From positions 1,727,501-1,791,500 of the forward strand of contig NZ_CP108514.1 of assembly GCF_035989305.1 (NCBI RefSeq): a stretch of DNA of 64,000 nt, given 5' to 3'. A program made the translations under genes and the position numbers. Origin of the DNA: Streptomyces sp. NBC_01233 (GTDB taxonomy: Bacteria > Actinomycetota > Actinomycetes > Streptomycetales > Streptomycetaceae). Positions 1 through 64,000 of the stretch are shown here, in pieces (position 1 is the first letter of the stretch; each line of letters starts with the position of its first letter). Under the pieces are notes generated by a model. That model saw only the letters and a program-made list of their open reading frames with translations. It had not been told where the DNA came from and ran no database searches.

Positions 1-228
1 GGCTCATCCTTCACCGCCGGAGCTTTCAACCCCCGCCCATGCAGGCAGGAGTGGTATCCGGTATTAGACCCCGTTTCCAGGGCTTGTCCCAGAGTGAAGG
101 GCAGATTGCCCACGTGTTACTCACCCGTTCGCCACTAATCCACCCCGAAGGGCTTCATCGTTCGACTTGCATGTGTTAAGCACGCCGCCAGCGTTCGTCC
201 TGAGCCAGGATCAAACTCTCCATGAATG
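1..228 (-). rRNA. rrs: 16S ribosomal RNA, 5' end (partial)
   Basis: Read on the minus strand, this is the start of bacterial 16S rRNA. The universal 27F site AGAGTTTGATCCTGGCTCAG lies at 201-220, followed by the actinobacterial GACGAACGCTGGCGGCGTGC and the helix 6-8 region. The rest of the gene, and presumably 23S and 5S, lie left of position 1. The mature 5' end is placed at about 225-230 from the usual distance to the 27F site and is approximate. Confidence 0.97.
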
Positions 229-512
229 TTTACCCGTAATCGGGTGCACACATCACTTAGAGCGGGCACGTCATGTCGGAATAAGACCGACGCGCCACAA
301 CGTCCTCGCTGTGTAATTGCCTGCCAGCACCCGAAGGCCCGACAGGTCTTTTTCAAAGGAACCTCATCCACCGAAGTGGACGGGGCATCAACTTCTGGCG
401 TTGATTTTTGGCACGCTGTTGAGTTCTCAAGGAACGGACGCTTCCTTTGTACTCACCCGCAGCTACATTCGCTGGGGCTTTCCTCCGGGCTTTTCGTTCT
501 GTGTTCTTGCGT
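229..512 (-). promoter_or_regulatory. rrn leader region upstream of 16S
   Basis: No coding sequence is apparent. On the minus strand the leader contains CCTTGAGAACTCAACA (around 416-433), a sequence typical of streptomycete rRNA leaders and reminiscent of antitermination or RNase III processing signals. It probably base-pairs with sequence downstream of 16S during processing; that partner is outside the window. Base composition is less GC-rich than the flanking genes, as expected for rRNA leaders. Confidence 0.6.
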
Positions 513-610
513 TTCCGACTCTATCAGACTCTCTCGGGCCCGACTTCCTCGGTGCTTTCCAGTTCCTGCGCTTTCGCGCTTTCCCTTTCCGGCGATTCCG
601 ACTCTATCAG
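513..610 (-). promoter_or_regulatory. Tandem rrn promoter repeats
   Basis: A 15-base sequence containing the minus-strand -10-like hexamer TAGAGT occurs twice, at 513-527 and 596-610, 83 bp apart. Each is read as CTGATAGAGTCGGAA on the minus strand. Streptomycete rrn operons are known to be driven by several tandem promoters, and these repeats fit that arrangement. The -35 elements are not clear, so the exact start sites are inferred. Confidence 0.5.
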
Positions 611-800
611 CGATTTCCCGGCCCCCCGACCACTCGCCGCATTACCGAAAAGGCATACGAAAAGACGGAAGGAGATCAAGATCGCTGATGAAGAGGAGGA
701 GTCCCGTCCATCTGCCGTTCGCGAAAAGTTCACACGAGGCGTCCTGGCGGGAGTCACGACAGTACAGGCCCCGTGATGCCCAAGCAAATCGATTCAGGCG

Positions 801-816
801 TATGGTCTAGTCCACT
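801..816. promoter_or_regulatory. Putative DasR operator (dre) upstream of crr-ptsI
   Basis: The core TGGTCTAGTCCACT at 803-816 differs by one base from TGGTCTAGACCACT, the core of the dre consensus ACTGGTCTAGACCACT bound by the GntR-family repressor DasR. It lies about 145 bp upstream of crr. In S. coelicolor, DasR controls PTS genes in response to glucosamine-6-phosphate, so the site fits its position. It also lies some 190 bp upstream of the nearest rrn promoter repeat. Confidence 0.7.
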
Positions 817-958
817 AGTCTCCGTGCCGAAGGGTCAGCCCGGACCGGGACATACATCGGGCGAACCCGAACATCAAGTGACATATCCTTCAGAAGAGTA
901 CGCCGTTCGCGACAGGCAGTGACGGCGACACGATGAGCCCCACCCCTGGGAGGCCCCC

Positions 959-1408
959 ATGACCAGCGTGACGTCCCCACTTGCCGGGACCGCCATCGGA
1001 CTCGCGGCAGTGCCCGATCCGGTGTTCTCCGGCGCGATGGTGGGACCGGGCACCGCTATTGATCCCGTGCGCGAGCCCTCGGAGGCGGTGTCCCCCGTCG
1101 ACGGTGTGGTGGTCTCCCTGCACCCGCACGCGTACGTAGTAGTCGACAGCGAGGGCCACGGCGTACTCACGCACCTCGGGATCGACACGGTCCAGCTCAA
1201 CGGCGAGGGCTTCGAGCTGCTCGTGAACAAGGGTGACACCGTGACCCGCGGCCAGGCCGTCATCCGCTGGAACCCCGCTGCGGTCGAGGCCGCCGGCAAA
1301 TCGCCCATCTGCCCCGTCGTGGCGCTCGAGGCGACGGCCGATTCCCTCTCCGACGTCGTCGACTCCGGCGACGTGAAGGCTGACGACGCACTCTTCAGCT
1401 GGCAGTGA
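959..1408 (+). CDS. crr: PTS glucose-type EIIA component (IIA-Crr)
   Basis: Cytoplasmic phosphocarrier that accepts phosphate from HPr and passes it to IIB domains of sugar permeases; in Streptomyces it serves N-acetylglucosamine uptake. The 149-residue length is that of a stand-alone IIA-Glc domain. The active-site pair is visible: His57 in HPHAYVV and the phosphorylated His72 in THLGIDTVQL, 15 residues apart as in E. coli (H75/H90). The ATG is preceded by GGGAGG at 948-953. ptsI follows 79 bp downstream on the same strand, so the two are probably one transcript under the dre site. HPr is not encoded here. Confidence 0.95.
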   Translation: MTSVTSPLAGTAIGLAAVPDPVFSGAMVGPGTAIDPVREPSEAVSPVDGVVVSLHPHAYVVVDSEGHGVLTHLGIDTVQLNGEGFELLVNKGDTVTRGQAVIRWNPAAVEAAGKSPICPVVALEATADSLSDVVDSGDVKADDALFSWQ

Positions 1409-1487
1409 CGTTTCCGCCCGTCATGGGCGAGTGAGTCGGACATCCACCGCGGCGGCTCGGACCGCCGCTCAATCGGAGACGGGTGAA

Positions 1488-3158
1488 ATGGAGACAACGC
1501 TGCGAGGCGTCGGCGTGAGCCACGGTGTGGCGATCGGCGAGGTCCGGCACATGGGCACGGCGGTCCTGGAGCCGCCGGCCAAGCAGATCACCGCGGACGA
1601 GGCGGAGCGCGAGCAGGGGCGCGCCCGTCAGGCGGTGAGTGCTGTGGCGGCCGATCTGATCGCGCGTGGCCAGCTGGCCGGTGGAGAGGCCCAGCACGTG
1701 CTCGAGGCCCAGGCGATGATCGCCGAGGACCCTGAGCTGATGGCGGACGTCGACCGGCGGATCGCCGTCGGCAGCACGGCCGAGCGGGGCGTGTACGACG
1801 CGTTCGCCGCCTACCGCGATCTGCTCGCGGGGGCCGGCGAGTACATGGCCGGCCGGGTGGCCGACCTGGACGACGTGCGCAACCGCATCGTGGCGCGGCT
1901 GCTCGGTGTGCCGATGCCGGGTGTGCCCGACAGCGACGAGCCGTACGTGCTGATCGCGCGGGACCTGGCTCCTGCCGACACGGCGCTGCTGGACCCGACG
2001 CTCGTCCTCGGTTTCGTGACCGAGGAGGGCGGGCCGACCAGTCACAGCGCGATCCTGGCGCGGGCGCTGGGTGTGCCGGCGATCGTGGCGCTGCCGGGTG
2101 CCGGTGAGATCGCCGAAGGTACGCTCATCGCCGTCGACGGCAGCACCGGTGATCTGTTCGTCGAGCCCACCGCCGAGAAGCGTGCCGAGCTGGAGGCGGC
2201 GGCCGCCGAGCGCAGGGCTGCCCTCGCCGCCTCGTCGGGTCCGGGTGCGACCTCCGACGGTCACAAGGTGCCGCTGCTGGCCAATGTCGGCGGTCCCGCC
2301 GACGTGCCGGCGGCCGTCGAGGCGGGGGCGGAGGGTGTGGGTCTGTTCCGCACCGAGTTCCTGTTCCTGGACGACAGCAAGAAGGCCCCGTCCGAGGAGA
2401 AGCAGATCGAGTCCTACCGCAAGGTGCTCGAGGCGTTTCCCGAGGGCCGTGTCGTCGTGCGGGTGCTGGACGCCGGCGCCGACAAGCCGCTGGACTTCCT
2501 GACTCCGGCCGACGAGCCGAACCCGGCGCTCGGCGTCCGCGGGCTGCGCTCGCTGCTGGACCACCCGGACGTGCTGCGTACGCAGCTCACCGCGCTGGCC
2601 AAGGCGGCCGAGGGGCTGCCGGTCTACCTCGAGGTCATGGCCCCGATGGTCGCGGACCGCATCGATGCCAAGGCCTTCGCGGACGCCTGCCGCGAGGCGG
2701 GGCTCAAGGCGAAGTTCGGCGCGATGGTGGAGATCCCCTCCGCCGCGCTCCGGGCGCGCTCGATCCTGCAGGAGGTCGAGTTCCTGTCGCTGGGAACGAA
2801 CGACCTCGCGCAGTACGCCTTCGCCGCGGACCGGCAGGTGGGTGCGGTGTCGCGGCTGCAGGACCCGTGGCAGCCGGCGCTGCTCGACCTCATCGCCATG
2901 TCGGCCGACGCGGCCAGGGCCGAGGGCAAGAGCTGCGGTGTCTGTGGTGAGGCCGCTTCGGACCCGCTGCTGGCCTGTGTGCTGACGGGTCTGGGTGTCA
3001 CCTCCCTGTCGATGGGCGCCGCGTCGATTCCTTATGTGCGGGCGACGCTCGCGAAGTACACGCTCGCCCAGTGCGAGCGTGCTGCGGCGGCCGCCCGTGC
3101 GGCGGACAGCGCCGAGGAGGCCCGCGTGGCCGCGCAGGCGGTGCTCTCCGGCGAATAG
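1488..3158 (+). CDS. ptsI: Phosphoenolpyruvate-protein phosphotransferase (PTS enzyme I)
   Basis: First enzyme of the PTS: autophosphorylates from PEP and phosphorylates HPr. The frame stays open upstream to a GTG at 1431, but the ATG at 1488 (METTLRGVGV) has GGAGAC at 1475-1480 and gives 556 residues, the normal family length. The phosphohistidine is His186 in GGPTSHSAILARALG. The C-terminal TIM barrel has the PEP-binding signature region around GLFRTEFLFL and the terminal cysteine motif SCGVCGEAASDP. It forms an operon with crr. Confidence 0.95.
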   Translation: METTLRGVGVSHGVAIGEVRHMGTAVLEPPAKQITADEAEREQGRARQAVSAVAADLIARGQLAGGEAQHVLEAQAMIAEDPELMADVDRRIAVGSTAERGVYDAFAAYRDLLAGAGEYMAGRVADLDDVRNRIVARLLGVPMPGVPDSDEPYVLIARDLAPADTALLDPTLVLGFVTEEGGPTSHSAILARALGVPAIVALPGAGEIAEGTLIAVDGSTGDLFVEPTAEKRAELEAAAAERRAALAASSGPGATSDGHKVPLLANVGGPADVPAAVEAGAEGVGLFRTEFLFLDDSKKAPSEEKQIESYRKVLEAFPEGRVVVRVLDAGADKPLDFLTPADEPNPALGVRGLRSLLDHPDVLRTQLTALAKAAEGLPVYLEVMAPMVADRIDAKAFADACREAGLKAKFGAMVEIPSAALRARSILQEVEFLSLGTNDLAQYAFAADRQVGAVSRLQDPWQPALLDLIAMSADAARAEGKSCGVCGEAASDPLLACVLTGLGVTSLSMGAASIPYVRATLAKYTLAQCERAAAAARAADSAEEARVAAQAVLSGE

Positions 3159-3177
3159 GCCGGACGGGTCGTCACTC

Positions 3178-3214
3178 CCCGAGGGGCTCTCGCCGTGGGC
3201 GGGGGCCCCTCGGG
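3178..3214. terminator. Bidirectional hairpin terminator
   Basis: CCCGAGGGGC at 3178-3187 pairs perfectly with GCCCCTCGGG at 3205-3214 across a 17-base loop. It lies between the convergent ptsI and the leftward gene at 3229. There is no strong U tract, as is usual in Streptomyces. Confidence 0.65.
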
Positions 3215-3228
3215 CGTCTCCGGCCGGG

Positions 3229-4131
3229 CTAGTGGTGGGGGCCCGGGGTGTCCACGTCGTAGCCCGGGCAGTATTCGACGCCGGGTTCGGGGGCGACGGG
3301 CTCCCCCGTGTCGGCGTCCGTGCAGTAGGCGTTGAAGACGGACGCGGCCGAGAGTGCGACGAGGCGGCCGCGGTCCAGGCGCCAGCCGTGGACCCGGTCG
3401 CGGTGGCCCTCGGTGGTGCTCCGCACCACTAGTCCCCCGGGTCCGCCCTGGGCGAGCCCGGCGGCCAGGACGGTCACGAAGTCGAGGCCTTCGCGGCCCT
3501 CGATGCGGGGCGGCGCGTCCGGGTCCTCGGTGGTCTCGGCGTGGAGGACGGCGACGAGCTGTTCCGCTTCGGACGGGATGCTGCAGACGAAGTGGTGGTG
3601 GCCGGGTCCGGCTCCGGCGACGAGGCGTTTGAGCGCGTCGGAGGCGCGGTCGAAGGAGGCGTGGCCGATGTCCTCGCCGCAGTCCGCGCAGCGGCCGATT
3701 CCGGCGAGGAGGGTGGTGGCGTACTCCCAGGTGGCCTGGCGGACCGCCTCGTCGATGAGGAGCGGGACGATCTCTTCGACGGGCTGGCCGGTGTAGGGCA
3801 GGACGGCGCTGCTGCCGCCGAGCTCCGAGGTGAAGCGGGTGCGGGTCTCGGCCGTGTCGGGGTCGAGGTCGTGTTCCCCGCAGTACTCGGCGTACTCGTC
3901 GGGGTCGAAGAGGGCGACGGTGGTGTGGATGCCCCGGGCCGCGAGGGACCGGAGCAGGCCGTCGACGTGGCGGAGGTACTCGGCGTAGTCGGCGGGGTGG
4001 TCGAACGTGAAGCTGCGGTAGCCGCACATGGCCGCGAAGTCCCCGGCGTCGGCCAGCAGGCCGAGGGTGCTGGGAACTTCGCGGCGCAGCGTGCGGCGCC
4101 TGTTCGTGTCGTGGTCGTTCCTGCGTGGCAT
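3229..4131 (-). CDS. Conserved hypothetical protein
   Basis: A 300-residue soluble protein with no signal peptide or membrane segment. I do not recognise the family. A Cys pair in GRCADCGEDIGH could bind metal. A longer frame to 4164 exists, but ATG 4131 (MPRRNDHDT) is preceded on the minus strand by GGGGGAG with good spacing. It sits between convergent ptsI and the acetoacetyl-CoA synthetase gene, which is co-directional 69 bp upstream. No function can be assigned; codon usage is typical of the host. Confidence 0.8.
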   Translation of the reverse strand: MPRRNDHDTNRRRTLRREVPSTLGLLADAGDFAAMCGYRSFTFDHPADYAEYLRHVDGLLRSLAARGIHTTVALFDPDEYAEYCGEHDLDPDTAETRTRFTSELGGSSAVLPYTGQPVEEIVPLLIDEAVRQATWEYATTLLAGIGRCADCGEDIGHASFDRASDALKRLVAGAGPGHHHFVCSIPSEAEQLVAVLHAETTEDPDAPPRIEGREGLDFVTVLAAGLAQGGPGGLVVRSTTEGHRDRVHGWRLDRGRLVALSAASVFNAYCTDADTGEPVAPEPGVEYCPGYDVDTPGPHH

Positions 4132-4200
4132 GGCTCCCCCTGAGTGATGCGATCTCCTGCTCACTCAGAGTAATCGTCGCCACTGACAGTGACGGCTCCT

Positions 4201-6177
4201 TCAGGTGCGGGTGCGGGCCAGCTCCACGTAGAAGTGGAGGAGGTCCAGGTTGTCCACGGAGCCCGGGTTGACCGCCTTGGCCAGGGGCGCGCCCTGGAGG
4301 AGGCGCTTGACCGGGACCTCGATGCGCTTGCCGGTGAGGGTGTGCGGAATGCCGGGGACCTCGATGATCTCGTCGGGGACGTGGCGCGGGGAGAGTTCCT
4401 CGCGGATCGTCGCCTTGATCCGGGCGCGCAGGTCCTCGTCGAGGGTGGCACCGGGGGTGAGGTGCACGAAGAGCGGCATCCAGTAGCCGCCGTTCGGCTC
4501 CTCCAGCCCGATGACCAGGGACTCCTTGATCTCGGGGAGCCGCTCGACGGCCTCGTAGATGTCGGCGGAGCCCATCCGGACGCCCTGGCGGTTGAGGGTG
4601 GAGTCGGAGCGGCCGTGGATGATCACCGAGCCGTGGTCGGTGATCGTGATCCAGTCCCCGTGACGCCAGACCCCCGGGAACATCTCGAAGTAGCTGTCGC
4701 GGTAGCGGCTGCCGTCGGGGTCGTTCCAGAAGTGGATCGGCATGGACGGCATGGGGTTGGTGACGACGAGCTCGCCGACCTCGCCGATGACGGGCTTGCC
4801 GGACGGGTCCCAGGCCTGCAGGTCGGTGCCGAGGCACGCGGCCTGGAGCTCGCCGATGTGGACGGGGAGCGTGGGGACCGCGCCCGCGAAGCAGCTGCAC
4901 ACGTCGGTGCCGCCGCTGACGGAGGCGATCCAGAGGTCCTCGGCCACCTCGTCGTGGAGCCAGCGGAAGCCGTCGGGCGGGAGCGGGGAGCCGGTGGTGG
5001 CCACGCACTTCACGGCGGAGAGGTCGAAGTCGCGTGCCGGGTGGACCTCGGCCTTGCGGCAGGCCATGACGTACGCGGCGGACGTGCCGTAGAGGGTGGC
5101 TTTCGTCCGCTCGGCGATGCGCCACTGGGCGCCCGTGTCGGGGTAGCCGGGACTGCCGTCGTAGAGGACGACCGTCGTACCGGTGAGCAGCCCGGAGACG
5201 AGGAAGTTCCACATCATCCAGCCGGTGGAGGTGTACCAGAAGAACCGGTCCTCCGGCCCGAGGTCGCAGTGCAGGCCGAGCTGCTTGAGGTGTTCGAGGA
5301 GGATGCCGCCCTGCGACTGGACGATGGCCTTGGGCAGGCCCGTCGTACCGGAGGAGTAGAGCACCCAGAGGGGGTGGTCGAAGGGGACCGGCTCGAAGAC
5401 GGGCTTGGTGTCGCCCGAGGTCAGGGCGGACCAGTCGAGGGCGCCCTCGGGAGCGGGCGTGCCGAGGAGCGGGATGTGGACGACCGCGCGCAGGGAGGGG
5501 AGCTCGGCACGGAGCTCGGCGACGGCGTCGCGGCGGTCGTGCTGCTTGCCGCCGTAGCGGTAGCCGTCCACGGTGAACAGGACGACGGGCTCGACCTGCT
5601 GGAAGCGGTCGAGGACGCTGCGGGCGCCGAAGTCGGGGGCGCAGGAGGTCCAGACGCCGCCGACGGCGGCGGTGGCGAGGAGGGCGACGGTGGCCTCGGG
5701 GATGTTGGGGAGGTAGCCGCTGACCCGGTCGCCGGGGCGTACGCCGAGGGCGCGCAGTTCGGCGGCGAGCGAGCCGACCTGGCGGCGGAGCTCGGCCCAG
5801 CTCACCGGGGTGACCTCGTGGGTCTCGTCCACGTACAGCAGGGCGGCATCGCCGACGCGGGCCGGGTCCTCGGCGGCGCGCAGGGCGTGCTCGGCGTAGT
5901 TGAGGGTGGCTCCGGTGAACCACCGTGCGCCCGGCATGGAGCGGTCGGTGAGGACGGACTCGTACGGGGTGGTGAAGCGGACGTCGAACCATTCGGCGAC
6001 GGCCTGCCAGAAGGTGTCGAGCTCGTCGACGGACCAGCGGTGCAGGGCGGGGTACCCCCCGTCGGCGGGGGCTCCGAAGCGGGTCGCGGCCCAGGCCTGG
6101 AAGGCGGTGACGCGGGCCGCCGCGATCCGGTCGGGGCCCGGCGCCCAGAGGGGTTCCGGCTGCGTGGCTGAGGTCAT
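4201..6177 (-). CDS. Acetoacetyl-CoA synthetase
   Basis: ANL-superfamily adenylate-forming enzyme that activates acetoacetate to acetoacetyl-CoA. The AMP-binding P-loop LYSSGTTGLPKA is clear, as is the C-terminal region ending in LTGKRIEVPVKRL with the family lysine. At 658 residues, with the N-terminal WxxDELDTFWQAVAEWFDV-type extension shared with acetyl-CoA synthetases, it matches acetoacetyl-CoA synthetase rather than short fatty-acyl ligases. The frame runs open to 6510, but ATG 6177 (MTSATQPEPLW) has GGGAG upstream and begins at the conserved N terminus. It is divergent from the GH31 gene. Substrate could also be another short 3-oxoacid. Confidence 0.88.
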   Translation of the reverse strand: MTSATQPEPLWAPGPDRIAAARVTAFQAWAATRFGAPADGGYPALHRWSVDELDTFWQAVAEWFDVRFTTPYESVLTDRSMPGARWFTGATLNYAEHALRAAEDPARVGDAALLYVDETHEVTPVSWAELRRQVGSLAAELRALGVRPGDRVSGYLPNIPEATVALLATAAVGGVWTSCAPDFGARSVLDRFQQVEPVVLFTVDGYRYGGKQHDRRDAVAELRAELPSLRAVVHIPLLGTPAPEGALDWSALTSGDTKPVFEPVPFDHPLWVLYSSGTTGLPKAIVQSQGGILLEHLKQLGLHCDLGPEDRFFWYTSTGWMMWNFLVSGLLTGTTVVLYDGSPGYPDTGAQWRIAERTKATLYGTSAAYVMACRKAEVHPARDFDLSAVKCVATTGSPLPPDGFRWLHDEVAEDLWIASVSGGTDVCSCFAGAVPTLPVHIGELQAACLGTDLQAWDPSGKPVIGEVGELVVTNPMPSMPIHFWNDPDGSRYRDSYFEMFPGVWRHGDWITITDHGSVIIHGRSDSTLNRQGVRMGSADIYEAVERLPEIKESLVIGLEEPNGGYWMPLFVHLTPGATLDEDLRARIKATIREELSPRHVPDEIIEVPGIPHTLTGKRIEVPVKRLLQGAPLAKAVNPGSVDNLDLLHFYVELARTRT

Positions 6178-6398
6178 GGGTCGGCTCCCGGTCAAGTCTG
6201 CGGCTCGCGCTTCGTGTGCGTACGGTGCCATCGCGCGGGGGGTGTACGCGCGGCGGCTCACAGGGACGATGCCATGTGATCGAGCGCTGCACCAGGGCTG
6301 TCCTGGCCGGTCGGGTGACCTGCGGAGGGTGCCGCTGCCGGGTGAACGGCAGTTGAACGCAGTCCCCTCGGCCGGGGGCCGGTGGCAGGGTGAGCGAC

Positions 6399-9173
6399 AT
6401 GAACGGTCGTGATCTGGTGCGTGCGGTGAAGGACATCGGTACGGAGCGCGGACGGCGCGCCTGGCTTTCGGCCTGGCGTCACCGGCGCGCGGACACGGTG
6501 GGGCTCCCACGCCGGGGCGCGGAGCGGGCGCGCGTGCCGGGGCTGCTGACCGGTACGGAGCCCCGCCCGGGCGGGGGTGTACTGCGGTTCGCGCGCTCTG
6601 AGCTGCTGGTACGGGTCACGGTGGGCGGCGCGGTGTTCTGGGGCTGGGACGGGGCCGGGCCGACGCCCTCGTACGCGGTGGTGGGCGACGGCCCGGAGCC
6701 GGATCCGCGGGCCGTGCTGGAGCCGGACACCGGGGGCGGCTGGCGGGTGGTGTCGGAGCGGGTGACGGTGGCGGTGTCCCGGCACGGGGCGGTGGAGGTG
6801 CGCACCCCGGGCGGGACGGTGCTGCGGCGGGAGGCGCCGCCGCGGTGGTGGGAGCCGGTGCCGGCGCCCCTCGCCGGGGAGGCGACGGGTGGGGGCGGGG
6901 CGGCCGGGGCCGGGAGCGGCGGGCACGGGACGGCCGGGGACGGGGCCTCCGGGGACGGGGCGGTGGGGCAGGGAACGGGCACAAACGGGACCGGAGCGGT
7001 CGGGCACGGAACGGCCGCGGACCGGGCGGCCGGGGCCGGGAGCGGTGGGCAGGGAGCGGTGGGGCAGGGAACCGGCACAAACGGGACCGGAGCGCGCGGA
7101 GCCTTCGGGCACGGAACGGCCGCGGACGGCACGGCCTGGGCCGGAAACGGCGGAGACGGGACGGCCGGGGCCGGGAACAGCGGGCACGGGACGGCCGGGG
7201 TCGGGAACGGTGGGGGCGGGGCGGGCGGAGGCGGGGTCTCCGGGGGCGCCGCGGTCGCGGACGGGTCGGGTGGGCGCGGGGCGGGCCCGGGCCACGGGGG
7301 GCGGTGGGTGCAGCGCAGTGAGGTGGCGGCCGACGCCCGGTTCTTCGGGCTGGGCGGGCGGGCCGCGGGGCCGCGGCTGCGTGACGGGTCGTACCGGCTG
7401 TGGAACACGGACCCGAAGGGGGGCTTCGGGCCGGGTGTCGATCCGCTGTACCTGACGATGCCGGTGCAGATGGTGGTCGCGGACGCGGGGACGCATCTGG
7501 TGTTCCACGACAACACCTGGGACGGGCGGGTGGTGCTGCGGGAGGGCGAGGAGGGCGCGGGCTCGGGGGCGGACCGCCCCGGGGCGAGCGAACTGCGCAT
7601 GGAGGGCGGGCCGCTGCGGTGCTGGGTGCTGGTGGGTACGCCGACGCGGGTGCTCCAGGGCTGGTCGGCCCTGACGGGCGCGGCCGCGGTGCCGCCGGAG
7701 TGGGCGCTGGGGTACCAGCACGCGCGGTGGGGGTTCGGGAGCGCGGCGGAGGTGCGGCGGGTGGTCGAGGGGTACGCGTCGCGCGGGCTCGCGCTGTCGG
7801 CCGTACACCTGGACATCGACCACTACGACGGGCACCGGGTGTTCACGGTGGACGACCGGACCTTCCCCGATCTGCCGGGGCTGGCACGGGAGTTGCAGGA
7901 GCGGGGGGTGCGGCTGGTCTCGATCGTGGATCCGGCGGTGAAGGCGGGGGACGCGGTGCACGTGTCCGGGCGTGCGGTGGGGGCGGCGGGCGCCTTCGTG
8001 CGGGACGCGCGGGGCGAGGAGGTGCGCGGCGAGGTGTGGCCGGGCGAGTGCGCGTACCCGGACTTCACGGATCCGGCGGTGCGGGAGTGGTGGGGCGGGC
8101 TGTACGAGGAGAGGCTCGCCCAGGGCTTCGCCGGTTTCTGGCACGACATGAACGAGCCGGTGTCCTTCGCCCCGTTCGGGGACGCCACGTTGCCGCGGTC
8201 GGCGCGGCACGCGATGGACGGGGCCGGCGGGGACCACCGCGAGGGGCACAACGTGTACGCGCTGGGGATGGCGCGGGCGGGGTGGGAGGGGCTGGTGCGG
8301 CTACGGCCCGCCGAGCGGCCGTTCCTGTTCTCCCGGTCGGGGTGGGCGGGCATGCAGCGGTACGGGGGCACGTGGTCGGGTGATGTGGAGACCAGCTGGG
8401 AGGGGCTGCGGGCCTCACTGGCACTGGTGTTGGGGCTCGGGCTGTGCGGGGTGCCGTATTCGGGCCCGGACGTGGGCGGCTTCGGCGGTTCTCCGTCGCC
8501 GGAGTTGTACGTGCGGTGGCTGCAACTGGGGGCGTACCTGCCGCTGTTCCGGACCCACTCGGCGATCTGGGCGGGACGGCGGGAGCCGTGGGAGTTCGGG
8601 CCCGAGGTGGCGGAGCAGGCGGCGGCGGTGATGGCGGAGCGGGAGCGGCTGCGGCCGTACTTCGTGACGCTGGCGCACCTGGCGCGGCGGACGGGTGCCC
8701 CGTACGTGCGGCCGGTGTGGTGGGGGACGCCGGAGGAGCGGCGGCTGCGGGACTGCGAGGACGCGTTCCTGCTGGGCGACGCGCTGCTGGTCGCCCCGGT
8801 GCTGGAGTGCGGGGCGGACCGGCGGGCGGTACGGCTGCCACGGGGCCGGTGGTACGACACCGCGACCGGGGCGGCGTACGAGGGCCCGGGCCAGATCCTG
8901 CTGGACGCCCCGCAGGGGCGGATCCCGGTGCTGGCCCGGGCGGGGGCCCTGCTGCCGGTGCGGGCCGCCTCCGGCGGCGGGGTGGAGCTGGAGGTCTGGG
9001 CGCCGGCGCGGGGGCGTACGGGGGGCGGGGTGGTGATCCGGGACCCGGGGCCCGGGTTCGAGACGGGCACGGTCGAGCGGTACACGGTGCGGTGGGCCGG
9101 GGATGCGGTGCTGGTGGAGGACGAGGCGGGGGTCGCGGTGGAGGGGGTGACCGTGCGGGGCCTGAAGCCGTAG
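6399..9173 (+). CDS. Glycoside hydrolase family 31 (alpha-glucosidase type) with Gly-rich insertion
   Basis: Retaining alpha-glycosidase. The nucleophile motif is WHDMNEP (Asp codon 8145-8147), and GTWSGDVETSWEGLR carries the likely acid/base Asp. The order is an N-terminal beta-sandwich, the catalytic barrel beginning near VPPEWALGYQHARWG, then C-terminal beta domains. ATG 6399 has GGCAGGG at 6384-6390; an upstream GTG at 6390 is an alternative. There is no signal peptide, so it should act in the cytoplasm. The striking feature is a Gly/Ala/Thr repeat stretch inside the N-terminal domain (listed separately), which raises the length to 924 residues. Substrate (maltose, isomaltose, other) cannot be told. 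Confidence 0.92.
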   Translation: MNGRDLVRAVKDIGTERGRRAWLSAWRHRRADTVGLPRRGAERARVPGLLTGTEPRPGGGVLRFARSELLVRVTVGGAVFWGWDGAGPTPSYAVVGDGPEPDPRAVLEPDTGGGWRVVSERVTVAVSRHGAVEVRTPGGTVLRREAPPRWWEPVPAPLAGEATGGGGAAGAGSGGHGTAGDGASGDGAVGQGTGTNGTGAVGHGTAADRAAGAGSGGQGAVGQGTGTNGTGARGAFGHGTAADGTAWAGNGGDGTAGAGNSGHGTAGVGNGGGGAGGGGVSGGAAVADGSGGRGAGPGHGGRWVQRSEVAADARFFGLGGRAAGPRLRDGSYRLWNTDPKGGFGPGVDPLYLTMPVQMVVADAGTHLVFHDNTWDGRVVLREGEEGAGSGADRPGASELRMEGGPLRCWVLVGTPTRVLQGWSALTGAAAVPPEWALGYQHARWGFGSAAEVRRVVEGYASRGLALSAVHLDIDHYDGHRVFTVDDRTFPDLPGLARELQERGVRLVSIVDPAVKAGDAVHVSGRAVGAAGAFVRDARGEEVRGEVWPGECAYPDFTDPAVREWWGGLYEERLAQGFAGFWHDMNEPVSFAPFGDATLPRSARHAMDGAGGDHREGHNVYALGMARAGWEGLVRLRPAERPFLFSRSGWAGMQRYGGTWSGDVETSWEGLRASLALVLGLGLCGVPYSGPDVGGFGGSPSPELYVRWLQLGAYLPLFRTHSAIWAGRREPWEFGPEVAEQAAAVMAERERLRPYFVTLAHLARRTGAPYVRPVWWGTPEERRLRDCEDAFLLGDALLVAPVLECGADRRAVRLPRGRWYDTATGAAYEGPGQILLDAPQGRIPVLARAGALLPVRAASGGGVELEVWAPARGRTGGGVVIRDPGPGFETGTVERYTVRWAGDAVLVEDEAGVAVEGVTVRGLKP
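6873..7301 (+). repeat. Gly-rich repeat insertion inside the GH31 gene
   Basis: About 143 codons of low complexity, dominated by G, A, T, S, N and D, with motifs such as GHGTA and GQGTGTNGTG. The block GQGTGTNGTG occurs twice, 32 residues (96 nt) apart, and GHGTAAD follows each copy. The reading frame is intact and resumes in normal GH31 sequence at WVQRSEVAADARFFG. It separates two parts of the N-terminal beta-sandwich, so it is probably an exposed, disordered loop that grew by slippage. Confidence 0.85.
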
Positions 9174-9232
9174 AGGGCCTGAAGCCGTACGCGTCTTCAT
9201 GGCCTGCCGTGCCACCCCGCCCGGAGCAGTGC

Positions 9233-9292
9233 GCAACCATTGGTTGCATATCGGCCGGAGGCGGGCTACGGTTACATGCAACCGAAGGTTGC
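9233..9292. promoter_or_regulatory. Promoter with two palindromic ArsR-type operators
   Basis: Two near-identical palindromes are visible: GCAACCATTGGTTGC at 9233-9247 and GCAACCGAAGGTTGC at 9278-9292, centres 45 bp apart. Between and overlapping them is a plausible promoter: -35 TTGCAT at 9244-9249, a 17-bp spacer, and -10 TACGGT at 9267-9272. The first operator covers the -35 and the second would lie around the start site. They head the operon that encodes an ArsR regulator, so autorepression is the natural reading. Confidence 0.7.
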
Positions 9293-9309
9293 GAAAGATG
9301 GAGGCGGTC

Positions 9310-9786
9310 ATGGAGTACGGGAGCATCGAACGCGAGCTGCACATCGACGCCTCGCCCGAGGTGGTGTTCGAGGTGCTCAGCAGCCCCGAGCACATCCGGG
9401 ACTGGTGGAGCGCCGAGACCGCGTTCGAGCCGACCGCCGGCGCGACGGCCAGCCTCACCTGGTCGGACGGGGACACGGGCCGGCACAAGTCCGCACCGTT
9501 CACGGTCGTGGCGGCCGACCCGCCACGGATGTTCTCGTTCCGCTGGACGTACGACGAGGCAGAGCTGGGGAGAGGGACAGCGGGTCCGGGCAACTCGCTG
9601 CTGGTGACCTTCGAGCTCGTCCCCACGGGAGGGGGAACCACGGTCCGCTTCCGCGAGACCGGCTACCGCGAGCGGGGTTGGGAGGCCGCCGTTCTCGAAG
9701 CCCACTACAACGACCACCGGCAGGGCTGGGACTTCTACCTGCCGCGCCTGGTCGCGACCGCCGAGTCGCTGGCGGCCGCGCGATGA
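9310..9786 (+). CDS. SRPBCC (AHSA1/START-like) domain protein
   Basis: A 158-residue single-domain protein of the SRPBCC fold, beginning IERELHIDASPEVVFEVLS and containing the HIRDWWS motif typical of the Activator-of-Hsp90-like branch. Such proteins bind hydrophobic ligands; the ligand is unknown. ATG 9310 was chosen because GGAGG at 9300-9304 precedes it; an in-frame ATG at 9298 is possible. Its stop overlaps the ArsR start (ATGA at 9783-9786), implying translational coupling. SRPBCC-ArsR pairs are common in actinobacteria, with the regulator controlling its partner. Confidence 0.85.
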   Translation: MEYGSIERELHIDASPEVVFEVLSSPEHIRDWWSAETAFEPTAGATASLTWSDGDTGRHKSAPFTVVAADPPRMFSFRWTYDEAELGRGTAGPGNSLLVTFELVPTGGGTTVRFRETGYRERGWEAAVLEAHYNDHRQGWDFYLPRLVATAESLAAAR

Positions 9787-10127
9787 GCACCGCGATCGAC
9801 GACGACCTCTGGTCCGCGATAGGGGACCCGACCCGGCGCCGCATGATCGACCTGCTCCTGGCCGAGGGCCAGGGGACCGCGACGACGCTCAGTGCGCACC
9901 TGCCGGTGACCAGGCAGGCCGTGACCAAACACCTGGCCGTGCTCGACCGGGTCGGGCTCGTCCGGTACGCGCCCTCGGGACGGGAGAAGCGCTATCAGGT
10001 GGACGAGGCACAGCTGGCCCGTGCCGTGGCACAGCTGAACTCCGTCGGCGAGATGTGGGATGCCCGCCTGCGGCGCATCAAGAGCCTCGCCGAGGCGATC
10101 CAACGAGCCAAGAACACGGAGAAGTAG
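9783..10127 (+). CDS. ArsR-family transcriptional regulator
   Basis: A 114-residue winged-helix protein. The recognition helix is in PVTRQAVTKHLAVLDRVGL, and the N-terminal LWSAIGDPTRRRMIDLLL is the usual ArsR start. The metal-binding ELCVCDL motif of ArsR/SmtB sensors is absent, so it belongs to the branch paired with SRPBCC proteins. It overlaps the upstream gene by 4 nt and is followed 10 bp later by a second SRPBCC gene. The two palindromes in front of the operon are its probable binding sites. Confidence 0.88.
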   Translation: MSTAIDDDLWSAIGDPTRRRMIDLLLAEGQGTATTLSAHLPVTRQAVTKHLAVLDRVGLVRYAPSGREKRYQVDEAQLARAVAQLNSVGEMWDARLRRIKSLAEAIQRAKNTEK

Positions 10128-10137
10128 GGAGAACGAG

Positions 10138-10575
10138 ATGGTGGACATCCTGCACCGGGTGGGAATCACGGCCACCCCGGAGAAGGTCTACGAGGCACTC
10201 ACCACGGTCGAGGGTCTGGCCGCGTGGTGGACGACCGACACGAGCGGGAACGGCGACGGCTCCCTGCAGTTCCGGTTCGGCGACGTCGGCGGCTTCGACA
10301 TGAAGGTTCTCGACCTGCAGCCGAACGCGCGGGTCCTGTGGGAGGTCGTCGACGGTCCGGCCGAGTGGGTCGGGACCACGGTGAGCTTCGAGCTGGCCCG
10401 GGAAGGCGAGTGGACGATCCTCATGTTCACGCACGCGGGGTGGCGCGAACCGGTCGAGTTCATGAACCACTGCAGCACCAAGTGGGCGATCTTCCTGATG
10501 AGCCTGAAGTCCCTGGTGGAGACGGGCACCGGCGCTCCGCATCCGCGCGACGTGCAGATCAGCAACTGGCACTGA
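10138..10575 (+). CDS. SRPBCC domain protein
   Basis: A 145-residue AHSA1-like protein starting MVDILHRVGITATPEKVYEAL, with EGLAAWWTTDTSG matching the WW motif of the family. GGGAGA at 10127-10132 precedes the ATG. It is the third gene of the SRPBCC-ArsR-SRPBCC operon. The two SRPBCC proteins share the fold but clearly differ in sequence, so they are old paralogues rather than a recent duplication. Ligand and function are unknown. Confidence 0.85.
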   Translation: MVDILHRVGITATPEKVYEALTTVEGLAAWWTTDTSGNGDGSLQFRFGDVGGFDMKVLDLQPNARVLWEVVDGPAEWVGTTVSFELAREGEWTILMFTHAGWREPVEFMNHCSTKWAIFLMSLKSLVETGTGAPHPRDVQISNWH

Positions 10576-10667
10576 CGCCTCCTGTGGGACCCGGCCCCTG
10601 CGGCCCGGGCCGGCTGCGGCCGACCCGGGCCGCAGCGACGCGGCGAGGGGGCCGGCGGCCCTCGGAC

Positions 10668-11177
10668 TCAGGCGTACTTCCCGGCGAACCAGGCGTCGGC
10701 CGCCTGGGTGTGGAGGGGGAAGGCCAGGGGGGACGGGGTGTGCAGGACGTGCCAGCCCGTGGTCTCGTCCGTCGGCTTCGAGGCGGGGAGGTCTGCGGCG
10801 CGGCGGGGCGGGAGGAGTCCGAAGAGGAGGAGGTGGCCCGCCGGGGAGCTCAGGGCGTCGGCCAGGGTGACCTCTGACGCCGGGGCCGTGATGCCGGTCT
10901 CCTCGCGGAGCTCGCGGACGACCGCGTCGCGCCAGTCCTCGCCGAAGTCGATGAAGCCGCCGGGGAGGGCGACCCCGCCGAGTGCCGGTTCGATGGTGCG
11001 GGTGATGACCACGAGGCCGGTGCCGTCAACGTCCTCGACGGGGAGGAGGGTGACGGCCACCGGGAGCGGGTTGCGGTAGGCGGTCGCCCCGCAGGCGGTG
11101 CAGGAGCGGGGCCACGCGTGGGTGGAGTAGGGCGCTCCGCAGGTGGAGCAGTGCGAGTCCTTCAGCTGTGCCGGCAT
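10668..11177 (-). CDS. Nudix hydrolase with N-terminal zinc ribbon
   Basis: 169 residues. An N-terminal zinc ribbon is visible (CSTCGAPY, then CTACGA), followed by a Nudix box from GGFIDFGEDW through RELREETGI, matching GX5EX7REUXEEXGU. The layout resembles NudC-like or ADP-ribose/NADH-type hydrolases, but the substrate cannot be fixed. ATG 11177 (MPAQLKDSHC) is preferred over 11195 because it begins at the ribbon. It is divergent from the dipeptidase gene with only about 23 bp between starts, so their promoters must overlap each other's coding sequence. Confidence 0.85.
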   Translation of the reverse strand: MPAQLKDSHCSTCGAPYSTHAWPRSCTACGATAYRNPLPVAVTLLPVEDVDGTGLVVITRTIEPALGGVALPGGFIDFGEDWRDAVVRELREETGITAPASEVTLADALSSPAGHLLLFGLLPPRRAADLPASKPTDETTGWHVLHTPSPLAFPLHTQAADAWFAGKYA

Positions 11178-11200
11178 CCGGCGATGGTATGCCAAGGGGT

Positions 11201-11899
11201 ATGCGGATGACGGCTGTTGTGGGTGCGCTCGCGGTGCTGGCCGGCGGGGCGGCGGCGCCCTCCGGGTCCGGGCCCGGGTTCGTGGCGCTGCGCGAGGTGG
11301 ATCCGAGCGTCCGGCAGGACATGCGGTACGCCGGTGCGCGGAATTTCACCGGTGGGGTGGTGGACGGGTACGAGGAGCCGGTGTGCCTGCTGGCCCGGCC
11401 CGCCGCCGAGGCGCTGCGGCGGGCGCAGCGGGGGTTGCTGCGGCGCGGGTACGCGCTGCGGGTGTACGACTGCTACCGGCCGCAGCGGGCGGTCGACCGG
11501 TTCGTGCGGTGGGCGCGGGAGGCGGACGGCCCGGACGACCGGGCGGCGAAGGCGGAATTCTATCCGCACGTGGAACGGAACCGGCTCATTCCGGAGGGGT
11601 ACATCGCGGAGAAGTCCGGGCACAGCCGCGGGAGCACGCTCGATGTGACCCTGGAGGAACTGTCGGGCCGGCAGGTGGACATGGCGACGCCCTTCGACTT
11701 CTTCGATCCGCTCTCGCACACCGGTGATCCGCGGGTCACGGGTGCCGCACGCGCCCATCGGCAGTTGCTGAAGGGGGCGCTGGCCGAGCAGGGGTTCGTG
11801 AATCTTCCCGAGGAGTGGTGGCACTTCACGTACAAGCCGGAGGCGTATCCGGACACGTATTTCGATTTCCCCGTCGCTGTCGCCTCCGTCCGCCCGTGA
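11201..11899 (+). CDS. D-alanyl-D-alanine dipeptidase (VanX-like, M15D)
   Basis: Zinc dipeptidase of the VanX/DdpX family. Zinc ligands and catalytic residues are visible: SGHSRGSTLD (His and Asp), and EWWHF (Glu and His). The N terminus MRMTAVVGALAVLAGGAAA looks like a signal peptide, so it probably acts outside the cell on peptidoglycan dipeptides. The SD AAGGGG at 11194-11199 is too close to ATG 11201 and fits ATG 11207 better, so the start may be two codons later. No vanH/vanA neighbours exist, so a housekeeping cell-wall role is more likely than vancomycin resistance. Confidence 0.85.
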   Translation: MRMTAVVGALAVLAGGAAAPSGSGPGFVALREVDPSVRQDMRYAGARNFTGGVVDGYEEPVCLLARPAAEALRRAQRGLLRRGYALRVYDCYRPQRAVDRFVRWAREADGPDDRAAKAEFYPHVERNRLIPEGYIAEKSGHSRGSTLDVTLEELSGRQVDMATPFDFFDPLSHTGDPRVTGAARAHRQLLKGALAEQGFVNLPEEWWHFTYKPEAYPDTYFDFPVAVASVRP

Positions 11900-11912
11900 G
11901 TACCGTGCCCGC

Positions 11913-12281
11913 ATGACTTTCAGCTCGTACGAGGAATTCTGGCCGTACTACGTCGCGATGCACTCCCGGGCCGCCACCCGCTGGATCCATCTCACCGGCA
12001 CGCTCACCGGGCTCGCACTGAGCGTCTACGGGGTGGCGCGGGGCCGCAAGCGCTACCTCGCCGCGCTCCCGCTGATCGGTTACGGGACCGCCTGGCCGGC
12101 GCACTTCCTCATCGAGGGGAACAATCCGGCCAGCTTCGGCCATCCCGGATGGTCGCTGCGCGGGGACGCGCGGATGATCCGGATGATGCTGGCCGGGCGG
12201 GACGCGGAGCTGGGCGAGATCGCCCGGAAGTGGCTCGCCGAGAACCCGTGCCAGGGGTGCCCTCCCGTGACAGACTTCTGA
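11913..12281 (+). CDS. DUF962/Mpo1-like membrane protein
   Basis: A 122-residue protein with the DUF962 signature: FWPYYVAMHSRAATRWIHLTGT near the N terminus and a central GYGTAWPAHFLIEGNNPASFGHP. Two hydrophobic segments suggest membrane association. The yeast homologue Mpo1 is an iron-dependent dioxygenase acting on 2-hydroxy fatty acids; conserved histidines are present here, but activity is unproven in bacteria. It follows the dipeptidase by 13 bp. Confidence 0.82.
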   Translation: MTFSSYEEFWPYYVAMHSRAATRWIHLTGTLTGLALSVYGVARGRKRYLAALPLIGYGTAWPAHFLIEGNNPASFGHPGWSLRGDARMIRMMLAGRDAELGEIARKWLAENPCQGCPPVTDF

Positions 12282-12293
12282 CGAACCGTCAGA
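12277..12293. promoter_or_regulatory. 17-bp palindromic operator (TGACG-N3-CGTCA type)
   Basis: TCTGACG-AAC-CGTCAGA is a perfect 7-3-7 palindrome located 21 bp upstream of the Zn-ribbon/OB gene and overlapping the stop codon of the previous gene. The core TGACG-N3-CGTCA recurs at 47503-47515. Its form fits TetR-family regulators of lipid metabolism; the regulator is not identified. Confidence 0.55.
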
Positions 12294-12313
12294 CGTCTGG
12301 CTAGGGAGGGGTC

Positions 12314-12769
12314 ATGGCACGCACACGCACACCCGTCGTGAAGGGGTGGTTCACCGAGGACGGTCCGGACGGCGGCTTCCGGCTGCTCGGCACCCGCTGC
12401 TCGGCCTGCACCGCGGTGTTCTTCCCGCGCGAGGACGCGTACTGCCGCAATCCGCACTGCCCGGGGGACGGCGAGCTCACCGAGGTGCCGCTGTCCCCGC
12501 GGGGCCGGGTCTGGTCCTGCACCGACGGGCGCTACCGGCCGCCCGCGCCGTACGTGTCCGACCCCGGCGTGCCCTGGGAGCCGTACACGCTGGTCGCGGT
12601 GGAACTGGAAGCCGAGGGGATGGTCGTGCTGGGGCAGGCGGTGCCCGGGGTGGGGGTCGCCGATCTGGCGGTCGGGACGGAGGTCGAGGTGGTGGGCGGC
12701 GTACTGAACGAGGACGCCGAAACCGTCTGGACCACCTGGCGGTTCAAGCCGGTGGGAGGGGCCTCATGA
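12314..12769 (+). CDS. Zn-ribbon/OB-fold (DUF35-type) acyl-CoA-associated protein
   Basis: A 151-residue protein with an N-terminal zinc ribbon (GTRCSACTAVFFPRE, then CRNPHCPG) and a C-terminal OB fold, the DUF35 architecture. Such proteins form complexes with SCP2-type thiolases or retro-aldolases acting on acyl-CoAs (for example Ltp2 partners in sterol degradation). Here the stop overlaps the start of a thiolase gene, supporting a complex. The GGGAGGGG SD lies at 12304-12311. The substrate is unknown. Confidence 0.85.
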   Translation: MARTRTPVVKGWFTEDGPDGGFRLLGTRCSACTAVFFPREDAYCRNPHCPGDGELTEVPLSPRGRVWSCTDGRYRPPAPYVSDPGVPWEPYTLVAVELEAEGMVVLGQAVPGVGVADLAVGTEVEVVGGVLNEDAETVWTTWRFKPVGGAS

Positions 12770-13956
12770 GCACCGACATCGCCGTCCTCGGAGCCGGAAT
12801 GCACCCCTGGGGCAAATGGGGCCGCAGCTTCGTCGAGTACGGCCGGGCCGCCGCGCGGGCGGCGCTCGCGGACGCCGGACTGGACTGGACGGACGTGCAG
12901 TCGATCGTCGGCGCCGACACCGTGCGCTCGGGCTACCCGGGCTACGTGGCCGGCGCCACCTTCGCGCAGGCCCTCGGCTGGCAGGGCGCACGGGTGACCA
13001 GCGTGTACGCGGCCTGCGCCTCCGGGGCACAGGCGATCGGAGCGGCCCGCGCGCAGATCCTGGCGGGCCTGGCCGACGTGGTCCTCGTGGTGGGTGCGGA
13101 TGCGGCTCCCAAGGGGTTCTTCGCCCCGGCGGGCGGCGACCGGCCGGACGATCCGGACTGGCTGCGGTTCCGCGTGCTGGGCGCCACCAACCCGGCGTAC
13201 TTCGCGCTGTACGCCCGGCGCCGGATGGCCGTCTACGGGGACACCCCGGAGGACTTCGCCCAGGTCAAGGTGAAGAACGCGGCTGCAGGGGTGCTCAACC
13301 CGCACGCCCGCTACCGCAAGGGAGTGAGCGCCGAGGAGGTCGCGGCCTCGGCGGTCGTCGCCGATCCGCTCCGGCTGCTCGACATCTGCGCCACCTCCGA
13401 CGGGGGCGCCGCGCTGGTGCTGGGCAGCATGGACTTCGCGCGTTCGCGCGGGGTGGCCGATCCGGTGAGGATCCGCGCGGTGTCCACGGTGACGCCCACG
13501 TATCCGCGGACGGTGCTGGACCTGCCGGACATCGCGACCGACTCTGCGGTGGCCGTGGATCCGGCGGCCGGATCCTTCCGGTCGTCGATCGCGCGCGCCG
13601 CGTACGAGGAGGCGGGGCTGGGCCCGGACGAGCTCTCGCTCGCCGAGGTGTACGACCTGTCCACCGCCCTCGAACTGGAGTGGTACGAGGACATCGGGCT
13701 GTGCGGGGAGGGCGAGGGGGCGAAGCTCGTCCGGGAGGGCGCGACCTCGCTGGGCGGCCGGATCCCGGTCAACACCAGTGGCGGGCTGGCCTCCTTCGGG
13801 GAGGCGGTGCCGGCGCAGGCCATCGCGCAGGTGTGCGAACTGACGTGGCAGCTGCGCGGGACGGCCGGGGGCCGGCAGGTGCCGGGGGCGAGGGCCGGGA
13901 TCACGGCCAATCAGGGGCTGTTCGGGCACGGATCGGCCGTCGTCGCCGTGCGCTGA
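12766..13956 (+). CDS. Thiolase / lipid-transfer (SCP2-thiolase-like) protein
   Basis: A 396-residue thiolase-fold protein. The nucleophilic cysteine region is VYAACASGAQAIGAA, and the C-terminal GG motif region is NTSGGLASFGEAVPAQAI, followed by GLFGHGSA. It is of the SCP2-thiolase branch that works with DUF35 partners, rather than the classical degradative FadA branch. ATG 12766 overlaps the upstream gene by 4 nt, with GGGAGGGG just before it. With its partner it likely cleaves or transfers a bulky acyl-CoA. The operon sits behind the palindrome at 12277-12293. Confidence 0.87.
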   Translation: MSTDIAVLGAGMHPWGKWGRSFVEYGRAAARAALADAGLDWTDVQSIVGADTVRSGYPGYVAGATFAQALGWQGARVTSVYAACASGAQAIGAARAQILAGLADVVLVVGADAAPKGFFAPAGGDRPDDPDWLRFRVLGATNPAYFALYARRRMAVYGDTPEDFAQVKVKNAAAGVLNPHARYRKGVSAEEVAASAVVADPLRLLDICATSDGGAALVLGSMDFARSRGVADPVRIRAVSTVTPTYPRTVLDLPDIATDSAVAVDPAAGSFRSSIARAAYEEAGLGPDELSLAEVYDLSTALELEWYEDIGLCGEGEGAKLVREGATSLGGRIPVNTSGGLASFGEAVPAQAIAQVCELTWQLRGTAGGRQVPGARAGITANQGLFGHGSAVVAVR

Positions 13957-14062
13957 ACAGCTCGTGCTGTCCGAACGCTTGACGGCCCCCTGCGGCAGGT
14001 TCACACTCGCTCCACAGTCCCGCGCCGCGACCGGGACCCCGAACCCCCCGTGAGAGCTGCGG

Positions 14063-14090
14063 CCCGTACCCCAGTCGGCGGGGGTACGGG
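14063..14090. terminator. Hairpin terminator
   Basis: CCCGTACCCC at 14063-14072 pairs perfectly with GGGGTACGGG at 14081-14090 around an 8-base loop. It lies between the convergent thiolase and conservon operons and probably serves both. Confidence 0.65.
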
Positions 14091-14174
14091 TCGCCTCCAT
14101 GTCGGGCCCGTCGTGCGGGCGCCGGTCCCGGGCCCCTCGTGCGGGCGCCGTGCGACCCCTGTGCGGGCCGCCCG

Positions 14175-14801
14175 TCAGGCCCCCGCGGACAGGCTCCGGC
14201 GCCGCTCGCGCGCCAGGGACATCGCGTGTTCCACGACCCCCACCAGCACGTCCTTCACGGATTCCCGGTCCCGTGCATCGCACAGCAGCACCGGTACCCC
14301 GGGGTCGAGGTCGAGTGCCGTCCGTACGGTCACCACCGGGTGCCGGTCGGCGCCGTCGAAGCAGTTGACGACGACCACGAACGGGATCCCGCGCCGCTCG
14401 AAGTAGTCGACGGCAGCGAAGCAGTCGGCGAGGCGGCGGGTGTCGGCGAGGACCACGGCGCCGAGCGCGCCCTGGGCCAGCTCGTCCCACAGGAACCAGA
14501 AGCGGTCCTGCCCGGGCGTGCCGAACAGGTACAGCACCAGGTCCTCGCGGAGCGTGATGCGCCCGAAGTCCATGGCCACGGTCGTGGTGTTCTTGCCCTC
14601 CACTCCCCCGGTGTCGTCGACACCGACGCCCGGCTCGGAGAGCCGTTCCTCGGTCCGCAGCGGTCTGATCTCGCTCACTGCACTGACCAGGGTGGTCTTG
14701 CCCACCCCGAAGCCGCCCGCGACCAGGATCTTCAAGGTCAGCGGCTCGACCGGCGACACCGCGTGCATGGCACCGGTGCGGCTAAAGCGCCCGAAGGCCA
14801 T
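14175..14801 (-). CDS. cvnD: Conservon Ras-like GTPase (CvnD)
   Basis: A 208-residue small GTP-binding protein of the MglA/CvnD type. The P-loop GGFGVGKT is at residues 29-36, the G3-like DxxG is replaced by FGTPGQDRF, and VVNCFDGAD is the NKxD-equivalent region. It is the last gene of a four-gene conservon and overlaps cvnC by 20 nt. Conservon proteins form a membrane-associated complex resembling eukaryotic GPCR signalling and affect development and antibiotic production in S. coelicolor. Confidence 0.92.
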   Translation of the reverse strand: MAFGRFSRTGAMHAVSPVEPLTLKILVAGGFGVGKTTLVSAVSEIRPLRTEERLSEPGVGVDDTGGVEGKNTTTVAMDFGRITLREDLVLYLFGTPGQDRFWFLWDELAQGALGAVVLADTRRLADCFAAVDYFERRGIPFVVVVNCFDGADRHPVVTVRTALDLDPGVPVLLCDARDRESVKDVLVGVVEHAMSLARERRRSLSAGA

Positions 14802-15246
14802 CGATCACCTCACGCAGAATGGATTCATCGGGCAGTTCGGCCGGTGGTACCGGCCGGGTCACATGGACCAGTTCCTCGTCGACCAGGTCGCCGATGAGGA
14901 CGCGTACGACCCCGACCGCGAGGTCGAGGTCGGCCGCGAGTTCGGCGACCGACTGCGGCCGGCCCCGGCACAGCCCGAGGATGTGGGCGTGTTCCGGGGA
15001 GAGGGTCATGTCCCAGACCGGATCGTCGGCCGCCGCTTCGGCGACGACGAGCGCGATCAGGTCGAGGCGGTGCTGACCCGCGTGGCTGGTCCGGCCGCGG
15101 GTCATGGCGTACGGGCGTACGACGGGACCCGCGTCGTCGTCGAACCAGTGCGCGTGGTCGGGGCCGTCGGCCGACAGGTCGACGGGAAAGCCGATACCGG
15201 CGGCGATGTCGGTGTCGGTGGAGTGGTCCTGGCCTGAATCGCTCAT
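14782..15246 (-). CDS. cvnC: Conservon DUF742 protein (CvnC)
   Basis: A 154-residue DUF742 protein. The family core runs from VVRPYAMTRGRT through a winged-helix-like CRGRPQSVAELAADLDLAV to the C terminus. It starts 10 bp after the end of cvnB and overlaps cvnD. CvnC interacts with the other conservon products; its biochemical role is not established. Confidence 0.9.
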   Translation of the reverse strand: MSDSGQDHSTDTDIAAGIGFPVDLSADGPDHAHWFDDDAGPVVRPYAMTRGRTSHAGQHRLDLIALVVAEAAADDPVWDMTLSPEHAHILGLCRGRPQSVAELAADLDLAVGVVRVLIGDLVDEELVHVTRPVPPAELPDESILREVIDGLRAL

Positions 15247-15256
15247 GCCGTACGAC

Positions 15257-15694
15257 TCACCCTCCGGCTGGCAGCCCGGTGCGCGGGGCGGTCGCCAGGT
15301 GGTCGCCCACTCGCTTGACCATCAGCGTCATCTCGTACGCGACCTGCCCGACGTCGGAGTCCGCGTCGGCCAGCACGGCCAGGCAGCTGCCGTCGCCCGC
15401 GGCCATGACGAAGAGGAAGGCCTCGTCGAGTTCGACCACGGTCTGGCGGACCCGGCCGGAGTCGAAGTGCCGGCCGACGCCCTTGGCCAGGCTGTGGAAA
15501 CCGGAGGCCACGGCCGCCAGGTGCTCGCTGTCCTCGCGGGTCAGGTCCTTGGAGCTGCCGGTGGGCAGGCCGTCGCCGGAGAGGACCACCGCCTTGCGGA
15601 TGGAGCCGACCCTGTCGACGAGCTCGTCGAGGAGCCAGTTGAGCGGGCCGGAGCCGCGGCCCCTGGTGTCGTTGCCGGTCTGCGGTGCGGTCAT
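15257..15694 (-). CDS. cvnB: Conservon roadblock/LC7 protein (CvnB)
   Basis: A 145-residue roadblock/LC7-domain protein (LNWLLDELVDRVGSIRKAVVLSGDG, then the central FLFVMAAGDGSCLAVLA strand). Roadblock proteins regulate small GTPases; MglB does this for MglA, and CvnB probably does so for CvnD. Its start overlaps the end of cvnA by 4 nt (ATGA at 15691-15694). Confidence 0.92.
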   Translation of the reverse strand: MTAPQTGNDTRGRGSGPLNWLLDELVDRVGSIRKAVVLSGDGLPTGSSKDLTREDSEHLAAVASGFHSLAKGVGRHFDSGRVRQTVVELDEAFLFVMAAGDGSCLAVLADADSDVGQVAYEMTLMVKRVGDHLATAPRTGLPAGG

Positions 15695-18507
15695 CGACCG
15701 TCCCCTTCGTTCTCGTATCCGGGACCGCCGGCGGCGGATGTGCCTGCCTCGGTCTCGGACTGATGCGGTGCGTGCTGGTTGCGGCCCGCCGTCCAGCCAC
15801 GCTGGAGTGCGGACATGCGCGTACGTACGTCTTCCGCGTCGCGGTCGGCCACCTGGCCAGTGGCGGCTTCGGCGGGTGCGGCGGACTGGGCCTTCTTGAG
15901 CTGGGGTGCCAGGCTGGCCTGGCGGACCCGGCGGGGCAGCCCGCCGGTGCCCGGGCCGGGTGCGGGGTCCTTGTCACCGGATCCGGCCGTGGGGGCGGCG
16001 GTGGGCTGCGGGACCGCCGACACCGGGCGCTCCACCCGGCGGCCGTGATCGGCGACCAGGGTCGGGGCGGGGCGGCGGCGCGGCAGCGGTACGGCTCCCG
16101 GGGTGCGGGGGGCGTCGGGTCGCGAGGCCTCCGCGCGCTGGGTCTCCAACCGGACGGGGCCGGTGGGGGCGAGCGATTCGCGGTCGCGGTCGTTCTTGCG
16201 GGCGCCGTTGCGCTCGGTGTGCCGGTCGGTGTGCGGCCGGTCCGCCGGGCGCAGGCCCAGCAGGGCGCTGCGCGGGGTGCCGTTCGGCGGGGTCTCGTCG
16301 TCGAGGGTGGCCATGACGGGGCGGCCGGCGGCGCCGGTGCGACCCGCGATCCCGGCGGTGGCGCCGTCCAGGACGGCGGGGTCGTCGAGCGGGTCCAGGC
16401 CGCGGTCGACGAGCGGGGCCTCCAGCTCGACCGGGCCGCGCAGTTCGGCGGCGGGCAGCGGGCGGCCGGACGGGGCGCGCTCCACGGCGACGGGCGCGGG
16501 CCGCTCGGACGTCGTCCGGCCGGTGTGGCCGGCATGGGCGGGCGAGGCGGCCCGTACGGACTTGGCGGCCGCCCGGGCGCCTTCGAGGCGCATGCCGTTG
16601 CCGTTGGTCTCGGGGGCCTCGGTGAGCAGGGCCACGGGGAGGAAGACCACCGCGGTGGTGCCCCCGTACGGGCTGGGCTGGAGGACGACCTTGACGCTGT
16701 GGCGCTGCGCGAGGCGGCTGACGACGAACAGGCCGAGGCGGTCGGTGTCGGAGAGTTCGAACTCGGGGGTCTCGGCGAGCCGGAGGTTCGCGTCGAGCAG
16801 GGCTTCCGGGGTCATGCCGAGGCCGCGGTCGTGGATCTCCAGGGTGAAGCCGTTGGCCACGCGCTCGCCGTGCACCTGTACCGCGGTGTGCGGCGGGGAG
16901 AACACCGTGGCGTTCTCGAGGAGTTCGGCGATGAGGTGGGTGATGTCGGCGACGGCGGGGCCGACGATGCCCAGGCGCGTGAGGCGGCGCACCTCTATGC
17001 GCTCGTAGTCCTCGACCTCGGCGACGGCGGCCCGTACGACGTCCATCAGCTGGACGGGCTTGCGCCACTGGCGGGAGGGCGCGGCGCCGGAGAGGATCAC
17101 GAGGCCCTCGGCGTGGCGGCGCATGCGGGTGGTCATGTGGTCGAGGCGGAAGAGGTCGGCGAGTTCCTCGGTGTCCTCGGTACGGCGTTCCATGGTGTCG
17201 AGGAGCGTCAGCTGGCGGTGCAGGAGCACCTGGTTGCGGCGGGCCAGGTTGACGAACACCTCGGAGACACCGCGCCGCAGGTCCGCCTGCTTGACGGCGG
17301 CCTCGACGGCGGCGCGCTGGAGGGTGTTGAGGGCCTGGCCGACCTGGCCGACCTCGTCCTTCTCGTATTCGAGGTGGGGCGCCTCGGTCTCCACGTCAAC
17401 CGGCTCGCCGGCGGCGAGGCGGCGCATCACGCTGGGCAGCCGGACGCCGGAGGCCTCGTGGGCCTCCTTGCGCAGCCGGGACAGGTCGCGGACGAGGTCG
17501 CGGCCGATGCGGACGGAGAGGACCAGGGACACGATGAGGGCGATGAAGCCGAGCACACCGGCGGCGGCGGCCTGGATCATGACGTCCATGGCGACGGGTT
17601 CGATGCGCTGCTGGTAGCGGTCGCCCGCGGCCGTGTTCATGGCCGCCAGGTCTTCGAGGACCTTGGCCGCGGCCTCGTCCCACTGGGCGGGGGTGACGCT
17701 GCGCGGCTTGTTGACGGCGCCGCCTGCGATGAACCGTTCCTCGGCATCGCGCAGGGGCTTGGTCTGAACGTCCTTCCAGTAACTCTCGAAGCGTTCCCGG
17801 TCGTCGGCGGGGAGGGTCACGAGGTTGAAGTCGTAGAGCAGCGTGCGGTTGGCGGCGAAGTCGGAGACGTGGCGCACGTCGGGTGCGGTGACGTTGCGCG
17901 CGGCGAGGGCGGAGGCGATGACGGCGTCCTCGCGGGAGAGCAGCTCACGGGCGCGGCTGATGCCGATGAGGGCGCGGCCCTCCTTGTCGACCTCCACGTT
18001 GTCCAGGCCGTGGAGGTTCATGAGGAAGTCGTAGCAGGGGTCGACCAGCCGGTTGTAGAGCTCCAGGGCCTGGGTGGGGTCCAGGGCGTTCTGGTCGACG
18101 GAGCGGCGCATGGCACCGATGCCCTGGAAGGCGCCGACGATGGAGCGCAGGCGCTGGGCGCTCTGCGAGCTCAGCTCGTCGATGACCTTGGCGTCGCGTG
18201 CGCTGACGCTGATCTGCTCGACGGCCTCGTCGGTTTCGGCGCGGCGCTTGGTGAGTTCGGCGGTGGCCGTGGCGGCCCGCGGGTCGCCGAGGACGACGAG
18301 GGTCTGGCGCCGTTCCTTCTGGATGACGCGGACGACGTCCTCGACGGGGTAGCCGACCTTGTCGATCACGTAGGCCACGTCGAAGAGTTGGATCGCCTGA
18401 CGGCCGGTGATGACCGTGGCGAAGCCCCAGAGGGCCGTCAGGGAGACGAGCGGCACAAGGAGCAACGCCACGATCTTCCGGCGGATGGACTTCCCGCGAA
18501 AGCGCAT
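15691..18507 (-). CDS. cvnA: Conservon sensor histidine-kinase-like protein (CvnA), nitrate-sensor type
   Basis: A 938-residue membrane sensor. TM1 is at about 11-33, an extracellular nitrate/nitrite-sensing-like (NIT) domain at 50-300, TM2 at 308-333, HAMP at 334-400, a helical region with LFRLDHMTTRMRRH around His457, then HATPase_c with N box HLIAELLENATVFSPP (524-539) and G1 DRGLGM (560-565). Beyond about residue 660 the tail is long, proline/arginine-rich and probably disordered. No response regulator is adjacent, as usual for conservons. A GGGGAGG SD precedes ATG 18507. The ligand is unknown. Confidence 0.93.
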   Translation of the reverse strand: MRFRGKSIRRKIVALLLVPLVSLTALWGFATVITGRQAIQLFDVAYVIDKVGYPVEDVVRVIQKERRQTLVVLGDPRAATATAELTKRRAETDEAVEQISVSARDAKVIDELSSQSAQRLRSIVGAFQGIGAMRRSVDQNALDPTQALELYNRLVDPCYDFLMNLHGLDNVEVDKEGRALIGISRARELLSREDAVIASALAARNVTAPDVRHVSDFAANRTLLYDFNLVTLPADDRERFESYWKDVQTKPLRDAEERFIAGGAVNKPRSVTPAQWDEAAAKVLEDLAAMNTAAGDRYQQRIEPVAMDVMIQAAAAGVLGFIALIVSLVLSVRIGRDLVRDLSRLRKEAHEASGVRLPSVMRRLAAGEPVDVETEAPHLEYEKDEVGQVGQALNTLQRAAVEAAVKQADLRRGVSEVFVNLARRNQVLLHRQLTLLDTMERRTEDTEELADLFRLDHMTTRMRRHAEGLVILSGAAPSRQWRKPVQLMDVVRAAVAEVEDYERIEVRRLTRLGIVGPAVADITHLIAELLENATVFSPPHTAVQVHGERVANGFTLEIHDRGLGMTPEALLDANLRLAETPEFELSDTDRLGLFVVSRLAQRHSVKVVLQPSPYGGTTAVVFLPVALLTEAPETNGNGMRLEGARAAAKSVRAASPAHAGHTGRTTSERPAPVAVERAPSGRPLPAAELRGPVELEAPLVDRGLDPLDDPAVLDGATAGIAGRTGAAGRPVMATLDDETPPNGTPRSALLGLRPADRPHTDRHTERNGARKNDRDRESLAPTGPVRLETQRAEASRPDAPRTPGAVPLPRRRPAPTLVADHGRRVERPVSAVPQPTAAPTAGSGDKDPAPGPGTGGLPRRVRQASLAPQLKKAQSAAPAEAATGQVADRDAEDVRTRMSALQRGWTAGRNQHAPHQSETEAGTSAAGGPGYENEGDGR

Positions 18508-18575
18508 GGCCTCCCCAGCCTCCCCCAGGTCAACCCCGTTACCGGGGGTCGGTGTTCAGTCATTTAAACGGCGTG

Positions 18576-18605
18576 AGCCTACTACTGCTCTGGAGTAGGT
18601 TCGAA
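18576..18605 (-). promoter_or_regulatory. Possible conservon promoter with internal inverted repeat
   Basis: On the minus strand TTCGAA (18600-18605) and TAGGCT (18576-18581) are separated by 18 bp, a plausible -35/-10 pair 70 bp upstream of cvnA. The spacer holds the inverted repeat CCTACT (18579-18584) and AGTAGG (18594-18599), which could be an operator. The rest of the 18508-18860 gap shows nothing else clear. Confidence 0.35.
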
Positions 18606-18860
18606 GGCGTGTCCGGACGTTTTCGGCCGGACCCCCGGACGAAGATCACCAGTTGTCCGACATTTCCGGTCAAGAGCAGCCCGATATGCGGCAGATGACA
18701 CTTGGTGGGGCGTCAGTTCCTGCAACCTGATGGATGGCTGGAATTGTTCGTTCCGCGATCATCGGGGCGCGTGGAGGCATCCGCGATTCGGGAATCTCTC
18801 GGTGCCGCCGGACGTCTGTCTGTTCGAGGGCCACGTCGGGGGTAGATGTGGTGGGTAGGC

Positions 18861-19343
18861 ATGGCGGACCGCGGCGTGGGGAGTGAGCGGACCATGAGCA
18901 GTGACGAGCGCGGCGGGGCGGTTTCGGACGCGTACGCCGGAGCGGCGGGGCGGGGGCTGTGGGTGGAGGAGCCGGCCCGCCGGCGCCGGATGCCCGATCC
19001 GGTGCGGACTTCCGCGGTGCGGGCGGTGTTGATCGTGGCCGTGACCCTGACCCAGGCGGCGATCACGTTCTTCCTGACCCTGACCGGCTCCTGGCTGGCC
19101 CTGCCGATGTCGCTCGGCGCGATGGCGGGGACGATCGTGGCCACGTGGGGCGTGCTGGACGTGTGGATCACCCGGCAGACGTGGAACCAGCGCTACGGGG
19201 TCCTCTCGGAGCCGAGCAGCACGGCGCGCAGCCGCCGCCGTGAGGCCCGCAGGGCCGCCCGGGCCGCCCGCGAGGCCGCCCCGGGCCGAATACCCCGGGA
19301 CGACGGCCCCCTCACGGCCTTCGGCCGCTCCGCCTCCCCCTGA
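18861..19343 (+). CDS. Small membrane protein, unknown
   Basis: A 160-residue protein with two predicted membrane segments (AVRAVLIVAVTLTQAAITFF and LPMSLGAMAGTIVATWGVL), followed by a strongly basic, Arg/Ala-rich cytoplasmic tail (ARSRRREARRAARAAREA). The start is uncertain: ATG 18861 has GGTGGG upstream and ATG 18894 (MSSDERGG) has GGGAG at longer spacing. It is divergent from the conservon, which is compatible with a functional link but does not show one. I do not recognise the family. Confidence 0.7.
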   Translation: MADRGVGSERTMSSDERGGAVSDAYAGAAGRGLWVEEPARRRRMPDPVRTSAVRAVLIVAVTLTQAAITFFLTLTGSWLALPMSLGAMAGTIVATWGVLDVWITRQTWNQRYGVLSEPSSTARSRRREARRAARAAREAAPGRIPRDDGPLTAFGRSASP

Positions 19344-19536
19344 CGGCGGACCGGTCCCTGCTCGCCTGCGGCGGGCACGGCGGGGCCGGCCGACGTCACC
19401 TGCCGGGCGCGGCTGCCGCACGCGGCCCGACGGACGGGGTCCGGCGCAGCGGCCGAAGCCCGTGAGGCGCCCGCGCGCCGAGCGGCGCGAGGCGGGCGTC
19501 AGGACGGCTGGCGGGCGTCAGGAAGTGTGGCGTGCG

Positions 19537-22500
19537 TCAGGAGACACCGCTGCGGCGGAACATGCGGGTGGCGGTGATCTCGCCGTGGATGGTCTCCTCC
19601 TCCGGGGACTGCTGCGGCAGGCCCGGGCGCAGGTGTTCCTCGACGCTGATGTACTTCAGGCCCGCCCGCAGGTCCGCGTCGTTGCGCAGCCGGATCACCA
19701 GCGGGAACTCGGCGAGGGCCGTGGTGTCGAACAGGCCCGTCGTGTACAGCAGCTGGACGCCGAGCGCGTCGGAGACGGCCCGCTGGAGCTCCAGCAGGTA
19801 CGTGGCGTTCGCGCGGCCGATCGGGTTGTCGAGGAACAGCGTGCCCGCGTGGCGGTGCTTGTCGCGGCCGCGGTCGTTGCTGCGCAGCGCCGCCATCGTG
19901 CAGTAGAGGGCGATCGCGGCGGTGAGCAGCTGCCCGCCGGAGAAGACGTCCCCCATCTGGCCGACGGGGACGCGTTCGGCGCGCAGCACCGCGTCCGGCT
20001 TGAGGATCTCCACGGAGATGCCCTTGGGTTCGAGGGCCGCCTGGACGCCCCTCAGCAGCAGGGACATGCCGTCGCGGCGGCCCTCGCCGAAGGAGGCGGT
20101 GCTGTTCTTCTTCACGGCCGCGCGGGTGGCCTCGTCGATGACCTCGCCGAGCCGTTCCGTGAGCGTGGCCTGGTCCGGCTCCTCGAAGCGGATCCGCAGG
20201 AACTCCTGGCCCGACCATTCGCCCAGGCCCTCCGGCAGCTGGGAGAGGCGCTGCGCGGAGCGGAGCGTGGCCAGGGCCGATTCGACGAGGCCGCGCAGGC
20301 GGTCGACGATGCTGTCGCGGTTGCGCTCCAGCTGCGCCAGTTCATCGGTGAGGACGCGCAGCCGGGGGGCGAAGGCCGCCGCCCAGGCTGCCGCGTGCTC
20401 GGGCAGGGCCGCGGCGGGCAGTTCCCGGATCTGTTGGCGCGCGGGGGTGCGTACCTGCTCGTAGCGGGTGGCGTTGGCGTGCCGGACCAGGATGTCGCTC
20501 GCCTCGCGCACCGCGGACTCGGCGGCCGACAGGTCGGCCGCGCAGCCGCGCAGGGAGCGTCGGGCCTCGGTGGCCGACTGGCGGGCCTCCTCCAGGGTGC
20601 CCGGGTGGGGCACCGGCTCCTGCTCGTCCTCGGCGTGCGCGTGATCGCGCAGGAGGTCGCGGAGCAGGGCCGCGGTCTCGTCGAAGCCGCCGGCGCCGTC
20701 CTCGGCCGTGCGGTGGGCCCGCAGCAGGTCCGCGTGGGCGGCGCGGGCGCTCTCCACGGCCGCGGTGTGGGCGGCGAGCTGGGCGGTGGCCGTACGGAGC
20801 AGGGCCTGGGCCTGCTCGACGTCCCCGGGGACGAGCTCCTCGGGCAGTTCGGTGTGCGCCTCGCCCTCGGCGGGGGCGTGCCGCTCGGCCTCGCCGCGCA
20901 GCCGGCCGAGCTGCTCGCTGGCGGTGGACGCGCGGGTCTCCAGCATCTGGACGAGGGACTCGGCGCGGGCGGCGGCGGCCTGCCGGGAGGGGCCGTCGGC
21001 GCCGTCGGTGCCTTCGAGGAGCTGGGCGGCGCGGGTACGGACCTTGTTGGTGAGGCGGTCGAGTGCGGCGAGGGCGGCGCTCTCGTCGCTCTCGGCGCGG
21101 GCCTGTTCGGCGCGCAGGTCGGCGCCGACGCCCACCTTCTCGTAGAGCTGGGAGGCCGCGCGGTAGGCCTCGCGGAGGTCCGGGAGGGGCACCCGCGGGC
21201 CGTCCCCGTCCCCGTCGGGCAGCCGGTCGGGGGCGCCGGCGATCTCGGCGCGCTCGGCGCGCAGGGCGCGGGCGGTGCGGCGGGCGTCGTCGGCCGCGCG
21301 CTGGGCGGCGCGGCGGTCCTCGTCGGCGGCGCGGGCCCGGTCCAGGCAGACCTCGGCGCGGGCCTCGGACTCGGCGGCCTCGTCGGCGAGTTCGCGGAGC
21401 CTGGCCTGCCAGCCGGCCCGCTCGCGCAGGCGGAAGGCGAGGCCGGCGAGGGCGTCGGCGACGCGGCGGGCGCGCTGGGCGGTGTCCTGGCGCTCTTCAC
21501 GGACGCGGGCGGCGTCGGCGGCGGCCTCGGCGGCCTCGGCGCGTACGGTACGGGCCTCCGCGAGCTCGGCGTCGGTCTCCTCGGCGAACGCCCGGGCAGC
21601 CGCGGCCTGTTCGGCGAGTTCGGCGAGGCGGCCGGGCGGGCAGCCGGTGCGCCAGGAGGCGAGGCGGGCGGCGAGTTCGCGGTCACCGGAGAGGCGGGCG
21701 GCGAGTTCGCGGATCTCGGTGTCACGGGCTCCGGCGCGGGTGCGCAGCGCCTGGCGCTCCTCGTCGGCGGCGTGCTCGTCGTGCATGGCCGGGTTCGGCG
21801 GTACGAGGAACACCCCGGAGTCGGCCGCGTCGCCGGCCGGCGGCAGCGGGGCCAGCAGCGCGGCGGCCGTACCGACGGCGACGGTGGACCGGGGCAGCAG
21901 GGCGGCGCCGGAGAGGACCTCGCGGGCCCGGCCGTGCGTGTCGGGGTCGGTGATGACGACGCCGTCGACGAGTTCGGGACGGGCGGCGAGGACGGCGGCG
22001 TGGTCGGCGGGGTCCACGGACTGGGCGAGGTAGCGCCAACCGGGCAGGGCGGGGATGCCGTGCTCGCCGAGGTACTCGACGGTGGCGAGGACGTCGGGGC
22101 CGGGCGGCAGGAGGCCGCCGTCGCCGAGCGCGCCGAGGATGCGGGAGTCGTCGGCGGCGGCGGTGCGGAGCTCGAACAGTTGGCGTTCGGCCGAGGCGAC
22201 CCCGTCGGTGAGCAGGTGCCGGAGGTCGTCGGCGTTCCGGTCGAGGTCCGCGACCGTGAGTCCCTCGCCGGCGGCGGTTGCGGTGTGGCCCGGCTCCGGG
22301 GTGTCGGAGCCGGTGCCTGCGCCGGTCGGCGTACCGCTGCGCGGGCGCGGGAAGGCCGGGGCGTGGGCGGAGGGCAGGCCGAGGAGCTCGGCGAGACGGG
22401 GCGCGGCGGCGAGGGAGGCCGCCGCCCGGTGCTCGGCGTCGTGGGCGGCCTCGGCGGCGTCGGCGGCGTCCGCCGCACGGGCGGCGGTGAGCTCGGCGCG

Positions 22501-24213
22501 GGATTCCGCGGCGGCTGCCTCGCGGGCGGCTTCGGCGGCCGCGCGGGCGGCCTCCCGGGCCTCGTCCCAGGCGGCCACGGCGGTCTTCTCGGCGTCGGTG
22601 GCGGCGAGGGCCGCGCGCGCCGGGTCGGCGTCGGGGGCGGAGTCGTCGAGCCAGCCGGCGCGGACGGCCTCGGCGGTCTCCTGCTGGACCTCGGCGAGGC
22701 GCGAGCGGAGGTGCTCGGCCTCGCTGCGGGCCCGCTGGGCGGCCGTGGCGGCGGCGGTGGCGTCGCGGTGGGAGTCCTCGCCGGTGGCCTGGAGGGCGGC
22801 GGAGCGCTCCTCCTCCTCGTTGGCGAGCCGTTCGCCGTGCTCGGCGGCGGTGTGCAGGGCCCGTACGAGCTCGCCGGCGGCCGTGGCACGTGCGGCGAGC
22901 GCGGGGGCGGCGTCCCGCTCGGCCTCGCGGATCGCGGCGGCGACGCGGGCGGAACGGTCGGCGGCTGCGCGGTGGCGGAGCACGATCTCGGCGGCCTGCC
23001 ACGCGGAGTGCAGCGTGCGGGCTTCGAGGAGTTCGCGGCGCTGGGCGGCAGCGGCCTTGTCGGCGACGGTCAGGGCCAGCGAGGCGTGCCGGTAGGCGAG
23101 TTCGGCGGAGACGGCGGCGCTGCGGGCGCGGGCGGAGTCGGCGGCGGTGACCTGGTGGGCGGCGCCGGTGACCTGCTGGGCGAGGTCGGCGGCGCGGCCG
23201 CGTTCCTCGGCGGCGCGGGCGGACAGCCGCCGGGCGAGGGTGCGCGTACGGCGTTCCGCGCCCGCGTGGACGTCGCGCAGGCGGGAGCGGGTCCCGGCGG
23301 CCTCGACGATCTTGGTGAGCAGGTCCACCGAGCCGGCGGTGAAGTCGCGTTCGGCCATGAGCTCGGCGCGGCGGCCGAGCTTGTTGCCGAAGCCGTGGAC
23401 GAGGTCGGCGAGGCCGTCGGTGTCGCGGGTGTCGGTGACGGCGCGCAGCAGGAGGTCGGTGAAGTCGGAGTCCTTCTTCACCGCGAACAGGCCGGCCGCC
23501 TCGCCCTCGTCGGCGTTCATCTCGCGCTGGTAGCGGAAGAGTTCGGGGTCGAGGCCGAGTTCGGTGAGGTGCTCGTTCCAGCGGTCATGGATCTCCTCGA
23601 AGTACACCTCGAGGTGCGGGTAGGCCTTGCCGGCCTCGGTGAGGGCGTCGCGGAAGCCCTTCATGGTGCGGCGGCGGCCCTGGGCGCCGGAGGCGCCTTC
23701 GACGGGCGCGCGCACGGCGGTGGCCTCGGCGACGGGCAGGTTGTCCAGGCCGAGGCCCGGGCCGGGACGGAAGGAGTACCAGGCCTCGGCGAACTTGCGG
23801 GGGTCGTTGGAGACCTGGCGGCCGCGCCACTCGCTGACCTTGCCGACGACCACGCACTCGCCGGTCTGGGTGTGCTGCCACTCCAGGGCCACGTGGCCGC
23901 AGTCGTCGGCGAGCAGGAACTTGCGCAGGACGCCGGAGCTCGCGCCGCCGAGGGTGTTGCGGTGGCCGGGCAGCATCACGGAGAAGATCAGCTTGAGGAG
24001 GACGGACTTGCCGCCGCCGTTCTCCAGGAAGAGCACGCCGGCGGGCGCGGGTCGGCGCGGCGGGCCGGTGGGCTCGTCCTCGAAGAACTCCGCCTGGGCC
24101 GGCGCCGGGTGGGGCACCGGCTCGCCGACTCCGCGCAGGTCGAGCACGGTGTCGGCGTAGCGCGCGCCGGCGGGCCCGATGGAGTAGAGGCGGATCCGGG
24201 ACAGCTCGTACAT
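19537..24213 (-). CDS. SMC/MukB-like ATPase (JetC/MksB type)
   Basis: A 1558-residue P-loop ATPase with SMC architecture. Walker A NGGGKS is at 65-70 in the N-terminal head. A very long Ala/Glu/Arg-rich region (roughly 270-1300) looks like antiparallel coiled coil around a hinge. The C-terminal head has the ABC signature FSGGQ (1424-1428) and a Walker B-like GTLFLDNPIGRAN (around 1458-1470), with Asn where SMC proteins have Glu after the Asp. This resembles MukB, MksB and the TIGR02680/JetC family. It is the last gene of an operon with an MksE/JetB-like and an MksF/JetA-like gene. Expected role is chromosome organisation or plasmid restriction. Confidence 0.82.
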   Translation of the reverse strand: MYELSRIRLYSIGPAGARYADTVLDLRGVGEPVPHPAPAQAEFFEDEPTGPPRRPAPAGVLFLENGGGKSVLLKLIFSVMLPGHRNTLGGASSGVLRKFLLADDCGHVALEWQHTQTGECVVVGKVSEWRGRQVSNDPRKFAEAWYSFRPGPGLGLDNLPVAEATAVRAPVEGASGAQGRRRTMKGFRDALTEAGKAYPHLEVYFEEIHDRWNEHLTELGLDPELFRYQREMNADEGEAAGLFAVKKDSDFTDLLLRAVTDTRDTDGLADLVHGFGNKLGRRAELMAERDFTAGSVDLLTKIVEAAGTRSRLRDVHAGAERRTRTLARRLSARAAEERGRAADLAQQVTGAAHQVTAADSARARSAAVSAELAYRHASLALTVADKAAAAQRRELLEARTLHSAWQAAEIVLRHRAAADRSARVAAAIREAERDAAPALAARATAAGELVRALHTAAEHGERLANEEEERSAALQATGEDSHRDATAAATAAQRARSEAEHLRSRLAEVQQETAEAVRAGWLDDSAPDADPARAALAATDAEKTAVAAWDEAREAARAAAEAAREAAAAESRAELTAARAADAADAAEAAHDAEHRAAASLAAAPRLAELLGLPSAHAPAFPRPRSGTPTGAGTGSDTPEPGHTATAAGEGLTVADLDRNADDLRHLLTDGVASAERQLFELRTAAADDSRILGALGDGGLLPPGPDVLATVEYLGEHGIPALPGWRYLAQSVDPADHAAVLAARPELVDGVVITDPDTHGRAREVLSGAALLPRSTVAVGTAAALLAPLPPAGDAADSGVFLVPPNPAMHDEHAADEERQALRTRAGARDTEIRELAARLSGDRELAARLASWRTGCPPGRLAELAEQAAAARAFAEETDAELAEARTVRAEAAEAAADAARVREERQDTAQRARRVADALAGLAFRLRERAGWQARLRELADEAAESEARAEVCLDRARAADEDRRAAQRAADDARRTARALRAERAEIAGAPDRLPDGDGDGPRVPLPDLREAYRAASQLYEKVGVGADLRAEQARAESDESAALAALDRLTNKVRTRAAQLLEGTDGADGPSRQAAAARAESLVQMLETRASTASEQLGRLRGEAERHAPAEGEAHTELPEELVPGDVEQAQALLRTATAQLAAHTAAVESARAAHADLLRAHRTAEDGAGGFDETAALLRDLLRDHAHAEDEQEPVPHPGTLEEARQSATEARRSLRGCAADLSAAESAVREASDILVRHANATRYEQVRTPARQQIRELPAAALPEHAAAWAAAFAPRLRVLTDELAQLERNRDSIVDRLRGLVESALATLRSAQRLSQLPEGLGEWSGQEFLRIRFEEPDQATLTERLGEVIDEATRAAVKKNSTASFGEGRRDGMSLLLRGVQAALEPKGISVEILKPDAVLRAERVPVGQMGDVFSGGQLLTAAIALYCTMAALRSNDRGRDKHRHAGTLFLDNPIGRANATYLLELQRAVSDALGVQLLYTTGLFDTTALAEFPLVIRLRNDADLRAGLKYISVEEHLRPGLPQQSPEEETIHGEITATRMFRRSGVS

Positions 24214-24267
24214 GGCGGCGGACTCTCGTGGTGTCTGGTGACGCAGGGCGTACGGAGGACGGGTGGC

Positions 24268-25167
24268 TCAGGCGTGGAACGGGAGCCCGGCGTCGGCGGC
24301 CAGGTCCAGGTCGTCGCCCTCGGGCGGCGGCAGCAGGGTGGGGGAGCCGTCGGAGACGGGGACCACGCCGAGTTCCAGGAGTTCGGCCATGGCCGCACTG
24401 CCCGCCATGTCGCGGACCTGGAGCTGGTAGCGGGGGGTGGTGCGGTACGTGCCACCGGACTCGTCGCCGGTGCGCTGCAGGAAACCGGAATCGGTGAGGA
24501 AGGCGGCGGCCTTGCCGACGATGCCGGTGGTGGAGCCGGCCAGGCGGCGGGCGTCCTTGGTGGCGCCGGTCGCGCTGCGGCGGGCGTAGACGCGCCAGGC
24601 GGCCTCCAGGCCGGGGGCGTCGGAGGCCGGGTCGGTGTTCTCACCGGTCTCCTCGGCGCGCTCCTCCAGACGCCGGCAGGTCTGCCGGACGAAGGAGTCG
24701 ACGCCGTTGACGGTGATGCGGCCGATGTAGCCGTCGTCGGCGAGGTCCTCGGGGCGGGGGAAGGCGAGGGCGGCGACGGCGAGGTGGGCCAGGCCGTGCA
24801 GGAACCGGTCGGCGGAGTCGGCGGCGGTGCGGCGGGCGTAGTCGCCCATCCGGACGGCGAAGACGGAGTCCTCCCCGGCGGCAACGGCCATGCCCGCGCG
24901 CGGGGACACCTCCAGGACGACGAGGCCGAGGCCGGTGGCGACGGCGTCGGCGAGGCGGCCGAAGCCGGGGTCCTCGCGGTAGCGGCGGAGCAGCTCCGCG
25001 TACTCGGCGTCACGGGCGGGGAGCAGCTTGGGCTGCAGCCCGAAGGCGACGAGCCGGGCCGCGTCGGCGGCGTCGGCAGGGGTCACCGCCGGGTTCGCGG
25101 CCGCGACGGGGGTGGCGGGAGCCGCGGGCTCGCTCCACGCGGGGTGCTCGGCGTGGTGGTCGCTCAC
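24268..25167 (-). CDS. MksE/JetB-like SMC accessory protein
   Basis: A 299-residue protein that I assign by context as the small winged-helix subunit of the SMC operon. The sequence includes ATKDARRLAGSTTGIVGKAAA followed by LTDSGFLQR and TYRTTPRYQLQVRDMA, which reads like a winged helix. Start GTG 25167 has GAGGAG seven bases upstream and overlaps the stop of a short upstream ORF (GTGA). It ends 54 bp before the SMC gene. Homology to MksE/JetB is inferred, not established. Confidence 0.65.
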   Translation of the reverse strand: MSDHHAEHPAWSEPAAPATPVAAANPAVTPADAADAARLVAFGLQPKLLPARDAEYAELLRRYREDPGFGRLADAVATGLGLVVLEVSPRAGMAVAAGEDSVFAVRMGDYARRTAADSADRFLHGLAHLAVAALAFPRPEDLADDGYIGRITVNGVDSFVRQTCRRLEERAEETGENTDPASDAPGLEAAWRVYARRSATGATKDARRLAGSTTGIVGKAAAFLTDSGFLQRTGDESGGTYRTTPRYQLQVRDMAGSAAMAELLELGVVPVSDGSPTLLPPPEGDDLDLAADAGLPFHA

Positions 25168-25400
25168 GGGTACGTCTCCTCGGCGGTGCGGGTCGTTCGG
25201 GCGGTACGGGTGCTGCGGGCCGCGCGGGCGGTCGTGCAGGTACGGGTGCACGCCGGTGCGGCGGCTTCGGCGGCGGTCGGGTCCTGTCCGGCGGGGACAG
25301 GCCCCCGCGCCCCGGGTCGGGCCCGGCCCGACGCCCACGTGGGCGCGGGGCGACCCGACATGTTCAGTCTCGCCGGGGCTGAATGTGCGACGGCTGTCAT
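25164..25400 (-). CDS. Small ORF linking the JetA-like and JetB-like genes
   Basis: A 78-residue open frame that starts in an ATGA overlap with the end of the JetA-like gene and stops in a GTGA overlap with the start of the JetB-like gene, filling the gap exactly. Third codon positions are largely G or C. The product is basic at its C terminus (ARSTRTARTTRTAEETYP) with no recognisable domain. It may be a real small protein, or only a translated coupler that carries ribosomes to jetB. Confidence 0.45.
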   Translation of the reverse strand: MTAVAHSAPARLNMSGRPAPTWASGRARPGARGPVPAGQDPTAAEAAAPACTRTCTTARAARSTRTARTTRTAEETYP

Positions 25401-26902
25401 GACGCCTCCGCGCGGTCGGCGGCCATGCCGGCGGCGTCGAGGAGGGCGGTGCCGACGATGAGGTCGGCGCCGCCGAACTGGGGGTCGTCGAGCTGCGTGC
25501 CGTCGTCCACCGCGAAGAGCAGGCGCTCCTCCCCCTGCCGGTACGCCGTGCCCACCGCCGGGCTCGCCGCGTGGACGGCCAGCAGGGCCACCAGGTACGG
25601 CAGGTCCGCATCGCTGCGCCGGGCCTCCGCGAGGAGCCCCGACAGCCGCCGCGGTGCGTCGTGCGGGAGGTCCAGGAGCTGCATCGCGGCGGCGAGCTGC
25701 TCCTCGCTGAAGCGGCTGTCGTCCGGGGTGGCGATGAGGTCCGGTTCGGGCATCTCCGCGCCGAGGTGCTCGCGCTCCACGGGCGGGGTGAGCAGGATCT
25801 CGACCAGGTCGGCCACGCGCACCGAGACCGGCGTGCGCAGCCCCGCCCCGGACGCGAAGAAGGCGTCGGTCACCCGGCTCGCCTGCTCCAGGGGCAGCGG
25901 CAGGAGCGGGGCCACGAGCTGGCCGTACAGGTCGATGCCGGAGCGCGGCGCCGGAGCGGCGAAGGCCTGGCGGTCCTGCTCGGCGCGGAACAGCGGGCCC
26001 GCGTCCAGCAGCCGGGACTGGAGCTGGGTGTGGCGGCGGATGCAGTCCTTGACGATGTCGACGAGCTCGGCGGCACGGCGCTTGCTCTCCGGCTCCTCGG
26101 CCTCGTCGCGCGCCTTGCGGATGTTGGTCAGGATCGCGTTCTCGTGGCGGTAGCGGTCCGCGACGTGGTCGAGGGCCTCGGCGATCATGTCGGGCACGGC
26201 CTGCAGCCAGTCCACCGCCCGGACGTTGCGCCGGGTCGCGTCCAGCGTGCGGCGCAGGGTCTCGGCGTACTGGACGGTCCGGTAGCGGGCCTGCTCGGCG
26301 GCCAGCTGGGCGTCCGCCAGCCGCCCGCGGCTGATCAGCACCTCCAGTTTGACCTCGGCGGCGATCTGGGCGCTGGTGACGTCGGTGTCGAGGGCGCCGA
26401 CCAGGACGTTGACGGCCTCGTCGGTGGTGCGCAGGTAGACGGCTCCGCCGTAGCCCGGGACCTCCTCGATCAGCTTGAAGTCGTAGTCCCGGCGGACGTA
26501 GACCCCGTCCGGGCCGAAAGTGCCGTAGATCGCGCGGAAGCCGCGGTCGACGCTGCCGACGTTGATCAGGTTCTCCAGCACCCAGCGGGCCACCCGCTCG
26601 TGCTCGGCCGCCGGGCGCTGCGGGGCCTGGGCCGCGATGCGCGGCAGCAGTCTGGCCACTATCTGCTCGTGGTCGGCGCCCGTGTCGAAGTCCATGTTGA
26701 GCGTGATCAGGTCGATCGCGGCCAGCGCGACCTCCGCCATCGCGTAGACCCCGTACTCGCCCGCCAGATTGGCCTTGCGTACGTCGAGGTCGTGCAGCGG
26801 GGCGGTGCAGGCGAGGGCGCGCAGCCGCCGGGCCAGGCCCTCGTCGGCGGCCGGGCCCGGCGCCGGGGACGGGAGGGTCTTCGCCGGGGCTGGGAGAGTC
26901 AC
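25397..26902 (-). CDS. MksF/JetA-like kleisin subunit of SMC operon
   Basis: A 501-residue, largely helical protein beginning RRLRALACTAPLHDLDVRKANLAGEYGVY. It contains a central region rich in long helices (IAAEVKLEVLISRGRLADAQ...) typical of kleisin-like subunits of MukF/MksF/JetA. It lacks membrane segments. GTG 26902 was chosen; no SD is visible, but TAGTCT ends exactly six bases before it, suggesting a leaderless mRNA. It heads the operon JetA-like, small ORF, JetB-like, SMC. No JetD/MksG-like nuclease gene lies on either side (pxpA on the right, an unrelated small gene on the left). Confidence 0.7.
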   Translation of the reverse strand: MTLPAPAKTLPSPAPGPAADEGLARRLRALACTAPLHDLDVRKANLAGEYGVYAMAEVALAAIDLITLNMDFDTGADHEQIVARLLPRIAAQAPQRPAAEHERVARWVLENLINVGSVDRGFRAIYGTFGPDGVYVRRDYDFKLIEEVPGYGGAVYLRTTDEAVNVLVGALDTDVTSAQIAAEVKLEVLISRGRLADAQLAAEQARYRTVQYAETLRRTLDATRRNVRAVDWLQAVPDMIAEALDHVADRYRHENAILTNIRKARDEAEEPESKRRAAELVDIVKDCIRRHTQLQSRLLDAGPLFRAEQDRQAFAAPAPRSGIDLYGQLVAPLLPLPLEQASRVTDAFFASGAGLRTPVSVRVADLVEILLTPPVEREHLGAEMPEPDLIATPDDSRFSEEQLAAAMQLLDLPHDAPRRLSGLLAEARRSDADLPYLVALLAVHAASPAVGTAYRQGEERLLFAVDDGTQLDDPQFGGADLIVGTALLDAAGMAADRAEAS

Positions 26903-27002
26903 GGACAAAGACTAGGCGCTGTTGCTGACAACATCCCAAACGGCACGGTTCGGCCGGATCGTCCCCGGCCGAACCGCGGGACGCCTGCTCTACGCTCAGC
27001 GC
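26903..27002. promoter_or_regulatory. Divergent, apparently leaderless promoters (SMC operon / pxpABC)
   Basis: Leftward: TAGTCT (plus 26909-26914 region) stands six bases before GTG 26902, with TTGGGA 19 bp further up. Rightward: TACGCT at 26991-26996 stands six bases before ATG 27003. Neither start has a Shine-Dalgarno sequence. TGTTG-CTGA-CAACA at 26920-26933 is an inverted repeat within the leftward promoter spacer and could be an operator. Confidence 0.45.
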
Positions 27003-27797
27003 ATGGATTCCATGATCGCATCCTCTCCCGTGGTCGACCTCAACGCCGACCTCGGCGAGGGCTTCGGGCGCTGGACGCTCACCGACGACGAGGCCCTGCT
27101 CTCCGCCGTCACGAGCGCCAACGTGGCCTGCGGTTTCCACGCCGGGGACCCGTCCATCATGCGCCGGGTCTGCACACTGGCCGCGGAGCGGGGCGTACGG
27201 ATCGGGGCGCAGGTCTCCTACCGCGATCTGGCCGGCTTCGGACGGCGCGCGATGGACGTGCCGGCCGGCGAGCTGGCGGACGAGGTGGCCTACCAGATCG
27301 GCGCGCTGGAGGTGTTCGCGCGGGCGGCCGGCTCCCGGGTGTCGTACGTGAAACCGCACGGCGCGCTGTACAACCGGACCGTGCACGACGGCGACCAGGC
27401 GGCCGCCGTGGTCGCGGGCGTCCGGCTGGCCACCGGATCCGGTGCCACCGGGGGCCTGCCCGTCCTCGGGCTGCCCGGATCGCTCCTGCTCGCCGCCGCC
27501 GAGGGGGCCGGGCTGGCCGCCGTACCGGAGGCCTTCGCCGACCGCGCCTACACGCCGGCCGGGGCGCTCGTGCCGCGCACCGAGCCGGGAGCGGTGCTGC
27601 ACGACCCGGACGCGGTGGTGGCGCGGGCGGTACGGATGGCCGCCGAGGGGACGGTGGCGGCTGCCGACGGGTCGCCGGTCCCGGTGGCCGCGCGCTCGCT
27701 GTGCCTGCACGGGGACACCCCGGGCGCGGCCGTGCTCGCGCGACGGGTCCGGGAGGCGCTGGGCACGGCCGGGGTCCGCGTGGAGGCCTTCGCGTGA
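27003..27797 (+). CDS. pxpA: 5-oxoprolinase subunit A (LamB/YcsF family)
   Basis: A 264-residue LamB/YcsF protein, the hydrolytic subunit of the PxpABC 5-oxoprolinase that converts 5-oxo-L-proline to glutamate with ATP. Motifs visible are DLNADLGEGFGRW, NVACGFHAGDP and YVKPHGALYN. Its stop overlaps the pxpB start (GTGA at 27794-27797). The start is placed at ATG 27003, where the family begins; ATG 27012 is an alternative. Oxoproline is a damage product of glutamine, so this is a housekeeping repair system. Confidence 0.93.
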   Translation: MDSMIASSPVVDLNADLGEGFGRWTLTDDEALLSAVTSANVACGFHAGDPSIMRRVCTLAAERGVRIGAQVSYRDLAGFGRRAMDVPAGELADEVAYQIGALEVFARAAGSRVSYVKPHGALYNRTVHDGDQAAAVVAGVRLATGSGATGGLPVLGLPGSLLLAAAEGAGLAAVPEAFADRAYTPAGALVPRTEPGAVLHDPDAVVARAVRMAAEGTVAAADGSPVPVAARSLCLHGDTPGAAVLARRVREALGTAGVRVEAFA

Positions 27798-28414
27798 GGC
27801 CCCTCGTGGTGGGCGGCGAGGCGCTGCTGATCGAGCTGGACTCGGCCGCGGAGGTGGCCGCGCTCCACGCCGAGCTGCTGCGCCGCCGGGACGCGGGCGA
27901 GCTGGGCCCCGTACGGGACCTGGTGCCGGCGGCGCGGACCGTACTGCTGGCCGGGGTGCGGGACCCGGCCGCGCTGGGGGCCCGGATCGCCCGCTGGGAG
28001 GTGCCCGCGCTCGCGGAGGCGCAGGGGCTGCTGGTGACCGTGCCGGTGCGGTACGACGGGCCGGACCTGGCGGAGGTGGCCCGGCGGTGGGGGGTGTCGC
28101 CGCGGGAGGTGCCGGGGATCGTCGGCGGCACCGGCTTCCGGGTGGCCTTCTGCGGTTTCGCCCCCGGCTTCGGCTACCTGACGGGGCTCCCGGAACGCTT
28201 CCACCTGCCCCGCCGTGAAACGCCCCGTACGGCCGTCCCGGCGGGCTCGCTGGCGCTCGCCGGCGCGTACGCGGGGGTGTACCCGCGCTCCTCCCCCGGC
28301 GGCTGGCAGCTGATCGGCTCCACGGACGCGGTGCTCTGGGACCCGGAGCGGGAACCGGCGGCGCTGTTCGCGCCGGGCGTCCGGGTGCGGTTCGCGGAGG
28401 CGGGCCGTGACTGA
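27794..28414 (+). CDS. pxpB: 5-oxoprolinase subunit B (KipI family)
   Basis: A 206-residue KipI-like protein. The family core GFRVAFCGFAPGFGYLTGLP and RRETPRTAVPAGSLALAG is clear, as is SPGGWQLIGST. GTG 27794 overlaps pxpA and the end overlaps pxpC by 8 nt. Together with PxpC it phosphorylates and activates oxoproline. In Bacillus the homologues KipI/KipA modulate sporulation kinase A, but the three-gene set here points to oxoprolinase. Confidence 0.92.
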   Translation: MRPLVVGGEALLIELDSAAEVAALHAELLRRRDAGELGPVRDLVPAARTVLLAGVRDPAALGARIARWEVPALAEAQGLLVTVPVRYDGPDLAEVARRWGVSPREVPGIVGGTGFRVAFCGFAPGFGYLTGLPERFHLPRRETPRTAVPAGSLALAGAYAGVYPRSSPGGWQLIGSTDAVLWDPEREPAALFAPGVRVRFAEAGRD

Positions 28415-29273
28415 GCTGCTGGTGGTGCGGTCGGGCGCGCTGACGACGGTCCAGGACCGGGGGCGCCCGGGATACGCGCACCTGGGCGTCCCCCGCTCGG
28501 GAGCGCTGGACGCGGCGGCGTACGCGCTGGCCAACCGGCTGCTCGGCAACCCGCCGGACGCGGCTGCGCTGGAGACGACCCTGGACGGGACCGGGCTGCG
28601 GGCGCTCGCCCCGACGGTCGTGGCGGTCACGGGCGCCCCCTGTTCCGTACGGATCTCCGGTCGCCCGGCGGCCTGGGGAGCGGCGGTCCGGCTGCCGGCC
28701 GGGGCGGAGCTGGAGGTCGGCCCGGCGGAATCGGGGCTGCGCAGCTACGTCGCGGTACGGGGAGGCCTGGCCGTCCCGCCGGTCCTCGGCAGTCGCTCGA
28801 CGGACCTGCTGTCGGGCCTGGGGCCGGCCGTCCTGTCGGCCGGGATGCGGCTGCCGGTGGGCCCCGCCGGGCCGGATCCGGCGCCCGGGGCGGACCTCTG
28901 CGCCCTGCCCGGCCCGCCTGCGGAACTGCTGCTCCCGCTCCGCCCGGGGCCGCGCGCGGACTGGTTCGCGCCGGCTTCGCTGGCCGGGCTGTGGCGTGCG
29001 GGGTTCCGGGTGTCGGCGAGGTCCAACCGCATCGGCCTGCGCACGGAGGCGGGCCCGCCGCTGGTCCGCGCCCGGCCCGGGGAGCTGCCGAGCGAGGGCA
29101 TGGTGCTGGGCGCGGTCCAGGTCCCGCCGGACGGCCTGCCGGTGGTGTTCCTGGCCGACCACCCGGTGACGGGCGGCTACCCGGTGGTGGGCGTGGTCCC
29201 GCCGGGCCCGGCCCTGGACGCGGCGGCGCAGGCCCGGCCGGGGACTCCGGTGAGGTTCCTGCGGTCCCGATGA
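28407..29273 (+). CDS. pxpC: 5-oxoprolinase subunit C (KipA family)
   Basis: A 288-residue biotin-dependent-carboxylase-like (KipA/AHS2) protein beginning LVVRSGALTTVQDRGRPGYAHLGVPRSGALD. Later family motifs are SNRIGLRTEAGPPL and LPSEGMVLGAVQVPPDGLPV. GTG 28407 overlaps pxpB. It is the last gene of the pxpABC operon; the next gene is an unrelated sigma factor with its own promoter region. Confidence 0.92.
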   Translation: MTELLVVRSGALTTVQDRGRPGYAHLGVPRSGALDAAAYALANRLLGNPPDAAALETTLDGTGLRALAPTVVAVTGAPCSVRISGRPAAWGAAVRLPAGAELEVGPAESGLRSYVAVRGGLAVPPVLGSRSTDLLSGLGPAVLSAGMRLPVGPAGPDPAPGADLCALPGPPAELLLPLRPGPRADWFAPASLAGLWRAGFRVSARSNRIGLRTEAGPPLVRARPGELPSEGMVLGAVQVPPDGLPVVFLADHPVTGGYPVVGVVPPGPALDAAAQARPGTPVRFLRSR

Positions 29274-29346
29274 AACGTTTGCGGGCGCTCCGGCCAAGTA
29301 CGGAGTGAGGGGGCCGACCGGGTCCCGACGCAGGGGAGGAACCAGG

Positions 29347-29925
29347 GTGCGAAGCCCAGGACAGAAGACCGGGCCACCGGAGCTCACCACGCACGACGGG
29401 TTCGGCGCGTTCTACGAGGAGCACATCGACGCCGTGCTCGGCTTCGTCACCCGCCGGGTCGCCGACCCGCACCTGGCGGCGGACCTGACGGCGGACATCT
29501 TCCTCGCGGCAATGGGCTCGGCCACCGGTTATCGGCCCAACAGGGGGGCGCCGATCGCCTGGTTGTTCGGGATAGCCCGCAACGTGCTGTCGGGCCACGC
29601 CCGCGGACTCGTCCGCGAGAGCGGCGCGCTGGCGCGGCTGAGCGGCCGCCGCCTCCTCGAGGACGAGGACGTCGCCGCCCTGGAGGAACGGATCGACGCC
29701 CAGCGGGCCTTCAGATCCCTCGCCGAGCGCCACGCCGCGCTCTCCGAGCCGCTGCGCGCCGCCCTCGACCTCGTGGTCATCGACCAACTCACCCCGGCCG
29801 AGGCCGCGCAGGCCCTCGGGGTCACCCAGGCGACGGTCCGCGTCCGCCTGCACCGCGCACGGCGCGCGCTGCGCGGGACCGAGCCCGCCGCCGTCACCGA
29901 GCCCAAGCTGGAGGCAGCCCGATGA
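29347..29925 (+). CDS. ECF-family RNA polymerase sigma factor
   Basis: A 192-residue protein with sigma region 2 (YEEHIDAVLGFVTRRVADPHLAADLTADIFLAA) and region 4 (LTPAEAAQALGVTQATVRVRLHRARRAL). GTG 29347 has a strong GGGGAGGA at 29333-29340. It overlaps the next gene by 4 nt (ATGA). A TGAAAC at 29271-29276 upstream resembles an ECF -35 element, which could mean autoregulation, but no convincing -10 is seen. No classical zinc anti-sigma gene follows; the downstream membrane protein may take that role. Confidence 0.9.
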   Translation: MRSPGQKTGPPELTTHDGFGAFYEEHIDAVLGFVTRRVADPHLAADLTADIFLAAMGSATGYRPNRGAPIAWLFGIARNVLSGHARGLVRESGALARLSGRRLLEDEDVAALEERIDAQRAFRSLAERHAALSEPLRAALDLVVIDQLTPAEAAQALGVTQATVRVRLHRARRALRGTEPAAVTEPKLEAAR

Positions 29926-30926
29926 GCAGCAGGCCCCGCGCGTTCGAGGAGCGGCTGAAGGCGGCGCTGCTGGCCCGCCTCCCGGAGGAGGCGCCGGCCC
30001 CGGCTCCCGCCCGCTCCTTCGCCCGCCGCTACGGCATCCCGCTCGCGGTGGGAGTCGTCACGGCCGTCGTCGTCGCCGTGATGGTCGTGCCCGGCAGCAC
30101 CCGCAACGGCTCGCTGCCCGCCGGCGGTCCGACCGGCTCGCCGAGCCCTTCGGCCACGGACGCGCCCGAGATCAGGAAGGATCCGGACGGATCGCTCCGG
30201 TTCAAGCTGCCCGAGCACGATCAGATCCCGGCCCTGGTGGACCGGCTGAAGGAGCTGGGGGTCCAGGTCTCACTGGTCCCGAAGCGGCCCCGGTCCCAGT
30301 GTTCCGAGCCCGGCGGTGGGTACCGCGGTCCACAGGCCGACCCCGCGGCCGAAATCATGCAGCACAGCGATGACGACTTCCGCTTCAAGGTCAACGCGAA
30401 GACGGTCCCGCCGGGCTACACGCTCACGTTTTCCTGGGCGGACTACCACCCACTGGGCGAACAGGGGATCGGCTTCGGCGTGATCGAGACCTCCAAAGTC
30501 CCGTCCTGCACGATCGACTACTCCGAGGGCCTGGACGAAGCACTGAAAGCACGCTCCGAGCCCCCGAAGGACCCCGGCAAGACCATCGAGATCCCCGTGC
30601 CCGAGCCCGGCGAACTGGCCGAAGCGGTGCGGAGCCTGCAGGAGCAGGGGGTCGGCGTCGCGGTGACCGAGAAGAAGCCCGCGTCGGAGTGCACGCATGT
30701 GGGTGGCGGCTACCGGGGACCGCAGGCCGACCCCGAGGCCGAGCTGTCCCGGGGGCCGGAGAGGTCCACGTTGAAGATCAACTCGAAGACGGTCCCTCCG
30801 GGGTACACGCTCGTGTTCTCGAAGCCGGCCAGGCCGTCGGGCCCCAACGCCACGGTCGGGTACGGCGTGAAGGAGACGTCGAGGGTCACGCCCTGCGAGA
30901 TCGACTTCTCGTTGGGCGAAGGGTGA
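29922..30926 (+). CDS. Single-pass membrane protein with duplicated extracellular domain (sigma-factor partner)
   Basis: A 334-residue protein: basic cytoplasmic N terminus (about 1-35), one membrane segment (YGIPLAVGVVTAVVVAVMVV, about 37-57), a Pro/Ser/Gly linker, then two copies of a domain of about 100 residues. Each copy contains a Cys followed by GGGYRGPQADP and then a K(V/I)N(A/S)KTVPPGYTL motif, so the outer region is an internal duplication. It is translationally coupled to the ECF sigma gene and may act as its anti-sigma or sensor. No HxxxCxxC zinc motif is present. Confidence 0.75.
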   Translation: MSSRPRAFEERLKAALLARLPEEAPAPAPARSFARRYGIPLAVGVVTAVVVAVMVVPGSTRNGSLPAGGPTGSPSPSATDAPEIRKDPDGSLRFKLPEHDQIPALVDRLKELGVQVSLVPKRPRSQCSEPGGGYRGPQADPAAEIMQHSDDDFRFKVNAKTVPPGYTLTFSWADYHPLGEQGIGFGVIETSKVPSCTIDYSEGLDEALKARSEPPKDPGKTIEIPVPEPGELAEAVRSLQEQGVGVAVTEKKPASECTHVGGGYRGPQADPEAELSRGPERSTLKINSKTVPPGYTLVFSKPARPSGPNATVGYGVKETSRVTPCEIDFSLGEG

Positions 30927-31035
30927 CGGGCAGGGTGGACTGCGAGCAGCAGGCCGACCGCGAGGGACCACAGGGACCACGGCGCGGTTCCCGGCCGGCT
31001 GCGCCACCGCCGGCCGGCTCGTCGCGATGAGCCCC

Positions 31036-31061
31036 CGCCCCGGCCCCTCAGGGCCGGGGCG
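31036..31061. terminator. Strong bidirectional hairpin terminator
   Basis: CGCCCCGGCCC (31036-31046) and GGGCCGGGGCG (31051-31061) form a perfect 11-bp stem with loop CTCA. It lies between the convergent sigma-factor operon and the HEAT-repeat gene. The rest of the 30927-31211 gap shows no gene. Confidence 0.75.
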
Positions 31062-31211
31062 TCCGCGCGCCCGCGACGAGGCACGACACGATCAGGTGGT
31101 CGCGGGCGCGGTTCGACCGGTGCGGCGTCCACGTGGCCGAAGGACCCGGGGCTCGCCCGTGCCGCCTCGACCACGGGTACCGCCCGCTCGCGAACCGCCC
31201 GTCGCGCGCCC

Positions 31212-32609
31212 CTACACGGCCGACTCCGGGGCGATCCGGCTGCGTACGGCCGACTGGACTTCCTCTTCCTCGGCCGGGTCCGTCGCCAGGCGGCGCAGTC
31301 GGGGCGCGACCCGGGCGTCGGCGGTCTCGGCGTGGTGGGCCGCCACCTCGCGGGTGGTCTCCTCGCAGTCCCAGAGACATTCGACGGCGAAGCCCGCCGC
31401 GAAGGAGGGGTCCGTGCTGGCGAGGGCCCGCGCAGCCCGGCCGCGCAGGTGGGACGAGGCCGTCTCGCGGTAGATGTGGCGCAGGACGGGGGCCGCGCAG
31501 CCGATGGCGAGGCGGCCGGCTCCGTCCACGAGGGCGTAGAGCCGCCGGGTGTCGGGGCCCGAGCCGCGGACCGTGGAGCGCAGGGCGCCGAGGACCAGTT
31601 CCGCGTCCTCGGCTCCGCCCCGGGCGGCGAGGGTGGCCGCGGCGGCCGCGCCCAGGGCGTCGGGGCGGTGGATCCAGCGCCGGGCCCGTTCGACGGCCCC
31701 GGGGCCGCACATGCGCTCGTAGGCGGCGACGGCGGGTTCGTCGGCGGCGGCTTCGATGAGGTCCAGCACGGCCGGGTTCTCCGGCTCGGCGAGGACCAGG
31801 TGGTGCAGGGCCGTGGCGCGGGCGGCCTCGCCGGAGGCGCCGGCGGCTGCCGCGAGAATCGCGGAGCGGTCCTCGGGCGCCGCCACGGCGGCCAGGCAGC
31901 GTGCGGCGGGCACGTGCAGCGGCGTGCCGCGGCGCAGCCCGTCGGCGGCCCAGTCGAAGACGGCCTGGACTCCCCAGCCGGGCCGGGGGCCGCTCGGGTT
32001 CAGCTGGCGCTGCCAGCGGTCGAAGGAGCCCTGCTGGCGGGCGGCGCGCAGGCGCTCGCCGTGCTGCGGAGTCTCCTCCCACAGGCACCACGGCCGGGGC
32101 TCGTAGGCGTCGCGTACGGCGGCGGCCAGCCGCGCCTCGCCCTCCGCCGTGGCGGGGAATCCGGCGAGGACGGGCGCGGCCAGGGACCGCAGGCCCTCGT
32201 CGTCGTCGCGCAGGGCGAGCTCGTCGAGGGCCCAGGCCCAGTTCGCCCCGGAGGCGGCGTACCGGCGCAGGAGCATGAGCGCGTCGTCGCGGCCGTAGGA
32301 GGCCAGGTGGCCCAGGACGGACAGGGCGAGGCCGGTCCGGTGGTCCTCTTCGTCGACGAGGTCGTCGGCGCTGAAGAGGTGGTTCTCGATCTCGCCCAGG
32401 GGACCGTTGAGGTCCAGGTAGAGCCGGGCGTAGTACAAGGAGCGGTTCTCGACCTGCCAGTCCTGGCGCGGGTCGCGGAGCACGCAGTGGTTGAGGGCCT
32501 CGAGGGCCTCGCCCCTGGGTGCCGCGAGTGCGTGCAGCGTGCCGTCGCCGCGGCCGCGCTGGAGGAGCCCGAGCAGGGTACCGCTCGGTGCTATGACTGG
32601 TTCGAACAT
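31212..32609 (-). CDS. HEAT-repeat-like protein
   Basis: A 465-residue, Ala-rich helical protein made of tandem HEAT-like repeats (for example LRSLAAPVLAGFPATAEGEARLAAAV and HLRGRAARALASTDPSFAAGFAVECL). It has no membrane segment or signal peptide. GAGG with proper spacing precedes ATG 32609. Such scaffolds mediate protein contacts; the partner is unknown. A 20-codon ORF lies 46 bp upstream on the same strand (listed separately). Confidence 0.8.
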   Translation of the reverse strand: MFEPVIAPSGTLLGLLQRGRGDGTLHALAAPRGEALEALNHCVLRDPRQDWQVENRSLYYARLYLDLNGPLGEIENHLFSADDLVDEEDHRTGLALSVLGHLASYGRDDALMLLRRYAASGANWAWALDELALRDDDEGLRSLAAPVLAGFPATAEGEARLAAAVRDAYEPRPWCLWEETPQHGERLRAARQQGSFDRWQRQLNPSGPRPGWGVQAVFDWAADGLRRGTPLHVPAARCLAAVAAPEDRSAILAAAAGASGEAARATALHHLVLAEPENPAVLDLIEAAADEPAVAAYERMCGPGAVERARRWIHRPDALGAAAAATLAARGGAEDAELVLGALRSTVRGSGPDTRRLYALVDGAGRLAIGCAAPVLRHIYRETASSHLRGRAARALASTDPSFAAGFAVECLWDCEETTREVAAHHAETADARVAPRLRRLATDPAEEEEVQSAVRSRIAPESAV

Positions 32610-32655
32610 GGGAATGGCCTCAAATCAAGCTGGGGACGCAACCGGGAATCGGGAT

Positions 32656-32718
32656 TCACAGGGCCGCGTAACAGCATGTGAGGACGTCCGCCGTCATGTT
32701 CCGCTCGATGTAGACCAT
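32656..32718 (-). CDS. Putative micropeptide / leader ORF with Cys-Cys
   Basis: A 20-codon ORF upstream of the HEAT gene, ending MTADVLTCCYAAL. Third positions are G or C in all but two or three codons, as in real host genes. GAGAAGG stands two bases before ATG 32718, which is short spacing, so ATG 32697 is an alternative. The consecutive Cys codons near the end could serve in attenuation, or the product could be a modified peptide. No modification enzyme is adjacent. Confidence 0.4.
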   Translation of the reverse strand: MVYIERNMTADVLTCCYAAL

Positions 32719-32941
32719 TGCCTTCTCACTCTCGTCAGTTCTTCGTGACCATGGTGGCCGGGCCGGGCCGGGACACCCTTCGTGTCCTACCCGCTCCGGC
32801 CCGCCCCCCGTGCTCGCGAATCGAATCCGACGCCATGATGGCCCAGCCGGTTTGTGCACCGCGACCACATTTACGGCCGCCGTGACCAACCTGTGAGGTC
32901 GGGAACCGGCCGGGCACGGCCAGATCCCCGGCAAAAACGGA
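32719..32941. other. Intergenic region between HEAT-gene leader and ankyrin gene
   Basis: No supported gene. A minus-strand frame at 32735-32917 is open but has no SD and no resemblance to a family. The region presumably carries the promoter for the leftward micropeptide-HEAT transcript. CGGGACACCC...GGGTAGGACAC-type repeats are present but form no strong stem. Confidence 0.4.
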
Positions 32942-33364
32942 CTACTTGGCTCCGAAAAGTTCCAGCAGGTCGGCCTTGGCGAACATGCGCGCCGTGTCCA
33001 CGGCGGAGGGGGTTCCGGCGTTCGGATCGGCCCCGCCGGCGAGCAGGGCGCGAATGACGGCCTCCTCGCCCTTGAAGACCGCCCCGGCGAGCGGGGTCTG
33101 GCCGCGGTCGTTGGCGCGGTCGGCCTCGGCGCCGCGGGCCAGCAGGGCCGAGACCGCCTCGGCGTGGCCGTGGTAGGCGGCGAGCATGACGAGGGTGTCG
33201 CCGCGGTCGTTGGTGAGGTTCGCCGGGACCCCGGCGTCGAGGTAGGCGGTGAGCGTCTCGGTCTCACCCTGACGGGCGAGGTCGAAGATCTTGGTGGCCA
33301 GTTCGATGACGTCCTCGTCGGGGACGCCCTGGGAACCGGCGCCTTCTGCAGCCTGCTCGCTCAT
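32942..33364 (-). CDS. Ankyrin-repeat protein
   Basis: A 140-residue protein with three to four ankyrin repeats: FDLARQGETETLTAYLDAGVPANLTND, RGDTLVMLAAYHGHAEAVSALLARGAEADRAND and RGQTPLAGAVFKGEEAVIRALLAGGADPNAG. It is soluble with no catalytic domain. It lies between a HEAT-repeat gene and, divergently, a small membrane protein gene. Function is likely a protein-interaction module; partners are unknown. Confidence 0.9.
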   Translation of the reverse strand: MSEQAAEGAGSQGVPDEDVIELATKIFDLARQGETETLTAYLDAGVPANLTNDRGDTLVMLAAYHGHAEAVSALLARGAEADRANDRGQTPLAGAVFKGEEAVIRALLAGGADPNAGTPSAVDTARMFAKADLLELFGAK

Positions 33365-33681
33365 CGTTCGTACCGCCTTTCACTCGTTGCTGACATGGTC
33401 CGCCCCGCAGCCCCGTCCCCAGGACGGGCGGGCAGGGGGGGTGCACGGCACTGCGTCCGTACGGGTGAATCGCCAGAGTAGCGCCCTGGCCTGCACATGT
33501 CCGGGCCGGGCCGAGGCAAGGATCACCCTCGACCCCCTGTGCGCCGGACGCGCCAGCCGGGGTGAGCCGGTCAAGTGAAAAACCCAGGAATTCACCCGTA
33601 TGCACCTTTTGTCGCATTGATACTTCCTGTGAGCCTGGAAGAACTGATGGTGACTGTCCCCACCAACCAGGAGAACTCCTC
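33365..33681. other. Divergent intergenic region
   Basis: 317 bp between the leftward ankyrin gene and the rightward small membrane protein gene. It must hold both promoters. An AT-richer stretch at about 33575-33640 (AAGTGAAAAACCC, TTTTGTCGCATTGATACTT) is the likely rightward promoter, but I cannot fix -35 and -10. No additional gene is supported. Confidence 0.4.
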
Positions 33682-33876
33682 ATGGTCCTGTCCATCTCAG
33701 GCGTGGTCCTGCTCGGCATCATCTGCTTCCTCTTCTTCAAGAAAGACGGGATGAAGCTGACGCACGCGTTCGTCTGCGCGCTCTTCGGCTTCTTCCTCGC
33801 CGGCTCCGCCATCGCCCCGAGCATCACGGCGAGCACGGCGAGCCTCGCGAGCCTGCTCGGCGGGATCAAGCTCTAG
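33682..33876 (+). CDS. Small membrane protein (SpdA/SpdD-like), partner of FtsK-like protein
   Basis: A 64-residue protein with two hydrophobic segments (SISGVVLLGIICFLFF and AFVCALFGFFLAGSAIA) and a Ser/Ala-rich C terminus ending LLGGIKL. AGGAG at 33669-33673 precedes ATG 33682. It is followed 70 bp later by an FtsK/TraB-like gene. This pairing recalls small spread proteins and TraB of Streptomyces plasmids, but here in chromosomal context. The family assignment is by appearance only. Confidence 0.7.
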   Translation: MVLSISGVVLLGIICFLFFKKDGMKLTHAFVCALFGFFLAGSAIAPSITASTASLASLLGGIKL

Positions 33877-33946
33877 CCCGGCCATCGCGCAGCGCCACCA
33901 GCAACACCCGAAGCACCCGTCACACCCACAACTCCAGGAGACGCCC

Positions 33947-35560
33947 GTGGCCCGGCGCCCACTTCCCCGCGTCCTCAGCAGCGGCACCACGTCGCTGTCC
34001 CGGGGCCGCGACCTCGCTCGCACGGCCGCCGACACCGCCACGGACGTCCTCCATCCGCTCCTCACCATCGGACGCGGGCTGCGCATCCTGGCCTCGGCCG
34101 GGCGGCGCAGATGGTCCGGGACCCCCAAGGACAAGCGTGGTCCCGCGCTGTTCCTGGGAGCCGCCTGCGTCCTCGTGGTCGCACTCGTCCCCTACGGTCC
34201 GCTCCTCGCCCTGATCACCCTCATGGCGGCCGCGGCCTGGCAGGGACGCGACCGCACCCCGGTGAAGACCGGGCCCAGCGATGCCGAGACCGAACGGCTC
34301 GGCTCCCTCTACGAAGCCCTCGTGCCGTACTTCTCCATCCCCGAGGACCCGAACCCCCTCTTCGCCCACGGCGGGGACTGGGACAAGGCCTTCAGCGGCT
34401 ACGAGTTCGACGAGGCGGGCCGCATCACCCGGCTCCACATCCGCTACCCGGCCTACTTCACCGATGGCGAGACCGCCTCACGGGCCCGGATCGAGGCACT
34501 GCTGCACGCCAAGTCCGGGCGCGGACGGGAGTATCTCTTCGACTGGGACGAGGAGGGCAACCAGCTCGACCTGAGTGTGCTGGCGGCGCTGCCGACGGGC
34601 ATCGCCGCGCAGCCGTTCGTCACCTCGCCCGGCGAGACCGTGCTCGGCTTCACCGACGCGGGCGGTGTGCAGCGCACCCTGCCCGTCCTGGAGGGCGACG
34701 AGCCCCGCGACGTGCCGCCGGTGATCTGGCGCACCGGGCCCCGCTCCACCGAGCCCCACCTGCTGGCCGTCGGCCAGCCCGGCACCGGCACCTCCACCCT
34801 GCTCCGCTCCGTCGCCCTGCAGGCCCTGCGGCACGGCGGCGACGTGCTGATCGTCGACGGCGGCGGCAGCGGCGACTACTCCTGCCTGTCGGGCCGCGCC
34901 GGCGTCCTCGCCGTGGAATGCGGGCCGACCGGGGCGCAGGCCACCCTGGAGTGGGCCGCGCAGGAGACCGAGCGGCGGCTCATCGCCACCCACCGGGCCC
35001 GGGAGTCCGGCCGGCCGGCGCCCGAGGACACCCGGCGTCCGCTGTGGATCCTGCTGGACCAGCCGAGCGTGCTGGCCCACCTCTCGGTCGCCGAAGGGGG
35101 TCCCGACCCGCTCGCCCAGCTGCAGGTGCCGCTGCGGCACGGCCGACCCGCGCACGTCACGGTGGTGGTGGCCGAGCACTTCGACCACCTGGAACTGCTG
35201 AACGACGCCGTCTGGCAGCACACCCGCGCCCGGATCGTCCTCGGGCCCGCCGGGATCCAGCAGATCGCCGACGTGCTGGGGCTGCCGCCGCACACCACCC
35301 CGACCGCCCAGATGCCGCCCGGCCGCGGGTACGCCCGGCTCGGCGCGGGTCCCGTGCACCGGCTGCAGGTGCCCGCCACCCCGGACCCGTACGACGAGGC
35401 CACGAACGCGGTGTACCGCCAGGCCGTGCTGGAGCTCCTGCCGGACCGGCAGCAGGGCCCGGGCCGCAGCCCGGGCAAGCCCCTCCACGCCCTGCCGCCG
35501 GCGCAGGGCTCGGCCGTCGACGCCTCGCAGATCCCGGAGGTCCCGGCCGAGGCGCCGTGA
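33947..35560 (+). CDS. FtsK/TraB-like membrane protein with degenerate ATPase motifs
   Basis: A 537-residue protein with one or two membrane segments at 66-97 and a RecA-like domain at about 255-480. The Walker A position reads GQPGTGTST (276-284), with Thr instead of the essential Lys. The Walker B position reads LWILLDQ (366-372), with Gln instead of Glu. ATP hydrolysis is therefore doubtful. GTG 33947 has AGGAG at 33936-33940. It is co-directional with the small membrane protein gene. The FtsK/TraB relationship is inferred from layout and the P-loop fold. Confidence 0.75.
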   Translation: MARRPLPRVLSSGTTSLSRGRDLARTAADTATDVLHPLLTIGRGLRILASAGRRRWSGTPKDKRGPALFLGAACVLVVALVPYGPLLALITLMAAAAWQGRDRTPVKTGPSDAETERLGSLYEALVPYFSIPEDPNPLFAHGGDWDKAFSGYEFDEAGRITRLHIRYPAYFTDGETASRARIEALLHAKSGRGREYLFDWDEEGNQLDLSVLAALPTGIAAQPFVTSPGETVLGFTDAGGVQRTLPVLEGDEPRDVPPVIWRTGPRSTEPHLLAVGQPGTGTSTLLRSVALQALRHGGDVLIVDGGGSGDYSCLSGRAGVLAVECGPTGAQATLEWAAQETERRLIATHRARESGRPAPEDTRRPLWILLDQPSVLAHLSVAEGGPDPLAQLQVPLRHGRPAHVTVVVAEHFDHLELLNDAVWQHTRARIVLGPAGIQQIADVLGLPPHTTPTAQMPPGRGYARLGAGPVHRLQVPATPDPYDEATNAVYRQAVLELLPDRQQGPGRSPGKPLHALPPAQGSAVDASQIPEVPAEAP

Positions 35561-35636
35561 CCCCGACGGAGGCTCGGCGCTCTCCCGCTGCCGGGGGCTT
35601 CCAGGGGCCGGGAGCCAGGTGTCACGCCACGAACCG

Positions 35637-37139
35637 TTACGCCACGAACGTGCGCGGCGGCTCCGCGCCGCTGCCGCCGGCGCCCGTGCCGACCAGCCGT
35701 GCCGCCGCCGCCAGCCGGGAGGCGGCCTCGTCGGCCACCGGCCCGCCCACGGTGAACGGCAGCCGGACGTAGCCCTCGAAGGCCCCGTCCACGCCGAACC
35801 TCGGCCCCGAGGGGACCCGTACGCCGACCCGCTCCCCCACCTCGGCCAGCCGGGAGCCCGACAGGCCGCCCGCGCGGGCCCACAGGGTCAGCCCGCCCTG
35901 CGGCACCTCGAACTCCCAGTCCGGCAGCTCCCGGCGGACCGCCGCGACCAGCGCGTCGCGGTTCTCCCGGGCCTGGTCGCGGCGGATGTCGACGGCCTCC
36001 CGCCAACCCCCGGTGCGCATCAGCCAGTTCACCGCGAGCTGTTCCAGCACGGGCGTGCCCAGGTCGGCGTAGGCGCGGGCGGCGACCAGGCTGCGGATCA
36101 CGTCGGGGGCGGCGCGGACCCAGCCGATCCGCATGCCCGCCCAGAAGGCCTTGCTGGCGGAGCCCACCGTGATGACCGTGCTGCCGGACGGGTCGAACGA
36201 GCAGACCGGGCGGGGCATCTCCAGCTCCGGGTCCAGCCGGAGTTCCAGCATGGTCTCGTCGGCGACCAGGACGGTGCCGGCCGAACGGGCGGCCGCCACC
36301 ATGGCGCGGCGCTGCTCGTCGGAGGCCAGGGCCCCGGTCGGGTTGTGGAAGTCGGCCACGACGTAGGCGAGGCGGGGGGCCGAGTCGCGCAGCACCTGCC
36401 GCCAGACGTCCATGTCCCAGCCGGCCAGCCCGTCCGCCATGGCGACGGGCACGAGGCGGACCCCGGCGGCGCGCATGAGCTGGAGGATGTTGGCGTAGGA
36501 CGGCGACTCGACGGCGATCCGCTCGCCGCGCCCGGCGAAGAGGCTGCAGATGGCGTCGATCGCGCCCATCGCGCCGGTGGTGACCATGATCTGCTCGGGC
36601 ATGGTGGGGATGCCCTGCTCGGTGTACCGGTCGGCGAGCATCCGGCGCAGCGCGGGCAGGCCGGCCGGGTAGTCGCCGTGGGTGTGCGCGTAGGGGGGCA
36701 GCTCCTCCAGGGCACCCTGGACGGCCTTGGTGAGCCAGGGCTCGGGGGCGGGGAGGGCGGCGCAGCCGAGGTCGATCATCGAGCCGAGGGACTCGGGCGG
36801 CAGCGGCTCCAGGCCGCGCGCGGGCAGCGGGTTTCCGGCCGGTACGGAAGTCCAGCTGCCGGCGCCCCGGCGGGATTCCAGGAACCCCTCCCCGCGCAGG
36901 GCCTCGTACGCCGCGGCGACGGTGGTGCGGCTGAGCGAGAGGGCGACGGCCAGCTCCCGCTCGGCGGGGAGCCGGGCGGCGACCGGGACGCGGCCTTCGA
37001 GGACGAGGAGGCGGATCCCGTCGGCGAGGGTGCGGTACGCGGGCAGTTTGCGGGCGCCGGGGACCGGGGGGCGCTCCTGCTGCGAGGTGATGAGACGGGC
37101 GAGCTGCGCGGCGCCGACCGCCGAGGTCCATTCGGCCAT
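35637..37139 (-). CDS. MocR-type (GntR/aminotransferase) transcriptional regulator
   Basis: A 500-residue fusion of a GntR winged helix (GRVPVAARLPAERELAVALSLSRTTVAAAYEAL) and a fold-type I aminotransferase domain with PLP lysine in SASKAFWAGMRIGW and the DFHNPTG region. It is therefore a PLP-dependent MocR regulator. ATG 37139 (MAEWTSAVG) has AAGGTGG upstream; the frame is open to 37217. It is divergent from the glycerophosphodiesterase gene, and the intergenic region carries three perfect 12-bp direct repeats, which suit the direct-repeat binding mode of MocR proteins. Its target is unknown. Confidence 0.9.
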   Translation of the reverse strand: MAEWTSAVGAAQLARLITSQQERPPVPGARKLPAYRTLADGIRLLVLEGRVPVAARLPAERELAVALSLSRTTVAAAYEALRGEGFLESRRGAGSWTSVPAGNPLPARGLEPLPPESLGSMIDLGCAALPAPEPWLTKAVQGALEELPPYAHTHGDYPAGLPALRRMLADRYTEQGIPTMPEQIMVTTGAMGAIDAICSLFAGRGERIAVESPSYANILQLMRAAGVRLVPVAMADGLAGWDMDVWRQVLRDSAPRLAYVVADFHNPTGALASDEQRRAMVAAARSAGTVLVADETMLELRLDPELEMPRPVCSFDPSGSTVITVGSASKAFWAGMRIGWVRAAPDVIRSLVAARAYADLGTPVLEQLAVNWLMRTGGWREAVDIRRDQARENRDALVAAVRRELPDWEFEVPQGGLTLWARAGGLSGSRLAEVGERVGVRVPSGPRFGVDGAFEGYVRLPFTVGGPVADEAASRLAAAARLVGTGAGGSGAEPPRTFVA

Positions 37140-37331
37140 TGCGTCCGGTCCACCTTCGTCGGATTGGCCTCGACGGTGGGCGCCGGGAGCCGGGATTGGA
37201 TTGATGTCTGCGGGCACAGCCTGTCACGTGCCAGTCCACCTGCACCAGGGGGTGTCGCACCGGGGCGCCGCCGGGCACCGGTGGGGTGCCGGGTGGGGCA
37301 CCGGAGCCGCACCGGAGGGCATCGGCGGACA

Positions 37332-37367
37332 CCGGTTCGGACGCCGGTTCGGACGCCGGTTCGGACG
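37332..37367. repeat. Three perfect 12-bp direct repeats
   Basis: CCGGTTCGGACG occurs three times head to tail at 37332-37343, 37344-37355 and 37356-37367, about 65 bp upstream of the GDPD start and 190 bp upstream of the MocR start. The phasing of about one helical turn suggests a regulator-binding array rather than chance, although slippage in GC-rich DNA is possible. Confidence 0.6.
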
Positions 37368-37431
37368 CCGTCTCGTCACCCGTTCACCTCGCGTACCGCC
37401 GTCCACTCACGTCCCGGGGGATACTGCCGCC

Positions 37432-38202
37432 GTGACGCACGTACGCCTTCGCCATCCGTATCTGGACCACCCGGCTCCGATCCCCTTCGCGCACCGGGGA
37501 GGTGCCGCGGACGGGCTGGAGAACACCGCCGCCGCCTTCCGCCGGGCCGCCGAAGCGGGCTACCGGTACTTCGAGACCGATGTGCACGCCACGGCCGACG
37601 GGAAACTCGTCGCCTTCCACGACTCCACGCTGGACCGGGTCACCGACGGCCGGGGCCGGATCGCCGAGCTGTCCTGGAAGCAGGTCCGCGAGGCGCGCGT
37701 GGCGGGCACCGAGCCGCTGCCGCTCTTCGAGGAGCTGCTGGAGGAGTTCCCGGACGCCCGCTGGAACATCGACATCAAGGCCGAGTCCGCGCTGCACCCG
37801 CTGGTCAACCTGATCGCGCGGACCGGGATCTGGGACCGGGTCTGCGTGGGCTCCTTCTCGGAGAGCCGGGTGGCCCGCGCCCAGAAGATCGCCGGCCCCC
37901 GGCTGGCGACCTCGTACGGCGTACGCGGGGTGCTCGGCCTGCGGCTGCGCTCGTACGCGATCCCGGCGGCGCTGCGCGTGGGCGCCGTGGCGGCGCAGGT
38001 GCCGGAGACCCATGCGGGCATCCGTGTGGTCGACCGGCGCTTCGTGCGGACCGCGCACGAGCGGGGCCTGCAAGTCCACGTGTGGACCGTGAACGAACCG
38101 GAACGTATGGAGGCTCTCCTCGACCTGGGTGTCGATGGCATCATGACCGACCGGATCGACATCTTGCGCACGGTGCTGGACCGGCGCGGGGCCTGGGCCT
38201 GA
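37432..38202 (+). CDS. Glycerophosphodiester phosphodiesterase
   Basis: A 256-residue GDPD-family protein. Catalytic motifs are visible: FAHRGGAADGLENTAAAF (His-Arg, Glu, Asn), YFETDVHATADGKLVAFHDSTLDRVTDG (Glu-Asp, His) and NIDIKAE. It hydrolyses glycerophosphodiesters to glycerol-3-phosphate and alcohol. No signal peptide is seen, so it is intracellular. GTG 37432 was chosen because the conserved domain starts immediately after it; GGGGG lies about 11 bases upstream. It is followed by an MFS transporter 68 bp downstream. Confidence 0.92.
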   Translation: MTHVRLRHPYLDHPAPIPFAHRGGAADGLENTAAAFRRAAEAGYRYFETDVHATADGKLVAFHDSTLDRVTDGRGRIAELSWKQVREARVAGTEPLPLFEELLEEFPDARWNIDIKAESALHPLVNLIARTGIWDRVCVGSFSESRVARAQKIAGPRLATSYGVRGVLGLRLRSYAIPAALRVGAVAAQVPETHAGIRVVDRRFVRTAHERGLQVHVWTVNEPERMEALLDLGVDGIMTDRIDILRTVLDRRGAWA

Positions 38203-38270
38203 CACGCTCTTCGGCCGCCGCGCGGGCACGGGGGCCGCTGCGGTACGGGGACCAGCGAGGGGGACACCAG

Positions 38271-39665
38271 GTGAGCGCGGAAGACAGCAGGACGGCCGAG
38301 GAAGCGGAACCGGCGGAACCGGGAGCCGAGGACGGCAGATCGGCCGCGACGGCCGCGCGCAAGCGCGAGCAGCGGGGCTGGTACTTCTACGACTTCGCCG
38401 TGTCGGTGTACTCGGCGAGCGTGCTCACCGTGTTCCTCGGGCCGTACCTGACCTCGGTGGCCAAGGCCGCCGCGGACGCCGAGGGCTTCGTCCACCCGCT
38501 GGGCATCCCGGTGCGGGCCGGGTCCTTCTTCGCCTACTCGGTGTCGGCCTCGGTGATCCTGGCCGTGCTGCTCATGCCGCTCGTGGGCGCCGCGGCGGAC
38601 CGGACCGGGCGCAAGAAGCCGCTGCTGGCGGTGGCCGCCTACATCGGCGCCGCGGCGACGGCCGGGATGTTCTTCCTCGGCCGTGAGCGCTACCTGCTGG
38701 GCGGGCTGCTGCTCATCGTGGCGAACGCCTCGCTGTCCGTCTCGATGGTGCTCTACAACGCCTACCTGCCGCAGATCTCCACGCCGGACGAGCGGGACAC
38801 CGTCTCCTCGCGGGGCTGGGCCTTCGGTTACACCGCGGGCTCCGTGATGCTCGTGATGAACCTGGTGCTCTACATGGGCCACGACTCCTTCGGCCTCACC
38901 GAGGGCATGGCGGTACGGATCTGCCTGGCGTCGGCGGGCCTGTGGTGGGGCGCCTTCGCCCTGATCCCGCTGCGCCGGCTGCGGGACCGGGCCGTGGTCC
39001 GGGAGCCGGGGGCCGGGCCGGCGGTCAGCGGCTGGAAGCAGCTCGTCGCCACCCTGAAGGACATGCGCCGCTACCCGCTGACGCTGTCGTTCCTGCTGGC
39101 GTACCTGATCTACAACGACGGCGTGCAGACGGTGATCTCCCAGGCCTCCATCTACGGCTCGGAGGAGCTGGAGCTGGACCAGTCCACCCTCATCGGGGCG
39201 GTGCTGCTGGTGCAGGTCCTGGCGGTGGCCGGGGCGCTGGGGATGGGCCGCCTCGCGCGGATCTACGGCGCCAAGCGGACGATCCTGGGCTCGCTGGCCG
39301 CGTGGGGCGTGACGCTCGCGGTCGGGTACTTCCTGCCCGCCCGGACCCCGGTGTGGTTCTTCGCGCTCGCCGCGATGATCGGGCTGGTGCTGGGCGGCAG
39401 CCAGGCGCTGTCGCGCTCGCTCTTCTCGCACCTGGTGCCTGCGGGCAAGGAGGCCGAGTACTTCTCGGCGTACGAGATGAGCGACCGCGGGCTGAGCTGG
39501 GTGGGGCCGCTCGTCTTCGGCCTGACCTACCAGCTCACGGGGAGCTACCGGGACGCGATCATCTCGCTGGTGGCCTTCTTCGCACTGGGATTCGTGCTCC
39601 TGGCGCGAGTGCCGGTGCGGCGCGCGGTGGAAGCGGCAGGCAATCCTGTACCGGAGCGGATCTGA
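38271..39665 (+). CDS. MFS transporter, Atg22/UMF1-like
   Basis: A 464-residue membrane protein with about 12 hydrophobic segments. The start region GWYFYDFAVSVYSASVLTVFLGPYL is characteristic of the Atg22/UMF1 (vacuole effluxer-like) MFS family, and the loop after segment 3 has AAADRTGRKKPLL, the family A motif. GTG 38271 has AGGGGG upstream at good spacing. It may be co-transcribed with the phosphodiesterase, which might suggest export or uptake of a related metabolite; the substrate is unknown. Confidence 0.9.
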   Translation: MSAEDSRTAEEAEPAEPGAEDGRSAATAARKREQRGWYFYDFAVSVYSASVLTVFLGPYLTSVAKAAADAEGFVHPLGIPVRAGSFFAYSVSASVILAVLLMPLVGAAADRTGRKKPLLAVAAYIGAAATAGMFFLGRERYLLGGLLLIVANASLSVSMVLYNAYLPQISTPDERDTVSSRGWAFGYTAGSVMLVMNLVLYMGHDSFGLTEGMAVRICLASAGLWWGAFALIPLRRLRDRAVVREPGAGPAVSGWKQLVATLKDMRRYPLTLSFLLAYLIYNDGVQTVISQASIYGSEELELDQSTLIGAVLLVQVLAVAGALGMGRLARIYGAKRTILGSLAAWGVTLAVGYFLPARTPVWFFALAAMIGLVLGGSQALSRSLFSHLVPAGKEAEYFSAYEMSDRGLSWVGPLVFGLTYQLTGSYRDAIISLVAFFALGFVLLARVPVRRAVEAAGNPVPERI

Positions 39666-39720
39666 GAGCGGGTCCGCGAGTGCGCACGGCCCGGATCCAC
39701 GAACGAATTCCGAACGAATT

Positions 39721-39749
39721 TAGACGTTGAAGCAAAGGGCCGGTAGTGT
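39721..39749 (+). promoter_or_regulatory. Housekeeping-type promoter upstream of rbpA
   Basis: TAGACG at 39721-39726 and TAGTGT at 39744-39749 are separated by exactly 17 bp, a good SigA (HrdB)-type promoter. The transcript would have a leader of about 225 bases before rbpA. This and the SigR-type promoter occupy the 39666-39979 gap, which contains no gene. Confidence 0.5.
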
Positions 39750-39890
39750 ACGCCTTTGGCCTGCCAGGCGGACCGTTACTGCGCGCTCAAGCAGCGTGGA
39801 CGTTGGGTGACATCTGCTGCCAGATGTGACAAAACGGGCATTGGTGGGTACAACAAGGGGCGGCACGACGGGCGACGCACGACCCGGAGC

Positions 39891-39917
39891 GGGAATCTAT
39901 ACCGCCGACCGGACGTT
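39891..39917 (+). promoter_or_regulatory. SigR-type promoter of rbpA
   Basis: GGGAAT at 39891-39896, an 18-bp spacer, then GTT at 39915-39917 matches the SigR consensus GGAAT-N18/19-GTT. In S. coelicolor rbpA belongs to the thiol-oxidative-stress regulon of SigR, so both sequence and context agree. The start site should fall near 39923, giving a leader of about 55 bases. Confidence 0.75.
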
Positions 39918-39979
39918 GACCGGATGACGACGACAGCGACACCTGTCCTGTGGGCGACAAAGCCCGGGAGGCACGATTC

Positions 39980-40354
39980 ATGAGTGAGCGAGCTCTCCGC
40001 GGTACGCGCCTCGTGGTTACCAGCTACGAGACGGACCGCGGCATCGATCTGGCCCCGCGCCAGGCGGTGGAGTACGCATGCCAGAACGGACATCGATTTG
40101 AGATGCCGTTCTCGGTTGAGGCAGAAATTCCGCCGGAGTGGGAGTGCAAGGCGTGCGGCGCCATGGCACTCCTGGTGGACGGGGACGGGCCCGAAGAGAA
40201 GAAGGGCAAGCCTGCGCGAACGCACTGGGACATGCTCATGGAGCGACGCACCCGCGAGGAGCTGGAGGAAGTGCTGGCCGAAAGGCTTGCGGTCCTGCGC
40301 TCCGGCGCCATGAACATTGCCGTGCATCCGCGGGACAGCCGCAAGTCCGCCTGA
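39980..40354 (+). CDS. rbpA: RNA polymerase-binding protein RbpA
   Basis: Actinobacterial RNA polymerase-binding protein that stabilises HrdB holoenzyme and the open complex. At 124 residues it has the expected length. Zinc-type ligands are visible as Cys34 and His38 (CQNGHRF) and Cys56/Cys59 (CKAC), followed by the sigma-interacting domain (RTHWDMLMERRTREELEEVLAERL). GGGAGG at 39966-39971 precedes the ATG. It is monocistronic, ending in a very strong hairpin. Confidence 0.96.
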   Translation: MSERALRGTRLVVTSYETDRGIDLAPRQAVEYACQNGHRFEMPFSVEAEIPPEWECKACGAMALLVDGDGPEEKKGKPARTHWDMLMERRTREELEEVLAERLAVLRSGAMNIAVHPRDSRKSA

Positions 40355-40371
40355 CAGCCGGACGGATACAC

Positions 40372-40415
40372 AAGCCGAGGGGCCCCGCCACACTGTGTGG
40401 CGGGGCCCCTCGGCT
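40372..40415. terminator. Very strong hairpin terminator of rbpA
   Basis: A near-perfect palindrome of 44 bp: AAGCCGAGGGGCCCCGCCACA pairs with TGTGGCGGGGCCCCTCGGCTT around a minimal loop, followed by TTCTCCT. It separates rbpA from the convergent fxsA-like gene and should stop transcription both ways. Confidence 0.9.
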
Positions 40416-40483
40416 TTCTCCTGCGCTCTTGCCCGGTGCCGGCCGGGCCGGCCATGGCGGCCGGGGCCGGCAGGGCCGGTGTT

Positions 40484-41077
40484 CTACGGGGTCAGGGGCG
40501 GGCGGTGGCCCGTCTCCGGGCCGCCCGGGCCGCCGGGCCGGTCCTCTCGGATGACCTCGCCCTGGACGACCTTGCCGTCGGGGTAGTGGATACGGGCCTG
40601 CTGGAAGGCGTCGCCGAAGCTCCCGGCCGGGGCCGAGGCCATCTTCCGCTCCAGCGAGCGGGTCGCGCGGCGGCCGATCCAGGCCCGGACCGGCGGCAGC
40701 AGGAGGAGCAGACCCGCCACGTCGGAGAGCAGACCCGGCATCATCAGGAGCAGGCCCGCCAGCATCGTGAGGCCGTTGCCCCGGCCGGGCTGCTGCGGGG
40801 CGGGCTGCTGCCCCTGCTGGGCCTGCTGGAAGGTGTCCGCAAGGTTCTTGAAGGCACGCCGCCCGGCCCGCTTGATGACCACGGCGCCCAGCACCATGGC
40901 GCCCGCGAGCAGCGCGGCGACGGCCAGCCCGCCGGCCACGTCCGCGACCACGGTGAGCAGCCAGACCTCCAGGATCAGCCAGGCGGCGATCGCCAGGGGG
41001 AGGAAGGTTCGGGCGGGCGAACGCCGCCGGGGGGCCGTCGAAGTCCCCGGCCGCAGGGATCCAGTGCCGGTCGTCAT
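40484..41077 (-). CDS. fxsA: FxsA-family membrane protein
   Basis: A 197-residue FxsA-like protein with four hydrophobic segments, including FLPLAIAAWLILEVWLLTVVA near the N terminus and GLTMLAGLLLMMPGLLSDVAGLLLLLPPVR, the family hallmark. The C terminus is hydrophilic. In E. coli FxsA affects exclusion of phage T7 by the F plasmid; the general function is unclear. It is downstream of the ppm gene on the same strand, 67 bp away, and convergent with rbpA. Confidence 0.9.
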   Translation of the reverse strand: MTTGTGSLRPGTSTAPRRRSPARTFLPLAIAAWLILEVWLLTVVADVAGGLAVAALLAGAMVLGAVVIKRAGRRAFKNLADTFQQAQQGQQPAPQQPGRGNGLTMLAGLLLMMPGLLSDVAGLLLLLPPVRAWIGRRATRSLERKMASAPAGSFGDAFQQARIHYPDGKVVQGEVIREDRPGGPGGPETGHRPPLTP

Positions 41078-41144
41078 ACCAACCAGTGTGCCTGGGGCCG
41101 CATAAAAGTGTCCTCAGCCGGGGGTACCGGACGGCCCCTAGGGG

Positions 41145-41966
41145 TCAGCGCTTCGGGTCGGGCCCGGCCGGGCCCTTGCCGCCGTCCTTGCCGCCGTCCT
41201 TGCCACCGTCCTTGCCCAGCAGCTTGGCCGCCTGGGCCTTGAGGCCCCACTGGGTGACCCGCCACAGGGCCTCGACCACGATGTCCTTGCTCATCTTGCT
41301 GTCGCCGAACTCGCGCTCGACGAACGTGATGGGCACCTCCACCACGCGGAAACCCTTCTGCACCGCCCTGCGGGCCAGGTCGACCTGGAAGCAGTAGCCC
41401 GCGGAGGCCACCTCGTCCAGGCCCAGGCCCTCCAGGGTCTCGCGGCGGAAGGCCCGGTAGCCGCCGGTCACGTCACGGATCGGGACGTTGAGCATGAGCC
41501 GCGAGTACGTCGAACCGCCGCGCGAGAGGATCTCCCGGCTCTTGGGCCAGTTGACGACGCGGCCGCCCGGCACCCAGCGGGAGCCCAGGACCAGGTCGGC
41601 GCCTGCCAGTGCGGTGAGCAGGCGGGGCAGCTCCTCCGGCTGGTGGGAACCGTCGGCGTCCATCTCGACGATCACTCCGTAGCCGGCGTCCAGGGCCCAG
41701 AGGAAGCCCGCCAGATAGGCCGCGCCGAGCCCCTCCTTGCCCTTGCGGTGCAGCACGTGCACGTGGTCGTCGCCGACCGCGAGCTCGTCGGCGAGCTTGC
41801 CGGTGCCGTCGGGGCTGTTGTCGTCGGCGACCAGGATGTGGGCCTCGGGCACCGCCGCGCGGACGCGGCCGACGATCAGCCCGATGTTCTCCGCCTCGTT
41901 GTAGGTCGGAATGATCACCAAGGCCGTACCGAGCGGCCCGTAGGTCCGCTGTCCGCCGTCGCTCAC
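41145..41966 (-). CDS. ppm1: Polyprenol-phosphate mannose synthase (GT2)
   Basis: A 273-residue family 2 glycosyltransferase of the DPM1 type that transfers mannose from GDP-mannose to polyprenyl phosphate. Motifs visible are IIPTYNEAENI, VADDNSPDGT, EMDADGSHQPEE (DxD-like) and VTGGYRAFRRE. It has no membrane segments, as in Streptomyces, where the acyltransferase part is separate. The product feeds protein O-mannosylation. The C terminus carries three KDGG repeats. GTG 41966 has AAGGGG upstream. Confidence 0.93.
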   Translation of the reverse strand: MSDGGQRTYGPLGTALVIIPTYNEAENIGLIVGRVRAAVPEAHILVADDNSPDGTGKLADELAVGDDHVHVLHRKGKEGLGAAYLAGFLWALDAGYGVIVEMDADGSHQPEELPRLLTALAGADLVLGSRWVPGGRVVNWPKSREILSRGGSTYSRLMLNVPIRDVTGGYRAFRRETLEGLGLDEVASAGYCFQVDLARRAVQKGFRVVEVPITFVEREFGDSKMSKDIVVEALWRVTQWGLKAQAAKLLGKDGGKDGGKDGGKGPAGPDPKR

Positions 41967-42294
41967 TGAGTCCCCTTTTGTGCGCTTGCACGTCCTGTAC
42001 GTCTGGTCGCAGAGGATGACTTTAGAACAGTGATCGGGGCCCGCGGTCCTTCGGGCCGGTCAGACGCCCGCTGGCTGCGGGCCGCCGTGACCGTTGTCTA
42101 CTGGACCGCCGAGCCCCGACCGGGGCCACCCTCCCCCAGCTCCCACTGGAGGTGCCCCCACCGGCGAAACCTTCCCTCGCCCCCGAGGCGCGGGCGCGCT
42201 GAGCAGACGGATCCGTCCGGCACGGACGTCCTGTGGTGGACCCGGCCGAACTTATCCGGGTCCGACCGCCCGTACCGAACCGAGGCACACCGGA
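41967..42294. other. Intergenic region without a supported gene
   Basis: 328 bp between the ppm gene and the co-directional amidohydrolase gene. The part near 42000 is AT-richer (TGACTTTAGAACAGTGATC) and probably holds the ppm promoter. Frames that stay open on both strands look like composition effects in GC-rich DNA; none has a good SD and domain content. Confidence 0.4.
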
Positions 42295-43914
42295 TCACCC
42301 CTGTGGGCGTACGAATACCTCCCGCCCGCCGACGACCGTGGCGAGGCACACCGGGAGTTCGGATCCGGGGGTCAGGTCGGGCAGTCCGGGGGTGCCCGAG
42401 CGGGGGTCGGTGGACCAGCGGGCGACCCGGTCGTCGGGGGCCTGGACCACCAGTTCGCCGGTCTGCCAGACCGCGTAGTCGGCCGGGGCGCCGGGTACGA
42501 GGATCCCCGCGTCGTCGCGGCCCAGGGCCCGCCAGCCGCCCCGGGTGTGGGCGGTGAAGGCGGCCCGTACGGAGATGCGGTGCTCGGGGGTCCGGTGGAA
42601 GGCGGCCGCCCGGACCGTGCCCCAGGGGTCGAGCGGGGTGACCGGTGCGTCCGAGCCGAAGGCCAGCGGCACGCCCGCCTTGAGCATGGCCGCGTACGGG
42701 TTGAGGGTGCGGGCGCGCTCGGCTCCCAGCCGGTCGACGTACATGCCGTCCTCGCCGCCCCAGGCCGCGTCGAAGGCGGGCTGCACGGAGGCGGTGAGCC
42801 CCAGCTCCGCGAAGGCGGCGATGGCGGCGGGCGTCATCATCTCGGCGTGCTCGACCCGGTGCCGGGCGGCACGGACCCGGGCCAGGCCGACCTTCTCGGC
42901 GGCCGCCCGGACGCCCTCGACGACGGCGGTGATCGCGGCGTCGCCGATGGCGTGGAATCCGGCCTGGAGGCCCTCCTCGGTGCAGGCGGCCACGTGCTCG
43001 GTGACGGCCTGCTGGTCGAGGTAGCCGGTGCCGGTGTGCGAGGCGTCGGCGTAGGGGGCGTGCAGGCAGGCGGTGTGCGAGCCGAGGGCGCCGTCGACGA
43101 AGAGGTCACCGGCCGCCCCGACGGCCCCGAGCGCCTTGGCCAGTCCCAGGTCCCGGTCGGCCCAGTACCCGAAGACGCGCGGCCCGGGCCGCTCGGCGGC
43201 CAGCGCGAGCAGGCCGGTGAAGTCCTCGGCGGAGGAGATGTCGGGCCCGCCGCACTCGTGCAGGGAGCCGATGCCGAGGGAGGCGGCCCGGTCGAGGGCG
43301 GCCCGCTGGGCCTCGGCGCGCTGGGCCGGGGTGACGGCGGCCAGGGCGGCCCGCCGCACGGCGTGGTGGTCGTCGGCGGTCAGCGGCTGGTCCCCTTCGG
43401 GCCGCACGGCCGGGACGAGGTCGAGCAGGGCCGTGGTGACCACCGCCGAGTGGACGTCGATGCGGCTGAGGTAGAGCGGGCGACCGCCGGCGGCCTCGTC
43501 CAGCTCGGCGCGGCGCGGCGCCCGGCGCTCCGGCCAGCGGGCGGCGTCCCAGCCGTGCCCGAGGAGCACCCGGTCGGCCGGACGGCTCGCGGCGTACCCG
43601 CGTACGAGGTCCAGCGCGGCCGTCAGCGAGCGCGCTCCGCTGAGGTCCAGCCCGGTGAGGGCCAGGCCCGCGGAGGTGGTGTGGACGTGGGCGTCGGTGA
43701 ACGCGGGCGTGACGAGCGCCCCGCCGAGATCGACGACCTCGTCCACGCCCTGCGCGAAGGCGTCGGCCGCGCCCTCGGAGCCGACCCAGGCGATGTGGCC
43801 GCGCTCGACGACCATCGCGGTGGCGAAGGGGTCGGCGGGGCTGTGGACCTCGCCCCCGCGCAGGAGGACGGTGCGGGTGGGGTCGGTGGGGGCGGGTGTC
43901 GCGCGCTCGGTCAT
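42295..43914 (-). CDS. Amidohydrolase (YtcJ-like metal-dependent hydrolase)
   Basis: A 539-residue amidohydrolase-superfamily protein. The metal-binding TPAFTDAHVHTTSAG lies early, with RHRVEHAEMM and PLAFGSDAPVTPLDPWGTVRAA later, which is the Amidohydro_3/YtcJ pattern. It is probably a cytoplasmic hydrolase of a cyclic amide or similar; the substrate is unknown. The following intergenic segment leads to an Lrp-type regulator on the same strand, 126 bp upstream. Confidence 0.9.
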   Translation of the reverse strand: MTERATPAPTDPTRTVLLRGGEVHSPADPFATAMVVERGHIAWVGSEGAADAFAQGVDEVVDLGGALVTPAFTDAHVHTTSAGLALTGLDLSGARSLTAALDLVRGYAASRPADRVLLGHGWDAARWPERRAPRRAELDEAAGGRPLYLSRIDVHSAVVTTALLDLVPAVRPEGDQPLTADDHHAVRRAALAAVTPAQRAEAQRAALDRAASLGIGSLHECGGPDISSAEDFTGLLALAAERPGPRVFGYWADRDLGLAKALGAVGAAGDLFVDGALGSHTACLHAPYADASHTGTGYLDQQAVTEHVAACTEEGLQAGFHAIGDAAITAVVEGVRAAAEKVGLARVRAARHRVEHAEMMTPAAIAAFAELGLTASVQPAFDAAWGGEDGMYVDRLGAERARTLNPYAAMLKAGVPLAFGSDAPVTPLDPWGTVRAAAFHRTPEHRISVRAAFTAHTRGGWRALGRDDAGILVPGAPADYAVWQTGELVVQAPDDRVARWSTDPRSGTPGLPDLTPGSELPVCLATVVGGREVFVRPQG

Positions 43915-44040
43915 GGGGACAAGTTTCGCGTGTTCGCCGGGCGCGCGTGGACGTGGGTGCGGGGCGGGCCCTGCGGGCGGCCTTCCCCGGCCCGCCCCTC
44001 CACCGGGCGGGGCCGGGTCACGCGAGGGCCGCGTGAAGCA

Positions 44041-44490
44041 TCAGACGCGGGGCGGGCGGGCCTCGTAGGGGGTGGACAGGACCACCGTCGTGCGCGTCGA
44101 GACGTGGGCGAGGGCGCGCAGCCGGCCCAGGAGGTCCTCCAGCTCCAGGGGCGTGGCGACGCGCACCTTGAGGATGTAGTTCTCGTCGCCCGCGACGCTG
44201 TGGCAGGCCTCGATCTCGGGGACGCCGGCCAGCCGGTCGGCGATGTCGTCCGGGGCGCTCGGGTCGAAGGGCTTGACCGAGATGAACGCCGTCAGCGGCA
44301 GGCCGACGGCCTCCGGGTCGACCACGGCCGCGTACCCGCGGATCACCCCGCGCTGTTCCAGACGGCGTACTCGCTGATGGACTGCCGACGTGGACAGTCC
44401 CGTGGCCTTGCCCAGATCCGTGTAGCTCATCCGCCCGTCCCGTACGAGCAGATCCACGATCTGGCGGTCCAGCTCCTCCATTGCGCTCAT
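44041..44490 (-). CDS. Lrp/AsnC-family transcriptional regulator
   Basis: A 149-residue protein with an N-terminal helix-turn-helix (MSYTDLGKATGLSTSAVHQRVRRLEQRGVI) and a C-terminal RAM ligand-binding domain (PLTAFISVKPFD, HSVAGDENYILKVRV). It likely senses an amino acid. ATG 44490 is used; ATG 44481 (MEELDRQIVD) is possible. It lies divergent from the Zn-ribbon protein gene, with a 208-bp shared promoter region, and upstream of the amidohydrolase, either of which could be a target. Confidence 0.92.
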   Translation of the reverse strand: MSAMEELDRQIVDLLVRDGRMSYTDLGKATGLSTSAVHQRVRRLEQRGVIRGYAAVVDPEAVGLPLTAFISVKPFDPSAPDDIADRLAGVPEIEACHSVAGDENYILKVRVATPLELEDLLGRLRALAHVSTRTTVVLSTPYEARPPRV

Positions 44491-44698
44491 AGCCGCTCAA
44501 CTTAAGGCCCAAGGGCACTCCAAGCCCAGTGGTGTCCGCCCACTGGAGGCATCTGCGCCAGGCATGTGACCAAGGCCACAGGGGTATGCAGGCGCAGGCC
44601 GGTCTGTTGTGGTTACTCGTGACGCTCGACGGGAATTGCTTGCTGTGGCCGAGGCCGTAGAACCTGCCCGCCCGGCCCACCCAAGGGGGAGTACATCC

Positions 44699-45178
44699 AT
44701 GCTGAACACCAAGCGCGCCGGTCGCACCGAACCGGAGCCCCTGGAACCGCTCGTATCCGGGGACGGCCCGTACCCCGAGGACGGCTCGTACGCCGAATAC
44801 CCGGACGACCTCGACGGATTCGAGATCCACCACGCGATCTGCCCCGACTGCGGCCAGTCGATCGCCCTTGTCGCGGACGAGGAGTTCCTGCCGCAGCACG
44901 CGCTCTGCCTGACCCCGTGGAACCCCTTCGGACTCACGGTGTGCGCGGGCACCGGGCGGCCGGCCACGGACGCGCTGCCCACCGTGGGCGTGATCCAGCC
45001 GGTGCAGGCCCCGGAGCTCGATCCCGTCGTCCTGTCGACCCTGCCCCAGGGCCTGGACTGGCGGACACAGCCCTTCTCGCACATGGGCGGCCCGGGCTCG
45101 CTTCCGGTCCGTGTGGTGAGCCCGGTGCTCCCGCAGCCGCAGGCGCAGACGCGGCAGCAGCACGCCCAGGCGGCCTGA
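44699..45178 (+). CDS. Hypothetical protein with zinc-ribbon-like cysteines
   Basis: A 159-residue protein. The N-terminal 40 residues are acidic and low-complexity. A small cysteine module follows: IHHAICPDCGQSIALV, then ALCLTPWNPFGLTVCAGTG, consistent with zinc binding. The C-terminal third is proline-rich. A strong SD (AAGGGGGAG, 44683-44691) marks ATG 44699. I do not recognise the family; the sequence gives no catalytic hint. Confidence 0.75.
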   Translation: MLNTKRAGRTEPEPLEPLVSGDGPYPEDGSYAEYPDDLDGFEIHHAICPDCGQSIALVADEEFLPQHALCLTPWNPFGLTVCAGTGRPATDALPTVGVIQPVQAPELDPVVLSTLPQGLDWRTQPFSHMGGPGSLPVRVVSPVLPQPQAQTRQQHAQAA

Positions 45179-45212
45179 CCGCCGCCCGGGCGTCCCGCCC
45201 CCTGTCCGACCC

Positions 45213-46304
45213 CTACCAGTACGTTCCCTGCACCATGGCGGCCAGACTGGCGTGGTGCAGGATCAGGCTGTCCGGGTCCGCGGGGATCTCCACCTCGCCG
45301 AAGTGCGCCTGCCGGTAGGCGATGCGCAGCATCACGATGGCGTGCCGCAGGGCGGCGTAGAGGGTGTGGAACTCCATGTCGCGCGGGACGTGCCCGGTGA
45401 GTTCGGCGTACCTGCGCTCCAGGTCCTCGCGGCGCAGGAAGTCCGGTAGCCCGGGCTGTCCGAAGCCGGCGGTGAGGTCCTGGAAGAACCGGTGGAGGTA
45501 GACGGTCCAGCCGAGGTCCACCTCGCGCGGGGCGCAGGCCGCCATCTCCCAGTCCAGGACGGCCACCGGCGTGAAGCCGTCGTAGATGACGTTGCCGATG
45601 CGGGCGTCGCCCCAGTTGAGGACCGCGGGGCCCTCGTCCGCCGGCCACAGCTCCTCCAGGCGGGCGAAGGCCCGCTCGATGAGCGGGGACGGGGCGAGTC
45701 CGCCCACCACCCAGGCGTAGTAGGCGCGTTGGGCGTCCACGTGTCGGCGCAGCGGGGTGCCCTTGCCGTCCGGCAGGAGGAACTCGGCCTCTTTGGCCGG
45801 GAATTGGTCGTGCAGGCGGGCGAGCAGCGAGATGCTCGCCTCCTGGAGCCCGGCGCGCTCGGCGTCGGTCGCGGCGTGCAGCCAGTTGCCCTCGTAGGTG
45901 TACGGCATGACGTCGGGCGGGACCCGGCCCTCGGCACGGGCCATCACGAAGAACGGCGCCCCCAGCGGCCCCGGATCCTCCTCCAGCCACTGCACCCGCG
46001 GCACGGGCAGGTCGGTGTGCTCGGCGACCAGGCGCATCACCCGGTGCTGGCGCGGCATGTCGTACGTCGGGAAGACGGTGTAGGCGGCCGGGTCGGCGGC
46101 GAGCCGCAGTGCGCAGGCGCGGAGCGGGGTGTCGGGGTGCTCTATGTCGAAGAGCAGGGTCTCGCTGGACATCCCGTTGGATCCGGGGACCGAGACGTTG
46201 GCGACCTTCGCTCCGGGGAGCCGCGTGTCCAGCCAGGCGGCGAGGCGCCGGCCGAGCTCTTCGGGCTCCCGGGTGGAGGTGCGCGGGCGTGGTGCAATGA
46301 CCAT
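45213..46304 (-). CDS. Phosphotransferase (APH-like) family protein
   Basis: A 363-residue protein kinase-like phosphotransferase of the APH/choline-kinase type. The catalytic loop reads VLNWGDARIGNVIYDG (the Brenner-like N-D-x-x-x-N pattern with W-G-D) and the metal motif VAVLDWEMAACAPREVDLGW is clear. This acyl-CoA-dehydrogenase-associated branch (ACAD10-like) often acts on hydroxylated acyl-CoAs. It follows the AttH-like gene by 17 bp and is surely in the same operon. An aminoglycoside-resistance role is unlikely. Confidence 0.87.
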   Translation of the reverse strand: MVIAPRPRTSTREPEELGRRLAAWLDTRLPGAKVANVSVPGSNGMSSETLLFDIEHPDTPLRACALRLAADPAAYTVFPTYDMPRQHRVMRLVAEHTDLPVPRVQWLEEDPGPLGAPFFVMARAEGRVPPDVMPYTYEGNWLHAATDAERAGLQEASISLLARLHDQFPAKEAEFLLPDGKGTPLRRHVDAQRAYYAWVVGGLAPSPLIERAFARLEELWPADEGPAVLNWGDARIGNVIYDGFTPVAVLDWEMAACAPREVDLGWTVYLHRFFQDLTAGFGQPGLPDFLRREDLERRYAELTGHVPRDMEFHTLYAALRHAIVMLRIAYRQAHFGEVEIPADPDSLILHHASLAAMVQGTYW

Positions 46305-46321
46305 GGGTGAGCCCCTTCCTG

Positions 46322-47455
46322 CTACTGGGCGACGGAGGAGTAGTCGGCGAAGCCGCTCGGGTCGTGGCGGCCGAAGCTGCCGTGCTCGAAGATCCCGTGA
46401 CCGGTCCGCCCGTCGAGGGTGAAGCGGGCCGAGTGGTCGGTGACCCCGAAGGCGGCCAGGGGGTGGGCCGCGGGGTCGGACAGGTCGTAGACGCGGCGGT
46501 CGGTCCAGCCGCGCCCCTGCCAGGTGCCGTGCTGCCAGTCGTCGGCGGGCGGGTAGCCGGCGCCGACGGCCAGCGGGGAGCTGTTGAGGATCTCCACGCC
46601 CAGTTCGAGGGGCTTGCGGGACGGGTCGGTGAGATGGACGACGGCCCGCTCGGGGTGCCGGCCGCCCGGCCGGTAGCGGATCTCGGTGTGCGGCCAGCCT
46701 AGCTGGACGTCGTGGCGGCCGCTGCCCTCGGGGAAGACCTGCACGGCCTCGTTGAGGGTGCGGTGCCCGTCGGCGTCCTCCTGGGCGATGACCATGACGA
46801 AGCGGTCCTCGAAGCGGACCGGGATCCAGAGCCAGTGGAACCCCTCGGGCCGGTACTCGTCGGCGGCGCGGCCACCTTCCTCACCGGGTATCGGCCGCAC
46901 CCCCCAACTCCGGTCGCGGGTACCGGTCCACTCCCCCGGCGTGAGGACGAACTCCTCCCCCTTCGCCCGGATGACGCCGCTCACGCCACCGGCCTGGACG
47001 AAGCGGCGTCCCTCCAGCATGAGCCGGTCGCCGCGCCGCTGGACGTGGTGGGGCTCCCAGACGGCGGGGAACTCGGCGGTCCAGGTGACGTCGTACGAGA
47101 GCCCGTCCGGGTCTGCCGGGTCCGCCGCGCAGCGGAGCGTGAGCCGCTTGAGCGGAACGTCGACGGTGATGGACAGGGGCCCCACGGACAGATTCATCCG
47201 ATCGTCGGTCAGGGCGTCGGAGGCCCGGACGGCGAGGAGCTCGTCGCCGAGGCGGAGGGTGGCGTAGGTGTCGATGACCCCGACGTTGGGGTAGACGCCG
47301 AGGCCGAGGATGAGGACGGCGCGGCCGGCGTGGTCGAAGACGTGGAAGATGCAGCGGTCGTAGGCGTTGCGGTCGCCGCTGACGAGGTGCTTCATCGACA
47401 GGGGGGCCTGGTGGATGGGGTACTCGTCGAGCGCGACGGGCCGGTCGACGGACAT
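46322..47455 (-). CDS. AttH/CrtC-like (DUF7064/7065-type) protein
   Basis: A 377-residue beta-rich protein without signal peptide. Motifs such as FHWLWIPVRFEDRFVMVI and the WGVRP region resemble the lipocalin-like AttH/carotenoid-hydratase fold used in the DUF7064/DUF7065 group. That assignment is tentative. A perfect AGGAGG precedes ATG 47455. It is first in a two-gene operon with the phosphotransferase, and the palindrome at 47503-47515 lies directly upstream. The pairing with a choline-kinase-like protein suggests a lipid or xenobiotic substrate. Confidence 0.7.
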   Translation of the reverse strand: MSVDRPVALDEYPIHQAPLSMKHLVSGDRNAYDRCIFHVFDHAGRAVLILGLGVYPNVGVIDTYATLRLGDELLAVRASDALTDDRMNLSVGPLSITVDVPLKRLTLRCAADPADPDGLSYDVTWTAEFPAVWEPHHVQRRGDRLMLEGRRFVQAGGVSGVIRAKGEEFVLTPGEWTGTRDRSWGVRPIPGEEGGRAADEYRPEGFHWLWIPVRFEDRFVMVIAQEDADGHRTLNEAVQVFPEGSGRHDVQLGWPHTEIRYRPGGRHPERAVVHLTDPSRKPLELGVEILNSSPLAVGAGYPPADDWQHGTWQGRGWTDRRVYDLSDPAAHPLAAFGVTDHSARFTLDGRTGHGIFEHGSFGRHDPSGFADYSSVAQ

Positions 47456-47502
47456 GGCGGACCTCCTGGACGGACGGCTTCGGGGGGCGGCTCAGGCGAA
47501 TA

Positions 47503-47515
47503 TGACGGTACGTCA
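47503..47515. promoter_or_regulatory. Palindromic operator TGACG-N3-CGTCA
   Basis: TGACG-GTA-CGTCA, a perfect 5-3-5 palindrome, lies 48 bp upstream of the AttH-like start. The same core with a different spacer (AAC) stands in front of the DUF35/thiolase operon at 12277-12293. This suggests a common TetR-type regulator for both operons. Confidence 0.5.
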
Positions 47516-47828
47516 GAAACACCACCCACGGCCACCCTTCTGGCACGCTCTGACACCCCGACACACCACGCCAGGCCGCTGGGCCACTGGGCCGCGCCGG
47601 GGCCGGGAGGCCAGGCCGGGGCCGGGAGGGCCCAGTGGGGACGATGAAGGCCGATCGAGGGGGAGGAGCGGCAGAAGCTCAACTCGGCCGAACTGGACCG
47701 GGGTGTGGCTGGGGTCCAACCCCCGGCGGCCGCCGGCCGCAGTCACGGAGGAGCCCGTAGAGGTGGAAGGCGGCCTACCGGCATCGGGCGGCCGGCGGCC
47801 GTCGTCATGCGGGATCGATGGCGACCTA

Positions 47829-48091
47829 GTCCAGCCACAGACGGCCGGCAGCAGCTGAGAGGTGCAAAGCACGCAGCCACCGGTGCCGCCCTACGTCCAA
47901 TCCAGGACTGCCGGCGGCGACTGAGACACGTGAAGCGCGTAGCGATCGGTGACGGCTTGCATCCAGCCACAGACGGCGGTCGGCCGCCGTCATGCAGCAG
48001 CCCGCACCGATCAGTGGCGGCCTATGCCCGACCCCAGACGGCCGGCAGCCGCTGAGACATGCGAACCGCGTAGCGATCTGATGCGCCCCCG
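47829..48091. repeat. Four degenerate 66-bp tandem repeats
   Basis: Units start at about 47829, 47895, 47961 and 48026, so the period is 66, 66 and 65 bp. The conserved core is CCAGCCACAGACGGCCGGCAG followed by CTGAGACATGCGAA-like and CGTAGCGATC-like blocks. A partial further unit precedes the first. No frame across the array has host-like third-position composition, so I treat it as non-coding. Confidence 0.6.
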
Positions 48092-48150
48092 GCCAGGCCG
48101 GTGGCCACCGACGGGGCCGTCCCTGCCTTGATCGCCCGGCCCGTTCCTTT

Positions 48151-48295
48151 GGGGGTTCCCGGCTGTCTTCGATCTTCCGTGGCGGGACGGTCGGTCAAGG
48201 GGGGCCGCAGGCCATCGCGCAGCGACGCGACCGAAGGGAGCGCCCTTGAGGGACCGGCCCGCCACGGAAGACCATGAGACCGACGGGAAACCCCC
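48151..48295. repeat. 145-bp imperfect palindrome (MITE/REP-like)
   Basis: Arms of about 52 bp run from GGGGGTTCCCG at 48151 to TCAAGGG near 48200, and from CCCTTGAGG at 48243 to GGGAAACCCCC at 48295. The inner TCTTCCGTGGCGGG (48173-48186) matches perfectly with 48258-48271. The loop of about 42 bases includes GCCATCGCGCAGCGACGCG. No transposase is near. It could be a miniature inverted-repeat element or a large terminator-like structure. Confidence 0.6.
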
Positions 48296-48444
48296 GAACC
48301 CCCTCCATCCCGCCCCACCGGATCCCGCCCCGGGGAGGGCTCGAACGGATACCCGTACCCCGGGGGCGATTACCCGGCCCTTCACTCCCGCGTTGGCCGT
48401 GCATGACCATGCTTCAGTCTTCAACCGGCCGAAGGCGTCGGCCG

Positions 48445-48660
48445 ATGCCGCCGGGTTTCGAAGAATCGGTTCAGCGTCATCAGCACCAACACCAGCGCGA
48501 GCAACAACAGCAACAGCAGACGCCCGATCCGCCGATCTACCGCGACCTGCTGGCCCGGTGGGCCGATGCCGGCCGCACCCTGCCCGGTCGGCGCGACCCG
48601 GAGTGGTCCCGGCTCACGTCCTCCCCGGTCTGGCCCACCACCAGCAGCGGGCTGTACTAG
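48445..48660 (+). CDS. Small Gln/His-rich protein
   Basis: A 71-residue protein with a low-complexity HQHQHQREQQQQQQ segment (about residues 13-26) followed by a more complex tail, PPIYRDLLARWADAGRTLPGRRDPEWSRL. GAAGG at 48431-48435 precedes ATG 48445; a longer frame upstream exists but lacks an SD. The tail reads like a genuine conserved domain. Function unknown. Confidence 0.55.
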   Translation: MPPGFEESVQRHQHQHQREQQQQQQTPDPPIYRDLLARWADAGRTLPGRRDPEWSRLTSSPVWPTTSSGLY

Positions 48661-48706
48661 CCCCCCCTGCCCCGGCCCCCGCCCCTGCCCCGGCCCCGGG
48701 CCAAGG

Positions 48707-49879
48707 TCAGCGGGTCTCCGGCCCCGCCAGGTGGCGGGCGATGACCATGCGCTGGATCTGATTGGTGCCCTCCACGATCTGGAGGACCTTCGCCTCGCGC
48801 ATCAGGCGCTCGACGGGGAAGTCCGCGGTGTAGCCGTAGCCGCCGAGGACCTGCACCGCGTCCGTGGTGACGGCCATCGCCGCGTCCGTGCAGAACAGCT
48901 TCGCCATGGCCGCCTGGCGGGAGAACGGCTTGCCCGCGTCCCGCAGCCGCGCCGCCGCGAGATACAGCGCGCGCCCCGCCTCGATCTTGGTGGCCATGTC
49001 GGCCAGCATGAAGCGCAGCCCCTGGAAGTCGGCGATCGGGTGCCCGAACTGCTTGCGGTCCAGGGCGTACGCGAGCGCCTCGTCCAGCGCCGCCTGGGCG
49101 ACGCCGATGGCGCAGGCGGCGATGCCCAGACGCCCCGCGTCCAGCGCGGCCAGGGCGATGGTGAAGCCCTGCCCCTCCTCGCCGATCCGGCGTGCGTCCG
49201 GCACCCGTACGCCGTCGAAGTGCAGCTGGGCCGTGGGCGAGCCCTTCATGCCCATCTTCTTCTCGGGCACGGCCGCGGTCAGGCCCGCCGCATCCCCGGG
49301 GACCAGGAAGGCCGTGATGCCCTTCGGGCCCTCGGCACCGGTGCGGGCGAGGACGGTGTAGAAGTCGGCGACTCCGCCGTGGGTGATCCAGGCCTTGGTG
49401 CCGGTGATGATCCAGTCGTCGCCGTCGCGCACCGCCTTGGTGGTGAGCGAGGCGGCGTCGGAGCCGGCGGCCGGCTCGGACAGGCAGTAGGCGCCCAGCA
49501 GGCCGCCGCCGAGCATCGCGGGCAGGTGCGCGCCCTGCTGCTCCTTGGTGCCGTAGCCGGCCAGGCCGTGGCAGGCCAGGGAGTGCACGCTGACGCCGAG
49601 GCCGACGGTCAGGCGGGCCGCGGCCAGCTCCTCCAGGACCTGGAGGTAGACCTCGTACGGCTGCTCGCCACCGCCGTACTCGCCGGGGTACGGGAGGCCG
49701 AGCAGCCCCGCCTCGGAGAGCAGCGTGAAGACCTCGCGGGGGAACGTCCCCGAGTCCTCTTCCTCGGCGGCCTTCGGGCGGATCTCCCGCTGGGCGATCT
49801 CGCGTACGAGGGCGAGGAGGTCGCGGGACTCCTCGGTGGGCAGCTGACGGTCCACCGGCTGCGGGGCGCGGTCTGTCAT
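48707..49879 (-). CDS. Acyl-CoA dehydrogenase
   Basis: A 390-residue FAD-dependent acyl-CoA dehydrogenase. Motifs visible are AYCLSEPAAGSDAASL (signature 1) and the C-terminal QVLGGYGYTADFPVERLMREAKVLQIVEGTNQIQ, where the Glu of VEGTNQ is the catalytic base position. GGAGGAG precedes ATG 49879. It probably oxidises short- or branched-chain acyl-CoAs. A TetR-family regulator gene lies 147 bp upstream on the same strand and may control it. Confidence 0.94.
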   Translation of the reverse strand: MTDRAPQPVDRQLPTEESRDLLALVREIAQREIRPKAAEEEDSGTFPREVFTLLSEAGLLGLPYPGEYGGGEQPYEVYLQVLEELAAARLTVGLGVSVHSLACHGLAGYGTKEQQGAHLPAMLGGGLLGAYCLSEPAAGSDAASLTTKAVRDGDDWIITGTKAWITHGGVADFYTVLARTGAEGPKGITAFLVPGDAAGLTAAVPEKKMGMKGSPTAQLHFDGVRVPDARRIGEEGQGFTIALAALDAGRLGIAACAIGVAQAALDEALAYALDRKQFGHPIADFQGLRFMLADMATKIEAGRALYLAAARLRDAGKPFSRQAAMAKLFCTDAAMAVTTDAVQVLGGYGYTADFPVERLMREAKVLQIVEGTNQIQRMVIARHLAGPETR

Positions 49880-50026
49880 GGCGGCGCTCTCCTCCCTGGT
49901 CGGGCACGGCGGCGACGCGTGAGGTGTGGGACGCGCCGCCGGGTCTCGGTGCTCTCACAGCCGATGGTGCCCTCCCGGATCACGGAATGGGCTGTTCAGC
50001 GGCTGCGGCGGCTTGAGTATGCCCGA

Positions 50027-50725
50027 TCACGGGCTTCCCGTCACCGGGGCAAGATCGTCACGCTGACCGAACGGTCCTTCGGTAGCGGGAGGTGCCGGAC
50101 ACTCCGGGACGAATTCCTCGATCACCGTCAGTGTCGCGCGCAGCTGGCGCACGAGCAGGGCCCCGAGCTCGGCGCGATCGGGCTGCCCCACCGCCTCGAT
50201 CCCACCCAGCCCACCGATCCATTCCAGAGTGATCCCCTCGACCGAGGAGAGCCAGCCGACGAGGGCGAGCCGGGCGACCGGCGGAAGTGCACGGTGCCCG
50301 TACGCGCCCTCGGCGATGGTGGCGACCAGCTCCTCGCGGACGGCGTCGCGGACGGCGAGCACCTCGGCGTCGCAGCCGACGCCGCCGGTGACGATGGTGC
50401 GGTACGCGGCGCGGTGGTGCTCGGCGTAGTGGAGGTAGCCGTCGATGGTGCGGCGGACGCGCTCCGCGTCGGGGAGGTCCGCGTCGCCGCCGGCGCGGGC
50501 GACGAGCTCGGCGACCGAGTCCTCGACGATGGCGAGGTAGTAGCCGCGCTTGCTCTTGAAGTAGTAGTAGATCAAGCCCTTGGCGACGCCCGCATGCCTG
50601 GCGATGTCGTCCATGGAGAGCGCGTCGTACGAGGTGTCGGCGAACAACTTGCGCCCGGTTGCTATGAGTTCTGCCTTGCGAGCCTGTGAACGCTCGGTCG
50701 TGCCGCGCTGTTGACTATTATTCAA
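50027..50725 (-). CDS. TetR-family transcriptional regulator
   Basis: A 232-residue TetR protein. The N-terminal HTH reads MDDIARHAGVAKGLIYYYFKSKRGYY. The frame is open far upstream, but TTG 50725 (LNNSQQRGTTERSQARKAELIATG) has AGGG six bases upstream and begins where the family does. The start itself overlaps TTGA-ATAATAG-TCAA (50711-50725), an AT-rich inverted repeat that could be an autoregulatory operator. The acyl-CoA dehydrogenase downstream is the obvious candidate target. Confidence 0.87.
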   Translation of the reverse strand: MNNSQQRGTTERSQARKAELIATGRKLFADTSYDALSMDDIARHAGVAKGLIYYYFKSKRGYYLAIVEDSVAELVARAGGDADLPDAERVRRTIDGYLHYAEHHRAAYRTIVTGGVGCDAEVLAVRDAVREELVATIAEGAYGHRALPPVARLALVGWLSSVEGITLEWIGGLGGIEAVGQPDRAELGALLVRQLRATLTVIEEFVPECPAPPATEGPFGQRDDLAPVTGSP

Positions 50726-50754
50726 ATTCAGCCCTAGCCTCGAACCGCCACAAC

Positions 50755-50973
50755 GTGCCCGAAGTATGGCAGCACTTCCCGATCGGCCGGGACGCCTCGA
50801 CCTCTGGAGGGTCCGTACCGGACGAGCCCGGACGGCGGCGGCAGGAACCGGAACCGGAACAGAGATGCCGGCAAGCGGCCTCGCTGCGCGACTACCGCAT
50901 CCCACCGTTCGTCTTCATGACCCGGGTCAGCGCCGAGCAGGCGCTGTGGAGGCGGCCGTGGAGGCGGCTGTGA
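50755..50973 (+). CDS. Possible small protein divergent from TetR
   Basis: A 72-codon frame from GTG 50755 with rising third-position GC and a plausible C-terminal segment (LRDYRIPPFVFMTRVSAEQ, then WRRPWRRL). No SD is visible and the N-terminal half is low complexity. It would be divergently transcribed from the TetR gene, as TetR targets often are. It may be spurious. Confidence 0.3.
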   Translation: MPEVWQHFPIGRDASTSGGSVPDEPGRRRQEPEPEQRCRQAASLRDYRIPPFVFMTRVSAEQALWRRPWRRL

Positions 50974-50991
50974 GAGCGAGGGCGGACGCGG

Positions 50992-51144
50992 CTACAGCCA
51001 GCCGACCTGGGTGACGAACATGGCGACGACGACCACGAGGGTCCAGCCGAGGACGTGCTCCAGCCAGGAGGAGTCGTCCTTGGGGCCTCCGGTGCGAACG
51101 AGGTCCAGGGCGGGGGCGGTCGGGGCGGCGCTGTCGGCAGTCAT
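50992..51144 (-). CDS. SCO1431-family small membrane protein
   Basis: A 50-residue protein, MTADSAAPTAPALDLVRTGG..., ending in a single membrane helix (GWTLVVVVAMFVTQVGWL). The middle contains GGPKDDSSWLEHVL. It matches my memory of a short conserved family named after SCO1431. Codon bias is host-like. The SD is weak (GGAC). Function is unknown. Confidence 0.75.
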   Translation of the reverse strand: MTADSAAPTAPALDLVRTGGPKDDSSWLEHVLGWTLVVVVAMFVTQVGWL

Positions 51145-51335
51145 GATGTCCAATGTGCCAGCGTTCGCGGCCTTCGCGGTAGATGACGATGGTCACCTGG
51201 TGGCACGCATCACACCGGACATCGCATCGGCATCACATCGGACATCACACCGCCGGGCCCCCGCCGCCCCCGAAAACGAAGGGTGCGGCAGGGGCCCGGC
51301 GGCTGGTCGGCCGCCTTCGCCAGACGCGGGGATCG

Positions 51336-51770
51336 TCAGATGCGGGAATCGCGGTTGCGCCCCGCCATGCCCGCCATCGCGAGGCCGAGGCAGAGTGCGA
51401 CGGCTCCGGTGATCACGTTGCTGACCACCGAACGAGTCGTGTCCATCTCTCCGGCGATGGCCCACGGGGCGATGATCGTCCACGCGCCGAGTGCGACGGC
51501 GGTCCAGGCCATCGCATGGGTGCGTTCGTAAGCGGACCCCAGACCGCCCATGCACAGGCAGAACGCCAGGCCGGCGATCAGGTTGTTGATGGCCAACGGG
51601 GTCAGGACGCTGAACCCGGCTATCCACGGCGAAGCCGCCAGGTACAGGCCCGTGACCAGGGCCAGTGCTTCAACGGCTTGCGCGGCAGGGGTGCTGGTCA
51701 CCCGCTCGAACCGAGTGCGCATCTCGGCAAGGTCCGGGTGGTGCTCGATGCTGCTGGGATGAGTGGTCAT
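51336..51770 (-). CDS. SPW-repeat membrane protein
   Basis: A 144-residue integral membrane protein with four hydrophobic segments and two SPW-type motifs: LAASPWIAGFS after the first segment and IIAPWAIAGE after the third. The SPW repeat family is found in actinobacteria and proteobacteria without a known function. It lies between the SCO1431-like gene and the C39 peptidase gene, all on the minus strand. Confidence 0.88.
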   Translation of the reverse strand: MTTHPSSIEHHPDLAEMRTRFERVTSTPAAQAVEALALVTGLYLAASPWIAGFSVLTPLAINNLIAGLAFCLCMGGLGSAYERTHAMAWTAVALGAWTIIAPWAIAGEMDTTRSVVSNVITGAVALCLGLAMAGMAGRNRDSRI

Positions 51771-51887
51771 GGCGGACTGCCTCCTACAAGGAGCCTTATA
51801 TGCCCTTTATGCCCATATTTCGCCCGTTAAGCCATCCAAACCAGCGGAGCTTTCTCGAAGCTTTCCGAGACCTCTCTCGGCGCTTCC

Positions 51888-53255
51888 TCAGAGCACGCCG
51901 ACCGCCGTCAGCGCGGCCGCGTGCGCCGCGCCGAGGGCCGCCGGGAAGTAGAGGTAGCAGATGCCGCCGGTACCCGAGGCGACCTTGCCGGAGGCGCCGT
52001 GGCGCTTGGTGCGCAGCCAGATGGTCTCCCATTCGGCTCGCTTGTAGACGCGGCGGACGGCGGGGTTGTCGGGCGAGTTGGGGTCGTTGGCGATCACGTC
52101 CCCGGCGGCCGTGAAGCCGATGACGGTCATCAGGTGGCCGGCGGTGCCGTAGCCCGCGCCGGTGAGCTCCTCCGTGCGGAAGGACTGCGAGGTGATGGCC
52201 GGGATCCCGGCCCGGACCAGGGTCTCCAGCTCGGACAGTGCGGTGAGGCGGGTGACGACGCCGGCGAGCCCGCGGTAGGTGGCCGCGTACGCGGGGTTGA
52301 AGGGCCAGTTGCCGCAGCCCTTGTAGGCGGCGTCGTAGGTGGAGCGGGCCGCGTGGCAGATCTGCGGGTCGGCGTACCTCGGGTTCACCCAGGTCAGGGC
52401 GGTGGCACTGGCCTTTCCGCCCCAGTACTCGATGATCATCTGCGACGAGGTGGGGCTGCACCAGGCTTCGCCGCCGTTGTCGTACTCGGGGTACTGCCCG
52501 GCGTGGGTCTCCTGCGAGTAGCGCGGGACCGTCAGCTCGTGGGCGCGGCCGGAGGGGGCGGAGGCGGGGACCGTGAACCGGTCCGGGACGTCGGAGACCA
52601 TCGCGCCCGCCAGCCACACGGTGGGGCCGCGGTCCGCGCCCGGCTTGCGGTGCAGGGTCAGGCGCAGCTGCCAGTCCGTGATCCGCAGCCCGGCGGCCGC
52701 GGCCGGGGCGTCGACGGCCAGGGTGTCGGTCCAGACGGTGGACTTCCCGTCGGTCTGGCCGTCCACCGACGTGCGGCGGATGTCCCGGTCCCCGGAGGCC
52801 CACCGCCCCATCACGTACCAGGGGGTCGCGGTGCCGTCGGTGTAGGTGCCGCGCAGTTCGATCTGGATCCAGGTGCCGCCCGGGGTGCGGGCGTTCCAGG
52901 AGGCGATGGCCTCGGTGGCGGGCACGGTGGAGCGGTGCACCGGGGAGGTCCAGGTGGAGTACTCCCATACGCTCTTCCTCCCGGTGTGCGGATCGGCGTA
53001 CTCGGTACGGCCGGCGGCGGTCTTGATCTCCAGGCCGGGACGGGCGCCGCCGACGGCGGTGGTGCCCTTGTGGGTCCCGGCCAGCCAGTGGGCGAAGGAG
53101 TACCAGAAGCGGTTGTCGACGGTGCGGCCCGCTGCCCGTGGGGTCGGCCGGGCGGCGGCCGAGGCGCTGCCGCCGGGGACACCGGCGGCGGTCGCCGCGG
53201 TGGCGACCGCGAGTGCGGCGACGAGTACGGCCCTGCGTGGCGTGGATGCTGTCAT
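51888..53255 (-). CDS. Secreted C39-family peptidase-like protein
   Basis: A 455-residue protein with a clear signal peptide (MTASTPRRAVLVAALAVATA..., cleavage near ASAAA). A beta-rich N-terminal part is followed by a C39-like cysteine-peptidase domain: Cys in GEAWCSPTSSQM, His in GTAGHLMTVIGF and the Asn/Asp pair in VIANDPNSP. C39 enzymes usually cleave double-glycine leaders in ABC exporters; here the protein is soluble and secreted, with no transporter, so the target is unknown. GGGGGAA precedes the start. Confidence 0.87.
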   Translation of the reverse strand: MTASTPRRAVLVAALAVATAATAAGVPGGSASAAARPTPRAAGRTVDNRFWYSFAHWLAGTHKGTTAVGGARPGLEIKTAAGRTEYADPHTGRKSVWEYSTWTSPVHRSTVPATEAIASWNARTPGGTWIQIELRGTYTDGTATPWYVMGRWASGDRDIRRTSVDGQTDGKSTVWTDTLAVDAPAAAAGLRITDWQLRLTLHRKPGADRGPTVWLAGAMVSDVPDRFTVPASAPSGRAHELTVPRYSQETHAGQYPEYDNGGEAWCSPTSSQMIIEYWGGKASATALTWVNPRYADPQICHAARSTYDAAYKGCGNWPFNPAYAATYRGLAGVVTRLTALSELETLVRAGIPAITSQSFRTEELTGAGYGTAGHLMTVIGFTAAGDVIANDPNSPDNPAVRRVYKRAEWETIWLRTKRHGASGKVASGTGGICYLYFPAALGAAHAAALTAVGVL

Positions 53256-53364
53256 CGCGAGGTTCCCCCGGGGTGGGTCGGCGCTTCGGTGGCTTCACCC
53301 TTCCAGTTCCCGGCGGCCGTACGCCGAAGCCACGGGTCGTGTCGGGCTTGTCTACGCTGGTCGG

Positions 53365-54000
53365 GTGGAGCCACAGCAGTCACTTGAGTCACTCGCCCGG
53401 GAGCTTGCCGCGTTGCCGGTCTCCCTCGGCCCGGTGCGTCTGATCGGGATCGACGGTCACGCCGGATCCGGGAAGAGCACCTTCGCGGGGCGGCTCGCCG
53501 AAGCGCTGGGCGGGGCGCCCGTACTGCACCTGGACGACGTGGCCAGCCACGAGGAGCTGTTCGGCTGGGAGGAGCGGCTGCGCGCGCAGGTGCTGGAGCC
53601 GCTCACCGAGGGACGGTCCGCGCACTGGGCCCCGTACGACTGGGTGGAGCGCCGCTTCGGGCCGCAGCGGGTGCTGGAGCCGGCGCCGGTGCTGCTGATC
53701 GAGGGGGTCGGGGCCGGCCGGCGGGCGCTGCGGCCGCATCTGGCGGGGCTGCTGTGGATGGAGACGCCTCGTGCGCAGTCCTGGCTGCGGGGGCGAAACC
53801 GGGACGGGCGTGAACTTTCCGACTTCTGGGACGGATGGGAGCGCGCGGAGCACGCGCACTTCTCCAATGACCCTTCGCGCCCCTTCGCCGACACCCTGGT
53901 GCGCCAGTGCGGTACGGGATACGAGTGGTCTTCCGGGACCGGTGCGACGGCGGGAACCGCCGCTTCCGTCACCGAGGGTGACGAACTCCCCCGGGCCTGA
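53365..54000 (+). CDS. Uridine-kinase-like P-loop NTPase
   Basis: A 211-residue nucleoside/nucleotide-kinase-like protein. The Walker A motif GIDGHAGSGKSTFAGRLA is perfect, and the PVLHLDDVASHEELFGWEERL region fits the uridine kinase family. GTG 53365 has no SD; TACGCT (53353-53358) ends six bases before it, suggesting a leaderless mRNA. The substrate is unknown. It is divergent from the C39 gene. Confidence 0.85.
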   Translation: MEPQQSLESLARELAALPVSLGPVRLIGIDGHAGSGKSTFAGRLAEALGGAPVLHLDDVASHEELFGWEERLRAQVLEPLTEGRSAHWAPYDWVERRFGPQRVLEPAPVLLIEGVGAGRRALRPHLAGLLWMETPRAQSWLRGRNRDGRELSDFWDGWERAEHAHFSNDPSRPFADTLVRQCGTGYEWSSGTGATAGTAASVTEGDELPRA

Positions 54001-54098
54001 GCAGCCCGGAAAATCCCCTCCGCCAGGCCTCCACCGACCTGCTTGACCTGGGGCCCGCACCGGCCTTACGTTCTCAATGCGCGGCCTCACGGCTGCCG

Positions 54099-54146
54099 CA
54101 GAACGAAGCCCCCGATTGTTCCCCCGTGATCGGGGGCTTCGTTCTG
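54099..54146. terminator. Perfect 18-bp hairpin
   Basis: CAGAACGAAGCCCCCGAT (54099-54116) and ATCGGGGGCTTCGTTCTG (54129-54146) form a perfect 18-bp stem with a 12-base loop. It stands about 100 bp after the kinase gene and before the AAA+ gene. The remaining 54001-54375 region has no gene; the AAA+ promoter must lie in its right part. Confidence 0.8.
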
Positions 54147-54375
54147 CCCGCGAACTCCCTTCCCACGGGTGTCGCGCGAGGCGGATCCGCCCCGGATCTT
54201 CACCCTGAGTCACCGGGTGCCCCTGGGGCGCACGCCCGAACCCGGCCCGTCGCGCCCTACGTAAGGTGCGAAACCGCAGGTACGATGCAGCCCTGATTTC
54301 AGCGACGCCAGCCGGGGGCACCGGTCAACTCGCGCGCTCGAAGCGGGGGTTGCCGCGCACCACGGGGGCAGGCTT

Positions 54376-56304
54376 GTGGGGGACGTGATGGATTTCGGCA
54401 CGCCGGGCAGCATGCACGCCCCGGCCGAACTAGCCTGGCTGCGCGGAGTCGACGCCTGCACCATGGGCGCGTATCCGCAGGCCGAGGAGGAGTTCCGGGC
54501 GGCCGTACGACTCGATCCCTCGATGGCCGACGCCTGGCTGGGATTACACGCGCTCCGGGTGGACACCGGCAACGCGTTACTCCGGATGTACGCGCACCGG
54601 GACCGCTTCGGCGAGCAGCGGGCCCGGCACCGGCGGACGCTGAACTCCTGGTACTGGCTGGGCTGGTGGGTACAGCCGGTGCTGGAGAGCCGGCGGGACC
54701 TGCTGCTCGCCCACGCCTCGCACTGGCTGGACGGCCGGCACGTGCCCGAGCTGGACCAGGCCCTCGCGGCGCTGCCGCCGGTGGACACCGACTCCCAGGT
54801 ACGGTTCCTGCACGCCTGCCGGGCCTATCTGGTCAAGGACTGGGAGCAACTGGTCCGGCACACCGAGCCGCTGGTGAACGATCCGCTGCTGGGGATCGAG
54901 GCGGGGCTGTTCGGCGGGATGGCCCGGGTCCGGCTGGAGATGTACGGGCAGGCGGAGCCGATGCTGTCGGCGGCGCTGATGCGATGTCGCAGCGAGCAGC
55001 CGCAGCGCAAGGAGCTGCGGTACTGGCTGGCGCGGGCGCACGAGGGCACCGGGCGCAGCGCGGCGGCGCTGCCACTGTACCGGGCGGTGCACCGGGTGGA
55101 TCCCTCGTTCATGGACACCGCGGCCCGGCTGACGGCCATCGAGGACGGCGACGACACCGACGGCATGGCGGATCTGGCGGGTCTGGCGGGGTACGCCGGC
55201 TACGGGGCCTACGCCGGGCACGGCCCCTCCCCCGCCGGCGGGGACTTCGCGGCGGTCGCGCTGGGCGGCGGGCCCGTCCAGGACATCGCGGCCGACAACC
55301 AGGCCGAGCCGGACCCACTGGCTCCGCCGACTCCCCCGGCGGGCCGGGTGGAGGGCGCCCGGCGCAAGGTGCCCGTCCCGCCGCAGGGCGCGCCCGAGGG
55401 GCTGCCGGCCGGTCCGGCCGACCCGGCGGCGCTCGCCGAGGCGCTGGCGGAGCTGGAGCGGATGGTGGGCCTGGAACCGGTCAAACGGCAGGTGAAGGCG
55501 CTCTCGGCGCAGCTGCACATGGCGCGGCTGAGAGCGGGGCAGGGGCTTCCGGTACAGCCGCCGAAGCGCCACTTCGTCTTCTCGGGGCCGTCGGGGACGG
55601 GGAAGACGACGGTGGCCCGGATCCTGGGGCGGGTCTTCTACGCGCTGGGGCTGCTGGGCGGGGACCATCTGGTGGAGGCCCAGCGGGCGGACCTGGTGGG
55701 CGAGTTCCTGGGCCAGACCGCGGTGAAGGCGAACGAGCTGATCGATTCGGCGATCGGCGGGGTGCTGTTCGTGGACGAGGCGTACTCGCTGTCGAACTCG
55801 GGCTACAGCAAGGGCGACGCGTACGGCGACGAGGCCCTGCAGGTGCTGCTCAAGCGGGCCGAGGACAACCGGGACCACCTGGTGGTGATCCTGGCGGGCT
55901 ATCCGGCGGGGATGGACCGGCTGCTGGCCGCCAATCCCGGGCTGTCCTCGCGGTTCACCACCCGGGTGGACTTCCCCAGCTACCGGCCGCTGGAGCTGAC
56001 CGCGATCGGCGGGGTGCTGGCGGACGCGAACGGGGACCACTGGGACGAGGAGTCGCTGGAGGAGCTGCGCAGCATCAGCGGGCACGTGGTGGAGCAGGGC
56101 TGGATCGACGAGCTCGGCAACGGGCGGTTCCTGCGGACGCTGTACGAGAAGAGCTGCGCGTACCGGGATCTGCGGCTGGCGGGCTTCGCGGGTGAGCCGT
56201 CGCGGGACGACCTGGCCACGCTGCGGCTGCCGGACCTGATGCAGGCGTACGGGGAGGTCCTGTCGGGCCGCGGGCCCCAGGAACGGCCGGAGCCGCCGTT
56301 GTGA
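54376..56304 (+). CDS. CbbX/EccA-type AAA+ ATPase with TPR-like N-terminal domain
   Basis: A 642-residue protein. The N-terminal 280 residues are helical, TPR-like (AYPQAEEEFRAAVRLDPSMADAWLGL), followed by a Gly/Pro-rich linker and a CbbX/SpoVK/EccA-type AAA+ domain: Walker A GPSGTGKT (404-411), Walker B FVDE (Asp467-Glu468), and an arginine-finger region SSRFTTRVDFPSY. EccA proteins of type VII secretion have this layout, but no esx/ecc genes are nearby. The start is GTG 54376 or ATG 54388. Confidence 0.88.
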   Translation: MGDVMDFGTPGSMHAPAELAWLRGVDACTMGAYPQAEEEFRAAVRLDPSMADAWLGLHALRVDTGNALLRMYAHRDRFGEQRARHRRTLNSWYWLGWWVQPVLESRRDLLLAHASHWLDGRHVPELDQALAALPPVDTDSQVRFLHACRAYLVKDWEQLVRHTEPLVNDPLLGIEAGLFGGMARVRLEMYGQAEPMLSAALMRCRSEQPQRKELRYWLARAHEGTGRSAAALPLYRAVHRVDPSFMDTAARLTAIEDGDDTDGMADLAGLAGYAGYGAYAGHGPSPAGGDFAAVALGGGPVQDIAADNQAEPDPLAPPTPPAGRVEGARRKVPVPPQGAPEGLPAGPADPAALAEALAELERMVGLEPVKRQVKALSAQLHMARLRAGQGLPVQPPKRHFVFSGPSGTGKTTVARILGRVFYALGLLGGDHLVEAQRADLVGEFLGQTAVKANELIDSAIGGVLFVDEAYSLSNSGYSKGDAYGDEALQVLLKRAEDNRDHLVVILAGYPAGMDRLLAANPGLSSRFTTRVDFPSYRPLELTAIGGVLADANGDHWDEESLEELRSISGHVVEQGWIDELGNGRFLRTLYEKSCAYRDLRLAGFAGEPSRDDLATLRLPDLMQAYGEVLSGRGPQERPEPPL

Positions 56305-56417
56305 CCCCGGCGGAATGCCGGGTGCCGCTGCGCGGAGCCGTCTCCCCGCCCCGCCCTTTCACCGTTGCCCGGGGCTCCGCCCCGGACCCGTACGTGCGCT
56401 CCGCGCCCGTGCCCTCA

Positions 56418-56457
56418 AACGCCGGGCGGGGCTGGAACATCCAGCCCCGCCGGCGTT
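56418..56457. terminator. Common streptomycete hairpin terminator
   Basis: AACGCCGGGCGGGGCTGG pairs with CCAGCCCCGCCGGCGTT around AACAT, with one bulged G. Very similar sequences recur between genes throughout Streptomyces genomes. It lies between the convergent AAA+ gene and the CNNM/CorC operon. A second GCCCGGGGCTCCGCCCCGGAC hairpin precedes it near 56366. Confidence 0.75.
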
Positions 56458-56512
56458 CGAGAAGCGCGGGTCCGGGGTCGGAGCCCCCGGACCCGGCGCA
56501 GCAGAGCTGCGG

Positions 56513-57556
56513 CTACGCGCCGCGCGCGTAAGCGCGGTGTGACGGGTCGCGGACCTCGCCGACCAGCATTTCCAGGACGTCTTCCAGGGCGACCAGGCCC
56601 AGGACCCGGCCGCCGGGGTCGGCGACCTGCGCCAGGTGGGTGGCGTCGCGGCGCATCACGCCGAGGGCGTCGTCCAGCGGGACGGTGGCGCACAGCGTGG
56701 TCATCCGGCGCCAGACCCGCTGGGGCACGGCCCGCTCCCGGTCCTCCAGGTCCAGTACGTCCTTGACGTGCAGGTAGCCCATGAAGGCACCGCTGGCGGC
56801 ACGGACGGGGAACCGGGAGTAGCCGGTGCGCACGGTCAGCTGCTCGATCTGGCGCGGGGTCACGTCGGGGCCGACCGTGACCAGGCGGTCCCGGTCGAGG
56901 AGGACGTCGCTGACGGGGCGGCTGCCCAGTTCGAGGGCGTCCTCCAGCCGCTCCTGCTCCACCGGCTCCAGGAGCCCGGCCTGCCGGGAGTCCTTGAGGA
57001 GCCGGCCCAGCTGGGCGGAGGTGTAGACGGCCTCGACCTCGTCCTTGGGTTCGACCTTGAAGAGCTTCAGGACGAGCTTGGCGCAGGCGCCGAGCGCGGT
57101 CGTGACCGGCCCGCACAGACGGGCGAAGGCGACCAGGCCGGGGCTGAACCACAGGGCGGTCTTCTCCGGGGCGGCCATGGCGAGGTTCTTGGGGACCATC
57201 TCGCCGATGACCAGGTGCAGGAAGACCACGGCGGCGAGCGCGAGCACGTAGCCGAGGGGGTGGATCAGGCCCTGCGGTACGTGGACGGCGTGGAAGACGG
57301 GCTCCAGCAGCCGGGCCACGGTGGGCTCGGCGACCGCACCGAGGGTGAGCGAGCAGATGGTGATGCCGAACTGCGCGGCGGCCATCATGCGCGGCAGGTT
57401 CTCCAGGCCGTGGAGCACCTGGCGGGCCCGCTTGGAGTCGGCCGCGAGGGGCTCGATCTGGCTGCGCCGTACGGAGACGAGTGCGAACTCGGCGCCGACG
57501 AAGAAGCCGTTGGCGAGGACCAGCAGCAGGGCGAAGAGGAGCTGGAGCACGTTCAC
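56513..57556 (-). CDS. CNNM/CorC-type (hemolysin-family) CBS-pair membrane protein
   Basis: A 347-residue protein with an N-terminal CNNM membrane domain (about 1-170; VLANGFFVGAEFALVSVRRSQIE) and a CBS pair (about 205-340; VSDVLLDRDRLVTVG and FMGYLHVKDVLDLED). It lacks the C-terminal CorC domain. The family includes magnesium/cobalt transporters. It overlaps the following paralogue by 4 nt (57553-57556), so both are translationally coupled. Confidence 0.88.
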   Translation of the reverse strand: MNVLQLLFALLLVLANGFFVGAEFALVSVRRSQIEPLAADSKRARQVLHGLENLPRMMAAAQFGITICSLTLGAVAEPTVARLLEPVFHAVHVPQGLIHPLGYVLALAAVVFLHLVIGEMVPKNLAMAAPEKTALWFSPGLVAFARLCGPVTTALGACAKLVLKLFKVEPKDEVEAVYTSAQLGRLLKDSRQAGLLEPVEQERLEDALELGSRPVSDVLLDRDRLVTVGPDVTPRQIEQLTVRTGYSRFPVRAASGAFMGYLHVKDVLDLEDRERAVPQRVWRRMTTLCATVPLDDALGVMRRDATHLAQVADPGGRVLGLVALEDVLEMLVGEVRDPSHRAYARGA

Positions 57557-58983
57557 CGGGAGGCGCCTTCCAGCTCGGCCCGCTGCGGGGCGCCTTCGCC
57601 GTGCCGGCCGGAGCCGAGCAGGCCGGCGCCGTCGGCCACGGAGGCGGGCCGGTACCCGCCGGCCGCGGGCACCGCCGTCTGCCGGACCAGGCGGACGAGC
57701 TCGGCGCGGTTGCGGCCGACCCGGCGGACGGACAGCTTCCAGCCGGGGAGTTCGGCGCGGTCCCCGGGGGCGGGGATCCGGCCGAGCAGGTCGGCGACGA
57801 GGCCCGCGACGGTCTCGTACGGTCCTTCGGGCACCTCCAGGCCTATCCGGCGCAGGGTCTGCACCCGGCAGCTGCCGTCGGCCTCCCAGGAGGGGCGGCC
57901 GTCCTCGGCCGTTACGGCGGCCAGTTCGGGGCTGCCGTCCTCTGCCAGGTCGTGCTCGTCGCGGACCTCGCCGACGAGTTCCTCGACGATGTCCTCCAGC
58001 GTGACCACGCCGGCGGTGCCGCCGTACTCGTCGACGACCACGGCCATCGGCTGTTCGCTGCGCAATCGTTCCAGCAGCGGCTGCACCGGCAGGGAGCCGG
58101 GCACCAGCAGAGGGGCGACGCAGATCCGGCTCACGGTGGTGCGGTCGCGGTCGGACTCGGGCACGGCGAGGGCGTCCTTGAGGTGGACCACGCCGGTGAC
58201 CTCGTCGATGCGGTCGCGGTAGACCGGGAAGCGGGACAGACCCGTGGCGCGGGTCAGGTTGAGCACGTCGGCCGCGGTGGCCGTGTGCATCAGGGCGCTG
58301 ACCTTCACCCGGGGGGTCATGACGTGCTGGGCCGTGAGCTCGCCCAGCGAGAGGGTCCGTACGAAGAGGTCGGCGGTGTCCTGTTCGAGGGCGCCGGCCT
58401 GGGCCGAATGGCGGACCAGGGAGACCAGTTCGCCGGGGGTGCGGGCGGAGGCCATCTCCTCGGTCGGCTCCACGCCGAGCGCCCGGACGAGCCGGTTGGC
58501 GACGGCGTTGAGGCCGGCGATGACCGGCCGGAAGGCGCGGGAGAAGGCGTTCTGCGGGCCGGCGACGAAGCGGGCCACCTGGAGCGGCCGGGAGACCGCC
58601 CAGTTCTTCGGTACGAGCTCGCCGACGACCATCTGGACGGCGGAGGCGAGCAGCATGCCGATGACGACGGCGACGCCGGGGACGGCTCCCTTCGGCAGGC
58701 CGGTCGCGGCGAGCGGCCCGGCCAGCAGTGCGGCGAGGGCGGGCTCGGCGAGCATGCCGACCACGAGGGAGGTGATGGTGATGCCGAGCTGGGTGCCGGA
58801 CAGCTGGAAGGAGAGCTCTTTCAGGGCTTCGACCACCGTGCGGGCACGGCGGTCACCGTCGGCTGCGGCGCGCTCGGCCTCGGGTCTCTCCACGGTGACG
58901 AGGCCGAATTCGGCTGCCACGAAGAAACCGTTGGCGAGGATCAGGGCGAATGCCGCCGCGAGCAGGAGTAGCGGAATGGTCAT
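57553..58983 (-). CDS. CNNM/CorC-type (hemolysin-family) protein with CorC domain
   Basis: A 476-residue paralogue: CNNM domain (LANGFFVAAEFGLVTVERPEAE), a CBS pair (QHVMTPRVKVSALM... and MAVVVDEYGGTAGVVTLEDIVEELVGE) and a C-terminal CorC/HlyC domain. It is first in a two-gene operon; the two proteins may heterodimerise. The function is probably divalent-cation transport or its regulation. A GGACG-ATC-CGTCC palindrome lies at 59022-59034 upstream. Confidence 0.9.
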   Translation of the reverse strand: MTIPLLLLAAAFALILANGFFVAAEFGLVTVERPEAERAAADGDRRARTVVEALKELSFQLSGTQLGITITSLVVGMLAEPALAALLAGPLAATGLPKGAVPGVAVVIGMLLASAVQMVVGELVPKNWAVSRPLQVARFVAGPQNAFSRAFRPVIAGLNAVANRLVRALGVEPTEEMASARTPGELVSLVRHSAQAGALEQDTADLFVRTLSLGELTAQHVMTPRVKVSALMHTATAADVLNLTRATGLSRFPVYRDRIDEVTGVVHLKDALAVPESDRDRTTVSRICVAPLLVPGSLPVQPLLERLRSEQPMAVVVDEYGGTAGVVTLEDIVEELVGEVRDEHDLAEDGSPELAAVTAEDGRPSWEADGSCRVQTLRRIGLEVPEGPYETVAGLVADLLGRIPAPGDRAELPGWKLSVRRVGRNRAELVRLVRQTAVPAAGGYRPASVADGAGLLGSGRHGEGAPQRAELEGASR

Positions 58984-59182
58984 GCCGCCGCCTCCGGGGG
59001 GAGGGCGGCGCGGGTACTACCGGACGATCCGTCCATTGCTGGAGGGAGTCACTCCTCAAGTCGCAGGTGCCCACGGACCTCGGGGTCCCGGGCCGGTGGG
59101 AGGGCGCACGACTGCGCCCCGCCACCAGGGTAGTCATTGAGATCCCGGCCGCAACGGTACGCAGCGACGAGGATCGGCGGTC

Positions 59183-59647
59183 TCAGTTGTCGTTCGCGCC
59201 GGTTCCGCGGGAATCGACGAGGGCGCGCAGGGCGCGGGCGTCGCCGATCGCCTGCTGCTTGGCGACACCCGGCTGGATGCCGAGGACGGGCAGGCTGGTG
59301 CCGTCGCTGAGGTCCAGGAACACCCACGGGTCGCCGGGGCGGAGGTTCACCCCCAGGATCTGCGCCCACTCCAGGCGGCGGGTGGTGGTCAGGTTGACCA
59401 CGGTGACTCCGGCCTCGTCCGCGACCACCTTGGGTCGGCTGAGCAGGACGAGCACGGAGGACAGCAGGACGGCGACGAAGACGAAGCTGATCCGCTCGCC
59501 GGGCTGCAGGCGCTCCAGCATCACCGCGATGGAGGTGATGGTGGCGAACATGGCGAGGCCGACGCCCAGCAGGACCGCCCGGGTACGGGTCGGCCGGAAG
59601 GTGACCGGCAGGGCGGGCGGTTCGGGCTGGGCGGCGGACTCGGCCAT
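59183..59647 (-). CDS. PH-domain membrane protein
   Basis: A 154-residue protein with two membrane segments (RAVLLGVGLAMFATITSIAVML and ISFVFVAVLLSSVLVLL) followed by a bacterial PH-like domain (KVVADEAGVTVVNLTTTRRLEWAQILGVNL). This DUF2581/PH_6-type protein is often found next to hisG in actinobacteria. It follows hisG on the same strand by 44 bp and probably closes the rib-his operon. Function unknown. Confidence 0.85.
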   Translation of the reverse strand: MAESAAQPEPPALPVTFRPTRTRAVLLGVGLAMFATITSIAVMLERLQPGERISFVFVAVLLSSVLVLLSRPKVVADEAGVTVVNLTTTRRLEWAQILGVNLRPGDPWVFLDLSDGTSLPVLGIQPGVAKQQAIGDARALRALVDSRGTGANDN

Positions 59648-59691
59648 GGTGGTTCAGGTGCCTTCTGCAGTGGTGGCGCGGGTCGGACGGG

Positions 59692-60540
59692 TCAGAGCCG
59701 GCAGGCGTGGATCGAGGTGGTGAGGATCGCGCGCGCGCCGAGCTCGTACAGGCCGTCCATGATCCGCTGGGCCTCCTTGGCCGGGACCATGGCGCGGACC
59801 GCGACCCAGCCCTCGTTGTGCAGCGGGGAGACGGTCGGCGACTCCAGGCCCGGGGTGAGGGCGACCGCGCGCTCCAGGTGCTCGGCGCGGCAGTCGTAGT
59901 CCATCATCACGTAGCTGCGGGCGACCAGGACGCCCTGGAGACGGCGCAGGAACTGCTGGACCTGCGGGTCGTCGGCGTCGGCGCCGTTGCCGCGGATCAC
60001 GACGGCCTCGGAGGTGAGGATCGGCTCGCCGATGACCTCCAGGCCCGCGTTGCGCAGGCTGGTGCCGGTCTCGACGACGTCCGCGATGATCTGGGCGACA
60101 CCGAGCTGGATCGCGGTCTCGACCGCGCCGTCGAGGTGGACGACGGAGGCGTCGATCCCCTTCTCGGCGAGGTGCTTGGCGACGATTCCCTCGTACGAGG
60201 TGGCGATCGTCATCCCGTGGAAGTCCTCGGGGCCCTGCGCCGTGCCGGGGGTGGTGGCGTAGCGGAAGGTGGACCGGCCGAAGTTCAGCGGCAGGATCTC
60301 CTCGGCGCTGGCGCCGGAGTCGAGCAGCAGGTCGCGGCCGGTGATGCCGATGTCGAGCTTGCCGGAGGAGACGTAGATCGCGATGTCCTTGGGGCGGAGG
60401 TAGAAGAACTCCACCTCGTTCTCGGGGTCGACGACCACGAGCTCCTTGGACTCCTTGCGCATCCGGTAGCCGGCCTCATGGAGCATCGCCGACGCCGGTC
60501 CGGAGAGTGAACCCTTGTTGGGGACGGCGATGCGCAGCAT
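59692..60540 (-). CDS. hisG: ATP phosphoribosyltransferase
   Basis: First enzyme of histidine biosynthesis: condenses ATP and PRPP. At 282 residues it is the long form with a C-terminal ACT-like regulatory domain, allowing histidine feedback. Motifs visible are IAVPNKGSLSGPA, the GITGRDLLLDSG region and DVVETGTSLRNAGL, the PRPP-binding loop. It follows hisE by 56 bp. Its placement directly after the rib genes is typical of Streptomyces. Confidence 0.96.
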   Translation of the reverse strand: MLRIAVPNKGSLSGPASAMLHEAGYRMRKESKELVVVDPENEVEFFYLRPKDIAIYVSSGKLDIGITGRDLLLDSGASAEEILPLNFGRSTFRYATTPGTAQGPEDFHGMTIATSYEGIVAKHLAEKGIDASVVHLDGAVETAIQLGVAQIIADVVETGTSLRNAGLEVIGEPILTSEAVVIRGNGADADDPQVQQFLRRLQGVLVARSYVMMDYDCRAEHLERAVALTPGLESPTVSPLHNEGWVAVRAMVPAKEAQRIMDGLYELGARAILTTSIHACRL

Positions 60541-60596
60541 GGGACTTCCTTTGGTGCGTGGTGTGCATGGTTACGGGCGGGTGTGCGTGCCGTGGA

Positions 60597-60878
60597 TCAG
60601 AGGTGCGCGTAGACGTCGTCGAGGGAGATCCCGCGCGCGACCATCATCACCTGGACGTGGTACAGCAGCTGGGAGATCTCCTCGGCGGCGGCTTCCTTGC
60701 CCTCGTACTCGGCGGCCATCCAGACCTCGGCGGCCTCCTCGACGACCTTCTTGCCGATGGCATGGACGCCCTTGTGGACGAGCTCGGCGGTGCGGGAGGT
60801 GCTGGGGTCGCCTTCGGCGGCCTTGCGCTGGAGCTCGGTGAAGAGCTCTTCAAAGGTCTTGGAGGGTTCGTTCGCCAT
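60597..60878 (-). CDS. hisE: Phosphoribosyl-ATP pyrophosphatase
   Basis: A 93-residue MazG-like all-alpha pyrophosphatase, the second step of histidine biosynthesis. The metal-binding motif is visible as [16 protein letters not shown] and [17 protein letters not shown] 60878 (MANEPSKTF) is used with AGGGA upstream; a frame up to 60902 exists but lacks an SD. It lies 46 bp after ribH. Confidence 0.95.
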
Positions 60879-60924
60879 GATGTCCCTAGGGTAAGGGCTC
60901 ACCCGGGTGTCCCCGTGCCGGGTT

Positions 60925-61422
60925 TCACTCCTTGGACTTGCGCCAGGGTTCGCTGACGGTCCGCAGGGTCATGGCGGTGGACACGGCGGCGGTGACCGCT
61001 TCGTGCCCCTTGTCCTCGTTCGACCCCTCGAGCCCGGCGCGATCCAGCGCCTGCTCGTCGTTGTCGCAGGTCAGCACACCGAAGCCGACGGGGACTCCGG
61101 TGTCGATCGACACCTGGACCAGGCCCTGGGTGACGCCCTGGCAGACGTAGTCGAAATGCGGGGTGCCGCCGCGGATGACCACACCGAGGGCGACGATCGC
61201 ATCGTATCCGCGGCCGGCCAGCACCTTCGCCACGACCGGCAGCTCGAAGCTGCCCGGGACGCGGAGCAGGGTGGGCTCGTCGATGCCCAGCTCGTGCAGC
61301 GCCCGCAGTGCGCCGTCGACCAGTCCGTCCATGACCTTCTCGTGCCACTGGGCCGCGATCACGGCGACTCGGAGGTCTCCGCAGTTCTTCACGCTCAGTT
61401 CGGGTGCGCCCTTGCCGCTCAC
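60925..61422 (-). CDS. ribH: 6,7-dimethyl-8-ribityllumazine synthase
   Basis: A 165-residue lumazine synthase that condenses 3,4-dihydroxy-2-butanone-4-phosphate with the pyrimidinedione to give lumazine. Motifs visible are [33 protein letters not shown] (catalytic His region) and [15 protein letters not shown]. It self-assembles to capsids in related bacteria. It follows ribBA by 51 bp. Confidence 0.96.
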
Positions 61423-61473
61423 AGCTCTGCTCCTCGGTGGTTCGTGGATGTACGTAGGGGTGGTGGTGCTTGC

Positions 61474-62763
61474 TTACTGGTTGCCGCAGGCGGACGTGGT
61501 CACGGCCCCGTCCAGCCAGGGCAGGTCGTGCCCCATCCGGTCCCGCTTGGTGCGCAGGTACCGCAGATTGTGCTCGCCCGCCTCCACCGGCATGGCCTCC
61601 CGGCTGGTGACCTCGATGCCGTGCCGGACGAGGGCGGCGGACTTGTCGGGGTTGTTGGTCAGCAGGCGGACGTCGTGCACGCCGAGGTCGGCGAGGATCT
61701 GCGCGCCGGCCCCGTAGTCGCGGGCGTCGGCGGGCAGGCCCAGTTCCAGGTTGGCGTCGAGGGTGTCGCGGCCGCGCTCTTGCAGTTCGTACGCGCGCAG
61801 CTTGGACAGCAGTCCGATGCCGCGGCCCTCGTGGCCGCGCAGGTAGACGACGATCCCGCGGCCCTCGACCTTGATCCGCTCCATGGAGGCGTGCAACTGG
61901 GGGCCGCAGTCGCAGCGCTGGGAGGCGAAGATGTCGCCGGTGAGGCACTCGGAGTGCATGCGGACCAGGAGGTCGGTGCCGTCGCCGATCTCACCGTGGA
62001 CGAGGGCGACGTGCTCGACGCCGTCGACGGTGGAGCGGTAGCCGTAGGCCGTGAACGCGCCGAAGGCGGTCGGCAGGCTGACCTCGGCCTCGCGGCGCAC
62101 GGTGGGCTCGGCGGAGCGTCGGTAGGCGATCAGGTCCTCGATGGAGATGATCGTCAGGCCGTGCTTGCGGGCGAAGGGGATCAGCTCGGGCAGGCGCAGC
62201 ATGACGCCGTCCTCGCCGGCGATCTCCACGATGGCACCGGCCGGGCGCAGGCCCGCGAGGCGGGCGAGGTCGACGGCCGCCTCGGTGTGGCCGTTGCGGA
62301 CCAGGACGCCGCCCGGCTTGGCGCGCAGCGGGAAGATGTGGCCGGGGCGGACGAAGTCGCCGGGACCGCAGACCCCGTCGGCGAGGAGCCGCAGGGTGGT
62401 GGCGCGGTCGGCGGCCGAGATGCCGGTGGAGACGCCGTGGGCGGCGCTCGCGTCGACGGAGACGGTGAAGGCGGTCTTCATCGACTCGGTGTTGTTCTGG
62501 ACCATCTGGGGGAGTTCGAGCCGGTCCAGCTCGGGGCCCTCCATGGGGGCGCAGATCAGGCCGCGGCACTCGCTCATCATGAAGGCGATGATCTCGGGGG
62601 TGGCCTTCTCGGCGGCGATGACGAGGTCGCCCTCGTTCTCGCGGTCCTCGTCGTCGACGACGACCACCGGCCGGCCCGCCGCGATGTCGCGGACGGCCTG
62701 CTCGACGGGGTCGAGGCGGAAGGTCTCTTCGGGGATCTCGGGCACGGGCTTGAGGGTGGTCAT
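61474..62763 (-). CDS. ribBA: Bifunctional DHBP synthase / GTP cyclohydrolase II
   Basis: A 429-residue fusion providing both early riboflavin precursors. The N-terminal RibB half has [16 protein letters not shown] and the C-terminal RibA half has the zinc motif C-x10-C-x-C ([17 protein letters not shown]) and [13 protein letters not shown] 62763 overlaps the ribM stop (ATGA). Standard length for actinobacteria. Confidence 0.97.
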
Positions 62764-63416
62764 GCCGTTGCTCCTTCCGGGGCCGGGGCGGGGGTGGTGG
62801 TGCGCGAGCGCTGGTACCAGTCGTAGGCGCCCCAGAGCACGAGGGCGAAGTACACGACGTAGACGAGGCCGGAGAAGGCCAGGCCGTTGTTGAAGGCGAG
62901 GGGGACGCCGACCAGGTCGACGAGGAGCCAGGCGATCCAGAACTCGACGAGGCCGCGGGCCTGGGCGACCATGGCGACGATGGTGCCGACGAAGATGTAC
63001 GCGTCGGCCCACGGGCTCCAGGACAGGTCCGGGTAGAGCGTGAACAGGCCGCCGACGGCGAGGGTGCCGAGCGCCGCTCCGGCGAGGAGCAGTCCGCGCT
63101 CCTTCCAGGTGGCGGTGCGCACGGCGATGGAGCCGTCCTGGGCCTGCTGCCGGCCGAGCTGCCAGGCCCGCCAGCCCCACGCGGCCACGCCGATGACCAG
63201 GAGCTGCTTGCCGACGCCGCCCGCGAGGTGGGCGGAGGCGTAGGCGGCGATGAGGATCAGGCCGGAGAGGAGCTGGGCGGGCCAGGTCCATATGGAGCGG
63301 CGCCAGCCGAGGGCGAGCGCGGCCAGGCCCATCAGGTTGCCGATCATGTCGGACCAGATGACCTTCTGGCCGAAGACGGTGAAGGCCTCGGCGTTGAGCC
63401 AGGTCAGGGCGGTCAC
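62760..63416 (-). CDS. ribM: PnuC-family riboflavin transporter RibM
   Basis: A 218-residue membrane protein of the PnuC family with about seven hydrophobic segments and tryptophan-rich loops ([30 protein letters not shown]). In Streptomyces davaonensis and Corynebacterium the PnuC homologue within the rib cluster, RibM, transports riboflavin and roseoflavin, so this location indicates RibM rather than a nicotinamide riboside transporter. It overlaps both neighbours by 4 nt. Confidence 0.85.
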
Positions 63417-64000
63417 TGATCGTCTCCCGCCGGATTCGCGCGCAGCGGGTCCACCCCGGCGGCCAGGAGGCGCTCGACGTACTTCGCGAGGACGTCGACC
63501 TCCAGGTTGACCGGGTCGCCGGGCTGCTTGATGCCGAGCGTGGTCAGGGCGAGGGTGGTGGGGATGAGGCTGATCGTGAACCAGTCGGCGGCTGCCTCGA
63601 CCACGGTGAGGCTGACGCCGTCGACCGTGATGGAGCCCTTCTCGACCACGTACCGCGCGAGGTTCTCCGGGAGGGCGACCTTGACGATCTCCCAGTGCTC
63701 GGAGGGGGTCCGGGAGAGGATCTCGCCGGTGCCGTCCACGTGCCCCTGGACCAGGTGGCCGCCGAGTCGTCCGCCGAGGGCCATCGGACGCTCCAGGTTG
63801 ACCCGGGAGCCCTCGGCGAGGGCGCCGAGGCTGGAGCGGTTCAGGGTCTCCTGCATGACGTCGGCGGTGAACTCGCCGTCGGCGGTCTCCACGACGGTCA
63901 GGCAGACGCCGTTCACGGCGATGGAGTCGCCGTGCTTGGCGCCCTCGGTGACCAGGGGACCGCGCAGCCGGAAGCGGGAGGCCTCCTCGAGCTGCTCGAC
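63413..64000 (-). CDS. ribE: Riboflavin synthase alpha subunit (5' truncated by window)
   Basis: Riboflavin synthase that dismutates two lumazine molecules. The visible part spans most of both lumazine-binding domains: [20 protein letters not shown] in the first and [20 protein letters not shown] in the second. The start codon lies right of position 64000. The stop overlaps the ribM start (ATGA). An upstream FMN riboswitch is expected in Streptomyces but would be outside the window. Confidence 0.95.

Follow-up and report, generated by a model that had tools for sequence, protein, structure and literature searches.

The 64,000-nucleotide stretch of Streptomyces sp. NBC_01233 that was analysed (the window) carries three genes on the minus strand, transcribed in the order jetA, jetB and jetC. 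The jetA-like gene (25397..26902, GTG start) encodes a 501-aa kleisin subunit, the counterpart of MukF/MksF; the jetB-like gene (24268..25167, GTG start) encodes a 299-aa KITE subunit, the counterpart of MukE/MksE; and the jetC-like gene (19537..24213, ATG start) encodes a 1558-aa SMC ATPase. These are the reading frames that a first-pass annotation had taken for a three-gene SMC operon, and both their positions and lengths are confirmed. The LamB/YcsF gene (pxpA) that it placed on the right is there, together with two carboxyltransferase genes, and on the left are a 220-aa ORF (18759-19421) with no Pfam match and a histidine-kinase cluster. None of the scanned flanking genes of the window belongs to a nuclease family or is a repair gene, which agrees with the earlier statement that no nuclease gene lies nearby. 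The neighbourhood is partly conserved, with both flanks kept in 24 of the 43 testable loci.

Two of the three proteins are readily assigned. JetC matches the PADLOC profile JetC3 (PDLC00588; E 0, 1387 bits), and JetA matches JetA3 (PDLC00567; E 7.8e-186) over residues 17-499. JetB of the window has no profile match in Pfam, NCBIfam or PADLOC, and the JetB3 profile matches its relatives weakly in L106 (E 0.0038) and L072 (E 0.02) and not at all in L068 and L074. For the JetB model, each of the first eight Foldseek ranks is a chain from a MukE-MukF or a Wadjet JetABC entry, MukE-MukF being first, although these matches are weak (best E 6.6e-3, none below 0.001; model pLDDT 69). The JetA model (pLDDT 62) has MukBEF, MukEF and MukF chains at ranks 1-3, with a MukBEF chain first, and these are also weak (E 0.026-0.51); confidence in both models is low to moderate. 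JetA and JetB each have more than 1000 relatives among database proteins, with a JetB orthologue recorded from S. venezuelae, jetB is conserved in the operon, and relatives of all three proteins are present in the fetched Streptomyces loci. The predicted composition of an SMC protein, a kleisin-like protein and a MukE/JetB-like protein therefore stands, with the JetB part resting on the weak fold match. SMC, kleisin and KITE genes lie together with no nuclease, as in MksBEF and MukBEF.

The earlier description of the operon as MksBEF/JetABC-like can be sharpened in one direction, because the PADLOC profiles place it in the Wadjet class as type III. The three proteins have no match to Muk/Mks families in Pfam or NCBIfam (E <= 1) or to the Pfam SMC and ScpA families, and the signature of Wadjet type II, TIGR02677-02680, which had been proposed as a check, also gave no NCBIfam match (E <= 1). 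The JetA and JetC matches do not by themselves imply plasmid defence; PADLOC, as described in PMC9252829, demands all four Wadjet genes.

The JetC motifs read as first described, namely a Walker A ENGGGKS, a signature FSGGQ and a Walker B LFLDNP. The Asn after the Walker-B Asp, which had been singled out as standing in place of the catalytic Glu, is indeed present, but it is not peculiar to the window. The D-N-P sequence occurs in 43 of the 55 JetC frames examined, and 14 of these 43 come from operons or genomes that bear JetD; the remaining 12 frames are truncated or broken and lack it (in one, a fragment, the regex match is spurious). Two other features do differ from JetD-bearing type III proteins. 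JetC has a low-complexity Pro/Gly-rich insertion at residues 614-642 relative to six JetD-bearing JetC proteins (22288..22374, minus strand, derived from the residue numbers), and JetB has an N-terminal extension of about residues 1-26 (25090..25167, minus strand). In the JetB alignment, whose start codons are those of the open frames as trimmed by a script, this extension is found in the aligned Streptomycetaceae rows and in eight of the nine Frankiaceae rows and is absent from JetD-bearing JetB proteins that start at their own Met. The pLDDT of the JetB model is below 50 over residues 1-22.

No JetD, intact or remnant, is present in the window's operon. The genome-wide search that the first-pass annotation had called for found none in this genome with either PF09983 or the JetD3 alignment (A1), for which 14 of the 134 first-look candidates were scored. 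The alignment search is the stronger test, because PF09983 alone overlooks five of the 13 genomes with a solid JetD3 match (G006, G020, G085, G089 and G144). Among loci with at least 1.2 kb of DNA after jetC, neither JetD nor a remnant follows jetC in any of 50 Streptomycetaceae, 11 Frankiaceae or 33 other loci. The first-pass annotation had named in advance, as evidence against a nuclease-less system, close relatives with JetD inside this operon; such an arrangement is seen in 0 of 50 family loci. The earlier suggestion of a distant nuclease finds no support in the two JetD searches of this genome, although a nuclease of another family may act in trans.

The operon is nearly universal in the family. 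JetA was found in 149 of 151 Streptomyces genomes, in 148 of them at 81-98% identity, and in 120 of 121 Streptomycetaceae genomes covering 16 of 16 genera; the latter survey is a count of JetA made with a profile (A2) that includes JetD-bearing rows. Neither JetA nor JetB was matched in G070, G145 and G499, which are fragmented assemblies of 670-1140 contigs, and the only JetA match in G114 is weak (E 1.9e-69); therefore, the operon may be dispensable. Compared with eight orthologues, the window genes have dN/dS values of 0.05-0.14 (JetA), 0.13-0.22 (JetB) and 0.12-0.19 (JetC), and so jetABC is under purifying selection. These observations bear on another suggestion of the first-pass annotation, that the genes are the decaying remnant of a defence system. 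A component needed in the tested Wadjet systems is missing, and the jetC frames of L041 and L162 appear broken away from contig edges, which looks like sequencing error or decay. However, most loci keep full-length ORFs and the ATPase motifs: of 57 JetC frames from Streptomycetaceae, 56 keep Walker A and 48 keep the signature and LDNP, and apart from L041 and L162 the frames without motifs sit at contig edges. With dN/dS at 0.05-0.22 and the operon kept in every genus of the family, we consider decay extremely improbable.

Type III JetABCD operons do exist in the same genus, as extra and divergent copies. JetD3 was detected in 14 of the 151 Streptomyces genomes, 13 with solid matches and one (G010) with a weak partial match. 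At least two JetA matches occur in 14 genomes, and these include all 13 with solid JetD3 matches (Fisher p 8e-18 for the 149 genomes that have JetA; 1e-16 with G010 counted). Adjacent jetABCD genes were inspected in nine of the 13 (L068, L071-L078), G020, G085, G089 and G144 being left out. L066 and L070 are labelled JetD-bearing although their contigs stop inside jetC; another contig of the same genomes has a JetD (L080, L086).

Comparison with known systems gives a mixed picture. The operon resembles Wadjet type III in its JetA3 and JetC3 profiles, the A-B-C gene order and the Walker-B D-N, but, besides the JetB and JetC differences above, it differs in that the operon lacks JetD and two profiles find none in the genome, and in being near-universal rather than patchy. 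Like Pseudomonas aeruginosa MksBEF, which is thought to derive from JetABCD through loss of JetD (PMC10586767), it has three subunits and no nuclease; unlike MksBEF, its proteins match type III profiles and no Muk/Mks family. At a weak fold level, JetB and JetA resemble E. coli MukE-MukF and MukBEF chains, but MukBEF replaces SMC-ScpAB, whereas the window complex stands beside it, a separate ScpA gene being present in the genome. MksBEFG (EptABCD) of Corynebacterium glutamicum and Mycobacterium smegmatis is likewise an actinobacterial Wadjet-type SMC complex, but it has the MksG/JetD nuclease (PMC10123090, PMC10586767), and the same papers class the JetD of C. glutamicum as type I.

We predict, with a probability of about 0.6, that the operon is a nuclease-less derivative of type III Wadjet that works alongside SMC-ScpAB as a second, condensin-like complex. 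Of the three options in the first-pass annotation, a housekeeping condensin is the best fit, its function being inferred. A JetC dimer, the JetA kleisin and the JetB KITE would make up a complete three-subunit SMC machine of the type III Wadjet lineage that works without JetD. By analogy with other Wadjet and MukBEF cores, it would bind DNA and extrude or bridge loops with ATP, hydrolysis being assumed even though proteins of this class have Asn where the catalytic Glu usually stands. With no cutter, its output would presumably be chromosome organisation or segregation, as for the JetD-less MksBEF of P. aeruginosa. Our guess is that it acts during sporulation or hyphal segregation.

Alternatively, JetABC might still guard against plasmids or phages without cutting, by loading on, silencing or sequestering small circular DNA, or by delivering DNA to a nuclease whose gene lies elsewhere. 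In favour of this, the same subunits make up an anti-plasmid sensor, the genus also has copies of this class that bear JetD, and Smc5/6 acts in this way on extrachromosomal DNA (PMC10586767). We nevertheless regard this as rather unlikely: the near-universal core is unlike the patchy JetABCD copies, no JetD-family nuclease was detected in the genome, and the core dN/dS is below that of three JetD-bearing pairs, although a fourth pair (L113/L121, L121 having JetD) is as low (0.06, 0.13 and 0.10).

A different, lineage-specific job, such as DNA repair or the handling of linear-chromosome ends, seems quite improbable. Frankia keeps the operon too, and its chromosomes are circular; moreover, as noted above, the scanned flanks include no repair gene. 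Two observations would favour such a job: an AlkZ-like DNA glycosylase gene adjoins the JetD-less operon in the two Amycolatopsis loci inspected, L106 (by Pfam) and L090 (by eye), and Streptomyces chromosomes are linear (PMC8410768).

JetD-less operons are also carried by Frankia and Amycolatopsis/Prauserella. It is about an even bet that Actinobacteria repeatedly converted type III Wadjet to a chromosomal SMC complex without a nuclease, independently in two or more lineages (Streptomycetaceae, alone or together with Frankiaceae, and Amycolatopsis/Prauserella), that one of them fixed it as a family-wide core condensin, and that JetD is a module present or absent directly behind jetC, as in A. 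rifamycinica versus its close relatives.

A single clade for all the JetD-less operons of Streptomycetaceae, Frankia and Amycolatopsis/Prauserella was rejected. The second tree has 53 chosen rows; it omits L069, L070 and L077, whose branches are very long, and most of the near-identical loci. A class survey found JetA in at least five of 105 genera, a lower bound because another search, in its best 80 of at least 547 confirmed matches, placed JetA in Amycolatopsis, Prauserella and others.

A near-universal Wadjet-type complex with no cutter in the Streptomyces relatives examined suggests a defence system turned into an ordinary chromosome-organising complex that awaits study. If the condensin-like reading is true, Streptomyces has a second conserved SMC complex. 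It would also offer a natural experiment in the conversion of an SMC immune sensor to chromosome organisation, because the nuclease-free core and the nuclease-bearing accessory copies share one genus.

Streptomyces serves as a model in studies of sporulation and of how linear chromosomes fold. In the searched text of two Streptomyces SMC papers (PMC13121528, PMC8410768), the word 'Wadjet' does not appear and 'MksB' appears once, in a reference. L081-L085 encode other JetD-like proteins, with no JetA, JetB or JetC match, and G303 (L079) has a JetD3-like ORF and a piece of JetC with no second JetA, a partial operon that lies outside the simple pairing of JetD with an extra JetA.

The three genes lie on the minus strand in the order jetA-like (26902-25397, 501 aa), jetB-like (25167-24268, 299 aa) and jetC-like (24213-19537, 1558 aa), with about 230 bases between jetA and jetB and 54 bases between jetB and jetC. 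PADLOC assigns the 501-aa protein to JetA3 and the 1558-aa protein to JetC3 (Wadjet type III), both with very high scores; none of its profiles matches the middle 299-aa protein, and Pfam and NCBIfam give a convincing match for none of the three. An AlphaFold2 model of JetB (29-row alignment, mean pLDDT 69) was compared with known structures by Foldseek, and all of the chains ranked 1-8 belong to MukE-MukF or to type I/II Wadjet JetABC complexes, at E values of 6.6e-3 to 0.25, none being below 0.001. Seven of the eight chains have 176-206 residues, a length compatible with MukE/JetB, and the remaining one, 9qe0_D, has 384. The JetA model (37 rows, pLDDT 62) has MukBEF, MukEF and MukF chains at ranks 1-3, which are too weak on their own. 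A 2073-aa open frame on the plus strand (19240-25461), antisense to jetC and jetB, is taken for a high-GC artefact.

The operon is a core feature of the family. Of 151 Streptomyces genomes, 149 have a JetA match, as do 120 of 121 Streptomycetaceae genomes, covering 16 of 16 genera. The best JetA match listed for 148 of the 151 Streptomyces genomes has 81-98% identity, a few being clipped at contig ends; one genome (G114), absent from that listing, has only a weak match (E 1.9e-69). Neither JetA nor JetB was matched in three genomes of the two surveys (G070, G145 and G499), assemblies of 670-1140 contigs, which would imply either an assembly gap or a true loss. Sixty Streptomycetaceae loci were compared (20 from Streptomyces and 40 further), 57 of which contain jetC; in the 50 with at least 1.2 kb past jetC, tblastn (E 0.01) found neither JetD nor a JetD remnant after it. 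Two jetC open frames end early, away from contig edges (L041:6289-9627 and L162:12110-15571), reflecting either sequencing error or single-species decay of the core operon.

The neighborhood within the family is partly conserved. The plus-strand genes at 26922-29925 encode LamB/YcsF (pxpA), CT_C_D and CT_A_B carboxyltransferase proteins and then a sigma-70-type factor, and pxpA is ahead of jetA at 38 of 60 loci (35 of the 52 with 5.5 kb there). On the other side, a minus-strand cluster (14175-18507) encodes a NIT-domain histidine kinase, a Roadblock/LC7 protein, a DUF742 protein and an ATP/GTP-binding protein, a composition that we take to be that of a "conservon". The kinase follows jetC on the same strand at 38 of the 49 loci with 3.5 kb there, and both flanks are kept at 24 of 43. 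Neither flank occurs at the Frankiaceae or other-taxa loci.

No JetD was detected in the genome of the window strain (10.3 Mb, four contigs, 100% complete) with PF09983, which did detect the Corynebacterium glutamicum positive control, or with a purpose-built alignment of 11 type III JetD proteins. All 11 carry the Toprim-type residues E-N and G-D-x-D without variation, and the four type III JetD proteins scanned (L072, L056 and L068 from the alignment, plus L121) all match the PADLOC JetD3 profile PDLC00594 at E <=5e-95.

JetD-family proteins of any type are present in 19 of the 151 Streptomyces genomes (PF09983). Searching with the type III alignment yields JetD3 in 14, 13 of them solid and one (G010) weak and partial. 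All 13 solid genomes have at least two JetA matches, as do 14 Streptomyces genomes in total, the other being G121, which has one JetB and lacks a solid JetD3. The association of JetD3 with multiple JetA is strong (Fisher p 8e-18 over 149 JetA genomes; 1e-16 if G010 is counted), and JetD lies immediately behind a divergent JetC in all nine loci opened from the 13 genomes. Therefore, the nuclease tracks the extra copy and not the core copy. In two genomes, there is a JetD3 copy close to each chromosome end, the two copies facing opposite ways (G085:C1:15693 and 9222602; G144:C1:66621 and 8038761), as if in terminal inverted repeats. A different JetD-family protein (PF09983, 533-aa frame) also has two opposite end-proximal copies (G122:C1:34292 and 8497867; G047:C1:34320 and 10642375). 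An Actinobacteria survey describes Streptomyces Wadjet as enriched towards chromosome ends and Wadjet as present in 42% of genomes, a figure that may or may not count JetD-less operons (PMC10482375).

A review describes Pseudomonas aeruginosa MksBEF, which has three subunits and lacks a nuclease, as a probable derivative of JetABCD that lost JetD (PMC10586767). By analogy, we infer that jetABC may act alongside SMC-ScpAB as a second complex of condensin type; the window genome contains ScpA. In Borrelia, which has a linear chromosome, MksB is reported to serve in long-range folding without MksE or MksF (PMC10406323). The main rival is that jetABC has a nuclease-free anti-plasmid role. Titles and abstract openings of open-licence PMC papers yielded no literature on this Streptomyces operon. 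Between the window and eight orthologues, dN/dS is 0.05-0.14 for JetA, 0.13-0.22 for JetB and 0.12-0.19 for JetC, all rough values because of strong codon bias. Three JetD-bearing pairs gave, equally roughly, 0.13-0.21, 0.18-0.25 and 0.27-0.30, and the pair L113/L121, with JetD in L121, gave 0.06, 0.13 and 0.10.

Outside the family, JetA relatives of 57-64% identity were identified as Frankiaceae from protein names. Eighteen of their loci are labelled JetD-less (17 with jetC), and the 11 with enough downstream DNA have no JetD; one further locus, L056, carries it. Forty loci from other named taxa, including Amycolatopsis, Prauserella, Nocardiopsis and Actinoallomurus, were taken from the best 80 of 547 matches: 33 with enough downstream DNA are JetD-less, six have JetD and one is truncated. 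In JetA+JetB trees, the JetD-less operons of Streptomycetaceae form one clade and those of Frankiaceae form one clade. A single clade of all JetD-less operons was rejected, and JetD presence or absence requires five changes on a second, quick JetA+JetB tree.

An extra N-terminal JetB stretch is found in all 12 Streptomycetaceae and eight of nine Frankiaceae rows of the JetB alignment, and the core JetC has a low-complexity insertion at residues 614-642. In type I Wadjet, the review describes the JetB N-terminus as contacting JetD (PMC10586767). Amycolatopsis-type JetB proteins starting at their own Met (L090, L093, L098 and L106) lack the stretch and the three JetC proteins measured there are short (1475-1488 aa); therefore, the stretch and insertion do not mark nuclease loss in general. 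JetC proteins with and without JetD have the Walker-B Asn in common.

Amycolatopsis rifamycinica L121 has JetD, and its nearest tree relative L113, together with L115, L119, L120, L123 and L125, lacks the segment of about 1.1 kb after jetC, both flanks of which align at 81-93%; this represents either a recent gain or repeated loss. An AlkZ-like DNA glycosylase gene is downstream of the JetD-less jetABC at L106:18232-19419 (Pfam) and L090:16854-18143 (by eye), and in both of these Amycolatopsis loci the next gene resembles glyceraldehyde-3-phosphate dehydrogenase (by eye).
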